64,000 nucleotides of DNA from Desulfarculaceae bacterium. GTDB lineage: Bacteria > Desulfobacterota > Desulfarculia > Desulfarculales > Desulfarculaceae. The notes beneath the pieces were generated by a model, which did no database searches, was not told the origin of the DNA, and was given only the letters and a program-made list of their open reading frames with translations. Position numbers and translations under genes: made by a program. Shown here in pieces: positions 1-64,000 of the stretch. Location of the stretch: assembly GCA_020444545.1 (NCBI GenBank), contig JAHLKT010000002.1, positions 340,870-404,869 on the forward strand, given 5' to 3'. The stretch's first letter is position 1, and each line of letters opens with the position of its first letter.

Positions 1-66
1 TAAGCGGGCATTTTCTATCTCCAAAACGCGAAGGTTGGAAATTCAACGTTGCGTGCCCTCCTATTA

Positions 67-82
67 AGCAAGCCGCGTGCCA
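67..82 (-). promoter_or_regulatory. Sigma-54 (-24/-12) promoter for an off-window gene
   Basis: Read on the minus strand the site is TGGCAC-GCGGC-TTGCT. It matches all 11 specified bases of the sigma-54 consensus TGGCACN5TTGCW and has the GG-N10-GC spacing. The promoter points left, so the controlled gene lies outside the window. Confidence 0.75.
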
Positions 83-172
83 TAGCGGCGGCACGGCTAT
101 ATTTGATAATCAATATTAACTGTAACGTGCTGCAATAACGCTGAAAAATAAAGGGAATCGCATCCGGGGTAC

Positions 173-193
173 TTGTGGGGAGAATTTTCACAA
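173..193. promoter_or_regulatory. Inverted repeat, possible activator site
   Basis: TTGTG and CACAA arms enclose an A/T-rich centre about 100 bp upstream of the sigma-54 promoter at 67-82. That is a normal distance for an enhancer-binding activator. The assignment rests on symmetry and position only. Confidence 0.35.
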
Positions 194-329
194 ACTCAAC
201 AAGGTTGCCCGAGCATGGTGCATAATCCCCCCTCTTGGGGAAAAATGCCCCATTAGCGATAGTTCAGACTTGACAGCCCCTTACGTTACCGTATGCAACA
301 AAATGGCTCTCCTACCGAATGGTAGGCGC

Positions 330-1097
330 CTAAACGGGAGGCAGCTCCAGGCCCCGGCCGCGCAGGGCCTCCAGGGAGCGGTCGTGGGTCAGGTCGTGCT
401 CCACCGGGGTTATGGTCACGTAGCCTTCCAGCAGGGCGGGGTAGTCGGTCTGGCCATCGCCCTCGGTGCCCATCTTCTCCCCGGCCTGCCAGTAGTAGGT
501 GTGGCCCCGGGGGTCCTCGCGGCGCAGAAAGCTCTCGCTGAGCCGGGCCTGGGACTGGCGGGTGAAGCGGATGCCTTTGATGCGCTGGGGGGCTAGGGCG
601 GGCACGTTCACGTTGAGCGAGACCCCGGGCGGCACCCCCAGGCCCTGCCACTCGCGCACCAGTAGGGCCCCCACCGAGGCGGCGTAGGAGAAGTCAAAGG
701 GCTCGTGGGTGGCCAGGGAGAGGCTCATGGCCGGCAGGCCCATGATGGCCCCCTCGGTGGCCGCGCTCACCGTGCCCGAGTAGAGCAGGTTCACCCCCAC
801 GTTGGCCCCCTGGTTGATGCCCGAGAGCACCATCTGGGGAGGCGCGGGCAACAGCTCGCACAGGGCCAGCTTCACGCAGTCGGCCGGGGTGCCGGTGACC
901 GCCCAGCCCTGCATCCCGCTCTCCGGAGTCAGGGGATGCACCCGGATGGGGTCGGCCAGGGTGATGGCGTGGCCCACGGCGGATTGCTCGGTCTCAGGGG
1001 CCACCACCCAAACCTCGTGCTCCGGGGCCAGGGCCGCGTACAGGGCCTTGATGCCCGGCGCGTAGGCCCCGTCGTCGTTGGTGATGAGCAGCCGCAT
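330..1097 (-). CDS. surE: 5'/3'-nucleotidase SurE
   Basis: This 255-residue protein is a SurE-family phosphatase, which removes phosphate from nucleoside monophosphates in the cytoplasm and is linked to stress survival. The metal-binding residues are visible: the D8-D9 pair in the N-terminal ITNDDG motif, S39 in the EQSAVGH stretch and N95 in SGINQGANVG. Length is normal for the family. A small hairpin (CCTACC-GAAT-GGTAGG) follows the stop on the minus strand and may weakly end transcription. The gene diverges from the GNAT gene, with about 120 bp between them. Confidence 0.95.
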   Translation of the reverse strand: MRLLITNDDGAYAPGIKALYAALAPEHEVWVVAPETEQSAVGHAITLADPIRVHPLTPESGMQGWAVTGTPADCVKLALCELLPAPPQMVLSGINQGANVGVNLLYSGTVSAATEGAIMGLPAMSLSLATHEPFDFSYAASVGALLVREWQGLGVPPGVSLNVNVPALAPQRIKGIRFTRQSQARLSESFLRREDPRGHTYYWQAGEKMGTEGDGQTDYPALLEGYVTITPVEHDLTHDRSLEALRGRGLELPPV

Positions 1098-1148
1098 AAC
1101 GCCGGGAAGTCTACCCCGGCGCGGGCGAGGGCGTCAAACGTCGCGGCG

Positions 1149-1177
1149 TTGACAGGCCGGTGCGCCGCTCCTAGAGT
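1149..1177 (+). promoter_or_regulatory. Sigma-70 promoter of the GNAT gene
   Basis: TTGACA and TAGAGT are separated by 17 bp and end 39 bp before the GNAT start codon. Confidence 0.55.
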
Positions 1178-1216
1178 TGAAGCCTTGTTGCCTGCCCCCA
1201 GCTCTGGAACAGAACC

Positions 1217-1705
1217 ATGCAAAAGACGGCAATGGAAATACGTCCCCTGAACGCTGACGGATATGAAGATGCCTGCGCCCTGGTGCGCCGGGTGTTTGCC
1301 GAACACGTGGCTCCGCTCTTTCCGCCCGAGGGGGTGGAGGAGTTTTTGAGCTACGTGACGCCAGAGGCCCTGACCACGCGGCGCGAAGAGGGCAACCTGC
1401 AATTGGCCGCCTGGCAGGGCGGGGACATGATCGCCTTTCTGGAGATGCGAACCGGGCCACACCTGGCCCTGCTGTTCGTGGACTCGGCCCGGCAGAGGGG
1501 CGGCGTGGGCCGTGGCCTGCTGGCCCGGGGCCTGGAGCTGTGGCCCGAGGCGGGATTCAGCCAAGTAACGGTCAACGCCTCGCCCAACGCGGTGGGGGCC
1601 TATGCCCGTCTGGGCTTCGCGCCCGACGGCGGGCTGCAAACCCACAACGGCATCACCTTCCAGGCCATGCGCCTGGAAATCGAACCAAACAAGGGTAATA
1701 CTTAG
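1217..1705 (+). CDS. GNAT-family N-acetyltransferase
   Basis: The 162-residue protein has the GNAT fold signature. A beta strand of the type ALLFVDSARQRGGVGRGLL carries the acetyl-CoA-binding Q/RxxGxG/A motif near residues 94-104, followed by a VTVNASPNAVGAYARLGF segment typical of the C-terminal half. It should transfer an acetyl group from acetyl-CoA to an amine. The substrate (small molecule or protein) cannot be told from sequence, and the neighbours do not help. A good sigma-70 promoter precedes it and the gene is monocistronic or read into the htrA gene 51 bp downstream. Confidence 0.85.
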   Translation: MQKTAMEIRPLNADGYEDACALVRRVFAEHVAPLFPPEGVEEFLSYVTPEALTTRREEGNLQLAAWQGGDMIAFLEMRTGPHLALLFVDSARQRGGVGRGLLARGLELWPEAGFSQVTVNASPNAVGAYARLGFAPDGGLQTHNGITFQAMRLEIEPNKGNT

Positions 1706-1756
1706 GTAGTGGCGGCCAGGGGTTGGCCGTTTGGGTTCACTTGCCCGGGATAGACC

Positions 1757-3136
1757 ATGAGCCGTTTGTCGCCCAGACCAGCCATATTCATCTTCCCGTT
1801 GCTCATTGCCCTGCTGCTGGCCTCCCCGGCCGCGCCGGGGGCCAGCGAGCGCCGCACCAGCCCGGTGGTGGAGGTGGTCAAGGCGGCCGGGCCCGCGGTG
1901 GTCAACATCTCCTCCACCGCCCGCCGTCAGGTGAGCCCTTTCCGCTCCGGCGACGACATGCTGGACCGCTTCTTTCAAGAGTTCTTTCGGCCCCTGGAGC
2001 GGGAGCAGACCAACCTGGGCTCCGGCTTTATCATCGACGGCAAAAAGGGCCTGATCGTCACCAACAGCCATGTGGTGGAAGGCGGCAGCGAAATCAAGGT
2101 GCAGCTGGCCGACCGCCGGGTGTTCAGCGCCAAGCTGGTGGGCGGCGATCCGTCCTCGGACCTGGCGGTGTTGCAGATAGATCCGGGCGGCAAGCCGCTG
2201 CCCCAGGTGAAGCTGGGCGACTCGCGCTCGCTGATGATCGGCGAGAGCCTGGTGGCCATCGGCAACCCCTTTGGCCTGCAGCACACCGTGACCACCGGGG
2301 TGGTCAGCGCCATCAACCGGCGGGTGCCCACCGGACCGGGCTCTTCCATGGGCGGCCTGATCCAGACCGACGCCAGCATCAACCCGGGCAACAGCGGCGG
2401 TCCACTCTTAAACCTGGACGGCGAGGTCATGGGCATCAACACCGCCATCTTCCAGCGGGCCCAGGGCATCGGCTTCGCCATCCCCGCCAACCGGGTGCGC
2501 CGGGTGGTCAACGACCTGCTTACCAAGGGCGAGGTCTTGCCTACCTGGCTGGGCCTGCAACTGCAGGACCTCACCCCCCGCCTGGCCGGTCACTTCGGCC
2601 TGGACTCGTCCTCGGGGGTGGTGGTGCTGGCCGTGGAGGCCCACAGCCCGGCCTCCGCCGCCGGCCTGGAGCGGGGCATGGTCATCCTGGCCCTGGACGA
2701 GGTGCCCCTGGAGGACACCGCCGACTACCAGGCCCGCTTGGGTGCGGTGGCCCCGGGCGACAAGGTGCGCCTGTGGTTCCTGGACCATGGCCGCCGCCAG
2801 ACCGCCACCCTGGTCGCCAAGGCCTATCCCCTGGAGCACTCGCCCGAGCTGGTGTGGCAGCGTTTGGGATTGGAGGCCGCGCCCATGGACCAGGCCACGG
2901 CCCGCCTCTACGGCGCGCGGCCGGGCGGCGCCCTGATGATCGCCAAGATCCGCCCCGGCTCCAAGGCCGAGCGGGCCCGCCTTAAGCCCGGCGACCTCCT
3001 CCTCCGGGTGGGGCGCGAGCCGGTGGAGGACGTGCGCGAGTTCCACTACCAGATGGTGCGCGCCAGGCATCAGCCCGAGGTGGCGATTCTGTTCCAGCGG
3101 GGCAGGGCCCGGCAGGTAATTACCTTCGGAAGATAG
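1757..3136 (+). CDS. htrA: HtrA/Deg-family periplasmic serine protease
   Basis: This 459-residue protein has an N-terminal hydrophobic export signal (about residues 8-28), a trypsin-like protease domain and two C-terminal PDZ domains (about 255-350 and 360-459). The catalytic triad is visible as H105 (NSHVVEGG), D135 (SSDLAVL) and S213 (NPGNSGGPL). HtrA proteases degrade or refold damaged envelope proteins. The first PDZ carries the LGLQLQ...GVVV carboxylate-binding region. The organisation matches DegP/DegQ. Nothing in the sequence shows its regulation, and no sensor kinase is adjacent. Confidence 0.93.
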   Translation: MSRLSPRPAIFIFPLLIALLLASPAAPGASERRTSPVVEVVKAAGPAVVNISSTARRQVSPFRSGDDMLDRFFQEFFRPLEREQTNLGSGFIIDGKKGLIVTNSHVVEGGSEIKVQLADRRVFSAKLVGGDPSSDLAVLQIDPGGKPLPQVKLGDSRSLMIGESLVAIGNPFGLQHTVTTGVVSAINRRVPTGPGSSMGGLIQTDASINPGNSGGPLLNLDGEVMGINTAIFQRAQGIGFAIPANRVRRVVNDLLTKGEVLPTWLGLQLQDLTPRLAGHFGLDSSSGVVVLAVEAHSPASAAGLERGMVILALDEVPLEDTADYQARLGAVAPGDKVRLWFLDHGRRQTATLVAKAYPLEHSPELVWQRLGLEAAPMDQATARLYGARPGGALMIAKIRPGSKAERARLKPGDLLLRVGREPVEDVREFHYQMVRARHQPEVAILFQRGRARQVITFGR

Positions 3137-3150
3137 CGGACAGGAAGCAT

Positions 3151-3387
3151 AAGAGGTTTGGAATAGGGGAGGGCGGGCGAGCCCTAAGGCAAATGGTTCG
3201 TTGAGGCCCCTGGCTACCTGCCGGCGAACGGCGGCTTGAGGGCGCCTCCCACCGAACGCCTGGTCGATGGCGGCGCGATCAAGCGGCCTCCTCTCCCCGC
3301 AGGAGCAGCGCTCCGCCGCCCGGTGGCGCGGCGACCGCCCATCCACCGGACGGCATCGACCTGCTTCCTGTTATTCCCCAACCTCTT
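3151..3387. repeat. Intergenic inverted-repeat element, copy A
   Basis: The left arm AAGAGGTTTGGAATAGGGGA is matched in reverse complement by TTATTCCCCAACCTCTT at the right end. The interior is GC-rich and non-coding. Similar arms recur at six other intergenic places in the window. Confidence 0.5.
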
Positions 3388-3455
3388 CTCATCTTCATCT
3401 TCTTTTTCTCCCCGCACCGCCTTTGTGTCTTTCCCCGTTTTGGCCCCTTCACGCC

Positions 3456-3484
3456 TTGCCAGGCCCTTGGACCGGGGTTATGCT
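3456..3484 (+). promoter_or_regulatory. Sigma-70 promoter of the fmdE-like operon
   Basis: TTGCCA and TATGCT are separated by 17 bp, 44 bp before the start codon of the FmdE-like gene. Confidence 0.5.
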
Positions 3485-3527
3485 TTTTGCTGTAATCAAC
3501 CCCCGAAAACCCACGAGGTGATACGCC

Positions 3528-4079
3528 ATGGATTTGGGACCTCTTCCTGACGACTTGAAACCGGTGGTGGCTTTTCACGGCCATCTCTGCCCCGGACTTT
3601 TGATCGGCTACCGCGCGGCCAAGGCTGCGGCGGAGAGCCTGGGCCTGGGCCCGGCCGAGGACGAGGAGCTGGTGACCATCGCGGAGAACAACTCTTGCAG
3701 CGTGGACGCCTTTCAGCAGATGCTCTCCACCACCTTTGGCAAGGGCAACCTGATTTGGCGCGATTACGGCAAGCAGGCCTTCACGGTGATCGACCGGGGC
3801 CGCAACAAAGCGGTGCGGGTGCGCTTCATCGGCGACGGGCTCAAGAAGACCCAGCCCGAGGGCGGGATGGACCGCGAGGCCTTTGCCCGGGAGCTGCTCA
3901 CCCGGCCCCAGGACGAGGTGGTGGCCGTGGAGGAGGTGGCCGTTGAGCCGCCCCCCCATGCGCGCATCGAGCCTTCCATCCTCTGCGCCCGCTGCGGCGA
4001 GCCCACCCAGGCCAGCCGCACCGTGGAGCTGGCCGGCCAGACCTATTGCCGCCGCTGCGCCGCGGAGATCGCTCAGTGA
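3528..4079 (+). CDS. FmdE-family protein with C-terminal zinc ribbon
   Basis: The 183-residue protein matches the FmdE/Tungsten formylmethanofuran dehydrogenase subunit E family by its HGHLCPG motif (residues 17-23) and the NNSCSVDAFQ motif near residue 55. These Cys/His residues bind a metal in the family. A C-terminal CxxC...CxxC zinc ribbon (about residues 151-175) follows. In sulfate reducers such proteins are widespread outside methanogenesis, and their role is not settled; metal or molybdopterin handling has been proposed for relatives. The next gene overlaps its stop codon, so the two are translationally coupled. Confidence 0.85.
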   Translation: MDLGPLPDDLKPVVAFHGHLCPGLLIGYRAAKAAAESLGLGPAEDEELVTIAENNSCSVDAFQQMLSTTFGKGNLIWRDYGKQAFTVIDRGRNKAVRVRFIGDGLKKTQPEGGMDREAFARELLTRPQDEVVAVEEVAVEPPPHARIEPSILCARCGEPTQASRTVELAGQTYCRRCAAEIAQ

Positions 4080-4663
4080 GGGCTCTGGCCAAGCTGCTGT
4101 TCGAAGCGGGCATGCTCAAGAAGATGCGCCGCACCGGCTACCCTTTTCTGGGCAGCGGCGGCGAGTCCATCGCCGACCATTGCTTCCGGGCCGCGCTCAT
4201 CGGCTATCTGCTGGCCGTGGAGCTGGATGACGTGGACGAGGGCAAGGTGGCGCTCTTGTTGTTGCACCACGACCTGGCCGAGGCCCGCACCGGCGATCTG
4301 AACTACATGAACAAGCGCTACTGTACCGCGGACGAGGAAAAGGCCCTGGAGCACGCCACCCGCGAGCTGCCCGAGGCCCTGGCCGCGCGCATCAAGGAGC
4401 ACTGCCGCGAGTTCAACGCCGGCGAGAGCAAGGAGGCCCAGCTGGCCCACGACGCGGACCAGCTCGACCTGCTTATTGAGTTGAAAGAGCAGCAGGACCT
4501 GGGCAACCCCTACGCCAAGCACTGGATCCACTACGCCCTCAAGCGCCTGCAAACCGAAGCCGCCCGCGAGCTGGCCCACACCGTGCTCACCACCGACTGG
4601 ACCGACTGGTGGTTCGAGAAGCGCGACGACCTCTGGGTGCGCAACAACCACAACGGGGACTAG
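4076..4663 (+). CDS. HD-domain hydrolase (YfbR/HDDC2-like)
   Basis: A GTG start at 4076 overlapping the upstream TGA (GTGA) is preferred over the in-frame start at 4046, because GGAG sits a few bases before it. The protein (195 residues) carries the HD metal-binding pattern: H in ADHCFRAAL, HHD in LLHHDLAEAR, and a late D in AHDADQLDLL. This arrangement is typical of the YfbR/HDDC2 5'-deoxynucleotidase group, which dephosphorylates deoxynucleoside monophosphates. Coupling to the FmdE-like gene is notable but does not define the substrate. Confidence 0.82.
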   Translation: MRALAKLLFEAGMLKKMRRTGYPFLGSGGESIADHCFRAALIGYLLAVELDDVDEGKVALLLLHHDLAEARTGDLNYMNKRYCTADEEKALEHATRELPEALAARIKEHCREFNAGESKEAQLAHDADQLDLLIELKEQQDLGNPYAKHWIHYALKRLQTEAARELAHTVLTTDWTDWWFEKRDDLWVRNNHNGD

Positions 4664-4770
4664 CCCCGCTTGCCCGTCTTTCCCCTGCCCCGCGCAATGA
4701 GCTAAGATATATGGCCGAAAGCGGCGCCCCCGCGCCGCCCGGCCGTATAAACCCAAGGATGGGATGTTCT

Positions 4771-6762
4771 ATGCCTGAGTACCCCAGACTGTTCAGCCCC
4801 CTCAAGGTGGGCGGCCGCGAGCTGCCCAACCGGGTGATCATGCCCTCCATGGGCAGCAACCTGGCCGACAGCCAGGGTCGGGTGACTCCGGCCATGATCG
4901 CCTATTACCGCGCCCGCGCGGCGGGGGGGCCGGGCCTGCTGGTGGTGGAGGCGGCCTGCGTGCATCCCTCGGGCAAGGTGATCGACCGGAACTTCATGGC
5001 CCACGAGGACAGCCTTCTGGACGGCATGAGCGCCCTGGCCGAGGCCATCAAGGAGCAGGGGACCATTGCCATCCTCCAGCTCATCCACGGGGGGCGCAAC
5101 GCCCATCCCCGCCTGGTGGGCGAGGCCCTGGCCCCCAGCGCCCTGCGCGGCCCCACGGCCCACGCCACCCCCCGCGCCATGACCATCATCGAGATCGAGG
5201 CCATGGTGCAGGCCTTTGCCCGCACCGCCTGGCGGGCCATGGCCGCTGGTTTCGCCGGGGTGGAGGTGCACGCGGCCCACGAGTACCTGGTGCACGAGTT
5301 CCTCACGCCCTATGCCAACAAGCGCCAGGACGCCTATGGCGGCGACTTGCAGCGCCGGGCCCGCTTCGCCCTGGAGGTGGCCCGCGCGGTGCGCGGGGCC
5401 ATCGGGCCGGAAGGGCTCTTGTCCTTCCGCCTCTCGGGCGAGGACCACGTCAGCGGGGGCATGGGGCCGGCCGAAGCGGCCGCCACCGCCAAGATGCTTC
5501 AGGACGCGGGGGCTGACCTGATCTCGGTGACCGGCGGGGTGTATGAGACACCGCACATGGTGGTGCCGCCCATCCCCATGCCCGCGGGCACCCATCTTGA
5601 CGCGGCCCGCGAGGTGAAAAAAGCGGTGAGCATCCCGGTGGCCGGGGTGGGGCGCATCAACACCGCTTCTCAGGCCGAGGCCGCCTTGGAGGGCCTGGAC
5701 CTGGTGGCCGTGGGCCGCGCCTTCATTGCCGACCCCCAGTGGCTCAAGCGCGCGGCCGAGGGGGGCGAGACGCTCACCCGCCCCTGCATCGGCTGCAACC
5801 AGGGCTGCATCGACCGGGTGCTCTCCGGCGCCCCGCTCAGCTGCGTGGCCAATCCCTGGGCCGGGCTGGAGGAGCTTACCGAGTCCCTGGCCCCGACGCC
5901 GCTGCCGGCCACGGTGGCTGTGGTGGGGGCCGGTCTGGCCGGGCTGGAGGCGGCGCGCACCCTGGGCGAGCTGGGCCACAAGGTTACGCTGTTCGAGGCG
6001 GGCGAGGAAATCGGTGGCCAGGTGCGCCTGGCCTCCCTGCCGCCGGGCAAGGGCGAGTTCTTGGGCATGGTGCGCTTCTACCAGAACGCCCTGGCCAAGC
6101 TGCCCAACGTGGAGCTGCGCCTCAAGCAAAAGGCCACGGTAAAGACAGTCTGCGCGGTGCATCCCAACGCGGTGGTCATCGCCACCGGCTCCGACCCCAT
6201 GCTGCCCGACCTGCCCGGAGTGAGCGAGGCCCCGCTGGTCACCGCCCGCCAGGTGCTGGCCGGAGTGGCCGAGGTGGGCAAGCGGGTGGCTGTCCTTGGT
6301 GGCGGCAACCTGGGCTCCGAGGTGGCCCACTACCTGGCCGAGCGGGGCCATGAGGTGTGCATCATCGAGCTGGGCCTGGGCATCGGCAACGACCTGGGGC
6401 CCGCCCGCCGCTACTATCTGCGCCGCGAGCTGGGCAAGTACAAGGTGCGCCGCTACGTGCGGGCCAAGGTGCGCCGTCTGTTCAAGGACAAAGTGAGCTT
6501 CTTGCACACCCGGCCCGACGGCACCCGCGAGCTTACCTACGTGGAGCCCCTGGACACCTTCGTGGTGGCCATGGGGGCCAAGCCGGTGGAGCGCATCTTC
6601 CTGGCCCTGGAGCCCAAGGTGAGCGCCATCTTCCTGGCCGGCGACGCCCTGAGCCCGGCCGGCATGGGCCAGGCCACCAGCGAGGGAGCCCGGGTGGCCC
6701 TGGCCATCCATCAACTGGCCGTGGAGGGCAAGCTGGCCCCTCCCGCGGCCCCGACCTGCTGA
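4771..6762 (+). CDS. NADH:flavin oxidoreductase, 2,4-dienoyl-CoA/2-enoate reductase type
   Basis: The start at 4771 is chosen because AAGGATGGG lies just upstream. The 663-residue protein has an FMN-binding old-yellow-enzyme barrel (residues 1-360; HAAHEYLVHEFLTPYANKR active-site region), a [4Fe-4S] motif CxxC-x3-C-x11-C near residues 345-365 (CIGCNQGC), then FAD/NAD(P)-binding domains with GAGLAGLEAA and GGGNLGSEVA dinucleotide motifs. This is the architecture of 2,4-dienoyl-CoA reductase and 2-enoate reductase, which reduce conjugated C=C bonds. A role in unsaturated fatty acid or aromatic breakdown is plausible but not proven. Confidence 0.9.
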   Translation: MPEYPRLFSPLKVGGRELPNRVIMPSMGSNLADSQGRVTPAMIAYYRARAAGGPGLLVVEAACVHPSGKVIDRNFMAHEDSLLDGMSALAEAIKEQGTIAILQLIHGGRNAHPRLVGEALAPSALRGPTAHATPRAMTIIEIEAMVQAFARTAWRAMAAGFAGVEVHAAHEYLVHEFLTPYANKRQDAYGGDLQRRARFALEVARAVRGAIGPEGLLSFRLSGEDHVSGGMGPAEAAATAKMLQDAGADLISVTGGVYETPHMVVPPIPMPAGTHLDAAREVKKAVSIPVAGVGRINTASQAEAALEGLDLVAVGRAFIADPQWLKRAAEGGETLTRPCIGCNQGCIDRVLSGAPLSCVANPWAGLEELTESLAPTPLPATVAVVGAGLAGLEAARTLGELGHKVTLFEAGEEIGGQVRLASLPPGKGEFLGMVRFYQNALAKLPNVELRLKQKATVKTVCAVHPNAVVIATGSDPMLPDLPGVSEAPLVTARQVLAGVAEVGKRVAVLGGGNLGSEVAHYLAERGHEVCIIELGLGIGNDLGPARRYYLRRELGKYKVRRYVRAKVRRLFKDKVSFLHTRPDGTRELTYVEPLDTFVVAMGAKPVERIFLALEPKVSAIFLAGDALSPAGMGQATSEGARVALAIHQLAVEGKLAPPAAPTC

Positions 6763-6766
6763 GGCC

Positions 6767-7636
6767 TTGAGCGCCTCGGCCCGGCCCTGCCTGGCCCTGC
6801 ATTTGGGGGCCTTGGGCGACTTCGTGCTCTCCTGGCCCGCCCTGGGCCTGCTCAATGCTGAGCAGGGGCTAAACCTCTGGGGCCGTGCTGAGTGGGGCCG
6901 CCTGGTGCTGCCGCCCGAGAGGGTGCACGAACGCGAGGCGGCCCGCTTCGCCTCCCTTTTCGCCCCGCAAATGGACGACAAGCTGCACGAATGGCTCTCC
7001 GGTTTCGGCCGGGTGGTGGTGTTCGCCGCCTCGCCTCCGGCCGAGCTGCTGGCCAACCTCTGGGCCGCGGCGCCCGAGGTGTGGTCCATATCCACCCGCC
7101 CCGCGCCGGGCAACCAGCGCCACGCGGGCGACATGCAGGTGAGCCAGCTGCGCGCCCTGAACCTCGACAGCGAGGCCGCGCCCCTGGAGCCCCGCTTGAA
7201 TGAGCCGGTCGCGGACAGCGGGGCGATCCTGGCCCCGGGCTCCGGCGGCCAGGCCAAGCGCCTGAGCCCCGAGCTGTGCGCCCTGCTGGGGCGGCGGCTG
7301 GCCGATGAGCACGGCGAGATCACCCTGCTCCTGGGACCGGCCGAGGACGAGGCCTACGCCGGGGCCGTGCGGGACGCCTTGACGGAAGTGCCTCACCGCA
7401 TGGTGCAAAGCCCTTCCATGTCCGAGCTGGCCGCCCTGCTGGCCGGGGCCTCGCTCTATTTGGGCGCGGACTCGGGGGTGACCCATCTGGCCGCCGCCCT
7501 GGGCGCGCCCTGTTTGGCGGTGTTCTTTGCCTCCAGCCCTTTCATCTGGGCCCCGCGCGGTCCCCGGGTGCGCATCCTGGGCGCGGTGGAGGCCGCCCAC
7601 GCCAGCCTTTCCCCGCCGGACCCTCAGGTGTGCTAA
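6767..7636 (+). CDS. Glycosyltransferase family 9 (heptosyltransferase-like)
   Basis: The TTG start at 6767 follows the previous stop by 4 bases. The 289-residue protein begins LHLGALGDFVLSWPAL, the GALGD motif of GT9 enzymes, and has the C-terminal nucleotide-sugar site region YLGADSGVTHLAAALGAP with the conserved D-S-G-x-x-H. GT9 enzymes usually add heptose to the lipopolysaccharide core. It is shorter than typical heptosyltransferases (about 330-350 residues). It lies in a tight run with a phosphoesterase and a protein kinase. Confidence 0.85.
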   Translation: MSASARPCLALHLGALGDFVLSWPALGLLNAEQGLNLWGRAEWGRLVLPPERVHEREAARFASLFAPQMDDKLHEWLSGFGRVVVFAASPPAELLANLWAAAPEVWSISTRPAPGNQRHAGDMQVSQLRALNLDSEAAPLEPRLNEPVADSGAILAPGSGGQAKRLSPELCALLGRRLADEHGEITLLLGPAEDEAYAGAVRDALTEVPHRMVQSPSMSELAALLAGASLYLGADSGVTHLAAALGAPCLAVFFASSPFIWAPRGPRVRILGAVEAAHASLSPPDPQVC

Positions 7637-7646
7637 CGTAAATCTC

Positions 7647-8378
7647 ATGCGGCTTGCGGCTCTCAGCGACGTGCACGGCAACCTGGAGGCCTTTCGGTCG
7701 GTGCTAAACGACCTGGAAGGGCAGGGAGTGGAGCACACTGTGCTTCTGGGCGACCTGGTGGGGTATGGCCCGGACCCCGAGGCCTGCGTGGAGCTGGCCC
7801 GCGAGCTGGAGCTGCCCGCCGTCATGGGCAACCACGAGCTGGGACTGAGCGATCCCAAGACCATGGCCTGGTTCAACCCCACCGCCCGCCGCTCCCTGGA
7901 GCAGGTGGGGGCCATGCTCAGCCCGGAGTCCCTGGCCTGGCTGGGCGGCCTGCCTCTTTTCCTGGTCTATGGGCCTTGCCGCCTGGTGCACGGCGCGCCG
8001 CCCGCCTCGGCCACCAAGTATTACTTCGAGATGGGCAAGGCCGAGATCGTCAAGCGCATGAAGCGCATCGCCGAGCCCTGGTGCCTGGTGGGCCACACCC
8101 ACGAGCTGGACATGTGCCGCATCGACGGCAACGAGGTGACGCGCATCGGGCTGAAGGAAGGCCGCCATGATCTGGAGCCGGGCGCGCGCTATTTGATCAA
8201 CGCGGGCGCGGTGGGACAGCCCCGCGACGGCGACCCCCGCGCCAAGTACGTCATCGTGGACGACCAGGCCCGCGATATCGAGGTGCGCTGCGTGCCCTAC
8301 GACGTGGACACCACGGTGGACAAGATCCTGGCCAAGGGCCTGCCCGAGTTCAACGCCCGCCGTTTGCAAAATCCTTGA
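7647..8378 (+). CDS. Metallophosphoesterase (ICC/YfcE-like)
   Basis: The ATG at 7647, just past the preceding stop, is taken as the start; the reading frame opens earlier but that part overlaps the glycosyltransferase. The 243-residue protein has the full calcineurin-like motif series: DVHGN at residues 8-12, GDLVGYGPD, GNHE, HGAP and GHTH. These bind two metals and cleave phosphomono- or diesters. Its TGA overlaps the TTG start of the downstream Ser/Thr kinase, which suggests balanced synthesis of a phosphatase-like and a kinase protein. Confidence 0.88.
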   Translation: MRLAALSDVHGNLEAFRSVLNDLEGQGVEHTVLLGDLVGYGPDPEACVELARELELPAVMGNHELGLSDPKTMAWFNPTARRSLEQVGAMLSPESLAWLGGLPLFLVYGPCRLVHGAPPASATKYYFEMGKAEIVKRMKRIAEPWCLVGHTHELDMCRIDGNEVTRIGLKEGRHDLEPGARYLINAGAVGQPRDGDPRAKYVIVDDQARDIEVRCVPYDVDTTVDKILAKGLPEFNARRLQNP

Positions 8379-9703
8379 AGACCATCGGCAAATACACGGT
8401 GCTGGGTTTCCTGGGGCGCGGCGGCATGTCCCGGGTGTACAAGGTGCGCCACGATATCGGCCCGGTGCGGGCGCTCAAGCTCTTCGCGCCCCGGGCCGAG
8501 CTGGCCACCCTGCTGCCCGGCGATGAGTTGCGCGCCCGCTTTTTGGACGAGGCAGCCACCCTGGCCGAGCTGAAACACCCCCGCCTGGTGCGGGTGCACC
8601 AGGTGCATCCCCACGAGCCCGCTTTTTACGTGATGGACCATTACTGCCTGAGCCTGGCCGAGGTGATCGGCGAGGGGGCCCGTTTGGAAGACCCCACCCG
8701 GCCCCTGGGGGTGGAGCAGGCCCTGGCCTGGGGGGCCCAGGCCCTGGAGGGCCTGAGCGTGTTGCACCGGGCCGGAGTGGTGCACCGCGACCTCAAGCCG
8801 GCCAACCTCATGCTGGGCGACGACGAGACGGTGCGCCTGGGCGACCTGGGCCTGAGCCACCGCCACGGGGAGCTTTCCAGCGGGAGGCCCAACCTGGTGC
8901 TAGGCTCGCCGGCCTATGCCGCGCCCGAGCTGGAGCGCGATCCCTTGGGCGTGGACCCCCGCGCGGACCTCTACTCCCTGGGGGTGAGCCTGTTCCGTCT
9001 GCTCACCGGACACCTGCCCGAAGAGGGTAGGGCAGCCTCGGTGCTGCGCCTCGAACTGGACGTGGCCTGGGACGCCTTTTTCGATACGGCCCTGGCCGAC
9101 AAGCCGGACGGCCGCTTTGTGGACGCCCAAGCCATGGCCTCGGCCCTGCACGAGCTGTTCGTGGCCTGGGAGGCGCGCCGCGAGGCGGCCTGCGCCTTGA
9201 TCGAGCCCACGCCCGCTCCGGACAGCGCCCCGGAAGGCCAGCCCCGGAGCGAGCCGCTGCGGGTGCGCCTGGCCGAGGCGCGCGATGCCTTTGGCCTGGA
9301 CGGGCTCATGCGGCCCCAGCAGTGGTTGCCCCGCGATCTGGCCCAGGCCGGTCCGGGAGTGCTGCATGACGCGGCCAGCGGCCTGTTCTGGCAAAAGGGC
9401 GGCTCGCCCCAGCCCCTGACCCACGAGCAGGCCGCCGGTTACGTCCAGGCCCTGAACCTGCGCCGCCTGGGGGGCCGCAATGGCTGGCGTCTGCCCACCG
9501 TGGCCGAGCTGGCCACCCTGTTGGCCCCGCCCCCCGCGCCTGGGCAAGACTGCGCCCCGCCCATCATGGACCCCTTGCAGGATCGCCTGTGGTCGGCGGA
9601 CACCGCCACGCCCTGCGCGGCCTGGTACGCCAACCTGGCGGCGGGCTATTTGGGCCGGGCCGACAAGGACTGCTTTTTGTTCGTGCGCGCGGTCCGCGCT
9701 TGA
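8375..9703 (+). CDS. Ser/Thr protein kinase fused to a DUF1566 domain
   Basis: The TTG start overlaps the upstream stop (TTGA). The 442-residue protein has a Hanks-type kinase domain: glycine loop GRGGMSRV (14-21), K35 in ALK, HRDLKPANL with D139, DLG with D157 in place of DFG, and an APE segment. After a Pro/Glu-rich linker (about 260-320) comes a C-terminal domain of the DUF1566/Lcl type (about 345-440), recognisable by SGLFWQK, NGWRLPTVAEL and the final FVRAVR. DUF1566 is usually found in surface or exported proteins. No membrane segment is present, so this copy is likely cytoplasmic. Confidence 0.88.
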   Translation: MKTIGKYTVLGFLGRGGMSRVYKVRHDIGPVRALKLFAPRAELATLLPGDELRARFLDEAATLAELKHPRLVRVHQVHPHEPAFYVMDHYCLSLAEVIGEGARLEDPTRPLGVEQALAWGAQALEGLSVLHRAGVVHRDLKPANLMLGDDETVRLGDLGLSHRHGELSSGRPNLVLGSPAYAAPELERDPLGVDPRADLYSLGVSLFRLLTGHLPEEGRAASVLRLELDVAWDAFFDTALADKPDGRFVDAQAMASALHELFVAWEARREAACALIEPTPAPDSAPEGQPRSEPLRVRLAEARDAFGLDGLMRPQQWLPRDLAQAGPGVLHDAASGLFWQKGGSPQPLTHEQAAGYVQALNLRRLGGRNGWRLPTVAELATLLAPPPAPGQDCAPPIMDPLQDRLWSADTATPCAAWYANLAAGYLGRADKDCFLFVRAVRA

Positions 9704-9783
9704 ATCAAGCCTCTCCCTGGCATCCCGCCGGGCCAAGCCTCATAATTGTTACATGTGAGAATTAACTTCTTAGGAGAAGACCC

Positions 9784-10371
9784 ATGAGGCGAATCAGCTT
9801 GTTGGTGGCCCTGGCCGCTCTGTTGGCCCTGTCCGCGCCCGCCCTGGCGGCCGCGCCCGCCTGGCAGTTCGACCCGCCCCACTGCCAGATCATCTTTCAG
9901 ATAAAACACGTCTTCGCCCCGGTGATGGGCCAGTTCATGAAGTTCGGCGGCAAGGTTAACTTCAGCCCCGATGACCTGGCCACGAGCAAGGTGGAGCTGA
10001 CCATCGACGCGGCCAGCCTGGACACCGGGGTGGACGCCCGCGACAACCACCTGCGCACCGCCGATTTCTTCGACACCAAGCGCTACCCCCACATCACCTT
10101 CCGGAGCACCAGCTTCCAGGCCAAAGGCAAGAACCGGTTCGTGGTCAAGGGCAAGCTGACCATGAAGGACGTGACCAAGCCGGTGGAGCTGGTGTTCAAC
10201 TATCTGGGCAGCAAGCCCAACCCCATGAACAAGGGCCAGATGGTGGCAGGCTTCACCTCCGAGTTCTACCTGGACCGCCTGGACTATCACGTGGGCAGCG
10301 GCAAGTTCTACGAGCAGGGGGTCGTGGGCAACAAGGTGCTGGTGTACATCCATCTGGAGCTGGTGCGTTAG
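9784..10371 (+). CDS. YceI-family periplasmic protein
   Basis: The 195-residue protein has a signal peptide (residues 1-23, ending ALAAA) and a YceI lipocalin-like domain with the family's early FQIKHVFAPVMGQF segment and the later DTKRYPHITF motif. YceI proteins bind polyisoprenoid or amphiphilic lipids in a beta barrel. A strong TTAGGAGAAGA ribosome site precedes it. The methyltransferase gene begins two bases after its stop, so they are co-transcribed. Confidence 0.92.
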   Translation: MRRISLLVALAALLALSAPALAAAPAWQFDPPHCQIIFQIKHVFAPVMGQFMKFGGKVNFSPDDLATSKVELTIDAASLDTGVDARDNHLRTADFFDTKRYPHITFRSTSFQAKGKNRFVVKGKLTMKDVTKPVELVFNYLGSKPNPMNKGQMVAGFTSEFYLDRLDYHVGSGKFYEQGVVGNKVLVYIHLELVR

Positions 10372-10373
10372 CA

Positions 10374-11564
10374 ATGAGTCCGCTGGACCCCAGAGGCGCG
10401 GCCGGCCTGATCCTGGAGTTGGTCTGGGCCAGCGGCGAGGCGGCCCACAAGGATCTCTTGTACGCCCCGGTGGACCTGTGGGGCGACATCCTGCCCCCCC
10501 GCCTGCTGGACGGTCTCAAGGACCTGGGACAGGGCGACAGCCTGGAGCTGGACCTTACCACCGCCGAATCGGTGCCTGCCCGCAGCGAGGCCCTGGTGCG
10601 CGCCGCGCCCTGGAGCGCCTTTGCGAGCGGCCAAATGCGCCCCCGCGCTGGCCGCTTCTATCCCCGCCGCCTGCTCTCGGGCGTGGCCGGGGTGTCGCCG
10701 AACAGCCTGGAGCCCTTCCGCTGCCTGGGGCCGGGCGGCGAGGGCTTCTCCCTGGACCTGAACCACCCCCTGGCCGGGCACGGGCTCAAGCTGGTGGTGG
10801 CCGTGGAGCGCGAGACCCTGCCCGAGTCCGAGCTGAGCGGGCGCGGGGTGGACTGGCTGAGCCGCCTTTGCGCCGGGCCGGGTATGCAGGCCCGGGCCGA
10901 CGGCAAACCCACCGACTTCCTGGACGGCGAGGCCTTGGAGCGGGGCGACGAGTCCCCGGACTCTGAGTTCTATGAAAAGCCCCGCCTGGTGGGGCACGTG
11001 GATTCGCGGGCCAGCGAGCACATCGCCGAGTTCTACGGCGGGCTGCTGCCGCCCGGAGGCCGGGTGCTGGATTTGATGAGCGCCTACCAGAGCCATTTGC
11101 CCCTGGGGGCGAACGTCGGCGAGGTGGTGGGCCTGGGCCTGAACCTGGAGGAGATGGCGGCCAACCCGGCCCTGGACGGCCGGGTGATCCACGACCTCAA
11201 CGCCGAGCCGCGCCTGCCCTTTGATGACGCCAGCTTCGACGCCATAATCTGCACCGCCAGCGTGGAGTATCTCACCCGGCCCCGCGAGGTCTTCGCGGAC
11301 CTGGCCCGGGTGCTGGCCCCGGGCGGAGTCCTGGCCATGACCTTCAGCAATCGTTTCTTTCCGCCCAAGGCGGTGCGCCTGTGGACCGAGCTGCACGATT
11401 TCGAAAAGCTGGGCCTGGTCCTGGACTACTTCCTGGAGAGCGGGCGATTCACACAGCTGGGCACCCTGAGCGCCCGGGGCTGGCCCCGGCCGGAGGATGA
11501 CCGGCACTATGGTGAGTATCCCGCATCGGACCCGGTTTACGGGGTGTGGGGGCGCCGGTCCTGA
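10374..11564 (+). CDS. Methyltransferase with N-terminal SlyD/FKBP-like domain
   Basis: The C-terminal half of this 396-residue protein (from about 220) is a class I SAM-dependent methyltransferase of the type-11 group: GGRVLDLMSAYQSHLP replaces the usual glycine motif I, and LPFDDASFDAIICTASVEYL is motif II/III. The N-terminal half (about 10-145) resembles SlyD-type FKBP proline isomerases, with LLDGLKDLGQGDSLELDL and the SlyD flap signature NHPLAGHGLKLVVAVE. The usual LIPGLE pocket is changed to LLDGLK. Motif I lacks the GxGxG pattern, so SAM binding is less certain than the fold. Confidence 0.78.
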   Translation: MSPLDPRGAAGLILELVWASGEAAHKDLLYAPVDLWGDILPPRLLDGLKDLGQGDSLELDLTTAESVPARSEALVRAAPWSAFASGQMRPRAGRFYPRRLLSGVAGVSPNSLEPFRCLGPGGEGFSLDLNHPLAGHGLKLVVAVERETLPESELSGRGVDWLSRLCAGPGMQARADGKPTDFLDGEALERGDESPDSEFYEKPRLVGHVDSRASEHIAEFYGGLLPPGGRVLDLMSAYQSHLPLGANVGEVVGLGLNLEEMAANPALDGRVIHDLNAEPRLPFDDASFDAIICTASVEYLTRPREVFADLARVLAPGGVLAMTFSNRFFPPKAVRLWTELHDFEKLGLVLDYFLESGRFTQLGTLSARGWPRPEDDRHYGEYPASDPVYGVWGRRS

Positions 11565-11575
11565 GCCGGGACGGC

Positions 11576-11604
11576 TTGACCGTTATTCGAACGGCAAGTA
11601 ACCT
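11576..11604 (+). promoter_or_regulatory. Sigma-70-like promoter of ftsH
   Basis: TTGACC and TAACCT are separated by 17 bp. A short inverted repeat CCGTT-ATTCG-AACGG overlaps the spacer. Confidence 0.4.
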
Positions 11605-11691
11605 GATTAACAATATTTGAGTGGTCTTACCCCTCATGGGGCCGCCCCCGGCGAATGCAGGCGGCCTCTGGGCAAAAGGGAAGGGTGTCCG

Positions 11692-13599
11692 TTGGAAAAG
11701 CACCATAAATTTTCAATCTGGTACGTGCTCTTGGGCATCTGGTTCGTACTCATCCTCAACAATGTCATCTCCAGCCAGATCGGGCCCAAGCAGATCCCTT
11801 ACAGCGAGTTCATCAATCAGGTGCGCTCCGACAAGGTCCAGGAGATCGCCATCGGCAAGGACACCATCACCGGAAAGATGCTTGACGATCAGGGCAAGGC
11901 GATCAGCTTCACCACGGTGCGGGTCAACCCGGACCTGGCCAAGGAGCTGCAAGGCCACAAGATCGAGTTCCGCGGAGAGGTGGAGTCAACCTTCCTGCGT
12001 AGCCTCTTCTCCTGGATGGTGCCGGTCTTACTGTTCCTGGGCATCTGGTACTTCATGATGAAGCGCATGGGTCCGGGCCAGGGGGTGATGAGCTTCGCGG
12101 GCAACAAGGCCAAGGTCTATGCCGAGGAGGACATCCCCACCCGCTTCGTTGATGTGGCCGGGGTGGACGAGGCCAAGGGGGAGCTGGAGGAGGTGGTGCA
12201 GTTTTTGCGCACCCCGGATAAATTCACCCGTTTGGGGGGGCGCATGCCCAAGGGCGTGCTGTTGGTGGGCCCTCCGGGCACCGGCAAGACGCTCCTGTCG
12301 CGCGCGGTGGCCGGCGAGGCCGCGGTGCCCTTCTTCAGCATCAGCGGCAGCGAGTTCGTGGAGCTGTTCGTGGGCATGGGCGCGGCCCGGGTGCGCGACC
12401 TGTTCAAGCAGGCGCGGGAAAAGGCCCCCTGCATCGTGTTCATCGACGAGCTGGACGCCCTGGGCAAGGCTCGGGGCATGAGCGGCGCCATGGGCGGCCA
12501 CGACGAGCGCGAGCAGACCTTGCAGCAGCTGTTGGTGGAGATGGACGGCTTCGACCCCCGGGTGGGGGTGATCATCATGGCCGCTACCAACCGCCCCGAG
12601 ATATTGGACCCGGCTCTCTTGCGGGCCGGGCGTTTCGACCGCCAGGTGCTGGTGGACAAGCCGGACCTGAACGGCCGTATCGCCATCCTGGAGGTGCACG
12701 CCAAGCGCATCACCCTGGCCGACGACGTGAATCTGAAGGTGTTGGCCCAGCGCACCCCGGGCCTTTCGGGCGCGGACCTTGAGAACATCCTAAACGAGGG
12801 GGCGCTCTTGGCCGCCCGGGCCGACCGCGACGAGGTGATCATGGCCGACCTGGAGGAGGCGGTGGACCGCATCGTGGGCGGCCTGGAAAAGAAGAACCGG
12901 GTGATCAACCCCGAAGAGAAGAAGCGGGTGGCTTTCCACGAGACCGGGCACGCCCTGGTGGCCTCCTTCACCCCCAAGGCCGACAAGGTGCACAAGATAT
13001 CCATCATCCCCCGGGGCATCGCCGCCCTGGGCTACACCGAGCAGCGCCCCACCGAAGACCGTTACCTCATGAGCCAGAGCGAGCTGGAGAGCAAGGTGGA
13101 CGTGATGCTGGGCGGCCGGGTGGCCGAACGCATCATCTTCGGGGAGGGGAGCACCGGCGCGGCCAACGACCTGCAACGGGCCACGGACCTGGTGCGGGCC
13201 ATGCTCACCCAATACGGCATGGGCACCACCCTGGGGCCGGTGACCTACTCCCGGCGGGGCCAGCCGGTGTTCATCCCCAGCGACTCGGCCTACGCCCCGC
13301 CCCCCTCGGAGTATTCCGAGGCCACCGCCGCCTCCCTGGACAAGGAGCTGCGCGAGTTCATGGAGGAGCGCGAGCAGCAGGTGGAGAACCTGCTTACCAA
13401 GCACCGCGACCTGCTGGAAAAGGTGGCCCAGAAGCTGTTGGATGTGGAGGTTTTGGACGAGACCCAATTCCGCGAGCTCATCGGCCAGGTGGAGGGCGAA
13501 GAGGCCAAGCAGCAGGTGGCCGAGCTGGACGCCGAGAAGCCCGACCGGCCTGGCGACGAAAAGAGCACCCTGGGCAGCCATCCGGCCCCGGACGCGTAA
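11692..13599 (+). CDS. ftsH: ATP-dependent zinc metalloprotease FtsH
   Basis: The TTG at 11692 is preferred: GGGAAGGG lies 6 bases upstream and the protein then begins just before the first membrane segment. The 635-residue protein has two transmembrane segments (about 6-24 and 105-122) around a periplasmic loop, an AAA+ domain with Walker A GPPGTGKT (about 193-200) and Walker B FIDELDAL, the second region of homology, and a zinc protease site HETGH (about 416-420). FtsH degrades misassembled membrane proteins and regulatory proteins as a hexamer. The pore motif region is normal. The C-terminal tail is Asp/Glu-rich. Confidence 0.95.
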   Translation: MEKHHKFSIWYVLLGIWFVLILNNVISSQIGPKQIPYSEFINQVRSDKVQEIAIGKDTITGKMLDDQGKAISFTTVRVNPDLAKELQGHKIEFRGEVESTFLRSLFSWMVPVLLFLGIWYFMMKRMGPGQGVMSFAGNKAKVYAEEDIPTRFVDVAGVDEAKGELEEVVQFLRTPDKFTRLGGRMPKGVLLVGPPGTGKTLLSRAVAGEAAVPFFSISGSEFVELFVGMGAARVRDLFKQAREKAPCIVFIDELDALGKARGMSGAMGGHDEREQTLQQLLVEMDGFDPRVGVIIMAATNRPEILDPALLRAGRFDRQVLVDKPDLNGRIAILEVHAKRITLADDVNLKVLAQRTPGLSGADLENILNEGALLAARADRDEVIMADLEEAVDRIVGGLEKKNRVINPEEKKRVAFHETGHALVASFTPKADKVHKISIIPRGIAALGYTEQRPTEDRYLMSQSELESKVDVMLGGRVAERIIFGEGSTGAANDLQRATDLVRAMLTQYGMGTTLGPVTYSRRGQPVFIPSDSAYAPPPSEYSEATAASLDKELREFMEEREQQVENLLTKHRDLLEKVAQKLLDVEVLDETQFRELIGQVEGEEAKQQVAELDAEKPDRPGDEKSTLGSHPAPDA

Positions 13600-13626
13600 T
13601 CACCGAGCAACGAGGAGCTACACAGC

Positions 13627-14040
13627 ATGGAAGCGAATCAGGCCCTGGATTACGAGGACATCGTAATCGAGCAGTTCCCCTACCGGGGCAAGATGTACGA
13701 GGTCAAGGGCATCAGCGTGCGCTGGCTGTCCAAGTGCGGCGACGACGGCCACGGCAACCCCGAGTACGGCCTTAGGCTGTTCACCGCCCAACCCGGCGGC
13801 GAGATACCCATCCACAACCACTTCTATCACCAGACCATGTACATCACCGAGGGCGAGTTCGAGTGCTACGCCTATGACCCGGAGAGCGATGAGCTGACCG
13901 AGACCAAGCTGTGCGGCCCCGGATCGAGCATCTACATCCCCTCCCTGGAGCCTCACGGCATGAAGAACGTCAGTGACGGGCAGGGCCGCTTCCTGTGCTG
14001 CATCGCCAATGTCTACGAGGACAAAGAGGCGGTCCTTTAG
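13627..14040 (+). CDS. Cupin-domain protein
   Basis: This 137-residue single-domain cupin has the metal-binding motif 1 (PIHNHFYHQTMYITEGEFE) and a second motif ending in PSLEPHGMKN. His and Glu residues that bind metal in cupins are present. The substrate is unknown. A good AGGAG ribosome site lies upstream, the gene follows ftsH by 27 bp and is closed by an intrinsic terminator, so it is likely the last gene of the ftsH unit. Confidence 0.83.
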   Translation: MEANQALDYEDIVIEQFPYRGKMYEVKGISVRWLSKCGDDGHGNPEYGLRLFTAQPGGEIPIHNHFYHQTMYITEGEFECYAYDPESDELTETKLCGPGSSIYIPSLEPHGMKNVSDGQGRFLCCIANVYEDKEAVL

Positions 14041-14066
14041 ACGGCCTCTTCTCACACCGCAAAAAA

Positions 14067-14103
14067 CCGGGTCCGGCGCGTTGCCGGGCCCGGTCTCTTT
14101 TTT
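14067..14103 (+). terminator. Intrinsic terminator after the cupin gene
   Basis: An 11-bp stem (CCGGGTCCGGC / GCCGGGCCCGG, one G-U pair) with a GCGTT loop is followed by TCTCTTTTTT. Confidence 0.85.
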
Positions 14104-14137
14104 GATGGCCTGGTGCGGCGCTGGCCGCGCCGGAGAG

Positions 14138-14350
14138 CTACTTGTCCAGAATCTTCTCTTTCTGGTCCTCGTACTGCTCTTTGGTGATGGCCCCGGACTT
14201 GTAAGCCTTTTGCAGGTCGATTAGCTGCTGGCCCTCGGACACGGTGGTGGTCTGGGTTTTTACGTCCGCGCCGCCGCAGCCGCTCAGGCCGACCAGGCCC
14301 AGAGAGAACAGCAGCGACAAGCCGATGAGCAGGGAGATGGTTTTGCGCAT
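14138..14350 (-). CDS. Small lipoprotein with SHOCT-like tail
   Basis: Translation is placed at 14350, where AGAAGGGTGATCC gives a ribosome site; the frame extends further upstream without support. The 70-residue precursor has a lipoprotein signal ending in LSGC (Cys about 24), then a short linker and a LQKAYKSGAITKEQYEDQKEKIL segment. That segment matches the SHOCT (short C-terminal) motif found at the end of many small membrane-associated proteins and thought to mediate oligomerisation. The function is unknown. It has its own sigma-70 promoter. Confidence 0.8.
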   Translation of the reverse strand: MRKTISLLIGLSLLFSLGLVGLSGCGGADVKTQTTTVSEGQQLIDLQKAYKSGAITKEQYEDQKEKILDK

Positions 14351-14411
14351 GGTTGGATCACCCTTCTGGCGTTGGAGTGCATGATCAATACGGGCACGAA
14401 TATATGCAAAC

Positions 14412-14440
14412 ATGCTAACCCGGTGCGTGAAACGGGTCAA
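14412..14440 (-). promoter_or_regulatory. Sigma-70 promoter of the small lipoprotein gene
   Basis: On the minus strand TTGACC and TAGCAT are separated by 17 bp, about 60 bp before the start codon. Confidence 0.5.
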
Positions 14441-14487
14441 TCCTTCCCGGCTGGCAAAGTGCCCGGGGACGAGAGGCGGCGAATAGC

Positions 14488-14841
14488 CTATTCGCCGCGA
14501 GGAGTGAGCTTCTCCAGAAGCAGGTAGCAGCCATGTCCCAGGGGTTCCAGGTCGTGGTGCACCACCTCCCAGGCCAGGGCCAGGGCGGCGGCTTCGTCTT
14601 GGTGCGCCAACTCTTCGCGCAGGGCGATTATCTTGCGCCAGGGCACCCTGGGAGCGCTGGAGCGCAGCTTGTCCGGTAGGCGGCTCGCGGCCTCGCTTAT
14701 GGCCTGCAAATCGCTGATCGCGACCTCCTGGGCCTGGGGAGCGTTTTGGAAATCCTTAAAGTCCATTCCCGCGAGGTAATCACGGATGCGCGCCATGGAC
14801 TCCAAGATGGCGTCCAGATACGGGCGGTAATCTTCTGGCAT
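14488..14841 (-). CDS. HepT-like (DUF86) protein without an antitoxin partner
   Basis: The start at 14841 has AAGGAGA upstream. The 117-residue all-helical protein matches the DUF86/HepT family (YLDAILESMARIRDYLAGMDF..., SEAASRLPDKLR, PWRKIIALREELAHQD). HepT toxins are HEPN RNases with an RX4HxY motif; the Tyr is AMPylated by the MntA antitoxin. Here R75 and H80 are kept, but the Tyr position is D82 and the usual Asn after Arg is Glu. No nucleotidyltransferase gene is adjacent. The stop codon sits inside a perfect hairpin (CGGCGAATAG...CTATTCGCCG). Confidence 0.75.
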   Translation of the reverse strand: MPEDYRPYLDAILESMARIRDYLAGMDFKDFQNAPQAQEVAISDLQAISEAASRLPDKLRSSAPRVPWRKIIALREELAHQDEAAALALAWEVVHHDLEPLGHGCYLLLEKLTPRGE

Positions 14842-14918
14842 ATTGGTCTCCTTGTATATCCCCGGCCCAGGCGGCGGGAGCGCTATGCATCTTGGCAAAC
14901 CACCCCGCGCCCGGCCGG

Positions 14919-16334
14919 CTACAGTTCCAGAACCTTGAGCAGGTTGGTGGTGCCGGGCACGCCCACCGGCGCGCCGCCGGTTACGATGATGTGCTCGCCC
15001 TTCTGGGCCAGGCCCGAAGCCAAGACCCACTCCCTGGCGCGCTCGCCCATCTGCTCGATGTCCGCGAAGGGCTCCACCAGGGCCGGGATGATGCCCCAGG
15101 AGATGGCCAGCTGGCGGCAGGTGCCCGCGTCCGGGGTCAGGCCGATCACCGGAGCCCCGGGCCGAAGGCGGGCGATGAGCCGGGCGGTGGAGCCGCTGGT
15201 GGTGGAGGCCACGATGGCCGCGGGCCGAAGGTCCTGGGCCAGCCAGCCGGCGGCGCGGCTGAGCGCGGCGGCCACGGCCGGGAGCAGGGGGCTGAGCCCC
15301 TCCTTGAGCGCGGCCTGGCTGTCCACCGAGCCCTCGCTGGCCCGGCAGATGCGGTCCATCATGGCCACCGACTCCACCGGGAACTCGCCCATGGCCGTTT
15401 CGTCGGAGAGCATCACCGCGTCGGTGCCGTCCAAGACCGCGTTGGCCACGTCGGCGGCCTCGGCCCGGGTGGGGCGCGGGTTCTCCATCATGGAGCGCAG
15501 CATCTGGGTGGCGGTCACCACCACCTTGCCTGCCTTGCGCGCCTCGGCGATGATGCGTTTCTGGATCAGGGGCACCTGCTCCAGGGGCATCTCCACCCCC
15601 AGGTCGCCCCGGGCCACCATGACCCCGTCCACCGCGGCCATGATCTGAGGCAGGCGCTCCACGGCCTGGGGCTTTTCGATCTTGGCCACCAACAGGGGCG
15701 GGTCGTCGGCGTGGTTCAGGCGCTCGCGCACCGGGCCCAGGTCGTCCTCGTGGCGCACGAAGGACAGGGCCACCAGGTCCACCCCGGCCTCCAGGCCGGC
15801 CTCCAGGTCGCGCTGGTCCTTGGGGGTGAAGGAGCTGACCCGAAGGTGGCTGGTGGGCAGGTTGACCCCTTTCCGGGAGCTGACCGTGCCGCCCACCTTG
15901 ACCTGGCAGCGCACCCGGTCCGCCTCCACGGCCAGCACCTTGAGCTCCACCATGCCGTCGGCCAACAGGATGGGCTGGCCCTCTTTCACGTCCTCCAGCA
16001 GGTGCTCGTAGGCCACGGGAAGGATGTCGCCCTCCGCCTCGGAGCCCGGGGCCAGGATCACCTCGTCTCCGGCGTCCAGATCGCGGGGTTCGGGTAGGGT
16101 GCCCAGGCGGATCTTGGGGCCGGCCAGGTCTTGCAGGATGGCGATCTGGCGACCCTCTTGGGCCGAGAGGGCGCGCAGGCGGCCGACCATCTCGCGGTGG
16201 CTGGCGTGGTCGCCGTGGGAGTAGTTGAGCCGGGCCACGTCCAGCCCGGCGTTGATCATGCGGCGGAGCGTGGCCTCGTCGGCGCTGGCCGGGCCGATGG
16301 TGGCCACTATCTTGGTCTTGCGAGCAGGCTTCAT
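14919..16334 (-). CDS. pyk: Pyruvate kinase
   Basis: The ATG at 16334 has GGAGGGT upstream and fits the family start (KTKIVATIGPAS). The 471-residue protein carries the conserved pyruvate kinase stretches: NYSHGDH near the N-terminus, MVARGDLGVEMPLEQVPLIQK around the active site with the catalytic Lys earlier in AKIEKPQAVERLP, and LSDETAMGEFPVE. The enzyme converts phosphoenolpyruvate and ADP to pyruvate and ATP. The C-terminal allosteric domain is full length. The HepT-like gene follows 77 bp downstream on the same strand. Confidence 0.97.
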   Translation of the reverse strand: MKPARKTKIVATIGPASADEATLRRMINAGLDVARLNYSHGDHASHREMVGRLRALSAQEGRQIAILQDLAGPKIRLGTLPEPRDLDAGDEVILAPGSEAEGDILPVAYEHLLEDVKEGQPILLADGMVELKVLAVEADRVRCQVKVGGTVSSRKGVNLPTSHLRVSSFTPKDQRDLEAGLEAGVDLVALSFVRHEDDLGPVRERLNHADDPPLLVAKIEKPQAVERLPQIMAAVDGVMVARGDLGVEMPLEQVPLIQKRIIAEARKAGKVVVTATQMLRSMMENPRPTRAEAADVANAVLDGTDAVMLSDETAMGEFPVESVAMMDRICRASEGSVDSQAALKEGLSPLLPAVAAALSRAAGWLAQDLRPAAIVASTTSGSTARLIARLRPGAPVIGLTPDAGTCRQLAISWGIIPALVEPFADIEQMGERAREWVLASGLAQKGEHIIVTGGAPVGVPGTTNLLKVLEL

Positions 16335-16423
16335 TCGTACCCTCCAGGGTTTGCCAAGCATCGTCCTACACAGGTAAGCTTAGGCTGAAAAGCCGCTTTT
16401 TAAAGGCCTGTAAGAGGAATGTC

Positions 16424-16921
16424 ATGGAATCTAAACCGGTCAGTGACACCAGCGTGGTCATGGCCATGCTCATGGAGCCCGCCGACGCCAACGTGGCGGG
16501 CAATGTGCATGGCGGCGTGATCATGAAGAACATCGACAACACCGCCGCGGTGGTGGCCCTGCGCCATGCGGGCTGCAACGTGGTCACCGCCAGCATCGAC
16601 CGCCTGGACTTCCATAACCCAGTGTACGTGGGCGAGGTGCTGTTTTTAAAGGCCACCCTCAACCGCACCGGCACTTCCTCCATGGAGGTGGGGGTGCGGG
16701 TGGAGGCCGAGAACCCCAGCAAGGGCGTGGTGCGCCACGTGGCCAGCGCCTACCTCACCTTCGTGGCCCTGGACGCCGACGGCCACCCCACCGGAGTGCC
16801 GGAGGTGGTGCCCGAGACGGCCATGCAGCGCCAGCGCCACGCCGAGGCCACCGAGCGCCAGAAGACTCGCCTGGCCGAGAAGCAGCGCGAAAAAGAGGGG
16901 CGTAAGAAGGCCGGCCTGTGA
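16424..16921 (+). CDS. Acyl-CoA thioesterase (YciA/BFIT hotdog family)
   Basis: This 165-residue hotdog-fold protein matches the YciA/acyl-CoA hydrolase family: MLMEPADANVAGNVHGGVIMKNIDN contains the catalytic Asn/Asp-His-Gly region, followed by DRLDFHNPVYVGEVLFLKA. It should hydrolyse acyl-CoA to free acid and CoA. The C-terminal 30 residues are charged and probably disordered. Its TGA overlaps the GTG of the next gene. AAGAGGAATG provides the ribosome site. Confidence 0.9.
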   Translation: MESKPVSDTSVVMAMLMEPADANVAGNVHGGVIMKNIDNTAAVVALRHAGCNVVTASIDRLDFHNPVYVGEVLFLKATLNRTGTSSMEVGVRVEAENPSKGVVRHVASAYLTFVALDADGHPTGVPEVVPETAMQRQRHAEATERQKTRLAEKQREKEGRKKAGL

Positions 16922-17328
16922 AGCTTCTTATGTTCTATAGTCCCAGCTTCTGGCACCGCACCTTTGCCAAGGTCTTGCCCGACGCGCCGGAGATGGAGCA
17001 GGACCAGGAGGCCATCAACGCAGTGGTGGTGTTCTACCAGGCCGAGGCCGAGGACCAGGGCCGCGAGTCCAAGGTTCTCAATAAGATGCTCAAGAACATT
17101 AAATGGCTGGCCGGCAAGTTCGACAGCAAGCGGGTGGTTCTGCACTCCTTCGGCCACCTCTCGGCCTCCAAGGCCCCGCCCTCGCTGGCCCGGGAGCTGG
17201 CCGGCCAGGCGGCCGAGCGCCTGGCCAACAGCGGTTACGAGGTGAGCCAGACCGCCTTCGGATACCTCAACGAATGGAAGATGCACGTGGCCGGCGAGTC
17301 GCTGGCCAAGGTGTTCAAGGAGATATGA
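16918..17328 (+). CDS. Stand-alone threonyl-tRNA synthetase editing domain
   Basis: The GTG start overlaps the preceding stop. The 136 residues resemble the N-terminal editing domain of archaeal threonyl-tRNA synthetase (PF08915): an N-terminal MKLLMFYSPSFW strand, AVVVFYQAEAED, RVVLHSFGHLSASKAPPSLA and a late QTAFGYLNEWKMHVAG. In archaea this domain removes serine mis-attached to tRNA-Thr and is related to D-aminoacyl-tRNA deacylase. As a free protein it may act in trans. It overlaps both neighbours, so all three genes are likely one transcript. Confidence 0.78.
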   Translation: MKLLMFYSPSFWHRTFAKVLPDAPEMEQDQEAINAVVVFYQAEAEDQGRESKVLNKMLKNIKWLAGKFDSKRVVLHSFGHLSASKAPPSLARELAGQAAERLANSGYEVSQTAFGYLNEWKMHVAGESLAKVFKEI

Positions 17329-17825
17329 TGCCCCCCAGCCGCGAGGACGTTCTGCGTGAGGGCCTGGCTCTGGCCGCCGTGGCCCAGGGCCGCTTGGCCA
17401 TGTTTGCCCAGAAAGCCCGGGTGGAGGGCAAGCCCGAGGCGGAGGCCCTGTTCGAGGCCCTGGCCGCCTCTGCCGGGGTGCAGGCCCGCCGCTTCACCAT
17501 GTTGCTCAGGGGCAAGGTTCACGACACCGAGGCCAACCTGGCCGAGGCGGCCGAGGAGCTGCTGCCCGGCCTGGTGCAGGGCTACGCCGCCTTGGTGGCC
17601 GGGGCCGACGGCGCGGGCGAGGCCTTGGCGGGCAGCGCCCTGGACCAAACCGCCCAGGCGGTGGCCCGCCAGGCCGAGCTGGTCCGCGCCCTCAGTGATG
17701 GCGAGGGCGGGCCTTACCTGGTGTGCCCGGTTTGCGGCTGGCTGGCCCAAGGCGAGGCGCCGGAAAACTGCCCGGTGTGCGGCTGCATCGCGTCCAAGTT
17801 CTCGGCCATGGACCCGGCGGAGTAG
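17328..17825 (+). CDS. Rubrerythrin-like protein with degenerate di-iron site
   Basis: Two adjacent ATGs lie at 17325 and 17328; the second has better spacing from AAGGAG. The 165-residue protein has a four-helix rubrerythrin-like region (1-130) and a C-terminal rubredoxin-like knot (CPVCGWLAQGEAPENCPVCGC, shown in part as CPVCG twice). The ExxH iron-binding motifs of the helical domain are not visible; the expected spot reads AASAGVQARRF. It may therefore carry electrons through the CxxC knot but lack peroxidase chemistry. It ends the thioesterase operon. Confidence 0.72.
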   Translation: MPPSREDVLREGLALAAVAQGRLAMFAQKARVEGKPEAEALFEALAASAGVQARRFTMLLRGKVHDTEANLAEAAEELLPGLVQGYAALVAGADGAGEALAGSALDQTAQAVARQAELVRALSDGEGGPYLVCPVCGWLAQGEAPENCPVCGCIASKFSAMDPAE

Positions 17826-17854
17826 CGGGGCTTTTTTTAGAGCAAGCCGGAAAA

Positions 17855-17880
17855 GACAAGAGGGTTGGGAAGGGAAGAGG
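17855..17880. repeat. Solo arm of the intergenic repeat family, copy B
   Basis: GAGGGTTGGGAAGGGAAGAGG matches in part the G-rich arm of the other elements (core GGTTGGGAA). No clear partner arm was found before 18097. The remaining 17826-18097 gap between convergent genes shows nothing else. Confidence 0.35.
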
Positions 17881-18097
17881 CTAGGGGATTATCCAGATGC
17901 CCTAGTTGTCCGGCCGCGCCCAAACCATGCCCACCATGCCCGCCCCGATCCTGCTAGGTTCCGAGAAAGCCTGATACACGGCACTTGTGGCCGGCCTGTC
18001 TTCCCGCCCGCCAGATGGACCGCATTGATACTACCCAAGTCAACGCCCCAAACAGCCCACCGCATCTTTCCTTACCTGGTTCTTTGCCTTGCGCGAA

Positions 18098-18538
18098 TTA
18101 AGCGGGCTCTTGCGCCATCGCCACCGCCCTTTTGGCCTCGGCCTTGGCGTTGAAGCGCTCCGCGTCGATGATAAAACGCTGGTGCTTCCCCTCTGAGATA
18201 AGCTCCACGCCGTCGTGCCCCCTGAGCGCGAACTCCAGGCGCTTGCCTTCCCGCTTGGTCAGTTCACCTTCGATGGTCACGGTGAGGCCCGGCGGGGTGG
18301 CGGCCACGTGGCTCAGATGCACCCCTATGCCCACGCTCTGCTCGCGGGGCCAGTCCAGGTGCGGGTTGATGGCCCGAATGCAGGCCCACTCGAACAGGCC
18401 CACCATGTAGCCGGTGGCCAGCACCCGGGGCATCTGGCCGAACTCCGGTGACTCGGGCAGCAAACCGGGCACGCAGCGGCTTTCGGGGACTTCGTAACTA
18501 AAGGTGAACTTCAAGCTGGGTTGCAGGGTGTCGCGCAT
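18098..18538 (-). CDS. Thioesterase of the FlK (fluoroacetyl-CoA thioesterase-like) family
   Basis: The 146-residue hotdog protein has the FlK-family pattern: an N-terminal lead into FGQMPRVLATGYMVGLFEWACI, then SVGIGVHLSHVAATPPGLTVT with the conserved H and the ATPPG turn, and a final GVELISEGKHQRFII. Family members hydrolyse small or toxic acyl-CoA esters; many are of unknown substrate. It is transcribed divergently from a LysR regulator with 96 bp between, so that regulator is the likely controller. Confidence 0.85.
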   Translation of the reverse strand: MRDTLQPSLKFTFSYEVPESRCVPGLLPESPEFGQMPRVLATGYMVGLFEWACIRAINPHLDWPREQSVGIGVHLSHVAATPPGLTVTIEGELTKREGKRLEFALRGHDGVELISEGKHQRFIIDAERFNAKAEAKRAVAMAQEPA

Positions 18539-18567
18539 GGCGCTCTCCTTGCTCGGGTTTTACAACC

Positions 18568-18595
18568 TTGACTCTAGGCCGGGCGGCAATATAAG
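18568..18595 (+). promoter_or_regulatory. Sigma-70 promoter of the lysR gene
   Basis: TTGACT and TATAAG are separated by 16 bp in the thioesterase/lysR divergent region. Confidence 0.55.
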
Positions 18596-18634
18596 AAAAA
18601 TGAATAAAACTAATCATGCAAATAAGGAAAGCTA

Positions 18635-19513
18635 ATGGAGGCGCAGCAGCTCGCGGCCTTTCGGCACCTGGCCCGCACTGGCAGCTTCTCCGGCGCGGCC
18701 CGGGCCACCTATCGCACCCAGCCGGCGGTGAGCCAGCAGATAAAGGCCCTGGAAGATGAGCTGGGGTGTCTATTGGTGGAACGGGCGGGCCGCCGCTACG
18801 CGGGCCTGACCCCGGCGGGGGAGCGCCTCTTGGCTTTTTGCCAAAACGCGGCCCAGCAGGAACAGGCCCTGCGCGAGGACCTTGCCGCCCTGGCCGGGCG
18901 GGAGCTGGGACGGGTGCGCCTGGCCGCGCCCCTGACCACCCTGATGCAGCTGATCCCACCGGTGCTCAAGGACTACGCCGCGCGCTATCCCGAGGTGGAG
19001 TTGAGCCTGTGGGACCGGCCCCAGGCCGAGGCGCGGGCTCTGCTCCTGGCCGGGGAGGCGGACCTGGGTCTGGGGCTGTTGTCGGCGGCCAGTGCCGGGC
19101 TGGAGGCGCGGGCCTGGCACCAGGTGCGGCCCATGCTCATGGCCCCCAAGGACCACCCCCTGGCCCGGCGGCGGGGGAAGCTGGCCCCCGGCGACCTGGC
19201 TCCGTACCGCCTGATCCTGCCGCCAACCGGGGCGGCCCCGGCTCACCGCAAGGCATTGGACGAGTTGATCGGGCCTTGCCGGGTTTTGTTGGAGTCGGCC
19301 AACGTGGAGCTGAGCGCGGCGCTGGTGGAGCAGGGCCTGGGCCTGGCTTTCGCATCCGTGGCCCAGCCAAGGGCCACGGCGCGCTGGCCTCGCCTCAAGT
19401 TCCTATCCCTGGAGCACCTGCTGCCCTCGGAGCGCTTGGCCCTGTTCTGGAAGAAGGGCCGCAAGCTGCCCGCCTATCAGCAGGCCTTGGCGGATATGCT
19501 GCTGGCCGGTTAG
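18635..19513 (+). CDS. LysR-family transcriptional regulator
   Basis: The 292-residue protein starts with a LysR winged helix-turn-helix (residues 1-60: FRHLARTGSFSGAARATYRTQPAVSQQIKALEDELG region) and has a periplasmic-binding-protein-like effector domain (about 88-290). It is shorter in the effector domain than some relatives but complete. Regulators of this class usually control the divergent gene, here an FlK-type thioesterase, in response to a small molecule. Its 3' end overlaps the 3' end of the converging histidine kinase gene by four bases. Confidence 0.93.
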   Translation: MEAQQLAAFRHLARTGSFSGAARATYRTQPAVSQQIKALEDELGCLLVERAGRRYAGLTPAGERLLAFCQNAAQQEQALREDLAALAGRELGRVRLAAPLTTLMQLIPPVLKDYAARYPEVELSLWDRPQAEARALLLAGEADLGLGLLSAASAGLEARAWHQVRPMLMAPKDHPLARRRGKLAPGDLAPYRLILPPTGAAPAHRKALDELIGPCRVLLESANVELSAALVEQGLGLAFASVAQPRATARWPRLKFLSLEHLLPSERLALFWKKGRKLPAYQQALADMLLAG

Positions 19514-20661
19514 GACGCGGGCGGGGCGGGCAGCTCCACCTGGCACATGGCGCCGCCCTCGGGGCCCGGGCCCAGGCTCAGGGTGCCCAGGTTGCGCCGC
19601 GCGGCCAGGGCGGCGATGGGCAGTCCCAGGCCGGTGCCCATGGGCTTGGATGAATGGAAGGGGCTGAGCATCTGCTCCATCTCTTCCTGGCTGGGGGCGC
19701 GGCCGGTGTTGTGGATGGCGATCTCCACGAACCCTGGCGTGCGCCCGGCCCGGCTGGAGATGCGCACCCGGGGGTCGTCTTGGTCCACGGCCTCGGCCGC
19801 GTTCTCCAGCAGATAGCGCAGCAAAAGCCCCAGCTCCCCGCAGTCGCCCATGACCTCCTCGTGGGCCGGGTCCAGGGCCAGGCTCAGCTCCACACCCTCC
19901 AGCAAGCCCCGCGCGGCCACCCATTCCCGCGCTTGTTCCACCAGACCGGCCAGCTCGCAGCGCTGGGCCGAGGGCTCCTGTTGGAACAGGCCGGTGTACA
20001 CCGCGATGTCGCCCACCATGCGCTCCAGGCGCTGGTTCTCCTTGAGCACCATTTCATAGGAGCGGCTGGCCGGGCTGTCTGGGTCGGTCTGCTTTTGCAG
20101 GCGGCGGATGTTGCCCCCGATCACGGTGATGGGGTTGCGCACCTGATGGGCGATGCCCTCGATCATGGAACGGTCGCAGCGCGAGGTCATGGTGATGAAG
20201 GAGTCCGTGGCCACCAGCACGCAGAAGTCCAGCATGCGGTCGATCACCGTGGCCACCGGCTCCTGCTGGGCCAGGGGCACCGCCTGCTGGATCACCCCGT
20301 GGCAATACTCCCGCGCCACGGCATAGCCCATGTTCACGAAGCGCTGATCCAGGCTGAGCTGCACGTGGCGCACTCCGCTGTTCCATAGGTAGGTGAGGAA
20401 GCCCTGGCCGAAGTCGGCCTCGAACAGGGAGCGGAACCACTGGGCCAGGATCTTTTCGAGTTGGGCCAGGTTGTTGTTCTGCTCCAGGATCAGGCGGGTG
20501 CGCTCGATCTCCAGGAAGTAGGCGCAGAAATGGCGGCCGAAATCTTCGCCGTGCGCCTGGAAAGCCTTGGCATGCGGGGCCAGCAGCGCCAAGTTCTCCG
20601 CGTCTAGGCCCAACTGCTCCATGAAAAATTGCAAACGGTCAAAGGGAATGGGTTCGTTCAT
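19510..20661 (-). CDS. Globin-coupled sensor histidine kinase
   Basis: The 383-residue soluble protein has an N-terminal protoglobin-type sensor domain (about 10-150). The candidate proximal haem ligand is H99 in SGVRHVQLSLDQRF, followed by the family's VNMGYAVAREY. The transmitter carries the phosphorylated H172 in IAHQVRNPI, an N-box NAAEAV, and GTGLGLPIA; the usual DxGxG of the G1 box reads HNTG. There is no membrane segment. Related soluble kinases sense O2 or redox through haem. No response regulator gene is adjacent. Confidence 0.83.
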   Translation of the reverse strand: MNEPIPFDRLQFFMEQLGLDAENLALLAPHAKAFQAHGEDFGRHFCAYFLEIERTRLILEQNNNLAQLEKILAQWFRSLFEADFGQGFLTYLWNSGVRHVQLSLDQRFVNMGYAVAREYCHGVIQQAVPLAQQEPVATVIDRMLDFCVLVATDSFITMTSRCDRSMIEGIAHQVRNPITVIGGNIRRLQKQTDPDSPASRSYEMVLKENQRLERMVGDIAVYTGLFQQEPSAQRCELAGLVEQAREWVAARGLLEGVELSLALDPAHEEVMGDCGELGLLLRYLLENAAEAVDQDDPRVRISSRAGRTPGFVEIAIHNTGRAPSQEEMEQMLSPFHSSKPMGTGLGLPIAALAARRNLGTLSLGPGPEGGAMCQVELPAPPAS

Positions 20662-20760
20662 GAGCGGGAGTTCCTCGCAAGGGGAAGGCCATGCCCGGGC
20701 CGCTCCGGGTTGGCGAAAACATAAGCACCCCTCAAAGATGGCGCAAGGCGGGGCTGCAAT

Positions 20761-20790
20761 TTGTTCCGGGCCCGCCGCATGCCTTACAAT
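20761..20790 (+). promoter_or_regulatory. Sigma-70 promoter of gene 20837
   Basis: TTGTTC and TACAAT are separated by 18 bp, 46 bp before the start codon at 20837. Confidence 0.4.
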
Positions 20791-20836
20791 TTAAACATAG
20801 CACGACAACAATACTCTCAGCCGGAGCGCGGGAAAG

Positions 20837-21259
20837 ATGGAAGACAAACGCAACCTTCATCTGAAGGTCCAGGAACTGAGCGACTGCTTTGCCACCACCG
20901 ATTACTTGGGGGAGATGTCCAAGCTGGTCTCGGACCAGGACAGCGACGAGGCGGCCCTCAAGTGGCTGGCCCTGGCCGCCCTGCACGCCGTCAACGCCGG
21001 GGCCAAGAAGATTAGCCTGATGCAGCACGACGACGGCACGGTGACCGTGCAGGCCAAGTACCGCTCCAGCGGCCTGCCTTCCCCGGGCGGCGAGATCGGG
21101 GCCAAGGTGCTGGCCGCGGTGCGCGAGATCGTCCACGCCGAGGGCGACAAGGCCAAGGCGCTTCTGGCCCTTGGCATCCGCAACGACAGTCTCGATGTGA
21201 AAGTGAAGCTTGAAAAGGAAAAGGGCGGCGAGCTCCTTACCCTCAAGTTCCCGGAGTAG
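20837..21259 (+). CDS. Conserved hypothetical protein
   Basis: The family of this 140-residue soluble protein was not recognised. It has an N-terminal helix, an Asp/Glu-rich stretch (DQDSDEAALKWLALAALHAVNAGAKK), a central KISLMQHDDGTVTV strand and a Lys-rich end. No signal peptide, membrane segment or cysteine pair is present beyond one Cys. Codon use is like its neighbours. It is the first gene of a unit with a chagasin-like inhibitor and a small molybdoenzyme (spacing 4 bp, then an overlap). Confidence 0.7.
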   Translation: MEDKRNLHLKVQELSDCFATTDYLGEMSKLVSDQDSDEAALKWLALAALHAVNAGAKKISLMQHDDGTVTVQAKYRSSGLPSPGGEIGAKVLAAVREIVHAEGDKAKALLALGIRNDSLDVKVKLEKEKGGELLTLKFPE

Positions 21260-21263
21260 GGCC

Positions 21264-21653
21264 ATGCGCGTCCTGACCGCTTGCTTGCTGGCTTTGGCCG
21301 TGGCCTTGGCCTTGGGCGGGGCCGCCTCGGCCAAGCCGCCGGCCCAGGCCCTGGTGCTGGAGACGGGCCAGGTGTTCAAGGTATCCCTGGCCGCCAACCA
21401 CACCACCGGCTATCAGTGGGTGCTGGCCGCCTTGCCTCCGGCCAAGGTGATCAAGCTGGTGAGCAAGGATTACGTGCCTTCCGGGGCCAAGAGCCCGGAC
21501 GGCAAGCCCCTGGCCGGAGCGGGCGGGCGCGAGGTTTGGGTGTTCCAGGCCATGGGGCCGGGCAATGCCCTGATCAGCCTGCACTACGTGCGGCCCTGGG
21601 AAAAGGATAAGCCCCCGGCCAAGAGCCGCTCCCTGGAGGTGCAAGTGCGATGA
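21264..21653 (+). CDS. Chagasin-type cysteine protease inhibitor (I42 family), exported
   Basis: The ATG at 21264 begins a clear signal peptide (residues 1-22, ending ASA). The mature domain has the three inhibitory loops of the I42/chagasin family: NHTTGYQW (NPTTG loop), GAGGREVW (GxxG loop) and RPWEK (RPW loop). Such proteins block papain-like cysteine proteases, here presumably in the periplasm. The upstream in-frame stretch is ignored because it overlaps the previous gene and hides the signal peptide. The stop overlaps the next ATG. Confidence 0.87.
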   Translation: MRVLTACLLALAVALALGGAASAKPPAQALVLETGQVFKVSLAANHTTGYQWVLAALPPAKVIKLVSKDYVPSGAKSPDGKPLAGAGGREVWVFQAMGPGNALISLHYVRPWEKDKPPAKSRSLEVQVR

Positions 21654-22240
21654 GCGTTTTGACTCGACTGGGTATGCCCCGCTTTTCCGCGGGCGGCATC
21701 CCCAGCACCAGCGACGCGGACTGGCGGCTCACGGTGGACGGCCTGGCCGGTGGCCCGCGCGAATTTGGCCTGGCCGATCTGAAGGCCCTTCCCCAGAGCG
21801 AGGTCAACGCCCGGCTCACCTCGGTGTCCGGCTTCAGCGTGCGGGCCCTGTGGCAGGGCGTGCTGTGGCGCGACTTTCTGGCCGGGCTGGAGCCGAAAGA
21901 CGGCAGCAACCACGCCACCTTTGCCAGCAGCGGCGGAGGCTACACCACCACGGTGAGCCTGGCCGACCTGGACCACCCCCGGGTAATGCTGGTCACCGCC
22001 GTGGAGGGTGAGCCCCTGGAGCGCGATTACGGCGGGCCCTTGCGCATGTTCATCCCCCAGCTCTGGGGCTACAAGAGCGCCAAGTGGCTCACCGGCATCA
22101 CCTTCGGCGACCGGATGCTGGGCGGCTATTGGGAGGACCGGGGCTATCCCCGCGAGGCGGAGATCCAGCCCGGCACCACCCTGGATATCAACACGCGACA
22201 GAGGCGGGCGATCCAGGGCGGCGAGGTCACGGAGTTTTAA
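21650..22240 (+). CDS. Molybdopterin-binding oxidoreductase (sulfite oxidase-like fold)
   Basis: The 196-residue protein is a minimal oxidoreductase molybdopterin-binding domain of the sulfite oxidase/MsrP superfamily: WRLTVDGLAGGPREFGLADLKALP opening, SVSGFSVRALWQGVLWRDFL, and the late PLRMFIPQLWGYKSAKWLTGI. In this fold a Cys ligates molybdenum; at the expected place the sequence reads SVSGFS, with no Cys, so redox activity is doubtful. No signal peptide is visible. ATGA overlap couples it to the inhibitor gene. Confidence 0.78.
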   Translation: MSVLTRLGMPRFSAGGIPSTSDADWRLTVDGLAGGPREFGLADLKALPQSEVNARLTSVSGFSVRALWQGVLWRDFLAGLEPKDGSNHATFASSGGGYTTTVSLADLDHPRVMLVTAVEGEPLERDYGGPLRMFIPQLWGYKSAKWLTGITFGDRMLGGYWEDRGYPREAEIQPGTTLDINTRQRRAIQGGEVTEF

Positions 22241-22247
22241 AAGGCCG

Positions 22248-22366
22248 GCGCATCCAGAGGCCCGTATGCTGCGTTGCCGGCTGCGCTCCAGCCTCGACGT
22301 AGCTAAAGGCTACGCCTCCGGCTAAAGCTTGCCGGACGCCTTGCCTACGAACCTCTGGCCGCGCCG
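22248..22366. repeat. REP-like imperfect palindrome
   Basis: The ends GGCGC..CCAGAGG..CGTA.GC are mirrored at the right end (CGAACCTCTGG..GCGCC). A nested CGTAGC-TAAAG-GCTACG hairpin occupies the centre. The element is non-coding. Confidence 0.55.
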
Positions 22367-22397
22367 GGCGCAGTCTGTCATACGAAGAAAAACAAGC

Positions 22398-22429
22398 GCG
22401 GCTCGGGAGCGATCCCGGGCCGCTTTTTT
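22398..22429 (+). terminator. Intrinsic terminator
   Basis: An 11-bp stem GCGGCTCGGGA / TCCCGGGCCGC with a GCGA loop is followed by TTTTTT. It probably ends the 20837-22240 transcript. Confidence 0.8.
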
Positions 22430-22449
22430 GTGGGCGGTGAACATTTGGA

Positions 22450-22480
22450 AAGCAGGAAGAGGGTAGGGAAGGGAAAGATG
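22450..22480. repeat. Solo arm of the intergenic repeat family, copy C
   Basis: GGAAGAGGGTAGGGAAGGGA resembles the purine arm of copy B. No partner arm was found. Confidence 0.3.
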
Positions 22481-22522
22481 ACGGCGAGTAGGTTGCTTTC
22501 CTGTGTTCATAGAAAACGGTTT

Positions 22523-22671
22523 GTCAATGCGAGCGCAGCGAAGCAATCTCTGCTTGGAGCAGGCGGTGCGGGGTTGGTTGAGAAGTTGTACTTAGCACGC
22601 GTCGCCCGCGCAGGGCGGGAGCGAGGGCCTTTTGCATTACCCGCCTGGGGGCCGTCGCGCTTCGCGATGAC
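22523..22671. repeat. 149-bp element with inverted ends (GTCA..GCGA type)
   Basis: The left end GTCAATGCGAGCGCAGCG and the right end CGCGCTTCGCGATGAC are imperfect inverted repeats. The interior is non-coding. The left 30 bp recur almost exactly, inverted, at 33503-33532. Repeats of this kind are common in many bacterial genomes and behave like non-autonomous elements. Confidence 0.6.
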
Positions 22672-22797
22672 TGCCTATTACTGGATTGGGGGCCATCGAA
22701 AGGTCGGGCAATCGCGGGGCGGCGCAAAAGAAGAGGGCGGGGGCAAGCCCCGCCCTCGGGCGTTCGGTTTGGCGGCCCGGAGGCCGCGATCGGAAGC

Positions 22798-23139
22798 CTA
22801 GCCCTGGGCGGTGTAGCGGTTGGGGTCGGCGAAAACGTCGATGACCAGGCTGTCCTCGAAGACGTTGGCCGCGTGCTCCACCCCGTCGCCGATGAAGTAG
22901 GAGTCGCCGGGTTGGTAGGTCTTGGTCTCGCCGCCGATGGTCAGCTCGACTTTGCCCGAGACCACGATGCCCCACTGGGCGCCGTGGCTGTGCGGGGGCA
23001 CCGAGGCTTCGGCGGGCAGCTCGAAGAACACCACCTGTCCGGTGGGCGCGGCCATGAGGTGGGCGGTCATCCCGGCCATGGGTAGGTCGGCCTTGGGCAG
23101 GGATTTGATGAACTCGGGGTACGGCGCGAAACTGCTCAT
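22798..23139 (-). CDS. Cupin-domain protein
   Basis: The start at 23139 overlaps the stop of the upstream small gene (ATGA). The 113-residue single cupin has motif 1 PPHSHGAQWGIVVSGKVEL and motif 2 YQPGDSYFIGDGVEHAANV, giving two His in the first and one in the second for metal binding. Function is unknown; similar proteins act as sugar- or small-molecule-binding accessory factors. Coupling to the Cys-rich gene suggests joint action. Confidence 0.82.
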   Translation of the reverse strand: MSSFAPYPEFIKSLPKADLPMAGMTAHLMAAPTGQVVFFELPAEASVPPHSHGAQWGIVVSGKVELTIGGETKTYQPGDSYFIGDGVEHAANVFEDSLVIDVFADPNRYTAQG

Positions 23140-23339
23140 GATTGGGCCCTCCGTATTTCTCGCTGCTTTTCCTTGTAATTGTAGTGAACCACGCATTGCT
23201 CGCGGAATTTGCAGTAGATGTCCGGGTCCGAGCAATGGGGGTCGGTTTCCAGGCACTCGGCGCAATAGCCGTGGCTATACTTTTGGCACAGGGCGACCGA
23301 GGGTCGGTCGGGATGGTTGCGGCAGTATTCTCCAGCCAT
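23136..23339 (-). CDS. Small Cys-rich protein, B-box-like
   Basis: The 67-residue protein has eight Cys and several His in a zinc-finger-like order: YCRNHPDRPSVALCQ, GYCAEC, then CSDPDIYCKFREQC. The CxNH...C...CxxC layout resembles B-box zinc fingers. No function is recognised. It is transcribed divergently from the UDP-glucuronate decarboxylase gene and overlaps the cupin gene. Confidence 0.72.
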   Translation of the reverse strand: MAGEYCRNHPDRPSVALCQKYSHGYCAECLETDPHCSDPDIYCKFREQCVVHYNYKEKQREIRRAQS

Positions 23340-23414
23340 GAGGTTCCTCGCGCAGGTGGTTGAATAGTCAGATGTTTAACACGGACCTTCCCCCCCGGCA
23401 AGACCCCCCCGGCC

Positions 23415-23443
23415 TTGACCTGGTACCGAGCTTGGAACATAAT
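23415..23443 (+). promoter_or_regulatory. Sigma-70 promoter of the UXS gene
   Basis: TTGACC and CATAAT are separated by 17 bp, 60 bp before the start codon. Confidence 0.6.
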
Positions 23444-23502
23444 GCCGCCAGTAGCGGCCACTTGAAACCAAACCACCCGGCCGAGCGCGAGGAGGAGGCG
23501 AT

Positions 23503-24441
<939 letters not shown>

Positions 24442-24447
24442 GCCGTC

Positions 24448-24882
24448 TTGGGGCGGCGATATCCCAGCCTGCCCGTGGTAGGGGTGGGCGGCGTGGTGCT
24501 CTGTGGCGAAGAGGTGCTGGTGGTCCAGCGGGGGGCCGAGCCCTCCAAGGGCCTGTGGTCCATCCCCGGCGGCGCGGTGGAGGTGGGCGAGAGCCTGGCC
24601 GAGGCCTGCGCCCGGGAGGTGGCCGAGGAGACCGGCCTGGCGGTGAGCGTGGGGCCCATGGTGGAGATCATCGAGCGCATCCTGCGCGACCCCGAGGGCC
24701 GAGTGGAGTATCACTACGTTTTGATTGATTTTGTCTGCTCCAGCCCCCGGCTGGAGCCCCGGGCGGGAGACGACGCGGCGGATGCCCGCTGGGCCACCCT
24801 GGAGAGCCTGGAGGGGCTGGGCCTGACCCCGGACACCCGGCGAGTGATCCTGAAGGCGGCCCGGATGGCCAACAGCGGGTAA
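24448..24882 (+). CDS. Nudix hydrolase
   Basis: The start is a TTG at 24448. The 144-residue protein has a full Nudix box, GGAVEVGESLAEACAREVAEETG in sequence order (given here by its key residues G-x5-E-x7-REUxEExG). The early GVVLCGEEVLVVQRG strand and overall length fit the ADP-ribose/NTP pyrophosphatase group. It lies 6 bp after the UXS gene and could act on a nucleotide sugar, but the substrate cannot be read from sequence. Confidence 0.9.
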   Translation: MGRRYPSLPVVGVGGVVLCGEEVLVVQRGAEPSKGLWSIPGGAVEVGESLAEACAREVAEETGLAVSVGPMVEIIERILRDPEGRVEYHYVLIDFVCSSPRLEPRAGDDAADARWATLESLEGLGLTPDTRRVILKAARMANSG

Positions 24883-24911
24883 ATTCTCCCCGATTTCCTC
24901 GGGATGTTTTG

Positions 24912-24941
24912 TTGACAGCCCCCCGGCTTAGCTGCTATTTT
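24912..24941 (+). promoter_or_regulatory. Sigma-70 promoter of the qrc operon
   Basis: TTGACA and TATTTT are separated by 18 bp, giving a leader of about 170 nt before qrcA. Confidence 0.6.
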
Positions 24942-25120
24942 GCTCCAGTCCTCGGCGGACTTTTGTTTTGGCGGGATTTGTGCCTAAAAGGACAATGACC
25001 CGCCGGGGGCGCCAGGAGGGTTGTTGATTACCAATCAGTTGGGCCACCGGGGGCGACAAGCGCCCGCGGCCGGGCCGTAGGCTTGTTTGAGGCTATAGCA
25101 AATAGCAGAGGCAAGGTTCT

Positions 25121-25735
25121 ATGTCATCGCACCAGCAAGGAAAGAAACAACGGTCGCGAGCGGACTGGATCCTTCTCTTCGTGGGGTTGGTGGTAGGCTC
25201 CGCCTTCGGGTTCTGGCTTACTCCCACCATCCTCTACGCCGAGAAGGCGCAGCCGTTGCAGTTCAACCACAAGCTGCACCTGGAGCAGGTCAGTGACAGC
25301 TGCAAGTCCTGTCACACCCTGCGTGAGGACGGCTCTTTCAGCGGCATTCCCAGCATTCAGTCGTGCATGGAGTGTCACGAGGCAGACTCGCCCATGGGCG
25401 ACGGCGCCAACGAGGCCGCCTTCCTGAAATACCTGAAGGCCAACCAACCGATTCCTTGGCTGGTCTACTCCCGTCAGCCAGATTGCGTGTTCTTCTCGCA
25501 CGCGGCCCACACGGCCAACGCCGGCTTCGAGTGCGCTCGCTGCCACGGCGACCACGGCCAGACGACCAAGTTGAGGCCCTACGAGTACAACCGCATCACG
25601 GGCTACAGCCGGGACATCTGGGGCAAGGGGCCAATCGGTTTGAGCGGACCGCCCCACCGGATGAAGATGGATGACTGCGCCAAGTGCCACAGCGAAAACG
25701 GCGTGAACCGCGCCTGCTTCGTCTGTCACAAATAG
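25121..25735 (+). CDS. qrcA: Quinone reductase complex cytochrome c subunit QrcA
   Basis: The 204-residue protein has one N-terminal membrane anchor (16-35) and five CxxCH haem motifs at residues 61-65, 82-86, 138-142, 186-190 and 199-203. It heads a gene set with the same order as qrcABCD of Desulfovibrio, whose complex passes electrons from periplasmic type I cytochrome c3 to menaquinone. QrcA of D. vulgaris is described as hexahaem; only five standard motifs are seen here. A Cys at 122 followed by His 127 (CVFFSH) is the only odd candidate for another site. Confidence 0.88.
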   Translation: MSSHQQGKKQRSRADWILLFVGLVVGSAFGFWLTPTILYAEKAQPLQFNHKLHLEQVSDSCKSCHTLREDGSFSGIPSIQSCMECHEADSPMGDGANEAAFLKYLKANQPIPWLVYSRQPDCVFFSHAAHTANAGFECARCHGDHGQTTKLRPYEYNRITGYSRDIWGKGPIGLSGPPHRMKMDDCAKCHSENGVNRACFVCHK

Positions 25736-25758
25736 GCGCTGGCCAAGGAGATACCCCT

Positions 25759-28077
25759 ATGCAATGGGATAGACGAGCGTTTATCAAGCTGGCCGTGGGC
25801 GGGGTCTTGGGCATTCATGCCAGCCCCCTGGTCTGGAAGCTCATGGACGACTCCACCATCTGGACCCAGAACTGGTCCTGGGTGCCGGTGCCCGAAGACG
25901 GCGCGGTGGCTTTTGCCAACACGGTGAGCCCCCAGACCGGCAACGCGGTGCAGACCCGCCTGGTGCAGGGCCGCGTGGACGGCACCCGGGCCATCCGGGT
26001 GGAAGGCAACCCGGCCCATCCCCTGGGCAAGGGCGGCGTGGTCCCCGAGGACGCCTCGGCCCTCCAGCTGCTCTACAACGACGACATCCGGGTGAAAACC
26101 CCGCTGATGCGCGACAAGGCCACCGGCAAGGTGGTGCCCCTGAGCTGGCCCGAGGCCCTGGACCTGCTGGCCGGCAACCTGGCCGATCTGGTCAAGAAGG
26201 GCAACGCGCAGGGCATCATGGCCCTGGGCCACGACCCGGACAGCACCACCGGCCAGCTCCTGCTTTCGCTGATGGCCTCCCTGGGCTCGCCCAACGTGGC
26301 CTTCACCCCGGACGCGCGGGAGACCCTTGCCCTGGCCGGCCTGGTCATGATGGGCCAGACCGAGTTCGGCTTCGACCTGGCCAACTCCGACTACGTGGTC
26401 TCCTTCGGGACTCCGCTGCTGGAGGGCTTCGGCAACCCGGTGGCCACCCGCAAGGCCTTCGCCTCCTGGCGGGGCTACCCCAAGAACTCCGGGTTCTTCG
26501 CCCAGATCGAGTCCCGGGCCAGCGTGACCGCCAGCCAGGCGGACATGTGGCTGGCCTGCCGCCCCGGCACCGAGGGGGCCCTGGCCATGGCCATGTGCTC
26601 CATCATGATCCAGGAGGGGCTCTACGATCAGAACGCCGTGGAAAACTCCTTCGGCTTCAATGACGAGGGCGACTTCCCGGGCTTCAAGTCCTATGTGCTC
26701 AAAAACTACCCGCGCGAGCAGGTGGCGGCCATGGCCGGGGTGCCCTTGAGCAAACTGCTCAAGCTGACCCTGGGCTTCGCCAAGGCCAAGAGCGCGGTGG
26801 CGGTGTTCGGGCCGGGCAACTCCGGCGGACCGGGCCGCATGTACGACTACATGGCGGTCATGGCCCTGAACGCACTCAAGGGCAACATCGGCAAGCCCGG
26901 CGGCGTGATCATCCAGAAGGACATCCCCCTGAAGCCGGTGGGCAACCCCGGCATCGCGGGCAACGTGCAGCCCCTGGTCAGCCCGATCCAGGGCCTGGAC
27001 CAGAACAACCCCCAAGCCCTGGCCCAAGCGGCCCTGGAGGGCAAGCCCTACGGCATCAACACCCTGCTGTTGGTGGGCGGCAACTTCGTCTACAACGGGC
27101 CTTCGGCGGGCACCATGCACAAGCTGGCCCGCCAGACCCCCTTCGTGGTGGCCATCACCCCCTTCCTGGACGAGAGCGCCATGGTGGCCGACCTTGTCCT
27201 GCCCTCCACCCACTGGCTGGAAGGCTGGGGCGACAGCGTCACCCCCTACGGCAGCCCGGTCGCCTCCTACGGCATCCACCGGCCGCTGATCAAGGCGGTG
27301 CCCGAGGCCAAGGACGCGGGCGACATCTTGCTGGCCGTGGCCGCCCGCCTGGGTGGCAAGCCGGCGGCGGCCATGCCCTACAAGAGCATGCAGGAAGCCT
27401 TGGCCGCGCGCACCGAGGCCATGGGAGACTTCGAGGAGCTGGCCGAGCAGAGCTACTGGATTCAGGAGAAGCCGGCCTACGGCGCTCCCAAGTTCAACAC
27501 CCCCAGCGGCAAGTTCGAGTTCTTCAGTCTGGGCCTGTTCAAACTGCTCTCCGGCCGGGCCAAGCAGCCCGCCGCCCTGGCCCAGCTGGTGGCGTCCATG
27601 GGCGTGGCCGGCGGCCTGGAGGCGGCCTTCCTGCCCCACTGGGAGGCTCCGGCCGCCCTGGCCGATTTGGGCACGGGCATGCCTCTGGTGATGCAGGCGG
27701 TACCCAGCCTGCGCACCACCTGGGGCGACGACGCCACCACCCCCTACATGGTCAAGGTTCTGCCCGACACCATGCTGGCGGACAAGGACAAGCTGGTGGT
27801 GGAGATGAACCCCTCCACGGCCCATGAGCTGCACATCTACGAGGGCGACATGGTCCGGGTGGACTCCACCGAGGGCAGCGTCACCGCCAAGGTGCACCTG
27901 TTCGAGGGAGCCGCCCCGGACATGGTCTTCGTCCCGGTGGGCCTGGGCCACGATGCCTTCGGGTTCCAGGTGGCCGGCAAGGGCATGAACTTCAACGGCG
28001 CGGCCAAGGTCACCTCCGATCCCATGAGCGGCCTGCCCATCTGGGAGCTGACCGCGGTCAGCGTCGAGAAGGTTTAG
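25759..28077 (+). CDS. qrcB: Quinone reductase complex molybdopterin-oxidoreductase-like subunit QrcB
   Basis: AAGGAG precedes the ATG at 25759. The 772-residue protein starts with a twin-arginine signal (DRRAFIKLAVGG), so it is exported folded. It has the molybdopterin oxidoreductase fold and a C-terminal dinucleotide-binding domain, but the N-terminal region lacks the four Cys that bind a [4Fe-4S] cluster in active enzymes. Published QrcB likewise lacks molybdenum activity. It is thought to serve as a structural or docking subunit on the periplasmic face. Confidence 0.9.
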   Translation: MQWDRRAFIKLAVGGVLGIHASPLVWKLMDDSTIWTQNWSWVPVPEDGAVAFANTVSPQTGNAVQTRLVQGRVDGTRAIRVEGNPAHPLGKGGVVPEDASALQLLYNDDIRVKTPLMRDKATGKVVPLSWPEALDLLAGNLADLVKKGNAQGIMALGHDPDSTTGQLLLSLMASLGSPNVAFTPDARETLALAGLVMMGQTEFGFDLANSDYVVSFGTPLLEGFGNPVATRKAFASWRGYPKNSGFFAQIESRASVTASQADMWLACRPGTEGALAMAMCSIMIQEGLYDQNAVENSFGFNDEGDFPGFKSYVLKNYPREQVAAMAGVPLSKLLKLTLGFAKAKSAVAVFGPGNSGGPGRMYDYMAVMALNALKGNIGKPGGVIIQKDIPLKPVGNPGIAGNVQPLVSPIQGLDQNNPQALAQAALEGKPYGINTLLLVGGNFVYNGPSAGTMHKLARQTPFVVAITPFLDESAMVADLVLPSTHWLEGWGDSVTPYGSPVASYGIHRPLIKAVPEAKDAGDILLAVAARLGGKPAAAMPYKSMQEALAARTEAMGDFEELAEQSYWIQEKPAYGAPKFNTPSGKFEFFSLGLFKLLSGRAKQPAALAQLVASMGVAGGLEAAFLPHWEAPAALADLGTGMPLVMQAVPSLRTTWGDDATTPYMVKVLPDTMLADKDKLVVEMNPSTAHELHIYEGDMVRVDSTEGSVTAKVHLFEGAAPDMVFVPVGLGHDAFGFQVAGKGMNFNGAAKVTSDPMSGLPIWELTAVSVEKV

Positions 28078-28090
28078 GGGTGCAATAGCT

Positions 28091-28933
28091 ATGTGGAACA
28101 AAGACAAAATCAGGTTCGGCATGGTCATCGACCTGGACAAGTGCACCGGTTGCGGTGCCTGTTCGGTGGCCTGCATGAGCGAAAACAACATAGGCGTCTT
28201 GCACGACGAGACCGATAAGATCCGCTCCATCACCTGGCTGCGGGTCTATCAGATCGACAACGGCAAGTCCTTCCCGGACACCGAGGTGGCCTTCATTCCC
28301 CGGCCTTGCATGCACTGCCAGGGCGGCAAGTCCGGCACCCCGGGCCAGGCCTTCTTCCAGGAAGACCCCCTGGTGGACGCCGAGGCGCATCCCCCCTGCG
28401 TGAGCGTGTGCCCGGCCACGGCCACCGACTATGACGAAGAGACCGGCATCGTAAGCCAGATCCCCACCCGGTGCATCGGCTGCCGGTACTGCGTCGCGGC
28501 CTGTCCGTATCACGCGCGATACTTCAACTGGTACGACGTGCCCTGGCCCAAGGGCACTCCCCGGGCCCTGAGCCCCTTTGTGAGCCCCCGCATGCGCGGC
28601 GTGGTCGAGAAGTGCACCTTCTGCTACCAGCGCTACCAGCGGGCCCGCAACAAGGCTCTGGTGGACGGCAGCGAGGTCGGCGAGATGGATTACCAGACCG
28701 CCTGCACCGAGGCCTGCCCTTCCGGGGCCATCACCTTCGGCCAGCTGCAGAACCCCGAGCACAAGGTTCATAAGCTGATCTCCAGCGAGCATACCTTCCG
28801 CCTGTTGGAGAGTCTGCACACCGATCCCAAGGTCTACTACATGTCCAAGCGGGAGTGGGTGCGCAAGATGGCCGATAACTACGTCACCCGCCATAAGAAG
28901 CTGGCCAAGGCTGCCGCTGGCGGCGGCCACTAG
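28091..28933 (+). CDS. qrcC: Quinone reductase complex iron-sulfur subunit QrcC
   Basis: The 280-residue protein has sixteen Cys in four ferredoxin-type groups: C18/21/24/28, C73/76/103/107, C128/131/134/138 and C175/178/205/209, enough for four cubane clusters. This is the electron wire between the cytochrome/QrcB side and the membrane subunit. No signal peptide is present; export probably occurs with QrcB. The ribosome site is weak. The gene lies 13 bp after qrcB and 18 bp before qrcD. Confidence 0.93.
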   Translation: MWNKDKIRFGMVIDLDKCTGCGACSVACMSENNIGVLHDETDKIRSITWLRVYQIDNGKSFPDTEVAFIPRPCMHCQGGKSGTPGQAFFQEDPLVDAEAHPPCVSVCPATATDYDEETGIVSQIPTRCIGCRYCVAACPYHARYFNWYDVPWPKGTPRALSPFVSPRMRGVVEKCTFCYQRYQRARNKALVDGSEVGEMDYQTACTEACPSGAITFGQLQNPEHKVHKLISSEHTFRLLESLHTDPKVYYMSKREWVRKMADNYVTRHKKLAKAAAGGGH

Positions 28934-28951
28934 GGATAGGCGAGGACAGCT

Positions 28952-30217
28952 ATGAGAAGATGGTTTGACGATCTACCCAAGTACGCGGACGACCAGTCCT
29001 GGCACCCCAAGGGGGTCAAGCGCTGCCGTCCCGAGATCTTCCTGTTCTGGCTGGGCTTGCCCCTGACCCTGCTGGGCTACTTCACGGTGGGCGCGGTGCT
29101 CTGCCTGGCCCTGGGCCTCAACCAGACCAACATGAACGACTACTTCGCCTTCGGCGTGTGGATCGTGGTTGACCTGGCCGTGATCGCCCTGGGAGCCGGC
29201 GCGTTCTTTACCAGCTTTTTGAACTACGTGGTAGGCAAGACCGAGCTGAAGCCCATCGTCAACGCGGCGGTCTTGATCGGCTTCATCTGCTACGTGGGCG
29301 CCATTTTGATGCTGGGCATCGACATCGGCCAGCCTATCCGCGGTTGGTTCGGCTTCTGGCACGCCAACGTGCACTCCATGCTCACCGAGGTGATGTTCTG
29401 CATCACCACCTACGCCATTGTGCTGACCATCGAGCTTCTGCCCACCGTGTTGGACAACAAGCGCATCAGCCGGGTGCCCGAGTTCGGCACCATGAGCCAC
29501 AACCTGCACACCATCATGATCGTGTTCGCCGCGGCGGGCACCTTCCTGAGCTTCTTCCACCAGGGCTCCCTGGGCGGCATGTTCGGCGTGCTCTACGCGC
29601 GGCCCTTCGCGGCCCGCGGCGGCATCGGCATCTGGCCCTGGACCTTCTTCCTGTTCATCTGGAGCGCCATCGCCGCCGGCCCGAGCTTCACCACCATGAT
29701 CGTGATGCTCACCGAGAAGATCAGCGGCCGCAAGCTGACCACCCACAAGGTGAAGATGCTCATGGGCAAGATCAGCGGCTCCCTGCTGGTCTCCTACATG
29801 GTGGTCAAGAGCGCGGACACCGCCTGGTGGGCCTGGGTCAAGCTGCCCTCCATGGGCCTGACCATGGACGACATGTACCACAACCCCTACGGCTACTGGC
29901 TCATGTGGTTCGAGCTGGGCCTGTTCGGCTGGCTGCCCGCCCTCATGCTCCTGCAGAAAAAGGTGCGCGAGAGCTACGGCCTGCTGTTCCTGGCCATGCT
30001 CATGACCTGCACCGGGGTGGCCCTGAACCGCTTCATCTTCACCATCCAGTCGCTGGCCCTGCCGGTGTTGCCCTTCGAGAAGTTCTACGCCTACCTGCCT
30101 TCCTGGCAGGAGTGGGGCATCGCCTCGCTGGTGTTGGGCTTCGGGCTGCTGGTTTACATGCTGGCCTACCGCTACCTGCCGGTCTTCCCGCAGGAGCCGG
30201 AACTGAACGACGACTAA
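28952..30217 (+). CDS. qrcD: Quinone reductase complex NrfD-like membrane subunit QrcD
   Basis: The 421-residue protein is an NrfD/PsrC-family integral membrane protein with about ten hydrophobic segments spread from residue 30 to 410. It begins with a short hydrophilic lead and ends with a cytoplasmic-looking acidic tail. In Qrc this subunit binds menaquinone and may help conserve energy. GAGGA precedes its ATG. A 53-codon gene with a strong ribosome site begins 13 bp after its stop. Confidence 0.93.
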   Translation: MRRWFDDLPKYADDQSWHPKGVKRCRPEIFLFWLGLPLTLLGYFTVGAVLCLALGLNQTNMNDYFAFGVWIVVDLAVIALGAGAFFTSFLNYVVGKTELKPIVNAAVLIGFICYVGAILMLGIDIGQPIRGWFGFWHANVHSMLTEVMFCITTYAIVLTIELLPTVLDNKRISRVPEFGTMSHNLHTIMIVFAAAGTFLSFFHQGSLGGMFGVLYARPFAARGGIGIWPWTFFLFIWSAIAAGPSFTTMIVMLTEKISGRKLTTHKVKMLMGKISGSLLVSYMVVKSADTAWWAWVKLPSMGLTMDDMYHNPYGYWLMWFELGLFGWLPALMLLQKKVRESYGLLFLAMLMTCTGVALNRFIFTIQSLALPVLPFEKFYAYLPSWQEWGIASLVLGFGLLVYMLAYRYLPVFPQEPELNDD

Positions 30218-30230
30218 GGAGGCCTAGACC

Positions 30231-30392
30231 ATGTTTCCTTTTGCCTACGAATGGGTGTGGGACATCGGCCACATTATCTTCTTCGGCCTGTTCTACGGAA
30301 TCATCTCGGTGGTCATGGGCACCCTTACCCTGACCATACTGAAGACCATGTTGGACCTCTGGGCCGGGCATATTCACACCCCGGACCACTAA
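30231..30392 (+). CDS. 53-residue membrane protein at the end of the qrc operon
   Basis: AAGGAGG lies 8-14 bp before this ATG, a better site than those of several qrc genes. The protein starts MFPFAYEWVWDIGH, has one hydrophobic segment (about residues 15-38) and ends KTMLDLWAGHIHTPDH with three late His. It is closed by an intrinsic terminator 45 bp on, which places it inside the qrc transcript. It is too short for common gene-size cutoffs. A small accessory or assembly subunit of Qrc is a reasonable inference; no family was recognised. Confidence 0.75.
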   Translation: MFPFAYEWVWDIGHIIFFGLFYGIISVVMGTLTLTILKTMLDLWAGHIHTPDH

Positions 30393-30436
30393 CCGTCGCG
30401 CGGCGGGGCCCACGGGCCCGACAAACACGAACCAAC

Positions 30437-30466
30437 GGCGGGGCCCTTTGCGGCCCCGCCTCGTTT
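30437..30466 (+). terminator. Intrinsic terminator of the qrc operon
   Basis: A 9-bp stem GGCGGGGCC / GGCCCCGCC with a 6-nt loop is followed by TCGTTTT. Confidence 0.85.
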
Positions 30467-30474
30467 TGGACACC

Positions 30475-31128
30475 ATGAGCAGAGCGCAATTCCCCCAGCC
30501 GCCCCAAGGGCTCAAGGCGGTGGTCTTCGACCTGGACGGGGTCATCTTCGACTCCCTGCCGGCCAACATCGCCTTTTACAACCACATCCTGGAATACCTG
30601 GGCCGCGAGCCGGTGGCCGAGCGCTTCGCCCAGATCATCCACCGCGAGGCCATGGACGGCTCCATGCGGGCCCTTTTGGGCGCGGACTACGAAAAAGAGA
30701 TCGAGCGGGCCCACGCCTATTGGCGCACCATGGACAGCCGCCCCTTTTTCAAGCTGCTCCAGCTCTACCCCCACGCCCGCGAGGTGATCGAGCATCTGCA
30801 CACCCGCTGCCGGGTGGCGGTGGCCACCAACCGCACGGCCACGGCCCACGACGCCTTGGCCCACTTCGGCCTGCTGGAGCTTTTCGACTCGGTGGCCACG
30901 CCCCTTACCTCGGGCGCGGCCAAGCCCGACCCGGCCATGATGTTCCAGGTGCTGGAGGATCTGGGCCTCGGAGTGGAGCAGGTGGTTTACGTGGGCGACA
31001 GCACCACCGACGAGGGGCTGTGCCGGGCCTGTGGGGCGCGCCTGGTGTCCTTCGGCAATCCCGAGCTGGAGGCCTGGGCCCACATCGACGACCTGGGCCT
31101 CTTGCCCCGGCTTCTGGGCCTGGATTAG
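30475..31128 (+). CDS. HAD-family hydrolase (phosphoglycolate phosphatase-like)
   Basis: The start is uncertain because the qrc terminator lies directly upstream and no clear ribosome site exists; the ATG at 30475 gives a 217-residue protein of normal length. HAD motifs are clear: FDLDGVIFDS (nucleophile D and general acid D), TNRT for motif II, the KPDP for motif III and VGDSTTDEGL for motif IV. It should dephosphorylate a small phosphorylated metabolite. Transcription may depend on read-through of the terminator. Confidence 0.85.
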   Translation: MSRAQFPQPPQGLKAVVFDLDGVIFDSLPANIAFYNHILEYLGREPVAERFAQIIHREAMDGSMRALLGADYEKEIERAHAYWRTMDSRPFFKLLQLYPHAREVIEHLHTRCRVAVATNRTATAHDALAHFGLLELFDSVATPLTSGAAKPDPAMMFQVLEDLGLGVEQVVYVGDSTTDEGLCRACGARLVSFGNPELEAWAHIDDLGLLPRLLGLD

Positions 31129-31145
31129 GCGCGCCTAAAGGGGGC

Positions 31146-31174
31146 TTGCCCCGGCGGTGCCCAAGGGATATGCT
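31146..31174 (+). promoter_or_regulatory. Sigma-70 promoter of lepB
   Basis: TTGCCC and TATGCT are separated by 17 bp. Transcription would begin near 31181, after the in-frame GTG at 31157, which supports the start at 31217. Confidence 0.5.
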
Positions 31175-31216
31175 TTCCCGCTAGTTATCCGCTTTCGCAA
31201 CCACTGGGAGCCTCTA

Positions 31217-31864
31217 GTGTTTATCCGCCGCCGCTCGGAAAAGAAGAAAAAGTCGGTATTCCGGGATTACCTCGAGGCCCTGCTCTGGGCCGTGGTCCTG
31301 GCCCTGATCATCCGCACCTGGGGGGTGCAGGCCTTCAAGATCCCCTCCGGCTCCATGAAGCCCACCCTGTTGATCGGTGACCACCTGCTGGTGAGCAAGT
31401 CCTCTTACGGGCTCAAGCTGCCCTTCAGCGACGTGGTGGTTATCCCCATCGGCAACCCGGAGCGCGGCGACATCGTGGTGTTCCGCTTCCCCGAGGACAA
31501 GGACAAGGACTTCATCAAGCGTATCATCGGCCTGCCCGGCGAGAGCATCGAGGTGCGCAACAAGGCGGTGTACATCAACGGCAAGAAGCTGGACGAGCAC
31601 TGGGGCCACTTCACCGACAAGGTGGTGCTGCCCTCGGGCGTGCAGCCTCGGGACAACTACGGCCCGGTTACCGTGCCCAAGGATCATTACTTTGTGATGG
31701 GCGACAACCGCGACCAGTCCTATGACTCGCGCTTCTGGTTCGGCGGGCGCGGCGGCTTCGTGCCTCGGGAGGACATCCTGGGCAAGGCCTTTATCATCTA
31801 TTGGTCGTGGACCGATCAGGGGTTCGGGGTCAGGTGGAACCGAATCGGAAAAATTCTTCACTGA
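31217..31864 (+). CDS. lepB: Signal peptidase I
   Basis: The GTG at 31217, with GGGAG upstream, is preferred over 31157. The 215-residue protein has one N-terminal membrane anchor (about 18-40) and the S26 family boxes: catalytic Ser in PSGSMKPTL, catalytic Lys in FIKRIIGLPGE, and the GDNRDQSYDSR box. It cuts signal peptides from exported proteins at the outer face of the membrane. The loop between the boxes is short, as in Gram-negative non-enteric enzymes. Confidence 0.95.
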   Translation: MFIRRRSEKKKKSVFRDYLEALLWAVVLALIIRTWGVQAFKIPSGSMKPTLLIGDHLLVSKSSYGLKLPFSDVVVIPIGNPERGDIVVFRFPEDKDKDFIKRIIGLPGESIEVRNKAVYINGKKLDEHWGHFTDKVVLPSGVQPRDNYGPVTVPKDHYFVMGDNRDQSYDSRFWFGGRGGFVPREDILGKAFIIYWSWTDQGFGVRWNRIGKILH

Positions 31865-31890
31865 GCCTAGCGAAGGTTTGAGAAATATTC

Positions 31891-31921
31891 GGGTCCGCCC
31901 AAACAGGGCGGGCCCGTTTTT
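31891..31921 (+). terminator. Intrinsic terminator of lepB
   Basis: A 10-bp stem GGGTCCGCCC / GGGCGGGCCC with an AAACA loop is followed by a run of five T. Confidence 0.85.
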
Positions 31922-31923
31922 AT

Positions 31924-32153
31924 TTGGGTTGGGAATAGGGGGAGGGTGGAAAGGCTCGATTGGGTCCCGGTTTCGCGGCGAGGCTTGAAGATTGGTTTTG
32001 AATGAAGATGGCGGGCGTGCGGTAGATGTGGCCGCGCATAACGCGGGGCGTAGCGCAGTCGGGAGGCGGCTTTTGGGGGCTTCGCGGCGGCGGACCATGC
32101 CGGGAGCACCAGTAGGGCGCGCCTCGTTTTTTTACCTTCCCAACCTCTTTTCC
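31924..32153. repeat. Intergenic inverted-repeat element, copy D
   Basis: The left arm reads GGGTTGGGAATAGGGGGA; the right arm CCTTCCCAACCTCTTTTCC is its rough reverse complement. It lies between convergent genes, just after the lepB terminator, and the interior shows no gene. Confidence 0.5.
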
Positions 32154-32160
32154 TTTTCTC

Positions 32161-33360
32161 TCAACCCACCCGCCCCACACCGCGCGGCGGCCCGGCGTGC
32201 TCGCCGTGCACCACCGCCGCGATGACTTCGCTCTCCGCAAGCTCCGGCAAGGGCACGAAGGCCAGGGGCCCGGCCGCGCCCGGAGCCAGCACGCCGAAGC
32301 GTCCCGCCTGGCCCAGGGCCTTGGCCCCGCCCAGGGTGGCCATGGCCAGGATGGCCTCGGGCGCTAGGTTGGGCTTGGCCGAGGCCAGCAGGGCCATTTC
32401 TGCCCACAGGGACAGGCTGGGGCACGAGGCCAGGGAGTCGGTTCCCAGGGCCAGGTTGACCCCCGCGGCCAGAAGCTCCTCCACCGGTGCGATGGCTCCG
32501 GTGAGGCCCAGGTTGGAGCGGGGGCACACGCACAGGCTGGCCCCGGCCTCGGCGATGCGCTCGCCCTCGTTGGGGGTGAGCTGGACACCATGCACCAAGA
32601 GGGTGTTGGCGTCCAGGGCCTTGGCTGCCTCCACCTGGCCCAGGGGCGTATCCGCCGCCAGGTTCAGGGCCTCGCGCCGAAGGCCGCGCTCCAACAAGAA
32701 TTCCTCCAAGCGCGCGCCCTCCGGGCCGCTGCCCGCCAGGAACTCCACCTCGGCCAGGGACTCGGCCAGATGCATGCAAAAAGGCAGCGCCCCGGCCCGC
32801 GCCTTGAGCGCGGCCAAACGAGCGGTGGGCACGGAGTAGGGGGCATGAGCCGCCACCGCCGCTTCGCTGAGCAGCGGACCGCGCCACACGGCCTCGGGTT
32901 CGGGGGGCTCGGCCTTGGCCGCGCCCAGGGCCTCGTAGAAGCTCACCGCGCTCACCCCGGCCGAGGCCAGGGCAGGGGCCGCCTTGCCGGTGTTGGTGAT
33001 GTCCCCCACCAGGGCCGTGCCGTCTGCCGCCAGCCCGGCCACCGCCGAGGCAGTGGCTTCCGCGCCGTTGATGCGCAGGGTGTCGGGCCGCTGCAAGACC
33101 ATCTGCTCCAGCCAGCCCACGAAGTCGCCAGTCGGCGGGACCAGCCCGGCCAGGCCCGACAGCTCCAGATGAGTGTGGGCATTGACCAGGCCGGGCAGGA
33201 GCAGGCCCTCGCCCAGGTCAGTAATGGCCGCGCCGCGCGGGGGGCGGGCCTCCAGGCTGGTGATGAAGCCGTCTTGCAGGGTGACCGCCGCGCCCGGCAC
33301 CAGGCGGCCGGGGCCGGTCCACACCCAGCGGGCGGTGAAGGTATGGGGGGCGCTAGGCAT
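32161..33360 (-). CDS. Amidohydrolase, probable aminodeoxyfutalosine deaminase
   Basis: The ATG at 33360 fits the family start. The 399-residue protein is a metal-dependent amidohydrolase: VNAHTHLELSGL (HxH site near 60), HAPYS, a mid His in FCMHLAES, and GTDSLASCPSLSLW with the catalytic Asp. It is adjacent to mqnC and mqnE. In the variant futalosine route a deaminase of this family removes the amino group of aminodeoxyfutalosine, so that role fits the context. A chlorohydrolase-like or guanine deaminase role cannot be excluded by sequence alone. Confidence 0.72.
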   Translation of the reverse strand: MPSAPHTFTARWVWTGPGRLVPGAAVTLQDGFITSLEARPPRGAAITDLGEGLLLPGLVNAHTHLELSGLAGLVPPTGDFVGWLEQMVLQRPDTLRINGAEATASAVAGLAADGTALVGDITNTGKAAPALASAGVSAVSFYEALGAAKAEPPEPEAVWRGPLLSEAAVAAHAPYSVPTARLAALKARAGALPFCMHLAESLAEVEFLAGSGPEGARLEEFLLERGLRREALNLAADTPLGQVEAAKALDANTLLVHGVQLTPNEGERIAEAGASLCVCPRSNLGLTGAIAPVEELLAAGVNLALGTDSLASCPSLSLWAEMALLASAKPNLAPEAILAMATLGGAKALGQAGRFGVLAPGAAGPLAFVPLPELAESEVIAAVVHGEHAGPPRGVGRVG

Positions 33361-33414
33361 GAGTGCAGTTATAGCGGGCTGAGCAAGGGATGGCAAAGGA
33401 GTTTGAAGCAGCAA

Positions 33415-33606
33415 AGCAGAGAGGTTGGGAAAAAGTAGGGTAGGGCGATGTGGCGTCAGGCCGCTAGTGGGCCGCTACTATAGCTACCGGCCTTAGCCGC
33501 CACAGAGATTGCTTCGCTGCGCTCGCAACGACAAGGTGGTTTTTATTCGGGTGAGGATTGCTGGTAGCCGAAGCCAGCCCTTTTTTACCAGCCTTCTTTT
33601 CCTCTG
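33415..33606. repeat. Intergenic inverted-repeat element, copy E (weak)
   Basis: GAGAGGTTGGGAAAAAGTAGGG at the left and a pyrimidine-rich CCAGCCTTCTTTTCCTCTGG at the right are roughly inverted. It encloses the solo end of the GTCA..GCGA element. No gene is seen in the gap 33361-33614. Confidence 0.3.
33503..33532. repeat. Solo end of the GTCA..GCGA element
   Basis: These 30 bp are the reverse complement of 22523-22552 with two or three mismatches. The other end of the element was not found nearby. Confidence 0.55.
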
Positions 33607-33614
33607 GCCCAGCT

Positions 33615-34694
33615 CTACACCGGGTTGTAGAACACGTCGCGCTGCTGGGCACGGTAGCCCATCTCTTCGGCCAGGCGCACCAGCTCCTCGCGGGGCAAGC
33701 GGAAGCTGACCCCCGCGGCGGCCACCACGTTCTCCTCGATCATGGTGGTGCCCAGGTCGTCGGCCCCAAAGGCCAGGGCGGTCTGGGCGATGGCCGCGCC
33801 CTGGGTGACCCACGAGGCTTGCAAATGCGGGAAGTTGTCCAGGTAGAGGCGGCTCACCGCCAACATGCGCAGATAGTCCACTGCAGTGGCCGGTGACACG
33901 TGGCTCAGCGCGGTGTGGGGCGGCTGGAAGGTCCAGGGGATGAAGGCGGTGAAAGCCCCCTTGCCCTTGCCCAAGCTTTCGTCCTGCAAGGCGCGCACCC
34001 GCTCCAGATGCTCGATGCGCTCGGCCGGGGTCTCCACGCTGCCGAACATCATGGTGGCCGTGGTGCTCATGCCCTGGGCGTGGGCATCGGCCATGACTCC
34101 CAGCCAGGCGTCGGTGTTGCACTTGCCCGGCGCGATGAGCCCGCGCACCCGGTCCACCAGGATCTCGGCCCCGCCGCCGGGGATGGAGCCCAGGCCCGCT
34201 TCGCGCAGGCGCTCCAGGGCCTCGGGGATGCTCAGGCCGTCCAGGGCGGCCATGTGCACCACCTCGGGCGGGCTCAGGCCGTGGATGTGGATGGGGTGGT
34301 GCTGTTTGATGAAGCGGAAGCTGTCGCAGGTGGCGGCCACGCCGATTTGGGGATGCAGGCCGCCTTGGATCAGGATGTGGGTGCCGCCCAGGGCCAGGGT
34401 CTCGTCTATCTTTTGGCCCAGCTCCTCGCGGGTCAGCACGTAGCCTTCCGCGTCGCCCGGCGGGCGGTAGAAGGCGCAGAAGCGGCAGCCCGAGGTGCAC
34501 ACGTTGGTAGTGTTGATGTTGCGGTCCACCGCGTAGGTGACCACCGGCTCGGGGTTGGCCCGCAGACGCGCGGCGTGGGCCAAGCGGCCCAGGGCGAGGA
34601 ACTCGGCCTCCTCCAGCAGGGTCAGGGCCTGCTCCGGGCTAAGGCGCCGGCCGGCCTCGGCGGTCCGCAGGGCATCGTTGAGCGCGGCGGGCAT
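33615..34694 (-). CDS. mqnC: Cyclic dehypoxanthinyl futalosine synthase MqnC
   Basis: The 359-residue radical-SAM protein has the cluster motif C66-x3-C70-x2-C73 (CTSGCRFC) and the MqnC-typical VDRNINTTNVC lead, GGLHPQIGV and IPGGGAEIL stretches. It cyclises dehypoxanthinyl futalosine in the menaquinone pathway. Its ATG overlaps the last base of the mqnE stop codon, so the two are translationally coupled. Length and motifs are normal. Confidence 0.93.
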   Translation of the reverse strand: MPAALNDALRTAEAGRRLSPEQALTLLEEAEFLALGRLAHAARLRANPEPVVTYAVDRNINTTNVCTSGCRFCAFYRPPGDAEGYVLTREELGQKIDETLALGGTHILIQGGLHPQIGVAATCDSFRFIKQHHPIHIHGLSPPEVVHMAALDGLSIPEALERLREAGLGSIPGGGAEILVDRVRGLIAPGKCNTDAWLGVMADAHAQGMSTTATMMFGSVETPAERIEHLERVRALQDESLGKGKGAFTAFIPWTFQPPHTALSHVSPATAVDYLRMLAVSRLYLDNFPHLQASWVTQGAAIAQTALAFGADDLGTTMIEENVVAAAGVSFRLPREELVRLAEEMGYRAQQRDVFYNPV

Positions 34695-35863
34695 CAGGCA
34701 GTCTCCAGGCTGTTGTAGAAGCAGTCGCGCCGGGTCGGGGCGAAGCCCGCCGCCTCGATCATGTGGCGAAGCTCGTCCTCGGTGAGGCCCTTGGCCGTGG
34801 TGGCCGCCGCCGCGTGGGTGATGCGCTCCTCCACGATGGTGCCGTCCAGGTCGTCGGCCCCGAAATTAAGGGCCACCTGGGCCAGCTTGGGTCCCAGCAT
34901 GACCCAGTAGGCCTTGATGTGGGGGAAGTTGTCCAGCATGAGGCGGGCGGTGGCGATCATGCGCAGGTCGTCCAGGCCGCTGGTGCGCCGAACCGTGTCC
35001 AGGCCGGTGTTCTCCGGGTGGAAGGCCAGGGGGATGAAGGCGTTGAACCCGCCGCTGAGGTCCTGTTGCTCGCGCAAGGCCAGCAGGTGCTCCACCCGCT
35101 CCTCGGCGGTTTCGATGTGGCCGTAGAGCATGGTGGCGTTGGTGGGCAGGCCGCGCTCATGGGCCAGGCCGGAGATGGCCAGCCACTGGCTGCCCGGCAG
35201 CTTGCGGGCGCAGAGCTTCTGGCGCACCCGGGGGCTGAACACCTCGGCCCCGCCGCCGGGCATGGCCGCCAGGCCCGCCTCGATGAGCCGGTCCAGCACC
35301 TGGCCCGGGGTGAGGCCGGACTGCTCGGCGAAGTGGGCGATCTCAACCGGGGTGAAGCCCTTGATGGCGGCGCGGGGCCGGGCGCGCTTCATGGCGCGCA
35401 GCAGGTCCAGGTAGTAGTCCAGGCCCAGGCTGGGGTGGCAGGAGCCCACCACGTGCAGCTCGGCCAGGTCCAGGCCCGGGTGCTCGGCGGCCATGGCGGC
35501 GGCGTCCTCCGGGCTGAGCAGATAGGCCCCTTCCTGGTCGTCGTCGCGCCAGAAGGCGCAGAAGGAGCACTTGTTCACGCACACGTTGGAGTAGTTGATG
35601 TGCCGGTTGATGACGTAATAGGCCTTGCGCCCGTTCTTGGCCAAACGGGCGGGATGGGCCAGGGCGCCCAGGCCCACCAGGTCTTGGCTGTTGAGCAGGG
35701 TGACGCCGTCGTCGAAGCCGAGGCGCTCGCCGGCGGCCAGTTTGGCGGCCAGGGGTTTGAGGGCCTCGTCGCTGATAAGACCGAGGTCCGGCTCCAGGGG
35801 CGGCAGGGGCTGGGCCAGGGGCGTGGCTTTGGTGTCGTGAGCGTGGCTGACGCTGGGAGGCAT
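34694..35863 (-). CDS. mqnE: Aminodeoxyfutalosine synthase MqnE
   Basis: The 389-residue radical-SAM protein has C95-x3-C99-x2-C102 (CVNKCSFC) after NRHINYSNV, the ELHVVGSCHPSLGL stretch and the GGGAEVFSPRVR motif of MqnE. It joins 3-enolpyruvylbenzoate to adenosine from SAM. It heads the mqnE-mqnC-amidohydrolase cluster. The N-terminal 25 residues are Pro-rich and variable. Its leader holds a duplicated palindrome and an attenuator-like hairpin, suggesting feedback control of menaquinone synthesis. Confidence 0.93.
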   Translation of the reverse strand: MPPSVSHAHDTKATPLAQPLPPLEPDLGLISDEALKPLAAKLAAGERLGFDDGVTLLNSQDLVGLGALAHPARLAKNGRKAYYVINRHINYSNVCVNKCSFCAFWRDDDQEGAYLLSPEDAAAMAAEHPGLDLAELHVVGSCHPSLGLDYYLDLLRAMKRARPRAAIKGFTPVEIAHFAEQSGLTPGQVLDRLIEAGLAAMPGGGAEVFSPRVRQKLCARKLPGSQWLAISGLAHERGLPTNATMLYGHIETAEERVEHLLALREQQDLSGGFNAFIPLAFHPENTGLDTVRRTSGLDDLRMIATARLMLDNFPHIKAYWVMLGPKLAQVALNFGADDLDGTIVEERITHAAAATTAKGLTEDELRHMIEAAGFAPTRRDCFYNSLETA

Positions 35864-35887
35864 GGCTTCCTCTGATGCCTGGGGCCA

Positions 35888-35903
35888 ATGACCACCTGGT
35901 CAT
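35888..35903. promoter_or_regulatory. Palindrome 1 in the mqnE leader
   Basis: ATGACCA-CC-TGGTCAT, with perfect 7-bp arms, lies 25 bp from the mqnE start. An identical copy is at 35945-35960, 57 bp away. It could be a repressor operator or an RNA hairpin. Confidence 0.55.
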
Positions 35904-35944
35904 GACCGGGTGCAAAAAACAGGCGCGAACCGGGTCGGCCCCGT

Positions 35945-35960
35945 ATGACCACCTGGTCAT
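35945..35960. promoter_or_regulatory. Palindrome 2 in the mqnE leader
   Basis: This is identical to the copy at 35888-35903. Both copies are preceded, on the mqnE strand, by a TTTTTTGC(G/A)CCC run, so a unit of about 57 bp has been duplicated. Confidence 0.55.
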
Positions 35961-35972
35961 TCGTGGGGGCGC

Positions 35973-35994
35973 AAAAAACCCGGCACGGGCCGGG
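35973..35994 (-). terminator. Intrinsic terminator-like hairpin in the mqnE leader
   Basis: On the minus strand a CCCGGC / GCCGGG stem with a CCGT loop is followed by TTTTTT. It lies just downstream of the predicted mqnE promoter, so it may be an attenuator. It could also be a distant terminator for the aconitase gene. Confidence 0.6.
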
Positions 35995-36006
35995 CCGCAT
36001 GGGGGG

Positions 36007-36035
36007 ATTGTAATACTAAGCGCCCGGTCTGGCAA
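36007..36035 (-). promoter_or_regulatory. Sigma-70 promoter of mqnE
   Basis: TTGCCA and TACAAT are separated by 17 bp on the minus strand. Confidence 0.55.
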
Positions 36036-36098
36036 GACCTGGGAAGCGTTTGATCCGCTTGGGAATGTAAGGCCGGGACCGTACAGGGATAAGGGAAG

Positions 36099-36310
36099 GA
36101 AGGATGGGTTGGGAATAGGGGGGCGGGGCTGAGGGGCCGATAGTCGGTGCTGCCGGGCGGGCGGCTGCCTGCCGGCTGATTGGTTCCTAGGGCGACCCTT
36201 GGGCGGGCCTGCCTTACGCCCGCAAGGAGGGCGCTACGGCAGGTGGAAGCGAGGGGAGGGGCAAACTGTGGTCGCCCCTTCTTGCCTTCCCAACCTCTTC
36301 CCGCTTCTCT
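36099..36310. repeat. Intergenic inverted-repeat element, copy F
   Basis: The left arm GGGTTGGGAATAGGGGGG and the right arm GCCTTCCCAACCTCTTCCC share the core GGTTGGGAA in inverted order. The interior is GC-rich and non-coding. Confidence 0.5.
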
Positions 36311-36315
36311 TTCTC

Positions 36316-38232
36316 TTACAGCTGGCTCTTGATGTAGTTGAGCCGACCGCCCAGGGCCAGAATCTCGCGCTCGCGGGGGCTGGCCGAGATGATCAGGCTC
36401 AGTGGGGCGCCGTCCACCAGGGCCTCGTAGTTCTCCACGCCATCAAGCAGGGCCTTTTTCAGGCCGGGCAGCTCAATGCGCTGGCCCAGGCTGAGGCGGT
36501 CGTAGTCGCCTGGATCGGCCAGCACCAGGGGCACCACCCCGAAGTTGATCAGGTTGGCCCGGTGGATGCGCGCGAAGCTCTTGACGATCTTGGCCCGCAC
36601 CCCCAGATAGCGCGGCCCCAGGGCGGCGTGCTCCCGCGAGGAGCCCTGGCCGTAGTTCTCGCCGCCCACCACCACTGCCGCTCCGGCGGCCTGGGTGCGC
36701 TGGGCAAAGCTCTCGTCCAGGGCCGCGAACACGAACTCGCTGATGGCCGGCACGTTGGACCTGAGCGGCAGGATCTTGGCCCCGGCGGGCATGATGTGGT
36801 CGGTGGTGATGTTGTCGCCCACCTTGAGGGTCACGATGCAGCTCAGGTCCTCGGGCAGGGCGTCCAGCTCGGGGAAGGGCGCGATGTTGGGCCCGCGCAG
36901 GATCTGCACGGCGCTGCCGTCCGCCGGGGGAGCCACCAAGGCGCTGGGGTGCAGCTGAGGCTCGGGAGGCACCACCGGAGCGGGGCCCAGCTCGCGGGGG
37001 TCGGCGATATGCCCGGCCAGGGCGGTGGCCGCGGCCACCTGGGGGCCGCTGAGGTAAACTTGATCGCCTTCGGTGCCCGAGCGGCCCGGGAAGTTGCGCG
37101 GGAAGGTGCGCAGGCTGGCCACGCCGGTGGCCGGAGCCTGGCTCATGCCGATGCAGCCCAGACAGCCGGACTGGTGCAAACGCACCCCCGCCTCCAGGAG
37201 GTCGTTCAGCGCGCCGTTGGCCGCGATCTGGGCCAGGGCCTGGCGCGCCCCGGGGTTGATGCCCAGGGTGACGCCCGGGGCCAGCTTCTTGCCCTTGAGG
37301 GCGCTGGCCAGGATCATCAAATCGTGGTAGGAGCCGCCCCCGCAGGAGCCCACCAGCACCTGCTCAACAGCCACCTCGCCCAGCTCACCCGCCGGGCGCA
37401 CCGCGTCCGGGCTGGAGGGGCAGGCGGCCAAGGGCTCCAGGGCCCCCAGGTCGATGCGCTCCACCGCGTCGTAGGCGCAGCCCTCGTCGGCGGCCAGGGG
37501 CTGGTACACCTCCTCGCGGCCCTGGGCGGCCAGGAAGGCACGGGTGTTCTCGTCGCTGGGGAAGATGCTGGCGGTGGCCCCCAGCTCGGCCCCCATATTG
37601 GTTATGGCCGCGCGCTCGTATACGCCGAGGCTGGCCACGCCCGGGCCATGGTACTCCAGCACCCGGCCCACCCCGCCCTTTACGCTCAGGCGCCTGAGAA
37701 GCTCCAGGATCACGTCCTTGGCCCCCACCCAGGGGATCAGCTCGCCGCGCAGCTCCACGCCCAGCACCTGGGGGCAGGGCAGGGAGAAGGGCACCCCGGC
37801 CATGGCCGCGGCCACGTCCAGGCCGCCGGCGCCCATGGCCAACATGCCCAGGCCGCCGCCATGCGGGGTGTGGGAGTCCGAGCCCAACAGGGTGGCTCCG
37901 GGCCGGCCGAAGTGGAGCAGATGCAGCTGGTGGCAGATGCCGTTGCCCGGCGGGGAGAACCACAGGCCGTAGCGCGCCGCGATGGAGCGCAAGAAGCGGT
38001 GGTCGTCCGCGTTCTTGAAATCGCTCTGCATGATGTTGTGGTCCACGTAGGAAACGCTGAGCTCGGTGCGCACCCGCTCCAGGCCCAGGGCCTCGAACTC
38101 CAGGGCCGCCAGGGTGCCGGTGGCGTCCTGGGTCAGGGTCTGGTCGATGGTAAGGGCGATCTCCTGGCCCGGGGCGAAATCGCCCGATACCAGATGCGCT
38201 TCGATGATTTTTTGGGTCAGGGTGCGGGGCAT
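36316..38232 (-). CDS. Aconitate hydratase
   Basis: The 638-residue protein is a short, mitochondrial-type aconitase. [4Fe-4S] ligands are seen as Cys in VGSCGGGSYHD and the pair in SGCLGCIG. GSDSHTPHGGGLGMLA and NYGQGSSREHAALGP are catalytic regions of the first and fourth domains. It interconverts citrate and isocitrate, either in the TCA cycle or its reverse. It is about 120 residues shorter than AcnB and lacks its N-terminal HEAT region. It stands alone on its transcript. Confidence 0.92.
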   Translation of the reverse strand: MPRTLTQKIIEAHLVSGDFAPGQEIALTIDQTLTQDATGTLAALEFEALGLERVRTELSVSYVDHNIMQSDFKNADDHRFLRSIAARYGLWFSPPGNGICHQLHLLHFGRPGATLLGSDSHTPHGGGLGMLAMGAGGLDVAAAMAGVPFSLPCPQVLGVELRGELIPWVGAKDVILELLRRLSVKGGVGRVLEYHGPGVASLGVYERAAITNMGAELGATASIFPSDENTRAFLAAQGREEVYQPLAADEGCAYDAVERIDLGALEPLAACPSSPDAVRPAGELGEVAVEQVLVGSCGGGSYHDLMILASALKGKKLAPGVTLGINPGARQALAQIAANGALNDLLEAGVRLHQSGCLGCIGMSQAPATGVASLRTFPRNFPGRSGTEGDQVYLSGPQVAAATALAGHIADPRELGPAPVVPPEPQLHPSALVAPPADGSAVQILRGPNIAPFPELDALPEDLSCIVTLKVGDNITTDHIMPAGAKILPLRSNVPAISEFVFAALDESFAQRTQAAGAAVVVGGENYGQGSSREHAALGPRYLGVRAKIVKSFARIHRANLINFGVVPLVLADPGDYDRLSLGQRIELPGLKKALLDGVENYEALVDGAPLSLIISASPREREILALGGRLNYIKSQL

Positions 38233-38310
38233 CCGACTACTCCAGGTGGGGAAAATGGCCCCGCAATTCTAATGGCTGGGCAACCCTATGGCAACCCCGG
38301 GCCTTGCCAT

Positions 38311-38338
38311 AAAAAAGCCCGCGCCTTGCGGCGCGGGC
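38311..38338 (-). terminator. Intrinsic terminator of gene 38388
   Basis: A perfect 9-bp stem GCCCGCGCC / GGCGCGGGC with a 4-nt loop has six T on the minus strand after it. Confidence 0.85.
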
Positions 38339-38387
38339 TCCGGGTGGGCGCGGGGGTGACACGCCCGCCCAACTGCAGGAGGAAGAG

Positions 38388-38687
38388 CTAGGCTGCCTCG
38401 GCGGCAACCTCGAGATTGAGCTGCTTGGCGTTCTGGGCTCCCACCTCGCACTCGCGGCAGGGCACCAGGTTCATCTTGAATACGAAAATATGGAAAGGCT
38501 CCGCACCGATCTTGGCCCAGCGGGGCTCGTTGGCCGCCAAGTGGCGGCGGGCGCAGGCTTCCTTGGTCAGGCGGAGTTTGCCCGGTTGACCAGGGCACTC
38601 GATCATCACGCCGGGGTTCTCGGCCAGCCAAGCTTCGGTGTCGATGTTGGGAACGAACTGCTTTCGGGATCGTCTCGTGCGCCTCAT
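38388..38687 (-). CDS. 99-residue Cys-containing protein, sigma-54 dependent
   Basis: The protein was not assigned to a named family. It begins with a basic RRTRRSRK stretch, has a CPGQPGKLRLTKEACARRH segment in the middle and a VPCRECEVG pair near the end, so it may bind a metal through Cys31, Cys45 and Cys77/80. AAGGGGG gives a strong ribosome site, a perfect sigma-54 promoter lies 52 bp upstream and an intrinsic terminator follows, which together support a real, regulated gene. It diverges from a receiver-like gene that also has a sigma-54 promoter. Confidence 0.78.
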   Translation of the reverse strand: MRRTRRSRKQFVPNIDTEAWLAENPGVMIECPGQPGKLRLTKEACARRHLAANEPRWAKIGAEPFHIFVFKMNLVPCRECEVGAQNAKQLNLEVAAEAA

Positions 38688-38738
38688 TGTATAACCCCCT
38701 TTGGCTTGGTGTCCTTCTTAGGAATTGGTAATCAACTA

Positions 38739-38754
38739 AGCAAATCGGGTGCCA
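38739..38754 (-). promoter_or_regulatory. Sigma-54 promoter of gene 38388
   Basis: On the minus strand TGGCAC-CCGAT-TTGCT matches all 11 specified consensus bases with correct GG-N10-GC spacing. Confidence 0.85.
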
Positions 38755-38914
38755 AAAAGTTGTCTCTAATGCTCACAAGGATTCAATTAAAAATAAACGC
38801 GAAATAACAGATAGTTATATCATGGTGACAATTTGGTGACGGGGAAGAGGGCGTTTTCGGGGTGCTCCGGTCGACCTTGATGCGCCCAATTTGGTATGTC
38901 TGATTCGATACATG

Positions 38915-38930
38915 TGGCGAAATGCGGACA
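38915..38930. promoter_or_regulatory. Activator site S1
   Basis: TGGCGAAATGCGGACA matches the site at 44587-44602 in 14 of 16 positions. It lies between the facing sigma-54 promoters. Confidence 0.6.
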
Positions 38931-38992
38931 GTGGTGGATTCGCCGTACTTAGGGGCCATTTTGTTCGCCTTTCCGCTTAGCGACAACGGATG

Positions 38993-39008
38993 TGTCGAAA
39001 TCCGGTCA
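38993..39008. promoter_or_regulatory. Activator site S2
   Basis: TGTCGAAATCCGGTCA closely matches the reverse complement of the site at 44565-44580 (TGTCGAATACCGGACA). It lies about 85 bp upstream of the + sigma-54 promoter's start point. Confidence 0.6.
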
Positions 39009-39021
39009 GTTGCTTTGTTTC

Positions 39022-39041
39022 TCAGGAACCTAAGTTCCTGA
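39022..39041. promoter_or_regulatory. Perfect inverted repeat TCAGGAAC-CTAA-GTTCCTGA
   Basis: Eight-base arms with a 4-bp spacer end 20 bp before the + sigma-54 promoter. It may be a separate regulator site or a hairpin. Confidence 0.45.
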
Positions 39042-39060
39042 TAAGGCTACCCCCGCTGTT

Positions 39061-39076
39061 TGGCGTTTTTATTGCA
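39061..39076 (+). promoter_or_regulatory. Sigma-54 promoter of the receiver-like gene
   Basis: TGGCGT-TTTTA-TTGCA matches 9 of 11 specified consensus bases with correct GG-N10-GC spacing, 66 bp before the start codon at 39142. Confidence 0.7.
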
Positions 39077-39141
39077 GATGCTTTACGTAGATGTTGCGGA
39101 AAATGCCCGCCCCTCCGCAGGTATCGAAGTGGGGAAAAACC

Positions 39142-39513
39142 ATGATGAGAGTAGTCATAGTCGAGCGTGACGCCATCCTGGCGCGGTTGTACCGCGAGGA
39201 GTTGGAGGAGGCCGGGTTCGGGGTGCGGGTAAGCCCGGATCTGCGCAGCGCGGTCCGGATCATGGAAGGCGACCCCGCCCACGTGCTGGTGACCGACCTC
39301 GACACCATGGGCGGCCGCCTGGACCACTGGATGGACCATCTGCGGCAGGTGCACAGCGGGGGCGTGTTGCTCCTGGCCTCCCGGGCCCGTCGCCTGCCCG
39401 CCATCAAGGGCCTTTCGGTGATTCCCAAGTCCTCCGACGTTAGCGGCCTGGTGAGCCGCCTGCGCTCCCTATGCGGCGAGGCCCTGTGGGCCGGCACCTC
39501 CGGCGTCTGCTGA
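39142..39513 (+). CDS. Stand-alone receiver-like protein
   Basis: The ATG at 39142 (followed by a second ATG) has GGGGA upstream and sits after the predicted sigma-54 promoter. The 123 residues follow a CheY-like plan: VVIVERD with an acidic residue near position 10, a likely phospho-acceptor D52 in VLVTDLD, LLLASRAR for the beta-4 Ser/Thr and the conserved Lys in VIPKSSD. Only one acidic residue is seen in the early pocket, so phosphorylation is plausible but unproven. There is no output domain. Confidence 0.75.
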   Translation: MMRVVIVERDAILARLYREELEEAGFGVRVSPDLRSAVRIMEGDPAHVLVTDLDTMGGRLDHWMDHLRQVHSGGVLLLASRARRLPAIKGLSVIPKSSDVSGLVSRLRSLCGEALWAGTSGVC

Positions 39514-39625
39514 GCTTTCCTTCTCCCCCCATACATGACCTCCTTCCGCCGGAAGCCTCCGGCTGTGCTATCCTATTGGCCAAATCAGCCGCCCCGGCCA
39601 AGCTCATGCGCAGCAGGAGACCATC

Positions 39626-42028
39626 ATGCCTTCATCTTCCTTCTCTCCCCTGAGCCCCGCTGAGTTGCGGCGGGTCTTCGATCCCGCCCAGGTTCCCTTT
39701 GAGACCAGCGACAACGCGCCCAATTGTCTGGAGTCGGTGCTGGGCCAGACCCGGGCCAAGGAAGCCCTGGGCTTCGGCCTGACCATGCCGGACATGGATT
39801 TCCACGTGTACGTGGCCGGGCCCCAGCGCACCGGCAAGACCCACCTGGTGACCACCTTCCTGAACAAGCTGGCCGTGGACCAGACCCCGCCGCCGGATTG
39901 GGTGTACGTGCACAACTTCGCCGAGCCCGACGAGCCCAAGGCGCTGCGCCTGGCTCCGGGCGGAGGCAAGCGCCTGGCCGCCCAGATGAAAGAGCTGGTG
40001 GCCAGCCTCAAGATCAGCATCCCCGAGCTGTTCGAGGGGGAGGACTACTCCCGGCGCAAGGAGGCCATGGCCGGACAGTTCAAGCGCAAGCGCAGCGACA
40101 TCTTCTCCCAGCTGGACAGCGAGGCCCGGGAGCAGGGCTACGTGCTCAAGTTCGAGCCCGGAGGCATCATGGCTGCGCCCATGGGCGAGGACGGCGAGCC
40201 CCTGCCCGAGAGCGCCCTGAGGGACATGAGCGACGAGGAGCGCGAAAAGCTACGGGCCAAAAGCGACGTGATCCAGTCCAAGGTGACCGAGGCCCTGCGC
40301 GTGGTGACCGGCCTGGAAAAGGAGCTGCAAGACGCGCTGAGCAAGATGGACCAGGAGATGGTCCTGGGCGCGGTGGGCGGCATGCTCAAAGAGCTCCGGG
40401 ACGACTACCAGGACAACAAGGCGGTGCAGGAATACCTGGACGCGGTGCAGCACGACCTGGTGACCAACTACGAGCGCTTCAAGAAAAAAGACCAGCCCGC
40501 CATGCCTTTCCCGGTGCCCAGCGAGGAGCCCAACTTCCGCGAGTACGAGGTCAACGTCTTCGTGGACAACTCCGAGACCAAGGGCGCGCCGGTGGTGGTG
40601 GAGCACAACCCCACCTATCCCAACCTCTTCGGGCGCATCGAGCGCCAGGCCTCCTTCGGGGCCCTCTTGACCGACTTCACCCTGCTCAAGCCGGGCGCTT
40701 TGCACCGGGCCAACGGCGGCTATCTGGTGCTGCCCGCCCTGGACCTCTTGCGCTACTGGCTGCCCTGGGAGGGGCTCAAAAGGGCTCTCCGGGACCGGCA
40801 GGTAAAGATGGAAGACGTGATGGAGCAGCTGGGCTACATGATCACCCGGACGCTCCGGCCCCAGCCCATACCCCTGGATCTCAAGGTGGTGCTGGTGGGC
40901 GACAGCCAGCTCTACCACCTGCTCTACGTGCACGACCAGGTGTTCCCCAAGCTGTTCAAGGTGCGGGCCCAGATGTCGGAGCACATGGAGTGGGACGACA
41001 AGGAAGTCTCGGACTTCATTAGCCATCTCTGCCAGATAGGCCGTAAGCACGAACTGTTGCCCCTGCACCGCACCGCCGTGGCCCGGCTCATCGAGCGGGC
41101 GGCGGAGATGGCCGGGGACCGCGAACGCCTTACCCTCAGGCTGGCCGACCTGGAGGACCTGCTCAAGGAGAGCAACTACCACGCCAAAAAGGCGGAGCGG
41201 GACCAGGTGAGCGGCGAGGACGTGGCCACGGCCATCGCGGCGCGCCGCCGCCGGGGCTCCATGATGCAGGAGCGCCTGCAAGAGGCGGTGACCCGGGGCT
41301 TCATCAAGGTGGAGACCGACGGTCAGGACGTGGGCCAGGTCAACGGCCTGGCGGTTTACGACCTGGGCGACTACGCCTTTGGCAAGCCCAGCCGCATCTC
41401 GGCCAGCGTGGGCCTGGGCAAGGAGGGGGTGACCAACATCGACCGCGAGGCCGACCTCTCGGGGCCGTTCCACAACAAGGGCGTCTTGATCATCGGCGGC
41501 TTCCTGCGCGAGCGCTTCGCCCGCTTCGGGCCCCTGGCCCTCACCGCCAGCCTGGTGTTCGAGCAGAGCTACGGCATGATCGACGGCGATTCGGCCTCCC
41601 TGGCCGAGGTGCTGGCCCTGATGAGCCAGCTCGCGAAGGTGCCCCTGCGCCAGGATCTGGCCATCACCGGGTCCATGGACCAGCACGGCGCGGCCCAGGC
41701 CATCGGTGGGGTCAACCTCAAGGTGGAGGGCTTCTTCCGCCTCTGCGAGGAGAGGGGCCTCACCGGCAAGCAGGGGGTGGTGATCCCGGCCTCCAATGCC
41801 AAGAACCTGATGCTGCACCCGGATGTGGTGGCCGCGGCCCAGGAGGGCAAGTTCGCGGTGTACACCGTGGAGACGGTGGATGAGGCCCTGGAGCTGTTCA
41901 CCGGTCTGCCCGCCGGGCAGCGCGGCGAAGACGGCAAGTTCCCCGAGGGCACCCTGAACCACCTGGCCGAGGCCGAACTGGAGCGTATGCGCCAGGTGGT
42001 AAAGGATCTAGCCGGCAACAACAAGTAG
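39626..42028 (+). CDS. Lon-related ATP-dependent protease (LonB/C type)
   Basis: The 800-residue protein belongs to the group often named Lon-related putative ATP-dependent protease. An early AAA region carries GPQRTGKTHL (Walker A, about residues 65-74), a long helical insert (about 150-300) interrupts it, and the C-terminal protease domain has the Ser-Lys dyad: S in DGDSASLAEVLALM and K in GGVNLKVEGF. It degrades unfolded proteins using ATP. CAGGAGA precedes the ATG. It is monocistronic or shares a transcript with the receiver-like gene 112 bp upstream. Confidence 0.9.
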   Translation: MPSSSFSPLSPAELRRVFDPAQVPFETSDNAPNCLESVLGQTRAKEALGFGLTMPDMDFHVYVAGPQRTGKTHLVTTFLNKLAVDQTPPPDWVYVHNFAEPDEPKALRLAPGGGKRLAAQMKELVASLKISIPELFEGEDYSRRKEAMAGQFKRKRSDIFSQLDSEAREQGYVLKFEPGGIMAAPMGEDGEPLPESALRDMSDEEREKLRAKSDVIQSKVTEALRVVTGLEKELQDALSKMDQEMVLGAVGGMLKELRDDYQDNKAVQEYLDAVQHDLVTNYERFKKKDQPAMPFPVPSEEPNFREYEVNVFVDNSETKGAPVVVEHNPTYPNLFGRIERQASFGALLTDFTLLKPGALHRANGGYLVLPALDLLRYWLPWEGLKRALRDRQVKMEDVMEQLGYMITRTLRPQPIPLDLKVVLVGDSQLYHLLYVHDQVFPKLFKVRAQMSEHMEWDDKEVSDFISHLCQIGRKHELLPLHRTAVARLIERAAEMAGDRERLTLRLADLEDLLKESNYHAKKAERDQVSGEDVATAIAARRRRGSMMQERLQEAVTRGFIKVETDGQDVGQVNGLAVYDLGDYAFGKPSRISASVGLGKEGVTNIDREADLSGPFHNKGVLIIGGFLRERFARFGPLALTASLVFEQSYGMIDGDSASLAEVLALMSQLAKVPLRQDLAITGSMDQHGAAQAIGGVNLKVEGFFRLCEERGLTGKQGVVIPASNAKNLMLHPDVVAAAQEGKFAVYTVETVDEALELFTGLPAGQRGEDGKFPEGTLNHLAEAELERMRQVVKDLAGNNK

Positions 42029-42072
42029 CCAAATAAAAGCGTTTTGATACGCTGCGATAGGATATTTATTTA

Positions 42073-42633
42073 ATGCATCGCTTTAAAGAAAATAAGCCCG
42101 GGGAAATGACCCCGGAGCAGGCCGAGGTGTGGTCCGAGATCTGCGCCGCGCGGCCCAGCCCGGCCGGGCCCTTCAACGCCTGGCTGGCCTCGCCGGGCCT
42201 GGCCCAGAAGGCCGCCGACCTGGGGGCCTACGTGCGCCTGCACACCAGCCTGGAGCCCCGCCTCAGCGAGCTGGCCATCCTGATCACCGCCCGGCATTGG
42301 GACTGCTCGGCCGAGTGGGCCATTCACGAGCCCTTTGCCAAAAAGGCCGGGGTGCCGGACGAGGTGATCAAGGCCCTGAACCACAAGCAGGAGCCAGTGT
42401 TCGCCCACGACGGCGAGGCGGCGGTGTACGCCTTCTGCCGCCAGTCCCTGGAAAAGGGCCAGGTGGCCGACAGCACTTACGAGTTGTGCGAGGAACTCCT
42501 GGGGCACAAGAGCGTGGTGGAGCTGGTGGGCCTGATCGGCTACTACTGCCTGGTGGCGCTCAGCCTGAACATCATGCAGGTGCCCCTGCCCGAAGGCTGC
42601 GAGGCCACCCTGGAGGGCGCGGAGGTCTTCTAG
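42073..42633 (+). CDS. Carboxymuconolactone decarboxylase-family protein
   Basis: The 186-residue helical protein has the CMD core LSELAILITARHWDCSAEWAIHEPFA, with the E...C..EW..H residues of 4-carboxymuconolactone decarboxylase-like proteins (given by key residues E74, C85, E88, H92 approximately). Only one Cys is present in that motif, so it is not an AhpD-type CxxC peroxidase. The biological substrate is unknown. The ribosome site is weak. A convergent regulator gene lies 250 bp downstream. Confidence 0.85.
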   Translation: MHRFKENKPGEMTPEQAEVWSEICAARPSPAGPFNAWLASPGLAQKAADLGAYVRLHTSLEPRLSELAILITARHWDCSAEWAIHEPFAKKAGVPDEVIKALNHKQEPVFAHDGEAAVYAFCRQSLEKGQVADSTYELCEELLGHKSVVELVGLIGYYCLVALSLNIMQVPLPEGCEATLEGAEVF

Positions 42634-42650
42634 GCGATCCCCAAAAGCCG

Positions 42651-42834
42651 GGAAAGTACCGGTTTGGGGGGAAAAGAGGCGGGTAAAAAAGGAAGCCGGG
42701 GGGAAGCCGGTCTCCGGCGGGCGGCTAGGGGCCGGGAGGCGGGTTCCAGACCTATGAGGCCGTGCTTGTCTGACCCAATGTCAGGGGCAGGGCGCACAAC
42801 AAGCGCGCCTTGCCCTTTTCTTTTTATTCCAAAC
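42651..42834. repeat. Intergenic inverted-repeat element, copy G
   Basis: The left arm GGTTTGGGGGGAAAAGAGG and the right arm CCTTTTCTTTTTATTCCAAACC (positions 42813-42834) are inverted to each other. They lie between convergent genes. Confidence 0.45.
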
Positions 42835-42883
42835 CATAATTCGGGCGATTGGTCTCAACCACCCCGGTCAGACGCTACCCGCC

Positions 42884-44338
42884 TCACGCCTCGGAGGCCC
42901 CAGCCTCTCCCTCGCCGCTCGCGGGCGGCTCCACCAGGCCGTATCTCTTGATCTTGCCGTAGAGGGTGCTGCGCGCGATGCCCAAGACCTGGGCGGCGCG
43001 GTATTTGTTCCAGCCCACCCGCTCCAGGGTGGATGCGATCATCTCCTTTTCCTGGTCCCACAGCCGCCCCACCTGCCGGGACGCGGCCTGGCCGGCGGGC
43101 GCGTCTCCCTCGGCCAGGCGAGGGGGCAGGTTGGCCAGGGACACCACGTCATCGCGGCACATCAGGGCGGCGTGCTCCACCACATTGCGCAGCTCGCGCA
43201 CGTTGCCCGGCCAGGAGTAGCCCATGAGCCGGGCCAGGGCCTCGCGCTCGAAGCCGAAGATGTTCTTGCCCAGACGCTCGGCCTGAGACGAAAGAAAGGC
43301 GTGGGCCAAAAAGGGGATGTCCTCGGGCCGCTGGCGCAGGGAAGGCACCTCCAGGCGCACCACGTTGAGGCGGTAGAACAGGTCCTCGCGAAAATGCCCC
43401 TTGGCCACCATTTCGGCCAGGGGCTTGTTGGTGGCCGCCACCACCCGCACGTCAACGGTCAGGGTCTTTTCGCCGCCCACCCGCTCGAACTGGCGGTCCT
43501 GGATCACCCGGAGCAGCGCCAGCTGGGTCAACGGGCTTATCTCCGCGATCTCGTCGAGGAATATGGTGCCGCCTTCAGACAGCTCGAAGCGCCCGGCCTT
43601 GCGCCGGATGGCCCCGGTAAAGGCGCCCTTCTCGTGGCCGAAGAGCTCGGAGGAGAGCAGGGTCTCGGGATAGGCCGAGCAGTTTACCACCACCAGGGGG
43701 CCGTCGTGACGCCGGGAAAAGCGGTGCACCGTCTCGGCCAACAGCCCCTTGCCCGTGCCCGATTCGCCCTCCAGGAGCACCGTGGTGTCGGTGTCCACCA
43801 CGTTTTCCAACACGTCGGCCAGGGACTGCACCTGGGACGAGCCGCCCATGACCTGGCTGAGGTAGCGGCGCATCTCCAGGGATCGCTGGGCCTGCTGCCG
43901 GCCGGAGCGTTCGTGGGCCAGGTCTTCGTATAGGCTGCGGATGCGCAGCATCACCCGCACCCGGGCCAGCATGCGCTCCACGTCCACCGGCTTGGTGAGG
44001 AAGTCCTCGGCCCCCAGCTCCAGGGCCTTGAGGGTGGTGTCCTTGTCGTTCAGGGCCGAGAGCACCACCACCGGCACATAGCGCAGCTTGCCGTCCTGCT
44101 TGATGTACTTGAGCACCTCCCAGCCGCTGAGGCCGGGCAGCACCAGGTCCAGGAGCACCAGATCGAAATCGCCGTCGTCGGACAGGTGGTCCAGGGCTGC
44201 CTCGCCGCTGGCCGCCACCACCGCGGCGTGGCCCTCTGACTCCATCAGGGCGCTGAACAGGGTGGCCGAGTCTGGCTCGTCCTCCACCACCAGCACCCGG
44301 GCGTGGGGCTTTATGCGCGGTAGGGGGACACTGCTCAC
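42884..44338 (-). CDS. Sigma-54-dependent response regulator, NtrC family
   Basis: A GTG at 44338 overlaps the stop of the small upstream gene and has GGAGGAG before it. The 484-residue protein has an N-terminal receiver domain (D in DLVLLDLVLPG, K in FLTKPVD), an AAA+ domain with GESGTGKG and the sigma-54 contact loop GAFTGA, and a Fis-type helix-turn-helix (NKYRAAQVLGIARSTLYGK). It activates sigma-54 promoters when phosphorylated. No histidine kinase is adjacent. Its own operon promoter carries two 16-bp sites also present at the 38.7-39.1 kb sigma-54 region. Confidence 0.93.
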   Translation of the reverse strand: MSSVPLPRIKPHARVLVVEDEPDSATLFSALMESEGHAAVVAASGEAALDHLSDDGDFDLVLLDLVLPGLSGWEVLKYIKQDGKLRYVPVVVLSALNDKDTTLKALELGAEDFLTKPVDVERMLARVRVMLRIRSLYEDLAHERSGRQQAQRSLEMRRYLSQVMGGSSQVQSLADVLENVVDTDTTVLLEGESGTGKGLLAETVHRFSRRHDGPLVVVNCSAYPETLLSSELFGHEKGAFTGAIRRKAGRFELSEGGTIFLDEIAEISPLTQLALLRVIQDRQFERVGGEKTLTVDVRVVAATNKPLAEMVAKGHFREDLFYRLNVVRLEVPSLRQRPEDIPFLAHAFLSSQAERLGKNIFGFEREALARLMGYSWPGNVRELRNVVEHAALMCRDDVVSLANLPPRLAEGDAPAGQAASRQVGRLWDQEKEMIASTLERVGWNKYRAAQVLGIARSTLYGKIKRYGLVEPPASGEGEAGASEA

Positions 44339-44526
44339 CGGGGCTCCTCCGGCTCCGGGCGCAGGGCGCAGCCCGGGCATATCTCGCCCAGGCGCTCCAG
44401 GGCCAAGTCCTGGTTCATCTCGGGCCAGTTGTCAGCCTGGCCGCCCAGTTCGCGGCCCTGGCGCATCAGCTCCGGGCAGGTGCCCGCGCTCAGGTGCAGG
44501 CAGCGGGTCCACAGGGGTTCTTGCAT
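44335..44526 (-). CDS. 63-residue Cys protein coupled to the NtrC-type regulator
   Basis: This protein was not assigned to a known family. It has Cys at 9, 17, 50 and 53 (TRCLHLSAGTCPEL and ICPGCAL), a pattern that could bind a metal or an Fe-S cluster. The regulator's GTG start overlaps its stop codon, so the two are made together. It carries no signal peptide. A small partner that senses or modulates the regulator is inferred from this coupling only. Confidence 0.68.
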   Translation of the reverse strand: MQEPLWTRCLHLSAGTCPELMRQGRELGGQADNWPEMNQDLALERLGEICPGCALRPEPEEPR

Positions 44527-44554
44527 GGCTGTGCCTCGTGTTTAGGGTCGGGCC

Positions 44555-44583
44555 ATCATAGCACTGTCCGGTATTCGACACAA
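44555..44583 (-). promoter_or_regulatory. Sigma-70 promoter of the regulator operon
   Basis: TTGTGT and TATGAT are separated by 17 bp on the minus strand. Site T1 lies inside this promoter, as expected for autorepression. Confidence 0.55.
44565..44580. promoter_or_regulatory. Regulator site T1
   Basis: TGTCCGGTATTCGACA is partly palindromic (TGTC and GACA ends). Its reverse complement resembles site S2 near 39 kb. It falls between the -35 and -10 of the operon promoter. Confidence 0.6.
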
Positions 44584-44586
44584 GGG

Positions 44587-44602
44587 CGGCGAGATGCGGA
44601 CA
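44587..44602. promoter_or_regulatory. Regulator site T2
   Basis: CGGCGAGATGCGGACA matches S1 at 38915 in 14 of 16 bases. It starts 22 bp, about two helical turns, from the start of T1. Confidence 0.6.
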
Positions 44603-44659
44603 AGGTGACGATTCGATGGCCCTTGCTTCCCGCCGCCCGCCGCGCTAGTTTGATTAGCC

Positions 44660-47500
44660 ATGTTGGTCGCCGATCTGCACATACACTCGCGCTACTCCCG
44701 GGCCACGGCCAAGAGCCTGAACCCCGAAAACCTGTGGCTCGCCGCCCAGGTGAAGGGTATCGGCCTGCTGGGCGCGGGCGACTTCACCCATCCCGCCTGG
44801 CTGGAGGAGCTGGGCGAGAAGCTGGTGGAAACCGGCGACGGGGCCTATGCCCTGCGGCCGGAGCTGGCCCGCGAGCTGCAAGACCAGGTGCCCCCGGCCT
44901 GCGCGGGCCAGGTGCGCTTCCTGCTCTCCGGCGAGATATCCACCATCTACAAGCGTCACGGCGCCACCCGCAAGGTGCACTCGCTGATCCTCATGCCCAG
45001 CCTGGAGTCCGCCGCGCGCCTCAATGCCCGTTTGGACCGGGTGGGCAACATCACCTCCGACGGCCGCCCCATCCTGGGCTTGGACACCCGCGACCTGTTG
45101 GAGCTGTGCCTGGAGGTGGAGCCTTCGGTGATTTTCATCCCGGCCCACGTGTGGACCCCCTGGTTCAGCCTGTTCGGCTCCAAAAGCGGCTTCGACTCCA
45201 TAGAGGAGTGCTTCGACGACCTGAGCGGCCACATCACCGCCGTGGAGACCGGGCTGTCTTCGGACCCGCCCATGAATTGGCGGCTCAGCGCCCTGGACCG
45301 CATGGTCCTGGTGAGCAACTCCGACGCCCACAGCCCGGCAAAGCTGGCCCGCGAGGCCAACCTGCTCACCTGCGAGCCCACCTATCCCGCCCTGGCCTCG
45401 GCCCTGAGCGGCCCGGAAGCTGAAGGCTTGGCCGGCACCCTGGAGTTTTTCCCCCACGAGGGCAAGTACCATTTGGATGGCCACCGCAAGTGCGGGGTGT
45501 GCCTGGAGCCCGGCGAGACCCGCGCCCTGGATGGCCGCTGCCCAGTGTGCGGCAAGCCGCTCACCGTGGGGGTGCTCAGCCGGGTGGAGGACCTGGCCGA
45601 CCGGCCCGAGGGGCGCCGTGCGCCCAATGCGCGCGAGTTCGAATCCATCGTGCCCCTGGACGAGGTGGTGGGCGAGGTCTTGCAGCGCGGCCCGGCCACC
45701 AAGGGGGTGCGTGGGGCCGTGGAGCAGCTCCTGGCCGAGCTGGGGCCGGAGCTCAGCATCCTGCGCGCCGCGCCTCTGAGCGAGCTGGAGCGGGTGGGCG
45801 GCCCGGTGCTGGCCGAGGCGGTGCGCCGCATGCGCTCCGGCGAGGTGGTGCTGGAGGGCGGCTTTGACGGGCAGTTCGGGGTGGTCAAGCTCTTCAGCCC
45901 CCAGGAGCGGGCCCAGCTGAAGGGGCAGGGCGCCCTGTGGCGCGACGCCCCGGCCAAGCCGCGCAAGCTTAAAAAAAAAGCCCTGACTAAGCCCCAGGCC
46001 CCGGCCCCGGTCGAGCCCCCGCTTTTTGCGGAGCCCGCGGCCGTGGGCCTGAGCGACGAGCAACGCGCGGCGGTGGAGCACCGGGGCGCGCCGCTCATCG
46101 TGCGGGCCGGACCCGGCGCAGGCAAGACCCGGGTCTTGGTGCAACGCGCCGCCGCCCTGGTGGAGGAGGGCGCCGCGCCCAAGCGGGTGCTCATGATCAC
46201 CTTTACCCGCAAGGCGGCCGGCGAGCTGGCCGAGCGCCTGGCCGGGGAGCATCCCCACGCGGCTGGGGTCAAGGTGAGTACCTTCCATGCCCTGGGCCGC
46301 GAGGTGCTGGCCTCGGCGAGCGGCGGGCCGCCCGCGATCATGGGGCACGAGGAGCGCTCCGCCTTGGTCAAGGAGCTGGCCAAGGCCTTGGGCTGGAAGC
46401 CCGGCCCGGCCGAGCTGGAGCTGACCCGCCTCAAGCAGGCGGTGGAGCCTGCGCCCCGGCCCGAGTTTAAGCCCCTGTTCCGGGCCTATGAAGAAGCTTT
46501 GCATCGGGCCGGGCTCATCGACCTGGACGACCTGGTGCCAGGCGCGGTGCGCGCCCTGCGGGACGATCCCGCCCTGGCCGCCGCCTGGGCCGGGCGCTTC
46601 GCTCATGTGCTGGTGGACGAGTACCAGGACTCCAACCCGGCCCAGGTGGAGCTGTTGAAGCTGTTGGCCGCGGGCAAGGCCTCCCTGGCGGTCATCGGCG
46701 ACCCGGACCAGGCCATCTACGGTTTTCGCGGAGCGGAGCGAGAAAACTTTTTGCGCTTCGAGGCTGACTTCCCCGGCGCGGCGGTGCTGGGCCTCACCGC
46801 CAACTTTCGCAACGCCGGATCCATCCTGCGCGCGGCCACGGAGTTGATGGCCACTGACCCCGACCCCGGCCGCCTGGCCCTGAGCGCCCGGCGGCCCGAG
46901 GGCGAGCTTCCCGTCCTGGCCGACCTCGCCGGCCCCCGGGCCGAGGCCGCCTGGGTGGCGGGGCGCATCCTGGAGCTGACCGGCGGGCTGGACTCGCGCC
47001 AGGTGGAGGCCGGGGAGGGCGGAGGCCTGGCCCCCCGCGACATCGCGGTGCTCTACCGCATCCACGCCCAGGCCGCGCCCCTGGCCGAGGCCCTGGCCAA
47101 GGCCGGGGTGCCTTTTCAGGTGGCTGGCCAGGAGCCCCTGGGCGAGACCGACCCCCTGGATTTCAAGGCCCAGCGGGTGAGCCTGATGACCCTGCACGCG
47201 GCCAAGGGCCTGGAGTTCAAGGCGGTGTTCCTGGTGGGTCTGGAACAGGGCCTGTTGCCCTACCAACCGCCCAGCGGCGAGGCCTCGGACCCCGGCGAGG
47301 AGCGGCGCCTGCTCTATGTGGGCATGACCCGGGCGCGGGAGCGCTTGTACCTGAGCCGTTGCGCGGCGCGCTCGCTTTTCGGCGAGAGCGGCCCGCGCAA
47401 CGCCTCGCCTTTTTTGGCCGATCTGCCGCCAGCGGCCTGCCAAAGGGTTAGCGTGCGCAGCCAACGCCGCGCCCGTCAGATGGATCTTTTCGGGGGGTAG
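44660..47500 (+). CDS. PHP phosphoesterase fused to a UvrD-like helicase
   Basis: The 946-residue protein has an N-terminal PHP metal-hydrolase domain (1-270; ADLHIHSRYSRAT and SNSDAHS), a CxxC...CxxC zinc ribbon (about 277-300), a helix-hairpin-helix-like linker, then a UvrD/PcrA helicase from about 470: AGPGAGKTRV, ITFTRKAAGEL, VDEYQDSN, GDPDQAIYGFRG and LHAAKGLEFKAVFL. The 1B and 2B inserts are short. The fusion suggests a DNA repair enzyme that unwinds and processes ends. Proteins with this PHP region next to helicases are known, but their role is poorly defined. Confidence 0.88.
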   Translation: MLVADLHIHSRYSRATAKSLNPENLWLAAQVKGIGLLGAGDFTHPAWLEELGEKLVETGDGAYALRPELARELQDQVPPACAGQVRFLLSGEISTIYKRHGATRKVHSLILMPSLESAARLNARLDRVGNITSDGRPILGLDTRDLLELCLEVEPSVIFIPAHVWTPWFSLFGSKSGFDSIEECFDDLSGHITAVETGLSSDPPMNWRLSALDRMVLVSNSDAHSPAKLAREANLLTCEPTYPALASALSGPEAEGLAGTLEFFPHEGKYHLDGHRKCGVCLEPGETRALDGRCPVCGKPLTVGVLSRVEDLADRPEGRRAPNAREFESIVPLDEVVGEVLQRGPATKGVRGAVEQLLAELGPELSILRAAPLSELERVGGPVLAEAVRRMRSGEVVLEGGFDGQFGVVKLFSPQERAQLKGQGALWRDAPAKPRKLKKKALTKPQAPAPVEPPLFAEPAAVGLSDEQRAAVEHRGAPLIVRAGPGAGKTRVLVQRAAALVEEGAAPKRVLMITFTRKAAGELAERLAGEHPHAAGVKVSTFHALGREVLASASGGPPAIMGHEERSALVKELAKALGWKPGPAELELTRLKQAVEPAPRPEFKPLFRAYEEALHRAGLIDLDDLVPGAVRALRDDPALAAAWAGRFAHVLVDEYQDSNPAQVELLKLLAAGKASLAVIGDPDQAIYGFRGAERENFLRFEADFPGAAVLGLTANFRNAGSILRAATELMATDPDPGRLALSARRPEGELPVLADLAGPRAEAAWVAGRILELTGGLDSRQVEAGEGGGLAPRDIAVLYRIHAQAAPLAEALAKAGVPFQVAGQEPLGETDPLDFKAQRVSLMTLHAAKGLEFKAVFLVGLEQGLLPYQPPSGEASDPGEERRLLYVGMTRARERLYLSRCAARSLFGESGPRNASPFLADLPPAACQRVSVRSQRRARQMDLFGG

Positions 47501-47509
47501 GGGAGGCTC

Positions 47510-49594
47510 TCAGGTCTCTTTGTTGTAGCGCTCGCGGGCCCGCTTGACCGCCTGTTGCAGCTCCGCCATTTGCACCGGCTTTTCCAGGAAATCCGAGGCG
47601 CCCATGCGCATGGCCGCCACCACCGACTCCTTGTCGCCGTGCCCGGTGATCACGATCACCTCGGTGTCCGGGCTCATTCGCTTGACGTCCTGCAAGACCT
47701 CCAGCCCGCCCTTGCCCGGCATCTTCAGGTCGGTGACCAGGATGGGGGTGGGCGACTGGGCGAACTTCTCTATGGCCTCCACCGGGTCGTTGAAACTGAC
47801 GATGTCGTAGGCTTCCCGCTTCAGGAAGCTGCAATACACATTCAGTACCCCGGGGTCGTCGTCCACCACCGTGACCCGGCGGTCCTCCAGGCCCAGGATG
47901 GACAGGGCCGCCTCGACCACCTCGGGATCGAAATGGGTGCCCGAGCCTTGTTCCAGCACCGCGCAGGCTTCGTGTATGCTGTGGGCCGGACGATAGGGAC
48001 GGTGGCTGGTCATGGCCTCCACCACGTCGCACACCGCCAGCAGCCGGGCCCAGGGGTGGATCTCCTCGCCCTTGAGCCCCTGGGGATAGCCCGAGCCGTC
48101 GATGCGCTCGTGGTGCTCGTAGACCACGCGGGCCACCGGCCAGGGGAAGGAGATGTTCTCCAGGATGCGGAAGGCCGTGGCCGGGTGCTCGCGGATGATG
48201 CCCATCTCGTGATCGGTCAAGCGGCCGGGCCGGTTGAGGATGTCCAGGGGGATGGCTCCCTTGCCGATGTCGTGTAGCAGGCCGCAATACTTCAGGCCGG
48301 TCAGGTCGTCATCGGACAGGCCCATCTCGCCGCCCACCTGCACCGCCAGCTCGGCCACCCGCTGGCTGTGGCCGGAGGTGTAGGGGTCGCGGCTGTCCAC
48401 CATGTTGGTCAGGGCCAGGGTGGTGGCCTCCAGCCCCCGGTTGAGGGCCATGGTCAGCTCGTTGCGCTCCTGCTCGCGCTTGCGGTGCTCGGTAACGTCC
48501 TTGAACAGGTGCACCGTGCCCTGGACCTCTCCCCGGTCGTCGGTGACCGGAGTCAGGGTAACGGCGAAAAGGCGGCCCGAATTGGGGTCTTGGAAATCGC
48601 CCGAGCACATTTTGCCGTCCTGGAGGACGCCATTTTGCAGGCAATCCTCCGGCGGTGCGTAGGCGCCGTGCATCAGTTGGTAGCAAGACTGGCCCACGAT
48701 TTCGCTGTAGTTCAGGCCCAGGTAATCGCGCATGGCCTTGTTGCAGCGTTGGACTTTGAAGTCCTTGTCGATGACCACCAGCAGGTCTTCCAGGGAGTCG
48801 AAGCATTGGCGCCATTCGGTGGCCGCCTTGCTAACCTCGGCCTCGGCCCGGCGCAGCTCGCTCAGGTCGGTGTAGATGGCCATGGAGCCCAGGCATTCGC
48901 CGTCTTCCCGCAACAGGGGAGAGGCGGACACGAAGATGGGTATCCGGCGGCCGTCCTTGGTGGTCACCTCCAGCTCATAGGACGAGGAGCTGCCCTGGCG
49001 CCGCTTGGCCAGCTCTCCCTTGAGGAACTCGGCGCCGTCTTTTTCGACCAGGGAGAACAAGGAGCCGCCCACCAGCTCCGCCTCGCTGTAGCCCAATAGC
49101 TCGGCCAGGGCCGGGTTGGCGAAGGTGATCACCCCGTTGGTGTCCACCGACATCAGGCCGTCCTTCATGGTCTCCACCAGGGTGCGGTAGCGCCCTTCGC
49201 TGTTGGCGACCATGTGCTGGCGGGAGGCCATGCGGTTAAGGGCCTTGACCGCCACCGCCTCCAAGAGGTCGAGCTGGTTGATGCCCAGATAGTCGGCCGC
49301 GCCCAGGCGCAGCAGCTCGGTCATGACCTCCTGGCTGGGCCGGGGGTCCAGCACCACCACGGGACGGATCAGCATACGCCGCTCGAGCAGATTCAAAACC
49401 TCGCGCGCTCCGCAGGGGCCGTCGTTATAGGCGATGATCAGTTCAGGGGGGTCATCGAGGGCGCCGGCCAACTCGGCCTGGTCGTGGGCGTGGCTGAAAC
49501 GGGGGGGGCTATCCTGGCCCCGCAACAAATCCGAGATTTCTTGCTGCAACTTGGGCGGCAGCCCTAGGAGCAATATGGAGCGGGCCAGGGGCAT
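47510..49594 (-). CDS. REC-PAS-PAS-HD-GYP-REC signalling protein
   Basis: An ATG at 49594 with GGTGGAAAG upstream is preferred over a GTG at 49609. The 694-residue protein has a degenerate receiver (1-120), two PAS domains (about 130-260 and 265-380), an HD-GYP phosphodiesterase (about 395-560; HDIGK and HHERIDGSGYP) and a C-terminal receiver (565-690; VDDDPG, VTDLKMPG, FLEKP). HD-GYP domains hydrolyse cyclic di-GMP. Having the receiver at the end rather than the front is less common. A sigma-70 promoter precedes it. Confidence 0.88.
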   Translation of the reverse strand: MPLARSILLLGLPPKLQQEISDLLRGQDSPPRFSHAHDQAELAGALDDPPELIIAYNDGPCGAREVLNLLERRMLIRPVVVLDPRPSQEVMTELLRLGAADYLGINQLDLLEAVAVKALNRMASRQHMVANSEGRYRTLVETMKDGLMSVDTNGVITFANPALAELLGYSEAELVGGSLFSLVEKDGAEFLKGELAKRRQGSSSSYELEVTTKDGRRIPIFVSASPLLREDGECLGSMAIYTDLSELRRAEAEVSKAATEWRQCFDSLEDLLVVIDKDFKVQRCNKAMRDYLGLNYSEIVGQSCYQLMHGAYAPPEDCLQNGVLQDGKMCSGDFQDPNSGRLFAVTLTPVTDDRGEVQGTVHLFKDVTEHRKREQERNELTMALNRGLEATTLALTNMVDSRDPYTSGHSQRVAELAVQVGGEMGLSDDDLTGLKYCGLLHDIGKGAIPLDILNRPGRLTDHEMGIIREHPATAFRILENISFPWPVARVVYEHHERIDGSGYPQGLKGEEIHPWARLLAVCDVVEAMTSHRPYRPAHSIHEACAVLEQGSGTHFDPEVVEAALSILGLEDRRVTVVDDDPGVLNVYCSFLKREAYDIVSFNDPVEAIEKFAQSPTPILVTDLKMPGKGGLEVLQDVKRMSPDTEVIVITGHGDKESVVAAMRMGASDFLEKPVQMAELQQAVKRARERYNKET

Positions 49595-49667
49595 AGCTGA
49601 GCTTTCCACCGGACAGGGACGGACCTTCCCCGTTAAGGACCCATCATTCTTGCCAATATGACCTTAG

Positions 49668-49697
49668 AGTATAGGGTTAGGCCGTCCGGAGGGGCAA
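49668..49697 (-). promoter_or_regulatory. Sigma-70 promoter of the HD-GYP gene
   Basis: TTGCCC and TATACT are separated by 18 bp on the minus strand. Confidence 0.4.
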
Positions 49698-49724
49698 GGC
49701 AATATTTTCACCAGAATGGATGAA

Positions 49725-51083
49725 TCAGGCGGGGGGCAGGCCGTACTCCTTAATTTTGTTCTGCAAGGTCTTGCGGGTGATGCCCAGCATCTCCGCCGCC
49801 CGGGTGCGGTTGCCCTCGGTGGCGGCCAGGGTCTTTTCGATTAACATGCGCTCGGCGTCGCGGATGGTCATGCCCGCGTGCAGGCTGTCCCCGGCCTCGG
49901 ATTCGGGAACCCGGTCGCCCAGGAGCAGATCGCCCGGCTCTATGAGCTGCCCTTGCGACAAAATCACCGCCCGCTCCACTCCGTTGATAAGCTCGCGCAC
50001 GTTGCCCGGCCAGGCGTAGGACATGAGCCGGGTGCGGGCCGCGGGGCTGAAGCCCTTTATCTCCCGCTGGTTCTCGGCCGCGAAACGCCGGAGAAACAGC
50101 TCGGCCAACAGCAGCACGTCCTCGCCCCGGCCGCGCAGGGGGGGCATGGCCAGGTTGACCACGTTGAGGCGGTAGTAGAGATCCTCGCGGAAGGCGCCTT
50201 CGCTCACCGCGGCGGCCAGGTCGCGGTTGGTGGCCGCGATCACCCGCACGTCGGCGTGGAAGGTCTTGTCGCTGCCCACCGGGGAGTACTCGCCTTCTTG
50301 CAAGGCCCTGAGCAGCTTGGCCTGGAGGGCCGGGGTCATCTCGCCGATCTCGTCCAAAAACAGGGTGCCCCCGTCGGCGGCGGCCATGCGCCCCTCGCGG
50401 CGGCTGGTGGCCCCGGTGAAGGAGCCTTTCTCGTGGCCGAACAGCTCGCTCTCCAGAAGGTTCTCCGGCAGGGCCGCGCAGTTCACCTTGATCAGGGGCC
50501 CCTGGGCCCGGGCTGAGTTCTGGTGCAGTATCTGAGCCACCACCTCCTTGCCCGTGCCGCTCTCGCCGGTGATGAGCACCGTGGCCTGGCTGGGGGCCAC
50601 CAGGGCCATGGTCTCCTTGAGGCGGCGCATGGGCGGGCTTTCGCCCACCAGGGCCGAGAAGTCGAAGCGCTCGTTCAGGCGCTCGGCTTGGGAAGCCACC
50701 TGGGCGGCCAGGCGGGCGGCCTTGAGCTGGCGCTCGATCTTTATGAGCACCTCGTCCACGTCCAGGGGCTTGGTCAGATAGTCCTCGGCCCCGATCTTGA
50801 GGGCCTGCACCGCGCTGTCGATGGAGCCGTAGGCGGTCATCATCATCACCGGCAGCTCGGGGTGGGCCCCCTTGATGCGCCCCAGGGCCTCCATGCCGGT
50901 CACCCGGGGCATCACCAGGTCCATGAGCACCAGGTCCACCGGCTCGGCCTCCACCGTGGCCACCGCCGCGCCGCCGTCGGCAGCCTCGGCCACGCGGTAG
51001 CCCGCCTCTTCCAGGTGGGCGGTGAGCATCAAGCGATGGGCCGCCTCGTCGTCCACTACCAGGATCAGGGGTTGCTTGCTCAT
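49725..51083 (-). CDS. zraR: Sigma-54 response regulator ZraR-like
   Basis: The ATG at 51083 overlaps the kinase stop codon (ATGA). The 452-residue protein has a receiver (VDDEAAH, D in DLVLMDLVMPR, K in YLTKPLD), an AAA+ domain with GESGTGKE and the GSFTGA sigma-54 loop, and a Fis-like helix-turn-helix (NRTRAAEMLGITRKTLQNK). It forms a set with a sensor kinase and a ZraP-like periplasmic protein, matching zraP-zraSR of enteric bacteria. A sigma-54 promoter lies before zraP, its expected target. Confidence 0.9.
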   Translation of the reverse strand: MSKQPLILVVDDEAAHRLMLTAHLEEAGYRVAEAADGGAAVATVEAEPVDLVLMDLVMPRVTGMEALGRIKGAHPELPVMMMTAYGSIDSAVQALKIGAEDYLTKPLDVDEVLIKIERQLKAARLAAQVASQAERLNERFDFSALVGESPPMRRLKETMALVAPSQATVLITGESGTGKEVVAQILHQNSARAQGPLIKVNCAALPENLLESELFGHEKGSFTGATSRREGRMAAADGGTLFLDEIGEMTPALQAKLLRALQEGEYSPVGSDKTFHADVRVIAATNRDLAAAVSEGAFREDLYYRLNVVNLAMPPLRGRGEDVLLLAELFLRRFAAENQREIKGFSPAARTRLMSYAWPGNVRELINGVERAVILSQGQLIEPGDLLLGDRVPESEAGDSLHAGMTIRDAERMLIEKTLAATEGNRTRAAEMLGITRKTLQNKIKEYGLPPA

Positions 51084-52525
51084 GCCTTGGCCTTTGTCAG
51101 GGGCAGGGTCAGGGTGAACACCGCGCCGCCCTCCGGGCGGTTGGCAGCGCTCAGCTCGCCGCCCTGGGCGGAGGCCAGGCGACTGGCGATGGCCAGGCCC
51201 AGGCCGGTGCCCCGCTCCTTGGTGCTGAAGAAGGGATCGAAGATTTCGTTTTCCTGGCCCGGGGGCAGGCCGGGGCCCTGGTCGGCCACGCTGAGCGCCA
51301 CGCTCTGGCCGTTGCGCGCCGCGCTCACCTCCACCCGGCCCTGGCCGTTGTTGGCGTCCATGGCGTTGAGAAGGAGGTTCATGAGTATCTGGCGCACCTG
51401 GTCCGGGTCGGCCGGAACCTGAGGCAGGCCGGGCTCGCAGTGGGCCGCGACCTCCACGCCCTGGCCCCGGGGCTCGTCGGCCAGCAGGCGGATGGTGCCA
51501 TCGATGCTCTCGCCCAGGTCCAGGGGGATGAGCCGGGGCGGCCGGGGGCGGGTGTAGTCCAACAGGCCCGAGACCACCCGCTCCAGGCGGTCCACCTCGG
51601 CCACGGCGGTCTGGGCGCACTGGGCCTGGCGGGTGCCTTCCTGCTGGCCCTTGGCCAAAAACTGCACCAGCCCGCGCAGGGCCGAAAGGGGGTTGCGCAC
51701 TTCGTGGGCCACCGAGCCGGCCAAACGGCCCACCGCGGCCAGGTGCTGGTTGGCCGCCACTTCCTCGCGCAGGCGGCCCAGCTCGCGTTGGCGACGGCGG
51801 GCCAGGAGAAACATGAACGCGGCCACCGTGCCCGCGGCCAGGAAGACCACGCCCGCCAGGAACAGGGAGCTGGCCAGGTCGCGCTTTTGGGCGGTCTGGA
51901 TGCTCTTGGTGGATAGGCGCACCAGCACGTAGCCCGGCTTTTGGTTCGGGGCGGGCAGGCCCATCATGTTCATGCCCGGGGCCATCATGCGTCCCATCTC
52001 TTCCCGATGGTCGCGTGCCCAATTGGGCAGCCTGCCGCCCGGCCGCCGCAGCGGAGCCAGGGGCTCGAAGGGCCGCCCCAGGACCAGCTCTCCCTTGAGG
52101 AAGGTGGTTACCGGCATACGATGGTCGATGGCCGCGTCCACCTCCTGGGGCAGGCCGCCCAGGGCCATGCGCCGCACGTCCTTGGCGTTGGGCACCGAGA
52201 CTCCGGCGGCCATAAGCTCGTTGCGCGGGTCCACCACGGCCAGGGAGAGCAGGTTGGGCAGGCGCAGCATCTCCTCCACCAAAGACTGCATACGCAGGGT
52301 GCCCCACATGTGGTGGCGCATACCGAAGCGGGTGGCCCCCTCCAGGGAGCGCACCACCAGCTCGCCCTGGGTGGCCAGGGAGTGGCGCATCAGCTCGCCG
52401 GTCTTTTGCATACGCCGGGCGGTGGTCAGGCCGATCACCACCAGGATCAGCAACAACATCCCGGCCAGCAAGAGAACGGGCAGACCGCTCTTGGGCTCGC
52501 GCTTCTTGGGGGTGTTGTTGCTCAT
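51080..52525 (-). CDS. zraS: Membrane sensor histidine kinase ZraS-like
   Basis: The ATG at 52525 with AGGAGA upstream is chosen. The 481-residue protein has two membrane segments (about 18-38 and 220-245) around a periplasmic sensor domain, and a kinase core with H in GSVAHEVRNPLSALRG, N-box NLLLNAMDAN, DQGPGLP and GTGLGLAI. The periplasmic part contains HH and Met-rich stretches (RMMAPGMNMMG) that could bind metal. It should phosphorylate the overlapping ZraR-like regulator in response to envelope or metal stress. Confidence 0.87.
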   Translation of the reverse strand: MSNNTPKKREPKSGLPVLLLAGMLLLILVVIGLTTARRMQKTGELMRHSLATQGELVVRSLEGATRFGMRHHMWGTLRMQSLVEEMLRLPNLLSLAVVDPRNELMAAGVSVPNAKDVRRMALGGLPQEVDAAIDHRMPVTTFLKGELVLGRPFEPLAPLRRPGGRLPNWARDHREEMGRMMAPGMNMMGLPAPNQKPGYVLVRLSTKSIQTAQKRDLASSLFLAGVVFLAAGTVAAFMFLLARRRQRELGRLREEVAANQHLAAVGRLAGSVAHEVRNPLSALRGLVQFLAKGQQEGTRQAQCAQTAVAEVDRLERVVSGLLDYTRPRPPRLIPLDLGESIDGTIRLLADEPRGQGVEVAAHCEPGLPQVPADPDQVRQILMNLLLNAMDANNGQGRVEVSAARNGQSVALSVADQGPGLPPGQENEIFDPFFSTKERGTGLGLAIASRLASAQGGELSAANRPEGGAVFTLTLPLTKAKA

Positions 52526-52542
52526 CCTGTCGGGTCTCCTAG

Positions 52543-52584
52543 ACAATCAAGGCCCGGGCCTTTGGGGGCCCGGACCCTGATTGT
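52543..52584 (-). promoter_or_regulatory. Long hairpin between zraP and zraS
   Basis: Eighteen-base arms, with two G-U-compatible mismatches, enclose a 6-nt loop. No T run follows, so it is more likely an mRNA processing or stability hairpin than a full terminator. Confidence 0.65.
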
Positions 52585-52600
52585 AACCGAGGGTCGGTGC

Positions 52601-53113
52601 TTAGCGCCAGCAAGAGCCCTGGCCGTAGCCTTGGCCGGGGCCGTAACCCCTGCCCATCATGCCGGGGCCGTAGCCGCCGCCGCGAGGACCGAAGCCGCGT
52701 CCCTTGCCCCGGCCGCCGAAGCCGTAGGCGGGCAGGCCGGCGTTGGTGGCCTTCTTGGCCATCTGGGCGCGCAGGTCGATCATCTCGGTCTGCAGGGCCT
52801 TGATCTTGGCCGCGTCAGGCGTGGCCTGGGCGTACTCGGTGCGCAGCTCGATGCCCTTGAGGGCCATGGTCTGGCGAAGCTGCATGGTGTCCTTCAGGAA
52901 GGCGGCGCGCTTGGCCTGGAACTTCTCGAAGTCCTGCTTGCTCATCTGGGCGCCCGCGCCGTAGCCGGGCCCGGAGCCGCGTCCGCCGGCCGCGTAGCCG
53001 GGGCAGTTGCCCGGGCCGTAGCCTTGGCCGGAGCCCCAGGGGCCAGCCCAGGCTCCCACCGCCATGAGGGCCACCAGGGTCAGGCTACCTGCGATCACGC
53101 TAATCTTTTTCAT
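52601..53113 (-). CDS. zraP: ZraP-like periplasmic metal-stress chaperone
   Basis: The 170-residue protein has a signal peptide (1-23), a Gly/Tyr/Pro-rich region, a helical LTXXQ/ZraP-like core (about 57-130: MSKQDFEKFQAKRAAFLKDTMQLRQ and a second helix with RAQMAKK), and a second Gly-rich end with RGYGPG repeats. ZraP binds zinc and acts as a periplasmic chaperone and a brake on ZraS. AAGGAGG precedes the ATG. A sigma-54 promoter upstream fits ZraR control. The Gly-rich ends are longer than in enteric ZraP. Confidence 0.85.
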   Translation of the reverse strand: MKKISVIAGSLTLVALMAVGAWAGPWGSGQGYGPGNCPGYAAGGRGSGPGYGAGAQMSKQDFEKFQAKRAAFLKDTMQLRQTMALKGIELRTEYAQATPDAAKIKALQTEMIDLRAQMAKKATNAGLPAYGFGGRGKGRGFGPRGGGYGPGMMGRGYGPGQGYGQGSCWR

Positions 53114-53200
53114 GTTCTTGCCTCCTTGGGCTGACTCTTGGGTTTTGGTTTCCGTTTAGGTGCGTATCCGTTTTGGTGCGTTCCGGATGCCCCATGAAGT

Positions 53201-53216
53201 AGCATGGCGCGTGCCA
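53201..53216 (-). promoter_or_regulatory. Sigma-54 promoter of zraP
   Basis: On the minus strand TGGCAC-GCGCC-ATGCT matches 10 of 11 consensus bases with GG-N10-GC spacing, 88 bp before the zraP start. Confidence 0.75.
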
Positions 53217-53384
53217 ACGCCTTGCTTGGCGGCCAAAAAAATGGATTTGCTAGTTATATCCAGAAGTTATAATGTGGGAAAAAATTGGGGCAGGGGGCGG
53301 GGCGGCCCTGGCCAGCGAAAAAAATAGGCGCGCTCCCGGCTGGGTGGGAAATTTTTTCGCACCAGACAGGAGCCATCCCCAGGT

Positions 53385-53414
53385 TTGACTGGTTCCTGAA
53401 AGGGGACCTACCAT
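53385..53414 (+). promoter_or_regulatory. Sigma-70 promoter of the PSD-like gene
   Basis: TTGACT and TACCAT are separated by 18 bp, 43 bp before the start codon. Confidence 0.45.
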
Positions 53415-53456
53415 AGTTAGGGAAGCTCTTGACGAACCTGCAAGCGAGGATGCGAC

Positions 53457-54683
53457 ATGAAAACCAGCCTGGCCGGCCTTTTGCTGCTCTGTTTGGTCTT
53501 GCTGGGCCTCTCTGGCCCGGCCCGGGCCGAGACTCCCAAGGTTTCGCCGGACTGCCCCTGCGCCGGCTCCATCAATCGGCTGGTCCAAGCGTATGAGTCG
53601 CGGCCGGAGTTCAAGACGCTGTTGGACGCGGCCTTCGCCAACATGCAGCAGCTGCCGCCCGACTATCCCCGAGGCAACCCCTGGATCGGCAAGGACCTGG
53701 GCTATCTGGTCAGGTTCCTGGAGTCCTGGTGCACCTTTTTGCCCCAGGTGAACGGCAGCCACGACGATGGGCTCAAGTACATCCAGGACTTTGCCTGGTT
53801 CTATTACCAGAACCCCTTTGGCCGGGTCTTCGTGCGCCTGCCGCCGGGCAAGGGCATCATGCAGCAGTTCGTGCGCGAACGCGGGGCCTACATGGACAGC
53901 CCGGCCTCGCTGAAGTTCGTGGAGCAGTGGATCAACGACCCGCGCGGCGAGAAGGAGGACTACGCTCTGCCCGATCCCTCAGCCAAGGACGGGGGCTACA
54001 AGTCCTTTAATGAGTTCTTCGCACGCGAGCTGAAAAACCAGGCCGTTTCCCGGCCTCAGACCATGCCCGGCCGCGACTACCTGATCGCCGCGCCCACCGA
54101 CTGCATCATGAACTCGGTGCCCCAGAAGATCACCAGCCTGGATACGCCCATTACCACCAAGGGCGGCGAGGCCCTGAACATCCTGGAGATGCTGGGCGGC
54201 TCCATGTACGCCAAGAAGTTCGTGGGCGGCACGGCCCTGTCCTGCGTGCTCATGCCCAACACCTATCATCACTTCCACGCGCCGGTGAAGGGCAGGGTGG
54301 TGGAGGCCCAGATCCTGGGCGGGTCTTTCTTCGGGCACCCCAACTTCCCCAAGTGGGCCCCCAGCACCGGCAACGTGGGATTTCCCGGGGCCAACTTCAA
54401 CCCCTTCGGCGGCTTTCAGCGGGCCTATTTCGTGATCGACACCGGCCAGTACGGCCACGTGGCCATGGTGGCGGTGGGCCTCAACACCATCAGCTCAATC
54501 ACCCTGGAGCCGGCCTTTTCCCATTTGAGCGCGCCGGTGGCTGTGGAACGGGGCCGCAAGCTGGGCCATTTCCTCTATGGCGGCTCGCTGTGCCTGATGT
54601 TCTTTGAAAAAGGCCGCTACACCTCCGGGGCGGTCAAGGTGCGCCTGGGCAACCAGATCGGCATCTTCGACACCCCACGCTAG
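53457..54683 (+). CDS. Exported phosphatidylserine decarboxylase-like protein
   Basis: The 408-residue protein has a signal peptide (1-24, ending ARA), an N-terminal region with a CxC pair (about 33-35) and a PSD-family domain (about 175-405): FNEFFARELK, the DCIMNSVPQ strand, MPNTYHHFHAPVKGRVV and the self-cleavage area YGGSLCLMFF, where the usual LGST is GGS. A Ser is kept for the pyruvoyl cofactor. Ordinary bacterial PSDs are inner-membrane enzymes without a cleaved signal. PSD-related amino acid decarboxylases also exist, so the substrate is open. Confidence 0.78.
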   Translation: MKTSLAGLLLLCLVLLGLSGPARAETPKVSPDCPCAGSINRLVQAYESRPEFKTLLDAAFANMQQLPPDYPRGNPWIGKDLGYLVRFLESWCTFLPQVNGSHDDGLKYIQDFAWFYYQNPFGRVFVRLPPGKGIMQQFVRERGAYMDSPASLKFVEQWINDPRGEKEDYALPDPSAKDGGYKSFNEFFARELKNQAVSRPQTMPGRDYLIAAPTDCIMNSVPQKITSLDTPITTKGGEALNILEMLGGSMYAKKFVGGTALSCVLMPNTYHHFHAPVKGRVVEAQILGGSFFGHPNFPKWAPSTGNVGFPGANFNPFGGFQRAYFVIDTGQYGHVAMVAVGLNTISSITLEPAFSHLSAPVAVERGRKLGHFLYGGSLCLMFFEKGRYTSGAVKVRLGNQIGIFDTPR

Positions 54684-54756
54684 CCGCCATATCTCCCCGC
54701 TCTTGCGGGCCCGCGCGGGGGGCGGGCCCCACCACCGGCCCGCGCCCTTATTTTGC

Positions 54757-54785
54757 TTGACCGGCGAACAAGTTTGCCCTATGGT
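54757..54785 (+). promoter_or_regulatory. Sigma-70 promoter of the XRE-cupin gene
   Basis: TTGACC and TATGGT are separated by 17 bp. The -10 overlaps a 16-bp palindrome. Confidence 0.5.
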
Positions 54786-54797
54786 AAATATTAACCA
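54782..54797. promoter_or_regulatory. Operator palindrome at the XRE-cupin promoter
   Basis: TGGTAAATATTAACCA is symmetric in 14 of 16 positions and overlaps the -10. A related half-site TTGGTAAAGTAAC follows at about 54808. This layout suggests autorepression. Confidence 0.5.
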
Positions 54798-54839
54798 AGC
54801 CGACATATTGGTAAAGTAACTGAAATAACGGATAATATA

Positions 54840-55382
54840 TTGAACCTGGGCAATGAGCTGCGCCGCTGCCGCAAGGGGCAAAATCTCACCCTCAAAGCGG
54901 TGGCCGAAAAGGCCAGGGTGTCGGAAGGCTTCCTGAGCCAGGTGGAGAACAACGTCAAGTCTCCCTCGGTGGAGACCCTGATGGCCATCGGCTCGGCCTT
55001 GAGCGTGGACGTGGGCGTCTTGCTCAGCCGTTTGCAAAAACAGGAGCGGGTCTTCGTCTTCCGCACCGAGGAGTGGGCCGAGGTGGACATGCCCCACACC
55101 GGCTTCGTCACCCGCCGCATGAGCCCGCCGGAAAACCGCGCCGTCCTGGACGGGGCGGTTCTTTTCATAGAGCCCGGCAAATCCCTGCCGGTACGCAAAA
55201 ACATCAAGAATGGCCAGGAAGTGCTATGCGTCCTGGACGGCCTCATCGAGCTGCGTCACGGGGACCGGGTGTTCCAGCTGAAAAAGCATGACGCGGCCCA
55301 TTTTTGGGCCGAGCCCAAGGCCCAGGCAATCGCCAACATTGGCGAGGAAACCGCCGTGGTCTTGTGGGTAGGGACTCTTTGA
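54840..55382 (+). CDS. XRE-cupin transcriptional regulator
   Basis: The start is a TTG at 54840. The 180-residue protein has an N-terminal XRE helix-turn-helix (1-60; LKAVAEKARVSEGFLSQVENN) and a C-terminal cupin (about 105-178; GKSLPVRKNIKNGQEVLCVLDGLIEL). Such regulators sense a small ligand or metal. A 16-bp palindrome overlaps the promoter -10, so it probably represses itself. It lies just upstream of a thiolase/DUF35/acyl-CoA dehydrogenase set and may control it. Confidence 0.88.
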   Translation: MNLGNELRRCRKGQNLTLKAVAEKARVSEGFLSQVENNVKSPSVETLMAIGSALSVDVGVLLSRLQKQERVFVFRTEEWAEVDMPHTGFVTRRMSPPENRAVLDGAVLFIEPGKSLPVRKNIKNGQEVLCVLDGLIELRHGDRVFQLKKHDAAHFWAEPKAQAIANIGEETAVVLWVGTL

Positions 55383-55434
55383 GCCGGGCCGGGAGGGGTC
55401 CGGTTCGCCAAAAATGTGAGGAGGGAGAGGACGC

Positions 55435-56802
55435 ATGATCAAATTCGGCAAGGGCAACCTTAGGGTGCCCCAGTGGTCGCGCAGGGTGTTCATGGTCGCC
55501 GGCGGCTGCACCCCCTTCCGCAAGTACTTCCCGGAGTACAAGCTGGAAGAGCTGGTGATGATGGGCTACAAGATGATGCTGGAGGACAACGACCTGAAGA
55601 TGTCCCCCAAGGAGATCAAGGACCAGATCCAGTACTGCGCCTACGGCGAGTTCGCCGATCACTTCCAGGACCAGCTTCTCTGCGAAGCCAAGATTCACGA
55701 CTACCTGGGCCTGGACCCCCTGTGGAACAACGGCATCAAGACCGGCGGGGCCACCGGCGGCGCGGCGGTGCTCAACGGCGCCATGGCCGTGGCCAGCGGC
55801 TACGCGGACACGGTGCTGGTCTGCGGCTGGGAGCGCATGGACGAGGTGGACACCCGCACCGGCAACTTCTACATCTCCACCGCCGCCTGCAAGGACTTCG
55901 AGACCCGCATGGGGCGTATCTACAGCTCCTATTACGCGCCCATGGCCAACCGCTTCGCCGAGGCCTACAACCTTTCGGAAGTGACCCGGGCCAAGGTGGC
56001 GGTGAAAAATCGGGGCTACGCCATGAGTAACCCCAACGCCCAGCAGCCGGGCCACCATACCGTGGAAGAGGTGCTGGAGTCGCGCATGAGCGCCTATCCG
56101 CTGCGCTTCCTGGAATGCTGCGCCATGACCGCGGGCAGCGCCTCGGTGCTACTTTGCAACGAGGAGATGGCCTACAAGCTCAGTGACCACCCGGTGGAGC
56201 TGTTCATGGCCGGGGGCACCCACACCTTGCGCGTGGCCGACCGGCGGCACATGGAGATTCCCCTGCTGCCCAACGAGCCCGAGGGCATGTACGACGACCT
56301 GCTGGCCGAATCCGGTCGCTGGCCCGGCTTCGAGTCCTTCCTGGCCGCGCGTTTCGCGGCCTATCTGGCCTACCGCATGGCCGGCATCAAGGAGCCCCTG
56401 GATGAGCTGGACCTGGTGGAGCTGCACGACGCCTTCACCATCAGCGACATCCAGACCTACGGCGACATCGGCCTCAGGCCCTATGGCCAGGAGCCGGACT
56501 ACATCGAGAGCGGCGACGCTTACTACGGCGGCAAATGCCCCTCCAACCTCTCGGGCGGCCTCTTGGGCACCATGCACGCGGTGGGCGCCACCGGCATCTG
56601 GCAGGCGGCCGAGGTGCTCTGGCAGATCCAGGGCAAGTACGACAAGTTCCACGGCGACGAAAAGTGGTGGCAACGGGCCGGCAAGGAGAAACCGGCCGAC
56701 TGGAAGAGCCTGCAAGTGCCCGATGCCAAGCAGGGCCTGTGGATCAGCCACGCCGGAGTGGGCTCCCACGTCACCTGCGGCATCCTGCGCAAGGCCTGGT
56801 AA
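55435..56802 (+). CDS. Thiolase-family acetyl-CoA acetyltransferase
   Basis: The 455-residue protein belongs to the thiolase superfamily of the SCPx/non-decarboxylating type that pairs with DUF35 proteins. GATGGAAVLNGAMAVASGYADTVLVCGWERMDE is the N-domain active-site region (shown by key motif GGAAV and VCGWE), LELHDAFTISD provides the conserved His, and GGLLGTMHAVGATG the C-terminal loop. The usual reactive Cys position is not clearly a Cys, which is common in this subgroup. It should condense or cleave acyl-CoA. GAGGAGGG precedes the ATG. Confidence 0.87.
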   Translation: MIKFGKGNLRVPQWSRRVFMVAGGCTPFRKYFPEYKLEELVMMGYKMMLEDNDLKMSPKEIKDQIQYCAYGEFADHFQDQLLCEAKIHDYLGLDPLWNNGIKTGGATGGAAVLNGAMAVASGYADTVLVCGWERMDEVDTRTGNFYISTAACKDFETRMGRIYSSYYAPMANRFAEAYNLSEVTRAKVAVKNRGYAMSNPNAQQPGHHTVEEVLESRMSAYPLRFLECCAMTAGSASVLLCNEEMAYKLSDHPVELFMAGGTHTLRVADRRHMEIPLLPNEPEGMYDDLLAESGRWPGFESFLAARFAAYLAYRMAGIKEPLDELDLVELHDAFTISDIQTYGDIGLRPYGQEPDYIESGDAYYGGKCPSNLSGGLLGTMHAVGATGIWQAAEVLWQIQGKYDKFHGDEKWWQRAGKEKPADWKSLQVPDAKQGLWISHAGVGSHVTCGILRKAW

Positions 56803-56817
56803 GGGAGGAGGCGTAAC

Positions 56818-57327
56818 ATGAGCAAGGCATACGAAGGTCCTTTGGCCACCAAGTTCATCGGCACCCCCAGCGAGATCTACGACGACAAGGGCGACTTCTG
56901 GGTAGTCGACTTTCCCCGCAGCATTACCCACCATCACACCTACGGCCTGTTGACCCCCTTCTTCAAGGGGCTCACCGAAGGCAAGCTGATGGCCACCAAG
57001 TGCACCAACCCCGAGTGCACCGAGAATTCGGTGTGGCTGCCCCCCCGGGCCGATTGCCCGGACTGCTACGCCCGCACGGAGTGGGTGGAGGTGCCTACCG
57101 TGGGCAAGATCTACGCCTACACCATGCTGGACTACGCGGGCATCGGCATCGAGATGGAGACGCCTTACTGGCAGGTGGACGTGCAGATCGAAGGCGTGGA
57201 CACCATCTTCAAGGGCTACTTGAAGCAGGGCAAGCCGGTGACCGGCATGCCGGTGAAGGCCGAGTTCCGCACCGAGAACCCCACCCACACCATCCTGGAT
57301 GTCTGCTGGGTGCCCATAGAGGGATGA
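56818..57327 (+). CDS. DUF35 OB-fold/zinc-ribbon protein
   Basis: The 169-residue protein has a zinc ribbon (CTNPECTENSVWLPPRADCPDC pattern, Cys at about 62, 67, 80 and 83) and an OB-fold C-terminal part (VPTVGKIYAYTMLDYAG). DUF35 proteins form tight complexes with thiolase-like enzymes and are thought to channel acyl-CoA intermediates. It follows the thiolase gene by 15 bp with GAGGAGG, fitting that partnership. An N-terminal extension of about 50 residues precedes the ribbon. Confidence 0.88.
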   Translation: MSKAYEGPLATKFIGTPSEIYDDKGDFWVVDFPRSITHHHTYGLLTPFFKGLTEGKLMATKCTNPECTENSVWLPPRADCPDCYARTEWVEVPTVGKIYAYTMLDYAGIGIEMETPYWQVDVQIEGVDTIFKGYLKQGKPVTGMPVKAEFRTENPTHTILDVCWVPIEG

Positions 57328-57335
57328 GAACGCAC

Positions 57336-57368
57336 GGCGGGGGGCTCCGGCCGGGGCCTCCCGCCTTT
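57336..57368 (+). terminator. Probable intrinsic terminator after the DUF35 gene
   Basis: A GGCGGG / CCCGCC stem, extended by weaker pairs around a GC-rich loop, is followed by TTTT. Confidence 0.5.
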
Positions 57369-57428
57369 TGAGATTTCGCCGGCCCGGAGCGCGGCAGGCG
57401 GCTTGACGCCGGGAGAGCCGGTTATCTA

Positions 57429-57447
57429 GATTAGGTAAGCCCTAATC
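57429..57447. promoter_or_regulatory. Operator palindrome before the acyl-CoA dehydrogenase gene
   Basis: GATTAGG-TAAGC-CCTAATC has perfect 7-bp arms and lies 20 bp before the start. A TTGACG at 57403 and TAGATT at 57427 may form the promoter it overlaps. Confidence 0.45.
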
Positions 57448-57467
57448 CGATCAGCGCGGAGGAGAGG

Positions 57468-58619
57468 ATGGACTTCGAGCTATCCATGGAGCAGGATATC
57501 CTGCGCAAGACGGTGCGGGACTTCGCCGAAAAGGAGATAGCCCCGGTGGCCCGGGAGCTGGACCAAAAGGAGGAGTTCTCGCTGGACACCTGCCGGGCCA
57601 TGGGCGAGCTGGGCCTGTTCGGCATGATCGTGGCCGACGAATACGGCGGCCAGGGCATGGACTACGTGTCCTACATCATCGCCGTGGAGGAGATCGCGCG
57701 CATCGACGGCTCCCACGCCGCCACCATCGCGGCGGGCAACTCCCTGGGCATCTCGCCCTTGTACTACTACGGCTCCGAAGAGCAGAAGCGTAAATACCTG
57801 CCCAAGCTGTGCACCGGCGAAGGGCTCTGGGGCTTCGGGCTCACCGAGCCGGGGGCCGGCTCCGACGCGGGCAACAGCGCCACCACCGCCGTGTTGGACG
57901 GCGACCAGTGGGTGCTCAACGGCTCCAAGATTTTCATCACCAACGCCAGCGCGCCCAACAGCATGGGCGTGACGGTGATGTGCAAGACCGGCAAGCGCGA
58001 GGACGGCCGCGACGAGCTGAGCTGCATCCTGGTGGAGCACGGCACGCCGGGCTTCGAAGCCCGCGAGATGCACGGCAAGATGATGTGGCGCGCCTCCAAC
58101 ACCAGCGAGCTCTACTTCGACGACTGCCGGGTGCCCAAGGACAACATCCTCGGGGTGCGGGGCAAGGGCTTCCACCAGATGCTGGAGACCCTGGACGGTG
58201 GGCGGCTGTCCATCGGGGCCATGGGCGTGGGCGGGGCCCAGGGGGCCTATGAGCTGGCTCTACGCTACGCCAAGGAGCGCCAGCAGTTCGGCAAGCCGGT
58301 GGCCAGCTTCCAGATCAACGCCTTCAAGCTGGCCGACATGGCCATGGAGATCGAGGCGTCCCGCCTGCTGCTCTACAACGCCTGCTGGCTACGCGACAAT
58401 CACAAGTTTTTCTCCAAGCACGCGGCCATGGCCAAGCTCTACGCTTCCGAGGTCATGGGCCGGGTGACCGACCAGGCGGTGCAGCTCCACGGGGGATACG
58501 GACTCATGCAGGAGTACGACGTGGAGCGCTTCTACCGCGACTACAAGCTGCTGACCATTGGGGAGGGGACCAGCGAGATTCAAAGGCTGGTGATCGCCCG
58601 CTTGATAGGGGCGATCTAA
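57468..58619 (+). CDS. Acyl-CoA dehydrogenase
   Basis: The 383-residue protein has the acyl-CoA dehydrogenase domains in order. FGLTEPGAGSDAG is the FAD-binding loop, and FITNASAPNSMGV continues the middle domain. The C-terminal helices include the QLHGGYGLMQEYDVERFYRD signature with the catalytic Glu region (GEGTSEIQRLVIAR). It oxidises acyl-CoA to enoyl-CoA. GGAGGAGAGG precedes the ATG. It has its own operator-bearing promoter but sits with the thiolase and DUF35 genes, a beta-oxidation-type set. Confidence 0.95.
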   Translation: MDFELSMEQDILRKTVRDFAEKEIAPVARELDQKEEFSLDTCRAMGELGLFGMIVADEYGGQGMDYVSYIIAVEEIARIDGSHAATIAAGNSLGISPLYYYGSEEQKRKYLPKLCTGEGLWGFGLTEPGAGSDAGNSATTAVLDGDQWVLNGSKIFITNASAPNSMGVTVMCKTGKREDGRDELSCILVEHGTPGFEAREMHGKMMWRASNTSELYFDDCRVPKDNILGVRGKGFHQMLETLDGGRLSIGAMGVGGAQGAYELALRYAKERQQFGKPVASFQINAFKLADMAMEIEASRLLLYNACWLRDNHKFFSKHAAMAKLYASEVMGRVTDQAVQLHGGYGLMQEYDVERFYRDYKLLTIGEGTSEIQRLVIARLIGAI

Positions 58620-58665
58620 GACACAGCGGCTGGGGAGAGGGGAAGGCGCCTCCGCGAGGGGGCGC

Positions 58666-59481
58666 CTATTTTATTGCGCCGCGCCCCACCGGGCAGGCCA
58701 GCTCGCAACGGCGGCAGTAGCGCACCTGCTTGCTGGGCTGCTCCCGTTCCGGCAAATCCACCATGCGCCCGTCCGTGATATCCGCCTCCATCTGACGGTT
58801 GCAGACCTCGCGGGCATAGGCCCCGTCGCGGCCGGGCAGGGGAGACGGGGCGTCCGGGGGCCACTTCCGCCCATTCGGGGCCATGGCCCCTTGCGGGCAG
58901 GCCGGGCGGCAGGGGCCCTCGCACTCCGGGCAAGGGTCCCAGTCCAGAGGCTCGCCCGGCGCCAGCTGTGCGCCCACGGCCAGGGCGCGCAGGCGCACCC
59001 GGGGGCCCAGCTCCGGACACATGAACAGGTTGCTCCGGCCCACCACGCCCAGGCCGGCCAGCACGGCCGCGTCCTTGAGAAACACCCCGCCGCGCTCCGG
59101 GTGATAAGCCAGGTCGCGCGCCGCCACCCCGTGCTCCTCGCGCAGCCAGCGCGCCACGCCCTTGGTCACCTTGGCCAGGGCCTGGTTGCCCAGGGTGCGG
59201 CTGGGGATGTGCTCTTGCCACCAGTCCAGCTCCGGCTCGCCGCCGGGATGGGCCACGCCCACCACCACCAGGCTGATCGGCTTGAAGTCCAGGTCCGGCT
59301 CCGGGGCCCGGCCGGGATGCCCCGCGCCCACCCCGCCCCAAGTGGGCATGAAGGGTTGCACCGCGTAGGAAGGCCCGGCCATGAGCCGGTCCCAGGCCAC
59401 GGCTCCGGCGATGTCGGCCCCCAGGTCGCGGGCCTGGTTCAAGGCGGCTTGGGTGAGTTCGGAGGGATTCGGTTCGTTCAA
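58666..59481 (-). CDS. QueG-like [4Fe-4S] ferredoxin protein
   Basis: The start is a TTG at 59481. The 271-residue protein resembles the epoxyqueuosine reductase/QueG-like family: VLAGLGVVGRSNLFMCPELGPRVRLRALAVG (key motif GVVGRSNL) and two iron-sulfur Cys groups, CPECEGPCRPACP and CRRCELACP. It is shorter than true QueG and lacks the C-terminal HEAT repeats, so it is probably one of the uncharacterised relatives common in anaerobes. Electron transfer is expected, but the substrate is unknown. Confidence 0.8.
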   Translation of the reverse strand: MNEPNPSELTQAALNQARDLGADIAGAVAWDRLMAGPSYAVQPFMPTWGGVGAGHPGRAPEPDLDFKPISLVVVGVAHPGGEPELDWWQEHIPSRTLGNQALAKVTKGVARWLREEHGVAARDLAYHPERGGVFLKDAAVLAGLGVVGRSNLFMCPELGPRVRLRALAVGAQLAPGEPLDWDPCPECEGPCRPACPQGAMAPNGRKWPPDAPSPLPGRDGAYAREVCNRQMEADITDGRMVDLPEREQPSKQVRYCRRCELACPVGRGAIK

Positions 59482-59823
59482 GACTTCAGCCTATCTCGCG
59501 GCCTGGGGCCGCGTGCGCGGGTGGGCTGTTACACCGAGGGTGCAGGCTATAGGCGGCCATGTCAATGGGGGAGGTGCGAAATTTGGGATTGGCCAAGCAC
59601 GAGCGGTTGAGAGCAAGGCGGGAGGCAAGCCATGAGCAGCGCCCCAAAAGAGAGCCGATTTGGCAAAGAGCTTCAGGCCCACATGGAAGGCGTGGTTGCC
59701 TAGCACTTCGCGGCCCAGCGCCAGCGCCTGTGGCAAAGCTGAGAGCCGCGTATGTTGGGGGAGGTGGCCGCCGTGACTGTAGGGAAGGCTTATATATTAA
59801 GATGCCCCGTTTTTTGTGATCGC
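59482..59823. other. Gap without a recognised feature
   Basis: No gene, promoter or repeat could be supported here. Short open frames exist but show no family features. GC content falls towards the lipoprotein gene. Confidence 0.5.
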
Positions 59824-60597
59824 CTATTTAGGCATCGGCCAATTGTTTGTAACGCCTTCTAGGCCAATATCTTTGAGTTGGTCCAGCGTGATGTTATATT
59901 GCTTTGCAATGTCATTTTCATAAATTTCCAAGAGTTTGTTGGAAGCCGCCGCTTGTCTTTTAAGTTGTTCACGAGCGTCATCTTGCGAGTACCCTGGTTG
60001 AGAAGGGTTGGGAAGAGGATATGCCGCCTCTGCTTCTGCGTGTGACTTATCTTCAGCTTTGACAATCGTAACGAAGATTTCCCTGCGCTTTGCTTCGTCT
60101 AGCCCGTGAATTGTTTTTGGTAGCTCTTTGATTTTTTCAATTAAATCACTTTTTATACTTATTTTTACTGGATCTTCATCGCCCACTTTGCTCAGCATGC
60201 CAATCCATTGACCCATTCCTGAATCGAAATGATCGCGGGAGGTGTAAAGATATATAAAGACATGGGTAGGTCTGCCGCTATGATAATTAAAGCTGGTTTT
60301 AGAAGTTTCCTGCAAATATAAATTTTGCAGTAATTGGCGGAGATTAGCTTCGGTGATTGTGCCGTTTATTTGAACATGCAACTCCACTTGGGTTTTTATG
60401 GGAGCATCATAAAGCTCCCGATCAATTATGTTGTATTTCAATGCGGATTCATTCGTTTGCCTTTGGTTTTCGTAAGCCTTCGGCATTGTATCCAAATCCT
60501 TTCTTGATTTGTTGGGGGGACTTTCGCTGCACCCAAAAAAAGCGATTGTGATAACAGCTATGGCAGTTAGAATAATGGAATGTCGATGTTGACTCAT
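59824..60597 (-). CDS. AT-rich lipoprotein gene of unknown function
   Basis: The 257-residue precursor has a lipoprotein signal ending FFGC (Cys at about 23). The mature part is hydrophilic, with HVQINGTITEANLRQLLQNLY and THVFIYLYTSRDHFDSGMGQW segments reminiscent of small periplasmic or immunity-like domains, and a Lys/Glu-rich end. No family was recognised. The DNA is clearly AT-richer than all neighbours, which suggests recent acquisition. It has its own sigma-70 promoter. Confidence 0.75.
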   Translation of the reverse strand: MSQHRHSIILTAIAVITIAFFGCSESPPNKSRKDLDTMPKAYENQRQTNESALKYNIIDRELYDAPIKTQVELHVQINGTITEANLRQLLQNLYLQETSKTSFNYHSGRPTHVFIYLYTSRDHFDSGMGQWIGMLSKVGDEDPVKISIKSDLIEKIKELPKTIHGLDEAKRREIFVTIVKAEDKSHAEAEAAYPLPNPSQPGYSQDDAREQLKRQAAASNKLLEIYENDIAKQYNITLDQLKDIGLEGVTNNWPMPK

Positions 60598-60638
60598 GAT
60601 AGCGTCCGCCTATTTGGTTGCTTTGCTCGACATGCAAT

Positions 60639-60667
60639 ATATAAAATATACTAAATGAAATTGGCAA
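60639..60667 (-). promoter_or_regulatory. Sigma-70 promoter of the AT-rich lipoprotein gene
   Basis: TTGCCA and TTATAT are separated by 17 bp on the minus strand. Confidence 0.5.
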
Positions 60668-60750
60668 TTAGGAAAATTTGTCATTAGAGGAGTTTATGCA
60701 TAAACTTCCGCTAAAATTATGTCTAACACGACTTATCTTTTCTGCTCAAC

Positions 60751-60778
60751 AAAAAAAGGGCGGGGATAAACCCCGCCC
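60751..60778 (-). terminator. Intrinsic terminator of the oxidoreductase operon
   Basis: A perfect 8-bp stem GGGCGGGG / CCCCGCCC with a 5-nt loop is followed by seven T on the minus strand. Confidence 0.85.
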
Positions 60779-60813
60779 TCACTCAATCAAGCAATCTTGT
60801 CTTTCTTTCTAGC

Positions 60814-61515
60814 CTACTTCTCCTGACTGTAAATCACCGCCAGGATCTTGGCCGGGCCGCTGCCATGAGGGCGCAGCACGTGCGGCACGCTGGAGTCGTA
60901 GTAGATGCTGTCCCCCGGGCCTAGGATCTCCACCGCGTCGTCCACCAGGGCCTCCATGGAGCCTTCCAACACGTAGATGAACTCCTGGCCGTCGTGGGCG
61001 CTGGGCTCCACTTCCTGGCTGGCCGCTTCAAGCGTAACGATGAAGGGCTCCATGTTGCGGTTGGTCTTGTGCGGGGCCAGGGTCTCGTAGGTGTATCCGT
61101 AGGAGGTGCGCTTGGTGGCGCCCTGGCGGCTCATCTGCTGGCGGTCGGCCACCCGGGTCACGGTGTAGGGCCGCTCGCCCCCACCGCTGATCAGGGCGCC
61201 CCAGCGCATGTCCAGGGCCTTGCCCAGCTTGACCAGCACGCCCAGGGGAGGGGAGGCCTCGTTGCTCTCGATCTCGGCCAGGGCGTCCTCCGGGATGCCG
61301 GTGCGCTGGCTCAGGTCCTCCAGGCTCAGGCCCTTGTGCTGGCGTACCAAGGCGATGCGCGCCCCCACCGGCAGGCTCTCGTCGGCCGGGGCCTGCTGGC
61401 CGGCGGCCACGGCGTCCACCCCGGCCAGGAAGTCGTCCTCCCGGCTGTTGCCGTAGTGGGCGCTGTCGCCCTGAGACATCAGTCCGTGGTGGCCTTTCTC
61501 GCCCTTGTCAGCCAT
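60814..61515 (-). CDS. XRE-cupin regulator of the 2-oxoacid oxidoreductase operon
   Basis: The 233-residue protein has a 50-residue acidic N-terminal extension, an XRE helix-turn-helix (about 50-108; LSLEDLSQRTGIPEDALAEIESNE) and a C-terminal cupin (about 160-230; HDGQEFIYVLEGSMEAL). It lies 23 bp after the gamma-subunit gene with GGAGG upstream and is followed by a terminator, so it is the last gene of the operon and likely regulates it in response to an acyl-CoA or oxoacid. The family also regulates acetyl-CoA synthesis genes. Confidence 0.88.
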   Translation of the reverse strand: MADKGEKGHHGLMSQGDSAHYGNSREDDFLAGVDAVAAGQQAPADESLPVGARIALVRQHKGLSLEDLSQRTGIPEDALAEIESNEASPPLGVLVKLGKALDMRWGALISGGGERPYTVTRVADRQQMSRQGATKRTSYGYTYETLAPHKTNRNMEPFIVTLEAASQEVEPSAHDGQEFIYVLEGSMEALVDDAVEILGPGDSIYYDSSVPHVLRPHGSGPAKILAVIYSQEK

Positions 61516-61538
61516 GGCCTCGCCTCCCGTGTGGGCCG

Positions 61539-62093
61539 CTAGGCGGCCTTTTCCCCGGTAACGAACCGCGCCCCCGCCTGGAGGGCCTCGGTGTTGGCCG
61601 GGATCATCTTGTGATAGCGCGGGTCCAGCGCATCGGTCAGGGCCTTGGCAACCTGCTCGATGGTCAGGACGCCGCTGCCGGCAACCACCGCGCCCAGCAT
61701 GACCATGTTGGTCAGGCGCGGGTTGCCCACTTCCTTGGCCAGCTCCAGGGTGGGCACGTAGTGCACCTGCTTGGCGCGGGTGGTGAACTGGCCCTCCTGG
61801 ATCAGGCTGCCGTTGACGAACACCTGGCCCTTTTTCTTGACCATGGGGGCGAACTTCTCGGCCGAGGGCCGGTTCATCACCACCGCGGTCACCGGCTCGT
61901 GGATGATGGGCGAGCCCACCGGACGGTCGCTAACCACCACCGTGCAGTTGGCCGTGCCGCCGCGCATTTCCACCCCGTAGACCGGCATGTAGGTAACTTG
62001 CTTGCCCGCCTTCATGGCCCCGTAGGCCAGCACCGTGCCCATCAAGAGCACGCCCTGGCCGCCGAACCCGGCGATTATGGTGTCAAAATACAT
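61539..62093 (-). CDS. 2-oxoacid:ferredoxin oxidoreductase gamma subunit
   Basis: The 184-residue protein has the gamma-subunit signature GFGGQGVLLMGTVLAYGAM at the N-terminus and EMRGGTANC in the middle. It forms the CoA-binding part of the heterotetramer that oxidatively decarboxylates a 2-oxoacid to acyl-CoA, reducing ferredoxin. It follows the beta gene by 17 bp. Subunit order (delta-alpha-beta-gamma) matches the Kor/Vor group rather than pyruvate oxidoreductase fused forms. Confidence 0.93.
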   Translation of the reverse strand: MYFDTIIAGFGGQGVLLMGTVLAYGAMKAGKQVTYMPVYGVEMRGGTANCTVVVSDRPVGSPIIHEPVTAVVMNRPSAEKFAPMVKKKGQVFVNGSLIQEGQFTTRAKQVHYVPTLELAKEVGNPRLTNMVMLGAVVAGSGVLTIEQVAKALTDALDPRYHKMIPANTEALQAGARFVTGEKAA

Positions 62094-62110
62094 CGCTTAC
62101 CCGCTCCCGG

Positions 62111-62872
62111 TCAATTGGCCCGGACGTCTTTGTAAACGCCCAGGGGGAAGTAGTCGGCCATTTCCTTGCCCACCCTGGCGTTGGCCTCTTCGGCGCTCAT
62201 CTTCCAGTTGGTGGGGCAGGAGGAGAGGAACTCCACAAAGGAGAAGCCCCAGCCCTTCTGCTGATAGGTGACCGCGCGCTTGAGGGCGGCCTTGGCCTTC
62301 TTTAGGTTCTTGATGTTGTCCACCGCCACCCGCGCGGCATAGGCGGTGCCCTCCAGGGTGGAGAGCATCTCGGTCACCCGGATGGGCAGGCCCGCCTCGG
62401 CGGCCGAGCGGCCGTAGGGGCTGGTGGTGGTCACCTGGCCTTCCAGGGTGGTGGGGGCCATCTGGCCGCCGGTCATGCCGAACACCGCGTTGTTCACGAA
62501 CACCACGGTGATGTTCTCGCCGCGGTTGGCCGCGTGCACGATCTCGGCGGTGCCGATGGCGGCCAGGTCGCCGTCGCCCTGGTAGGTGAACACAAAGCTG
62601 TCGGGCATGGCCCGCTTGAGGCCGGTGGCCACGGCGGCGGCGCGCCCGTGCGGGGCTTCCACGATGTCCACGTCAAAGTAGTCGTAGATCAACACCGAAC
62701 AGCCCACCGAGGCCGCGCCCAGGGTCTTGCCCCTCAGGCCGAAGTCGTCGATCTGCTCGGCCAAGAGGCGGTGGATCACGCCGTGGTGGCAGCCGGGGCA
62801 GTAGTGGTAGGGCACGTCCTTGAGGCAGGAAGGACGGTCGAAGACCTTCTTGAGTTTAGGCTGGGCGCTCAT
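62111..62872 (-). CDS. 2-oxoacid:ferredoxin oxidoreductase beta subunit (TPP-binding)
   Basis: The ATG at 62872 overlaps the alpha stop (ATGA). The 253-residue protein has YHYCPGCHHGVIHR near the N-terminus and the thiamine-diphosphate motif QGDGDLAAIGTAEIVHAANRGENITVV (key residues GDGD and N/A-N-R). This subunit binds thiamine diphosphate; the Cys near residue 22 may be a cluster ligand. Its substrate is a 2-oxoacid, 2-oxoglutarate or branched-chain, not decided by sequence. Confidence 0.93.
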   Translation of the reverse strand: MSAQPKLKKVFDRPSCLKDVPYHYCPGCHHGVIHRLLAEQIDDFGLRGKTLGAASVGCSVLIYDYFDVDIVEAPHGRAAAVATGLKRAMPDSFVFTYQGDGDLAAIGTAEIVHAANRGENITVVFVNNAVFGMTGGQMAPTTLEGQVTTTSPYGRSAAEAGLPIRVTEMLSTLEGTAYAARVAVDNIKNLKKAKAALKRAVTYQQKGWGFSFVEFLSSCPTNWKMSAEEANARVGKEMADYFPLGVYKDVRAN

Positions 62873-63930
62873 TTCAGGCCTCCCTTGCGCCAAATCTTCA
62901 TGGCTTCCTTGGCCAGCTCGTCGGGGGTGGGGATGGAGCCCGGAGGCCGCCCGTAGAACTCCACGGGCACCGCGCACTCGGCGGCCAGCTTCACGTCCTC
63001 CACCATCTGGCCGGTGTTGAGCTCCATGACCGCCAGGATCTTGGCCTTGGCCGCGGCCTCTTGCACCGCCTTGTCCGGGAAGGGATACAGGGTGATGGGC
63101 CTAAGCAGGCCGACCTTCTTGCCCTTGTCCCGAAGGATGTCCACGCTGGTTTTCAAAATGCGGCCCACCGAACCGAAGGCCACCAGGATCATCTCGGCGT
63201 CCTCGGCGCGGTAGAACTCGTAGCGCACTTCCTTCTGCATGCTCTTGTACTTCTTGGCCAGCATCCAGTTGTGCACGGTCAGCTCGCCGTCGGCCAGGAA
63301 CAGGCTCTTGAGCAAGCGGGCCGGCCGCCCCTCGGCCCCGGTGAGGGCCCAGTCCTTGGGCTTGGGCTTCTTGCGGTAGGCCTTCAGCTCCACCGGCTCC
63401 TTGATCTGCCCGATCAAGGCGTCGCCCAGGATCATCACCGGGTTGCGGTACTTGTCGGCCAGGTCGAAGGCGTCCATGGTCAGGTCGTAGTTTTCCTGAG
63501 CCGTGGAGGGGGCCAGCACCAAGGTGCGGTAGTCGCCGTGGCCACCGCCCCGGGTGGACTGGAAGTAGTCGCCCTGGGAGGGGTGGATGCCGCCCAGGCC
63601 GGGGCCGGAGCGGCTCATGTTCACGATGACCCCGGGGATCTGCGAACCGGCCAGATAGGAGATGCCTTCCTGCTTCAGGCTGATACCTGGGCTGGAGGAG
63701 GAGGTCATCACCCGCGCGCCGGTGGCTGCCGCGCCCAGCAGCATGTTGATGCTGGCCACTTCGCTCTCGGCCTGCACGAACACGCCGCCGGCCTTGGGCA
63801 GATGGGCGCTCATGTACTCGGGGATGTCGTTCTGGGGGGTGATGGGGTAGCCGAAGTAATAACGGCAGCCCGCTTCGATGGCCCCCATGGCGATGGCTTC
63901 GTTGCCCTTGATCATTACTCGCCGGGCCAT
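62869..63930 (-). CDS. 2-oxoacid:ferredoxin oxidoreductase alpha subunit (VorB-like)
   Basis: The 353-residue protein has the pyrimidine-binding N-domain (MIKGNEAIAMGAIEAGCRYYFGYPITP), AESEVASINMLLGAAATGARVMTSSSSPGISL and a C-terminal transketolase-like domain. This matches VorB, the 2-ketoisovalerate:ferredoxin oxidoreductase alpha subunit, though Kor subunits are close relatives. The ferredoxin delta gene ends one base upstream, so all four subunits are tightly packed. This enzyme links amino acid or TCA metabolism to low-potential ferredoxin. Confidence 0.93.
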   Translation of the reverse strand: MARRVMIKGNEAIAMGAIEAGCRYYFGYPITPQNDIPEYMSAHLPKAGGVFVQAESEVASINMLLGAAATGARVMTSSSSPGISLKQEGISYLAGSQIPGVIVNMSRSGPGLGGIHPSQGDYFQSTRGGGHGDYRTLVLAPSTAQENYDLTMDAFDLADKYRNPVMILGDALIGQIKEPVELKAYRKKPKPKDWALTGAEGRPARLLKSLFLADGELTVHNWMLAKKYKSMQKEVRYEFYRAEDAEMILVAFGSVGRILKTSVDILRDKGKKVGLLRPITLYPFPDKAVQEAAAKAKILAVMELNTGQMVEDVKLAAECAVPVEFYGRPPGSIPTPDELAKEAMKIWRKGGLK

Positions 63931-63931
63931 G

Positions 63932-64000
63932 TTACTTCTTCTCCTGCTTGTAGACCCTCAGGGCCATGTCCGGGCAGAGCTCAGCGCAGAAGGCGCAGCC
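63932..64000 (-). CDS. 2-oxoacid:ferredoxin oxidoreductase delta (ferredoxin) subunit, partial
   Basis: Only the last 22 residues are in the window, and the start lies past the right edge. They read GCAFCAELCPDMALRVYKQEKK, given here by the key pattern CxxC..xCP, the second Cys group of a 2x[4Fe-4S] ferredoxin. Position one base before the alpha gene fits the delta subunit of the Kor/Vor complex. Confidence 0.85.
   Translation of the reverse strand, partial: GCAFCAELCPDMALRVYKQEKK

Follow-up and report, generated by a model that had tools for sequence, protein, structure and literature searches.

Divergent transcription units that depend on a single sigma-54 activator are known from the orp operons of Desulfovibrio vulgaris Hildenborough, both of which are controlled by DVU2106 (PMC3897727). 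The activator is made from a sigma-70 promoter that is overlapped by its own binding site, which gives a negative loop, and IHF sites are located between the activator sites and the promoters (PMC3897727). Another system that can be used for comparison is NmpR of Myxococcus xanthus, an NtrC-type response regulator with tandem dyad enhancers that recognises GCGCA-N5-TGCGC (PMC11841059). A literature search for Desulfarculus in combination with sigma-54 found nothing.

The locus considered here lies in a 64-kb stretch of DNA, the whole of which is called the window, from a 4.4-Mb genome (G000) that was compared within a set of 20 family genomes. The order of the genes is aconitase (-), cys (-), receiver (+), Lon-like protease (+), a CMD-like protein (+) and the regulator (-). 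The cys gene (38388-38687, minus strand) encodes a protein of 99 amino acids, and the receiver gene (39142-39513, plus strand) a small stand-alone receiver-like protein of 123 amino acids; these are the two predicted targets. Position 39142 was taken as the start codon of the receiver gene; if the longer open reading frame beginning at 39091 were translated instead, the leader would shrink to some 4 nt. Among named relatives, those closest to the locus are genomes of the Desulfarculaceae, a family of sulfate-reducer-like bacteria. The two genes are arranged head to head in 17 Desulfarculaceae genomes, with a gap of 444-638 bp between them. In two of the genomes (G010 and G014), an extra stretch resembling a small gene is present between the cys and aconitase genes.

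We consider it very probable that the region between cys and receiver is a dedicated sigma-54 control region, in which the regulator encoded at 42884-44338 and three intergenic sites (A1, A2 and C) would drive both divergent promoters. In the mechanism that we propose, the active NtrC-type regulator would bind the three copies of TGTCGAAAATCGGACA, and bending of the DNA by IHF would aid its contact with sigma-54 RNA polymerase at the two promoters, the firing of which would yield the two small proteins, one with four cysteines and the other receiver-like. The regulator would limit its own synthesis by binding to a single further copy of the site, which lies within the sigma-70-type promoter of its gene.

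Two divergent promoters and a shared array of sites

The −24/−12 promoter of the cys gene (TGGCACCCGATTTGCT, 38739-38754, minus strand) has a predicted start near 38728, which gives a 40-nt leader. Its core TGGCACCCGATTTGC (38740-38754, minus strand) matches the sigma-54 consensus perfectly, as was already recognised in the first-pass annotation, and the window contains two such perfect matches, against 0.29 expected by chance. The other one, TGGCACGCGGCTTGC, is found at the window edge (68-82, minus strand). The −24/−12 promoter of the receiver gene (TGGCGTTTTTATTGCA, 39061-39076, plus strand) has a predicted start near 39087, and its core TGGCGTTTTTATTGC (39061-39075, plus strand) has an intact GG-N10-GC and two mismatches, in agreement with the 9/11 match reported before. 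By itself this promoter is unremarkable and does not exceed chance expectation: 63 sigma-54 matches with at most two mismatches were observed in the window against 90 expected, fewer than in shuffles; the case for it is made by conservation. In both promoters a GG at −24 and a GC at −12 are separated by 10 bases. Upstream of the orthologous genes, all 17 genomes keep the cys promoter, which lies 44-66 bp ahead of the start codon; 16 of the 17 also keep the receiver promoter, with G008 as the sole exception, so that the proposal of two sigma-54 promoters stands. The elements score above the 95% shuffle level wherever they are present, but since a few shuffles of some regions scored similarly, it is the consistent position and not the score alone that constitutes the evidence. 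The promoters had also been described as facing each other; their orientation is in fact divergent (back-to-back), each pointing away from the other. The gene for sigma-54, rpoN, gave one match (PF04552) in G000 and is present in 19 of the 20 genomes searched.

Using an iterative matrix, three 16-bp sites were found in each intergenic region, with the consensus TGTCGAAAATCGGACA, an imperfect TGTC-N8-GACA dyad. In the window these predicted activator sites are A1 (TGTCTGATTCGATACA, 38897-38912), A2 (TGGCGAAATGCGGACA, 38915-38930, exactly 18 bp past A1) and C (TGTCGAAATCCGGTCA, 38993-39008, centred some 85 bp ahead of where receiver transcription is predicted to start), all on the plus strand. 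The first-pass annotation had placed A2 and C correctly, but it counted two sites and overlooked A1. The distance from A1 to A2 is exactly 18 bp and that from A2 to C 78-81 bp in all 17 genomes. G009, a genome that is complete on a single contig (3,655,731 bases), carries both promoters along with the three sites. If transcription is taken to start 12 bp past the GC element, the sites are located at enhancer distances from both promoters, as had been claimed for A2 and C: C, A2 and A1 at 85, 164 and 182 bp from the predicted receiver start, and A1, A2 and C at 177, 195 and 273 bp from the predicted cys start. Multiple dyad enhancer sites some 80-200 bp upstream of the start are a hallmark by which NtrC-type activators are recognised, and activator sites typically keep a fixed spacing of this kind to a sigma-54 start. 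Across the genomes, the predicted receiver start lies 85 ± 1 bp from C and 164 ± 1 bp from A2, and the predicted cys start 173 ± 6 bp from A1.

A matrix that was trained on the window's genus only recovered all three sites, with the same spacings, in nine genomes of other genera, where the triple scores ranged from 38 to 60; the highest value reached in 100 dinucleotide shuffles of each region was 12.7. The tandem site pattern occurs exclusively at the cys-receiver locus in the 20 genomes searched. A profile search of the whole of G000 (E up to 10) reported just two places among the 150 of 183 first-look candidates that were scored, the cys-receiver locus and the promoter of the regulator, and further weak sites elsewhere in this genome are possible. 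In G005, a single match near a higBA-like gene pair (C91:7005) was attributed to chance, no sigma-54 promoter being nearby.

Between C and the receiver promoter an IHF-like site is present (TATCAGGAACTTA, 39031-39043, minus strand), which matches WATCARNNNNTTR at 9 of 9 positions. Such a block, with 8-9 of 9 matches, is found at C+38/39 in 8 of the 17 genomes, including 7 of the 8 from the window's genus; on the cys side, no IHF-like site was seen consistently.

With respect to the division of labour between the two promoters, it can be argued that the genuine target is the receiver gene, since the phasing of the sites with its promoter is rigid. The shared array would then mainly serve the receiver promoter, and the cys promoter would be activated weakly or by other means. 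The distances are constant to within about 1 bp for the receiver promoter and to within about 6 bp for the cys promoter, and the conserved IHF-like site is found on the receiver side only. On the other hand, DNA looping tolerates a variable distance, and the cys promoter is usually closer to the consensus and has been lost from none of the genomes; in G008 it persists, as do all sites, in spite of the loss of the receiver promoter. Such a one-sided array appears rather unlikely to us, if still worth keeping in mind. That one regulator switches on both small proteins together is most likely, because the arrangement is kept in every relative with a readable region. That the two genes are tightly switched together, as stated in the first-pass annotation, remains an inference, and the situation in G008 indicates that evolution can separate one output from the other.

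The candidate regulator and its own promoter

The best candidate for the protein that binds A1, A2 and C is an NtrC-type activator (REC, sigma-54 AAA+ with GAFTGA, HTH_8) encoded at 42884-44338 on the minus strand. This gene, 4 kb away, had been proposed as the regulator before, and the proposal gains support from the comparison, through the site in its own promoter, synteny and co-occurrence. The domain matches are PF00158 (4.6e-66), PF02954 (8.9e-14) and PF00072 (1.8e-25), the GAFTGA motif was read in the sequence, and all orthologs that could be aligned over the recognition helix share its sequence ARSTLY. The GTG start at 44338 fits because it overlaps the stop of a previously unreported 63-codon open reading frame (44335-44526, minus strand), which precedes the regulator gene and overlaps it translationally. 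The encoded small protein has four conserved cysteines (W..C.HL..G.CP...C..C) and may act together with the regulator, as its sensor or partner; the open reading frame is present in 9 of the 14 orthologous regulator loci examined and was not found in the other five (G004-G008).

There is no kinase gene adjacent to that of the regulator; the nearest one (51080-52546) immediately precedes the gene of a different activator, with which it forms a separate kinase and NtrC-type activator pair (49725-52546, minus strand) about 5 kb from the regulator. The neighbourhood also includes a gene for a PAS-PAS-HD protein with a C-terminal receiver domain, an unusual domain order (47510-49609, minus strand). 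It can be imagined that the 63-codon four-cysteine protein senses metal or redox conditions and controls the kinase-less regulator, and that the cys protein and a phosphorylation-independent receiver protein feed back on it. We regard this as quite doubtful; if true, it would represent a hitherto undescribed type of signalling module that works independently of a kinase.

The highest-scoring activator-type site of the entire window, TGTCGAATACCGGACA (44565-44580, minus strand), is situated inside the sigma-70-type promoter TTGTGT-N17-TATGAT that serves the 63-codon open reading frame and the regulator; this promoter was read by eye and is absent from the consensus-scan list. It is supported by the same layout, which is predicted to allow self-repression, in six genomes of the window's genus (G000 and five relatives), and three genomes of another genus carry a related 17-bp variant of the site near the −10 element of the regulator promoter. 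In G002, G008, G009, G010 and G014 the regulator promoter has no recognisable site. The fact that the best site outside the intergenic region sits in the promoter of the regulator itself points to this protein as the activator and suggests that it represses its own synthesis. An ortholog of the regulator is present in 14 of the 20 family genomes. In the nine genomes where it shares a contig with the gene pair (G000, G001, G002, G005, G006, G008, G009, G010 and G013) it is some 4-19 kb away, and in G003 a partial ortholog adjoins the pair at a contig end. The cys, receiver and regulator genes are all missing from G012 (92% complete), which is weak evidence because this genome is small and reduced.

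Since G000 encodes many other sigma-54 activators, including that of the pair at 49725-52546, a different activator might bind to the promoters and sites as described here, in which case the nearby regulator would be a conserved neighbour with an unrelated function. Its distance of 4-19 kb from its targets, to which it is not adjacent, and the lack of a recognisable site of its own in five relatives would fit this explanation. Against it stand the self-site at the same position in six genomes and the outcome of the G000 profile search, in which, among the 150 of 183 candidates that were scored, the only other site was in the promoter of this very regulator. We judge the involvement of a different activator unlikely. 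The position of that site within a sigma-70-type promoter resembles that of a repressor site, and the 16-bp sites could accordingly be thought to bind a repressor or another non-activator, with the sigma-54 promoters being driven from elsewhere. This is very improbable: the sites occupy fixed positions at 85, 164 and 182 bp ahead of a sigma-54 start, as is usual for activator sites, and activators of this type are known to repress themselves (orp; PMC3897727). That promoters and sites are merely chance matches, as the receiver promoter taken alone could be, has a negligible probability and is refuted by the comparative tests, given the conserved position, orientation and spacing across several genera of the family.

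Transcription units and target proteins

An intrinsic terminator of the cys transcript is predicted at 38313-38342 (minus strand), ahead of the aconitase gene, with a GC-rich stem, a GCAA loop and a run of T residues (RNA fold −30.5 kcal/mol, z −4.57); the consensus scan did not list it. Similar stem-loop-plus-T sequences occur downstream of the cys gene in relatives. In the window, the aconitase gene is provided with a separate sigma-70-like element. Nearly all genomes carry a conserved TGTGYTATYCT-like block ahead of the Lon-like gene, and in several of them a terminator-like sequence follows the receiver gene (both read by eye). Taken together, these elements suggest that cys and receiver are probably both single-gene transcripts, and thus a dedicated two-gene regulon.

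The cys protein contains four invariant cysteines (C31-P-x-Q-P-G, C45 and C77-x2-C80; 24 family members), and a metal or redox role may be inferred. It gave no match in Pfam, NCBIfam, PHROGs or, by sequence, the PDB, and its AlphaFold model is too poor for use (pLDDT 50.6). Several further families of the phylum contain relatives of this four-cysteine family (CPxQPGxL...C..R...CxxC), up to four per genome; G108, G118 and G143 each have three or four copies. Sigma-54 elements were found upstream of distant homologs in three cases only (L019, L023 and L091), and since most distant homologs are without such promoters, sigma-54 control is not a trait of the cys family as a whole. In G020, a relative at the order level, a cys homolog with a strong sigma-54 promoter of its own is followed by a gene for a 103-aa protein that consists of a HisKA phospho-acceptor domain only, with no ATPase (L117:278-610 and L117:725-1006, both minus strand). 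In G071 and G143, small open reading frames that follow cys homologs seemed receiver-like by eye but gained no support from a profile search.

The receiver protein has a weak match to the Pfam Response_reg family (1.4e-3), and its structural model shows a receiver fold (pLDDT 77.5; Foldseek to receiver domains 1.4e-6) from which helix alpha-4 is absent. The beta-5 lysine K96 is invariant in the 17 orthologs. The acceptor Asp52 at the end of beta-3 in the window protein is replaced by Asn in G004, G005 and G006 and by Ser in G007; because of these replacements in four of the 17 orthologs, phosphorylation at residue 52 cannot be a requirement for the whole family. The receiver gene adjoins the Lon-like protease gene wherever the contig reaches far enough, and a role of the receiver protein as a protease adaptor is conceivable.

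Comparison with described systems

The design of the circuit is already known from the orp logic, whereas its two outputs are uncharacterised. With a sharp predicted binding site, one likely regulator and two predicted targets, two small protein families become directly testable. Furthermore, a geometry that is fixed across several genera offers a natural data set on the rigidity of enhancer-promoter spacing when one array is combined with two sigma-54 promoters.

As in the orp system, the sigma-54 promoters are divergent; a single activator would serve both. A predicted site overlaps the sigma-70-type promoter of the regulator in G000 and five relatives, whereas the remaining genomes that were read have a variant of it or none, and a putative counterpart of the orp IHF sites is present between enhancer and promoter on the receiver side in 8 of 17 genomes. 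The orp promoters have separate activator sites, whereas here one three-site array lies between the genes; the orp activator gene is part of the cluster, whereas the regulator is encoded 4 kb away; and the orp outputs are multi-gene operons for a known complex instead of two uncharacterised single genes (PMC3897727). The predicted regulator resembles NmpR in its REC-AAA+-HTH_8 type, in the paired dyad sites upstream of sigma-54 promoters and in the site at the promoter of its own operon, where binding is predicted (PMC11841059). It differs from NmpR by its TGTC-N8-GACA-like site and by having no adjacent partner kinase. Regarding the receiver protein, the fold indicated by the model and Foldseek and the conserved beta-5 lysine are shared with single-domain response regulators of the CheY, CpdR and DivK type, from which it is set apart by a model without helix alpha-4 and by the change of the acceptor Asp to Asn or Ser in 4 of 17 orthologs.
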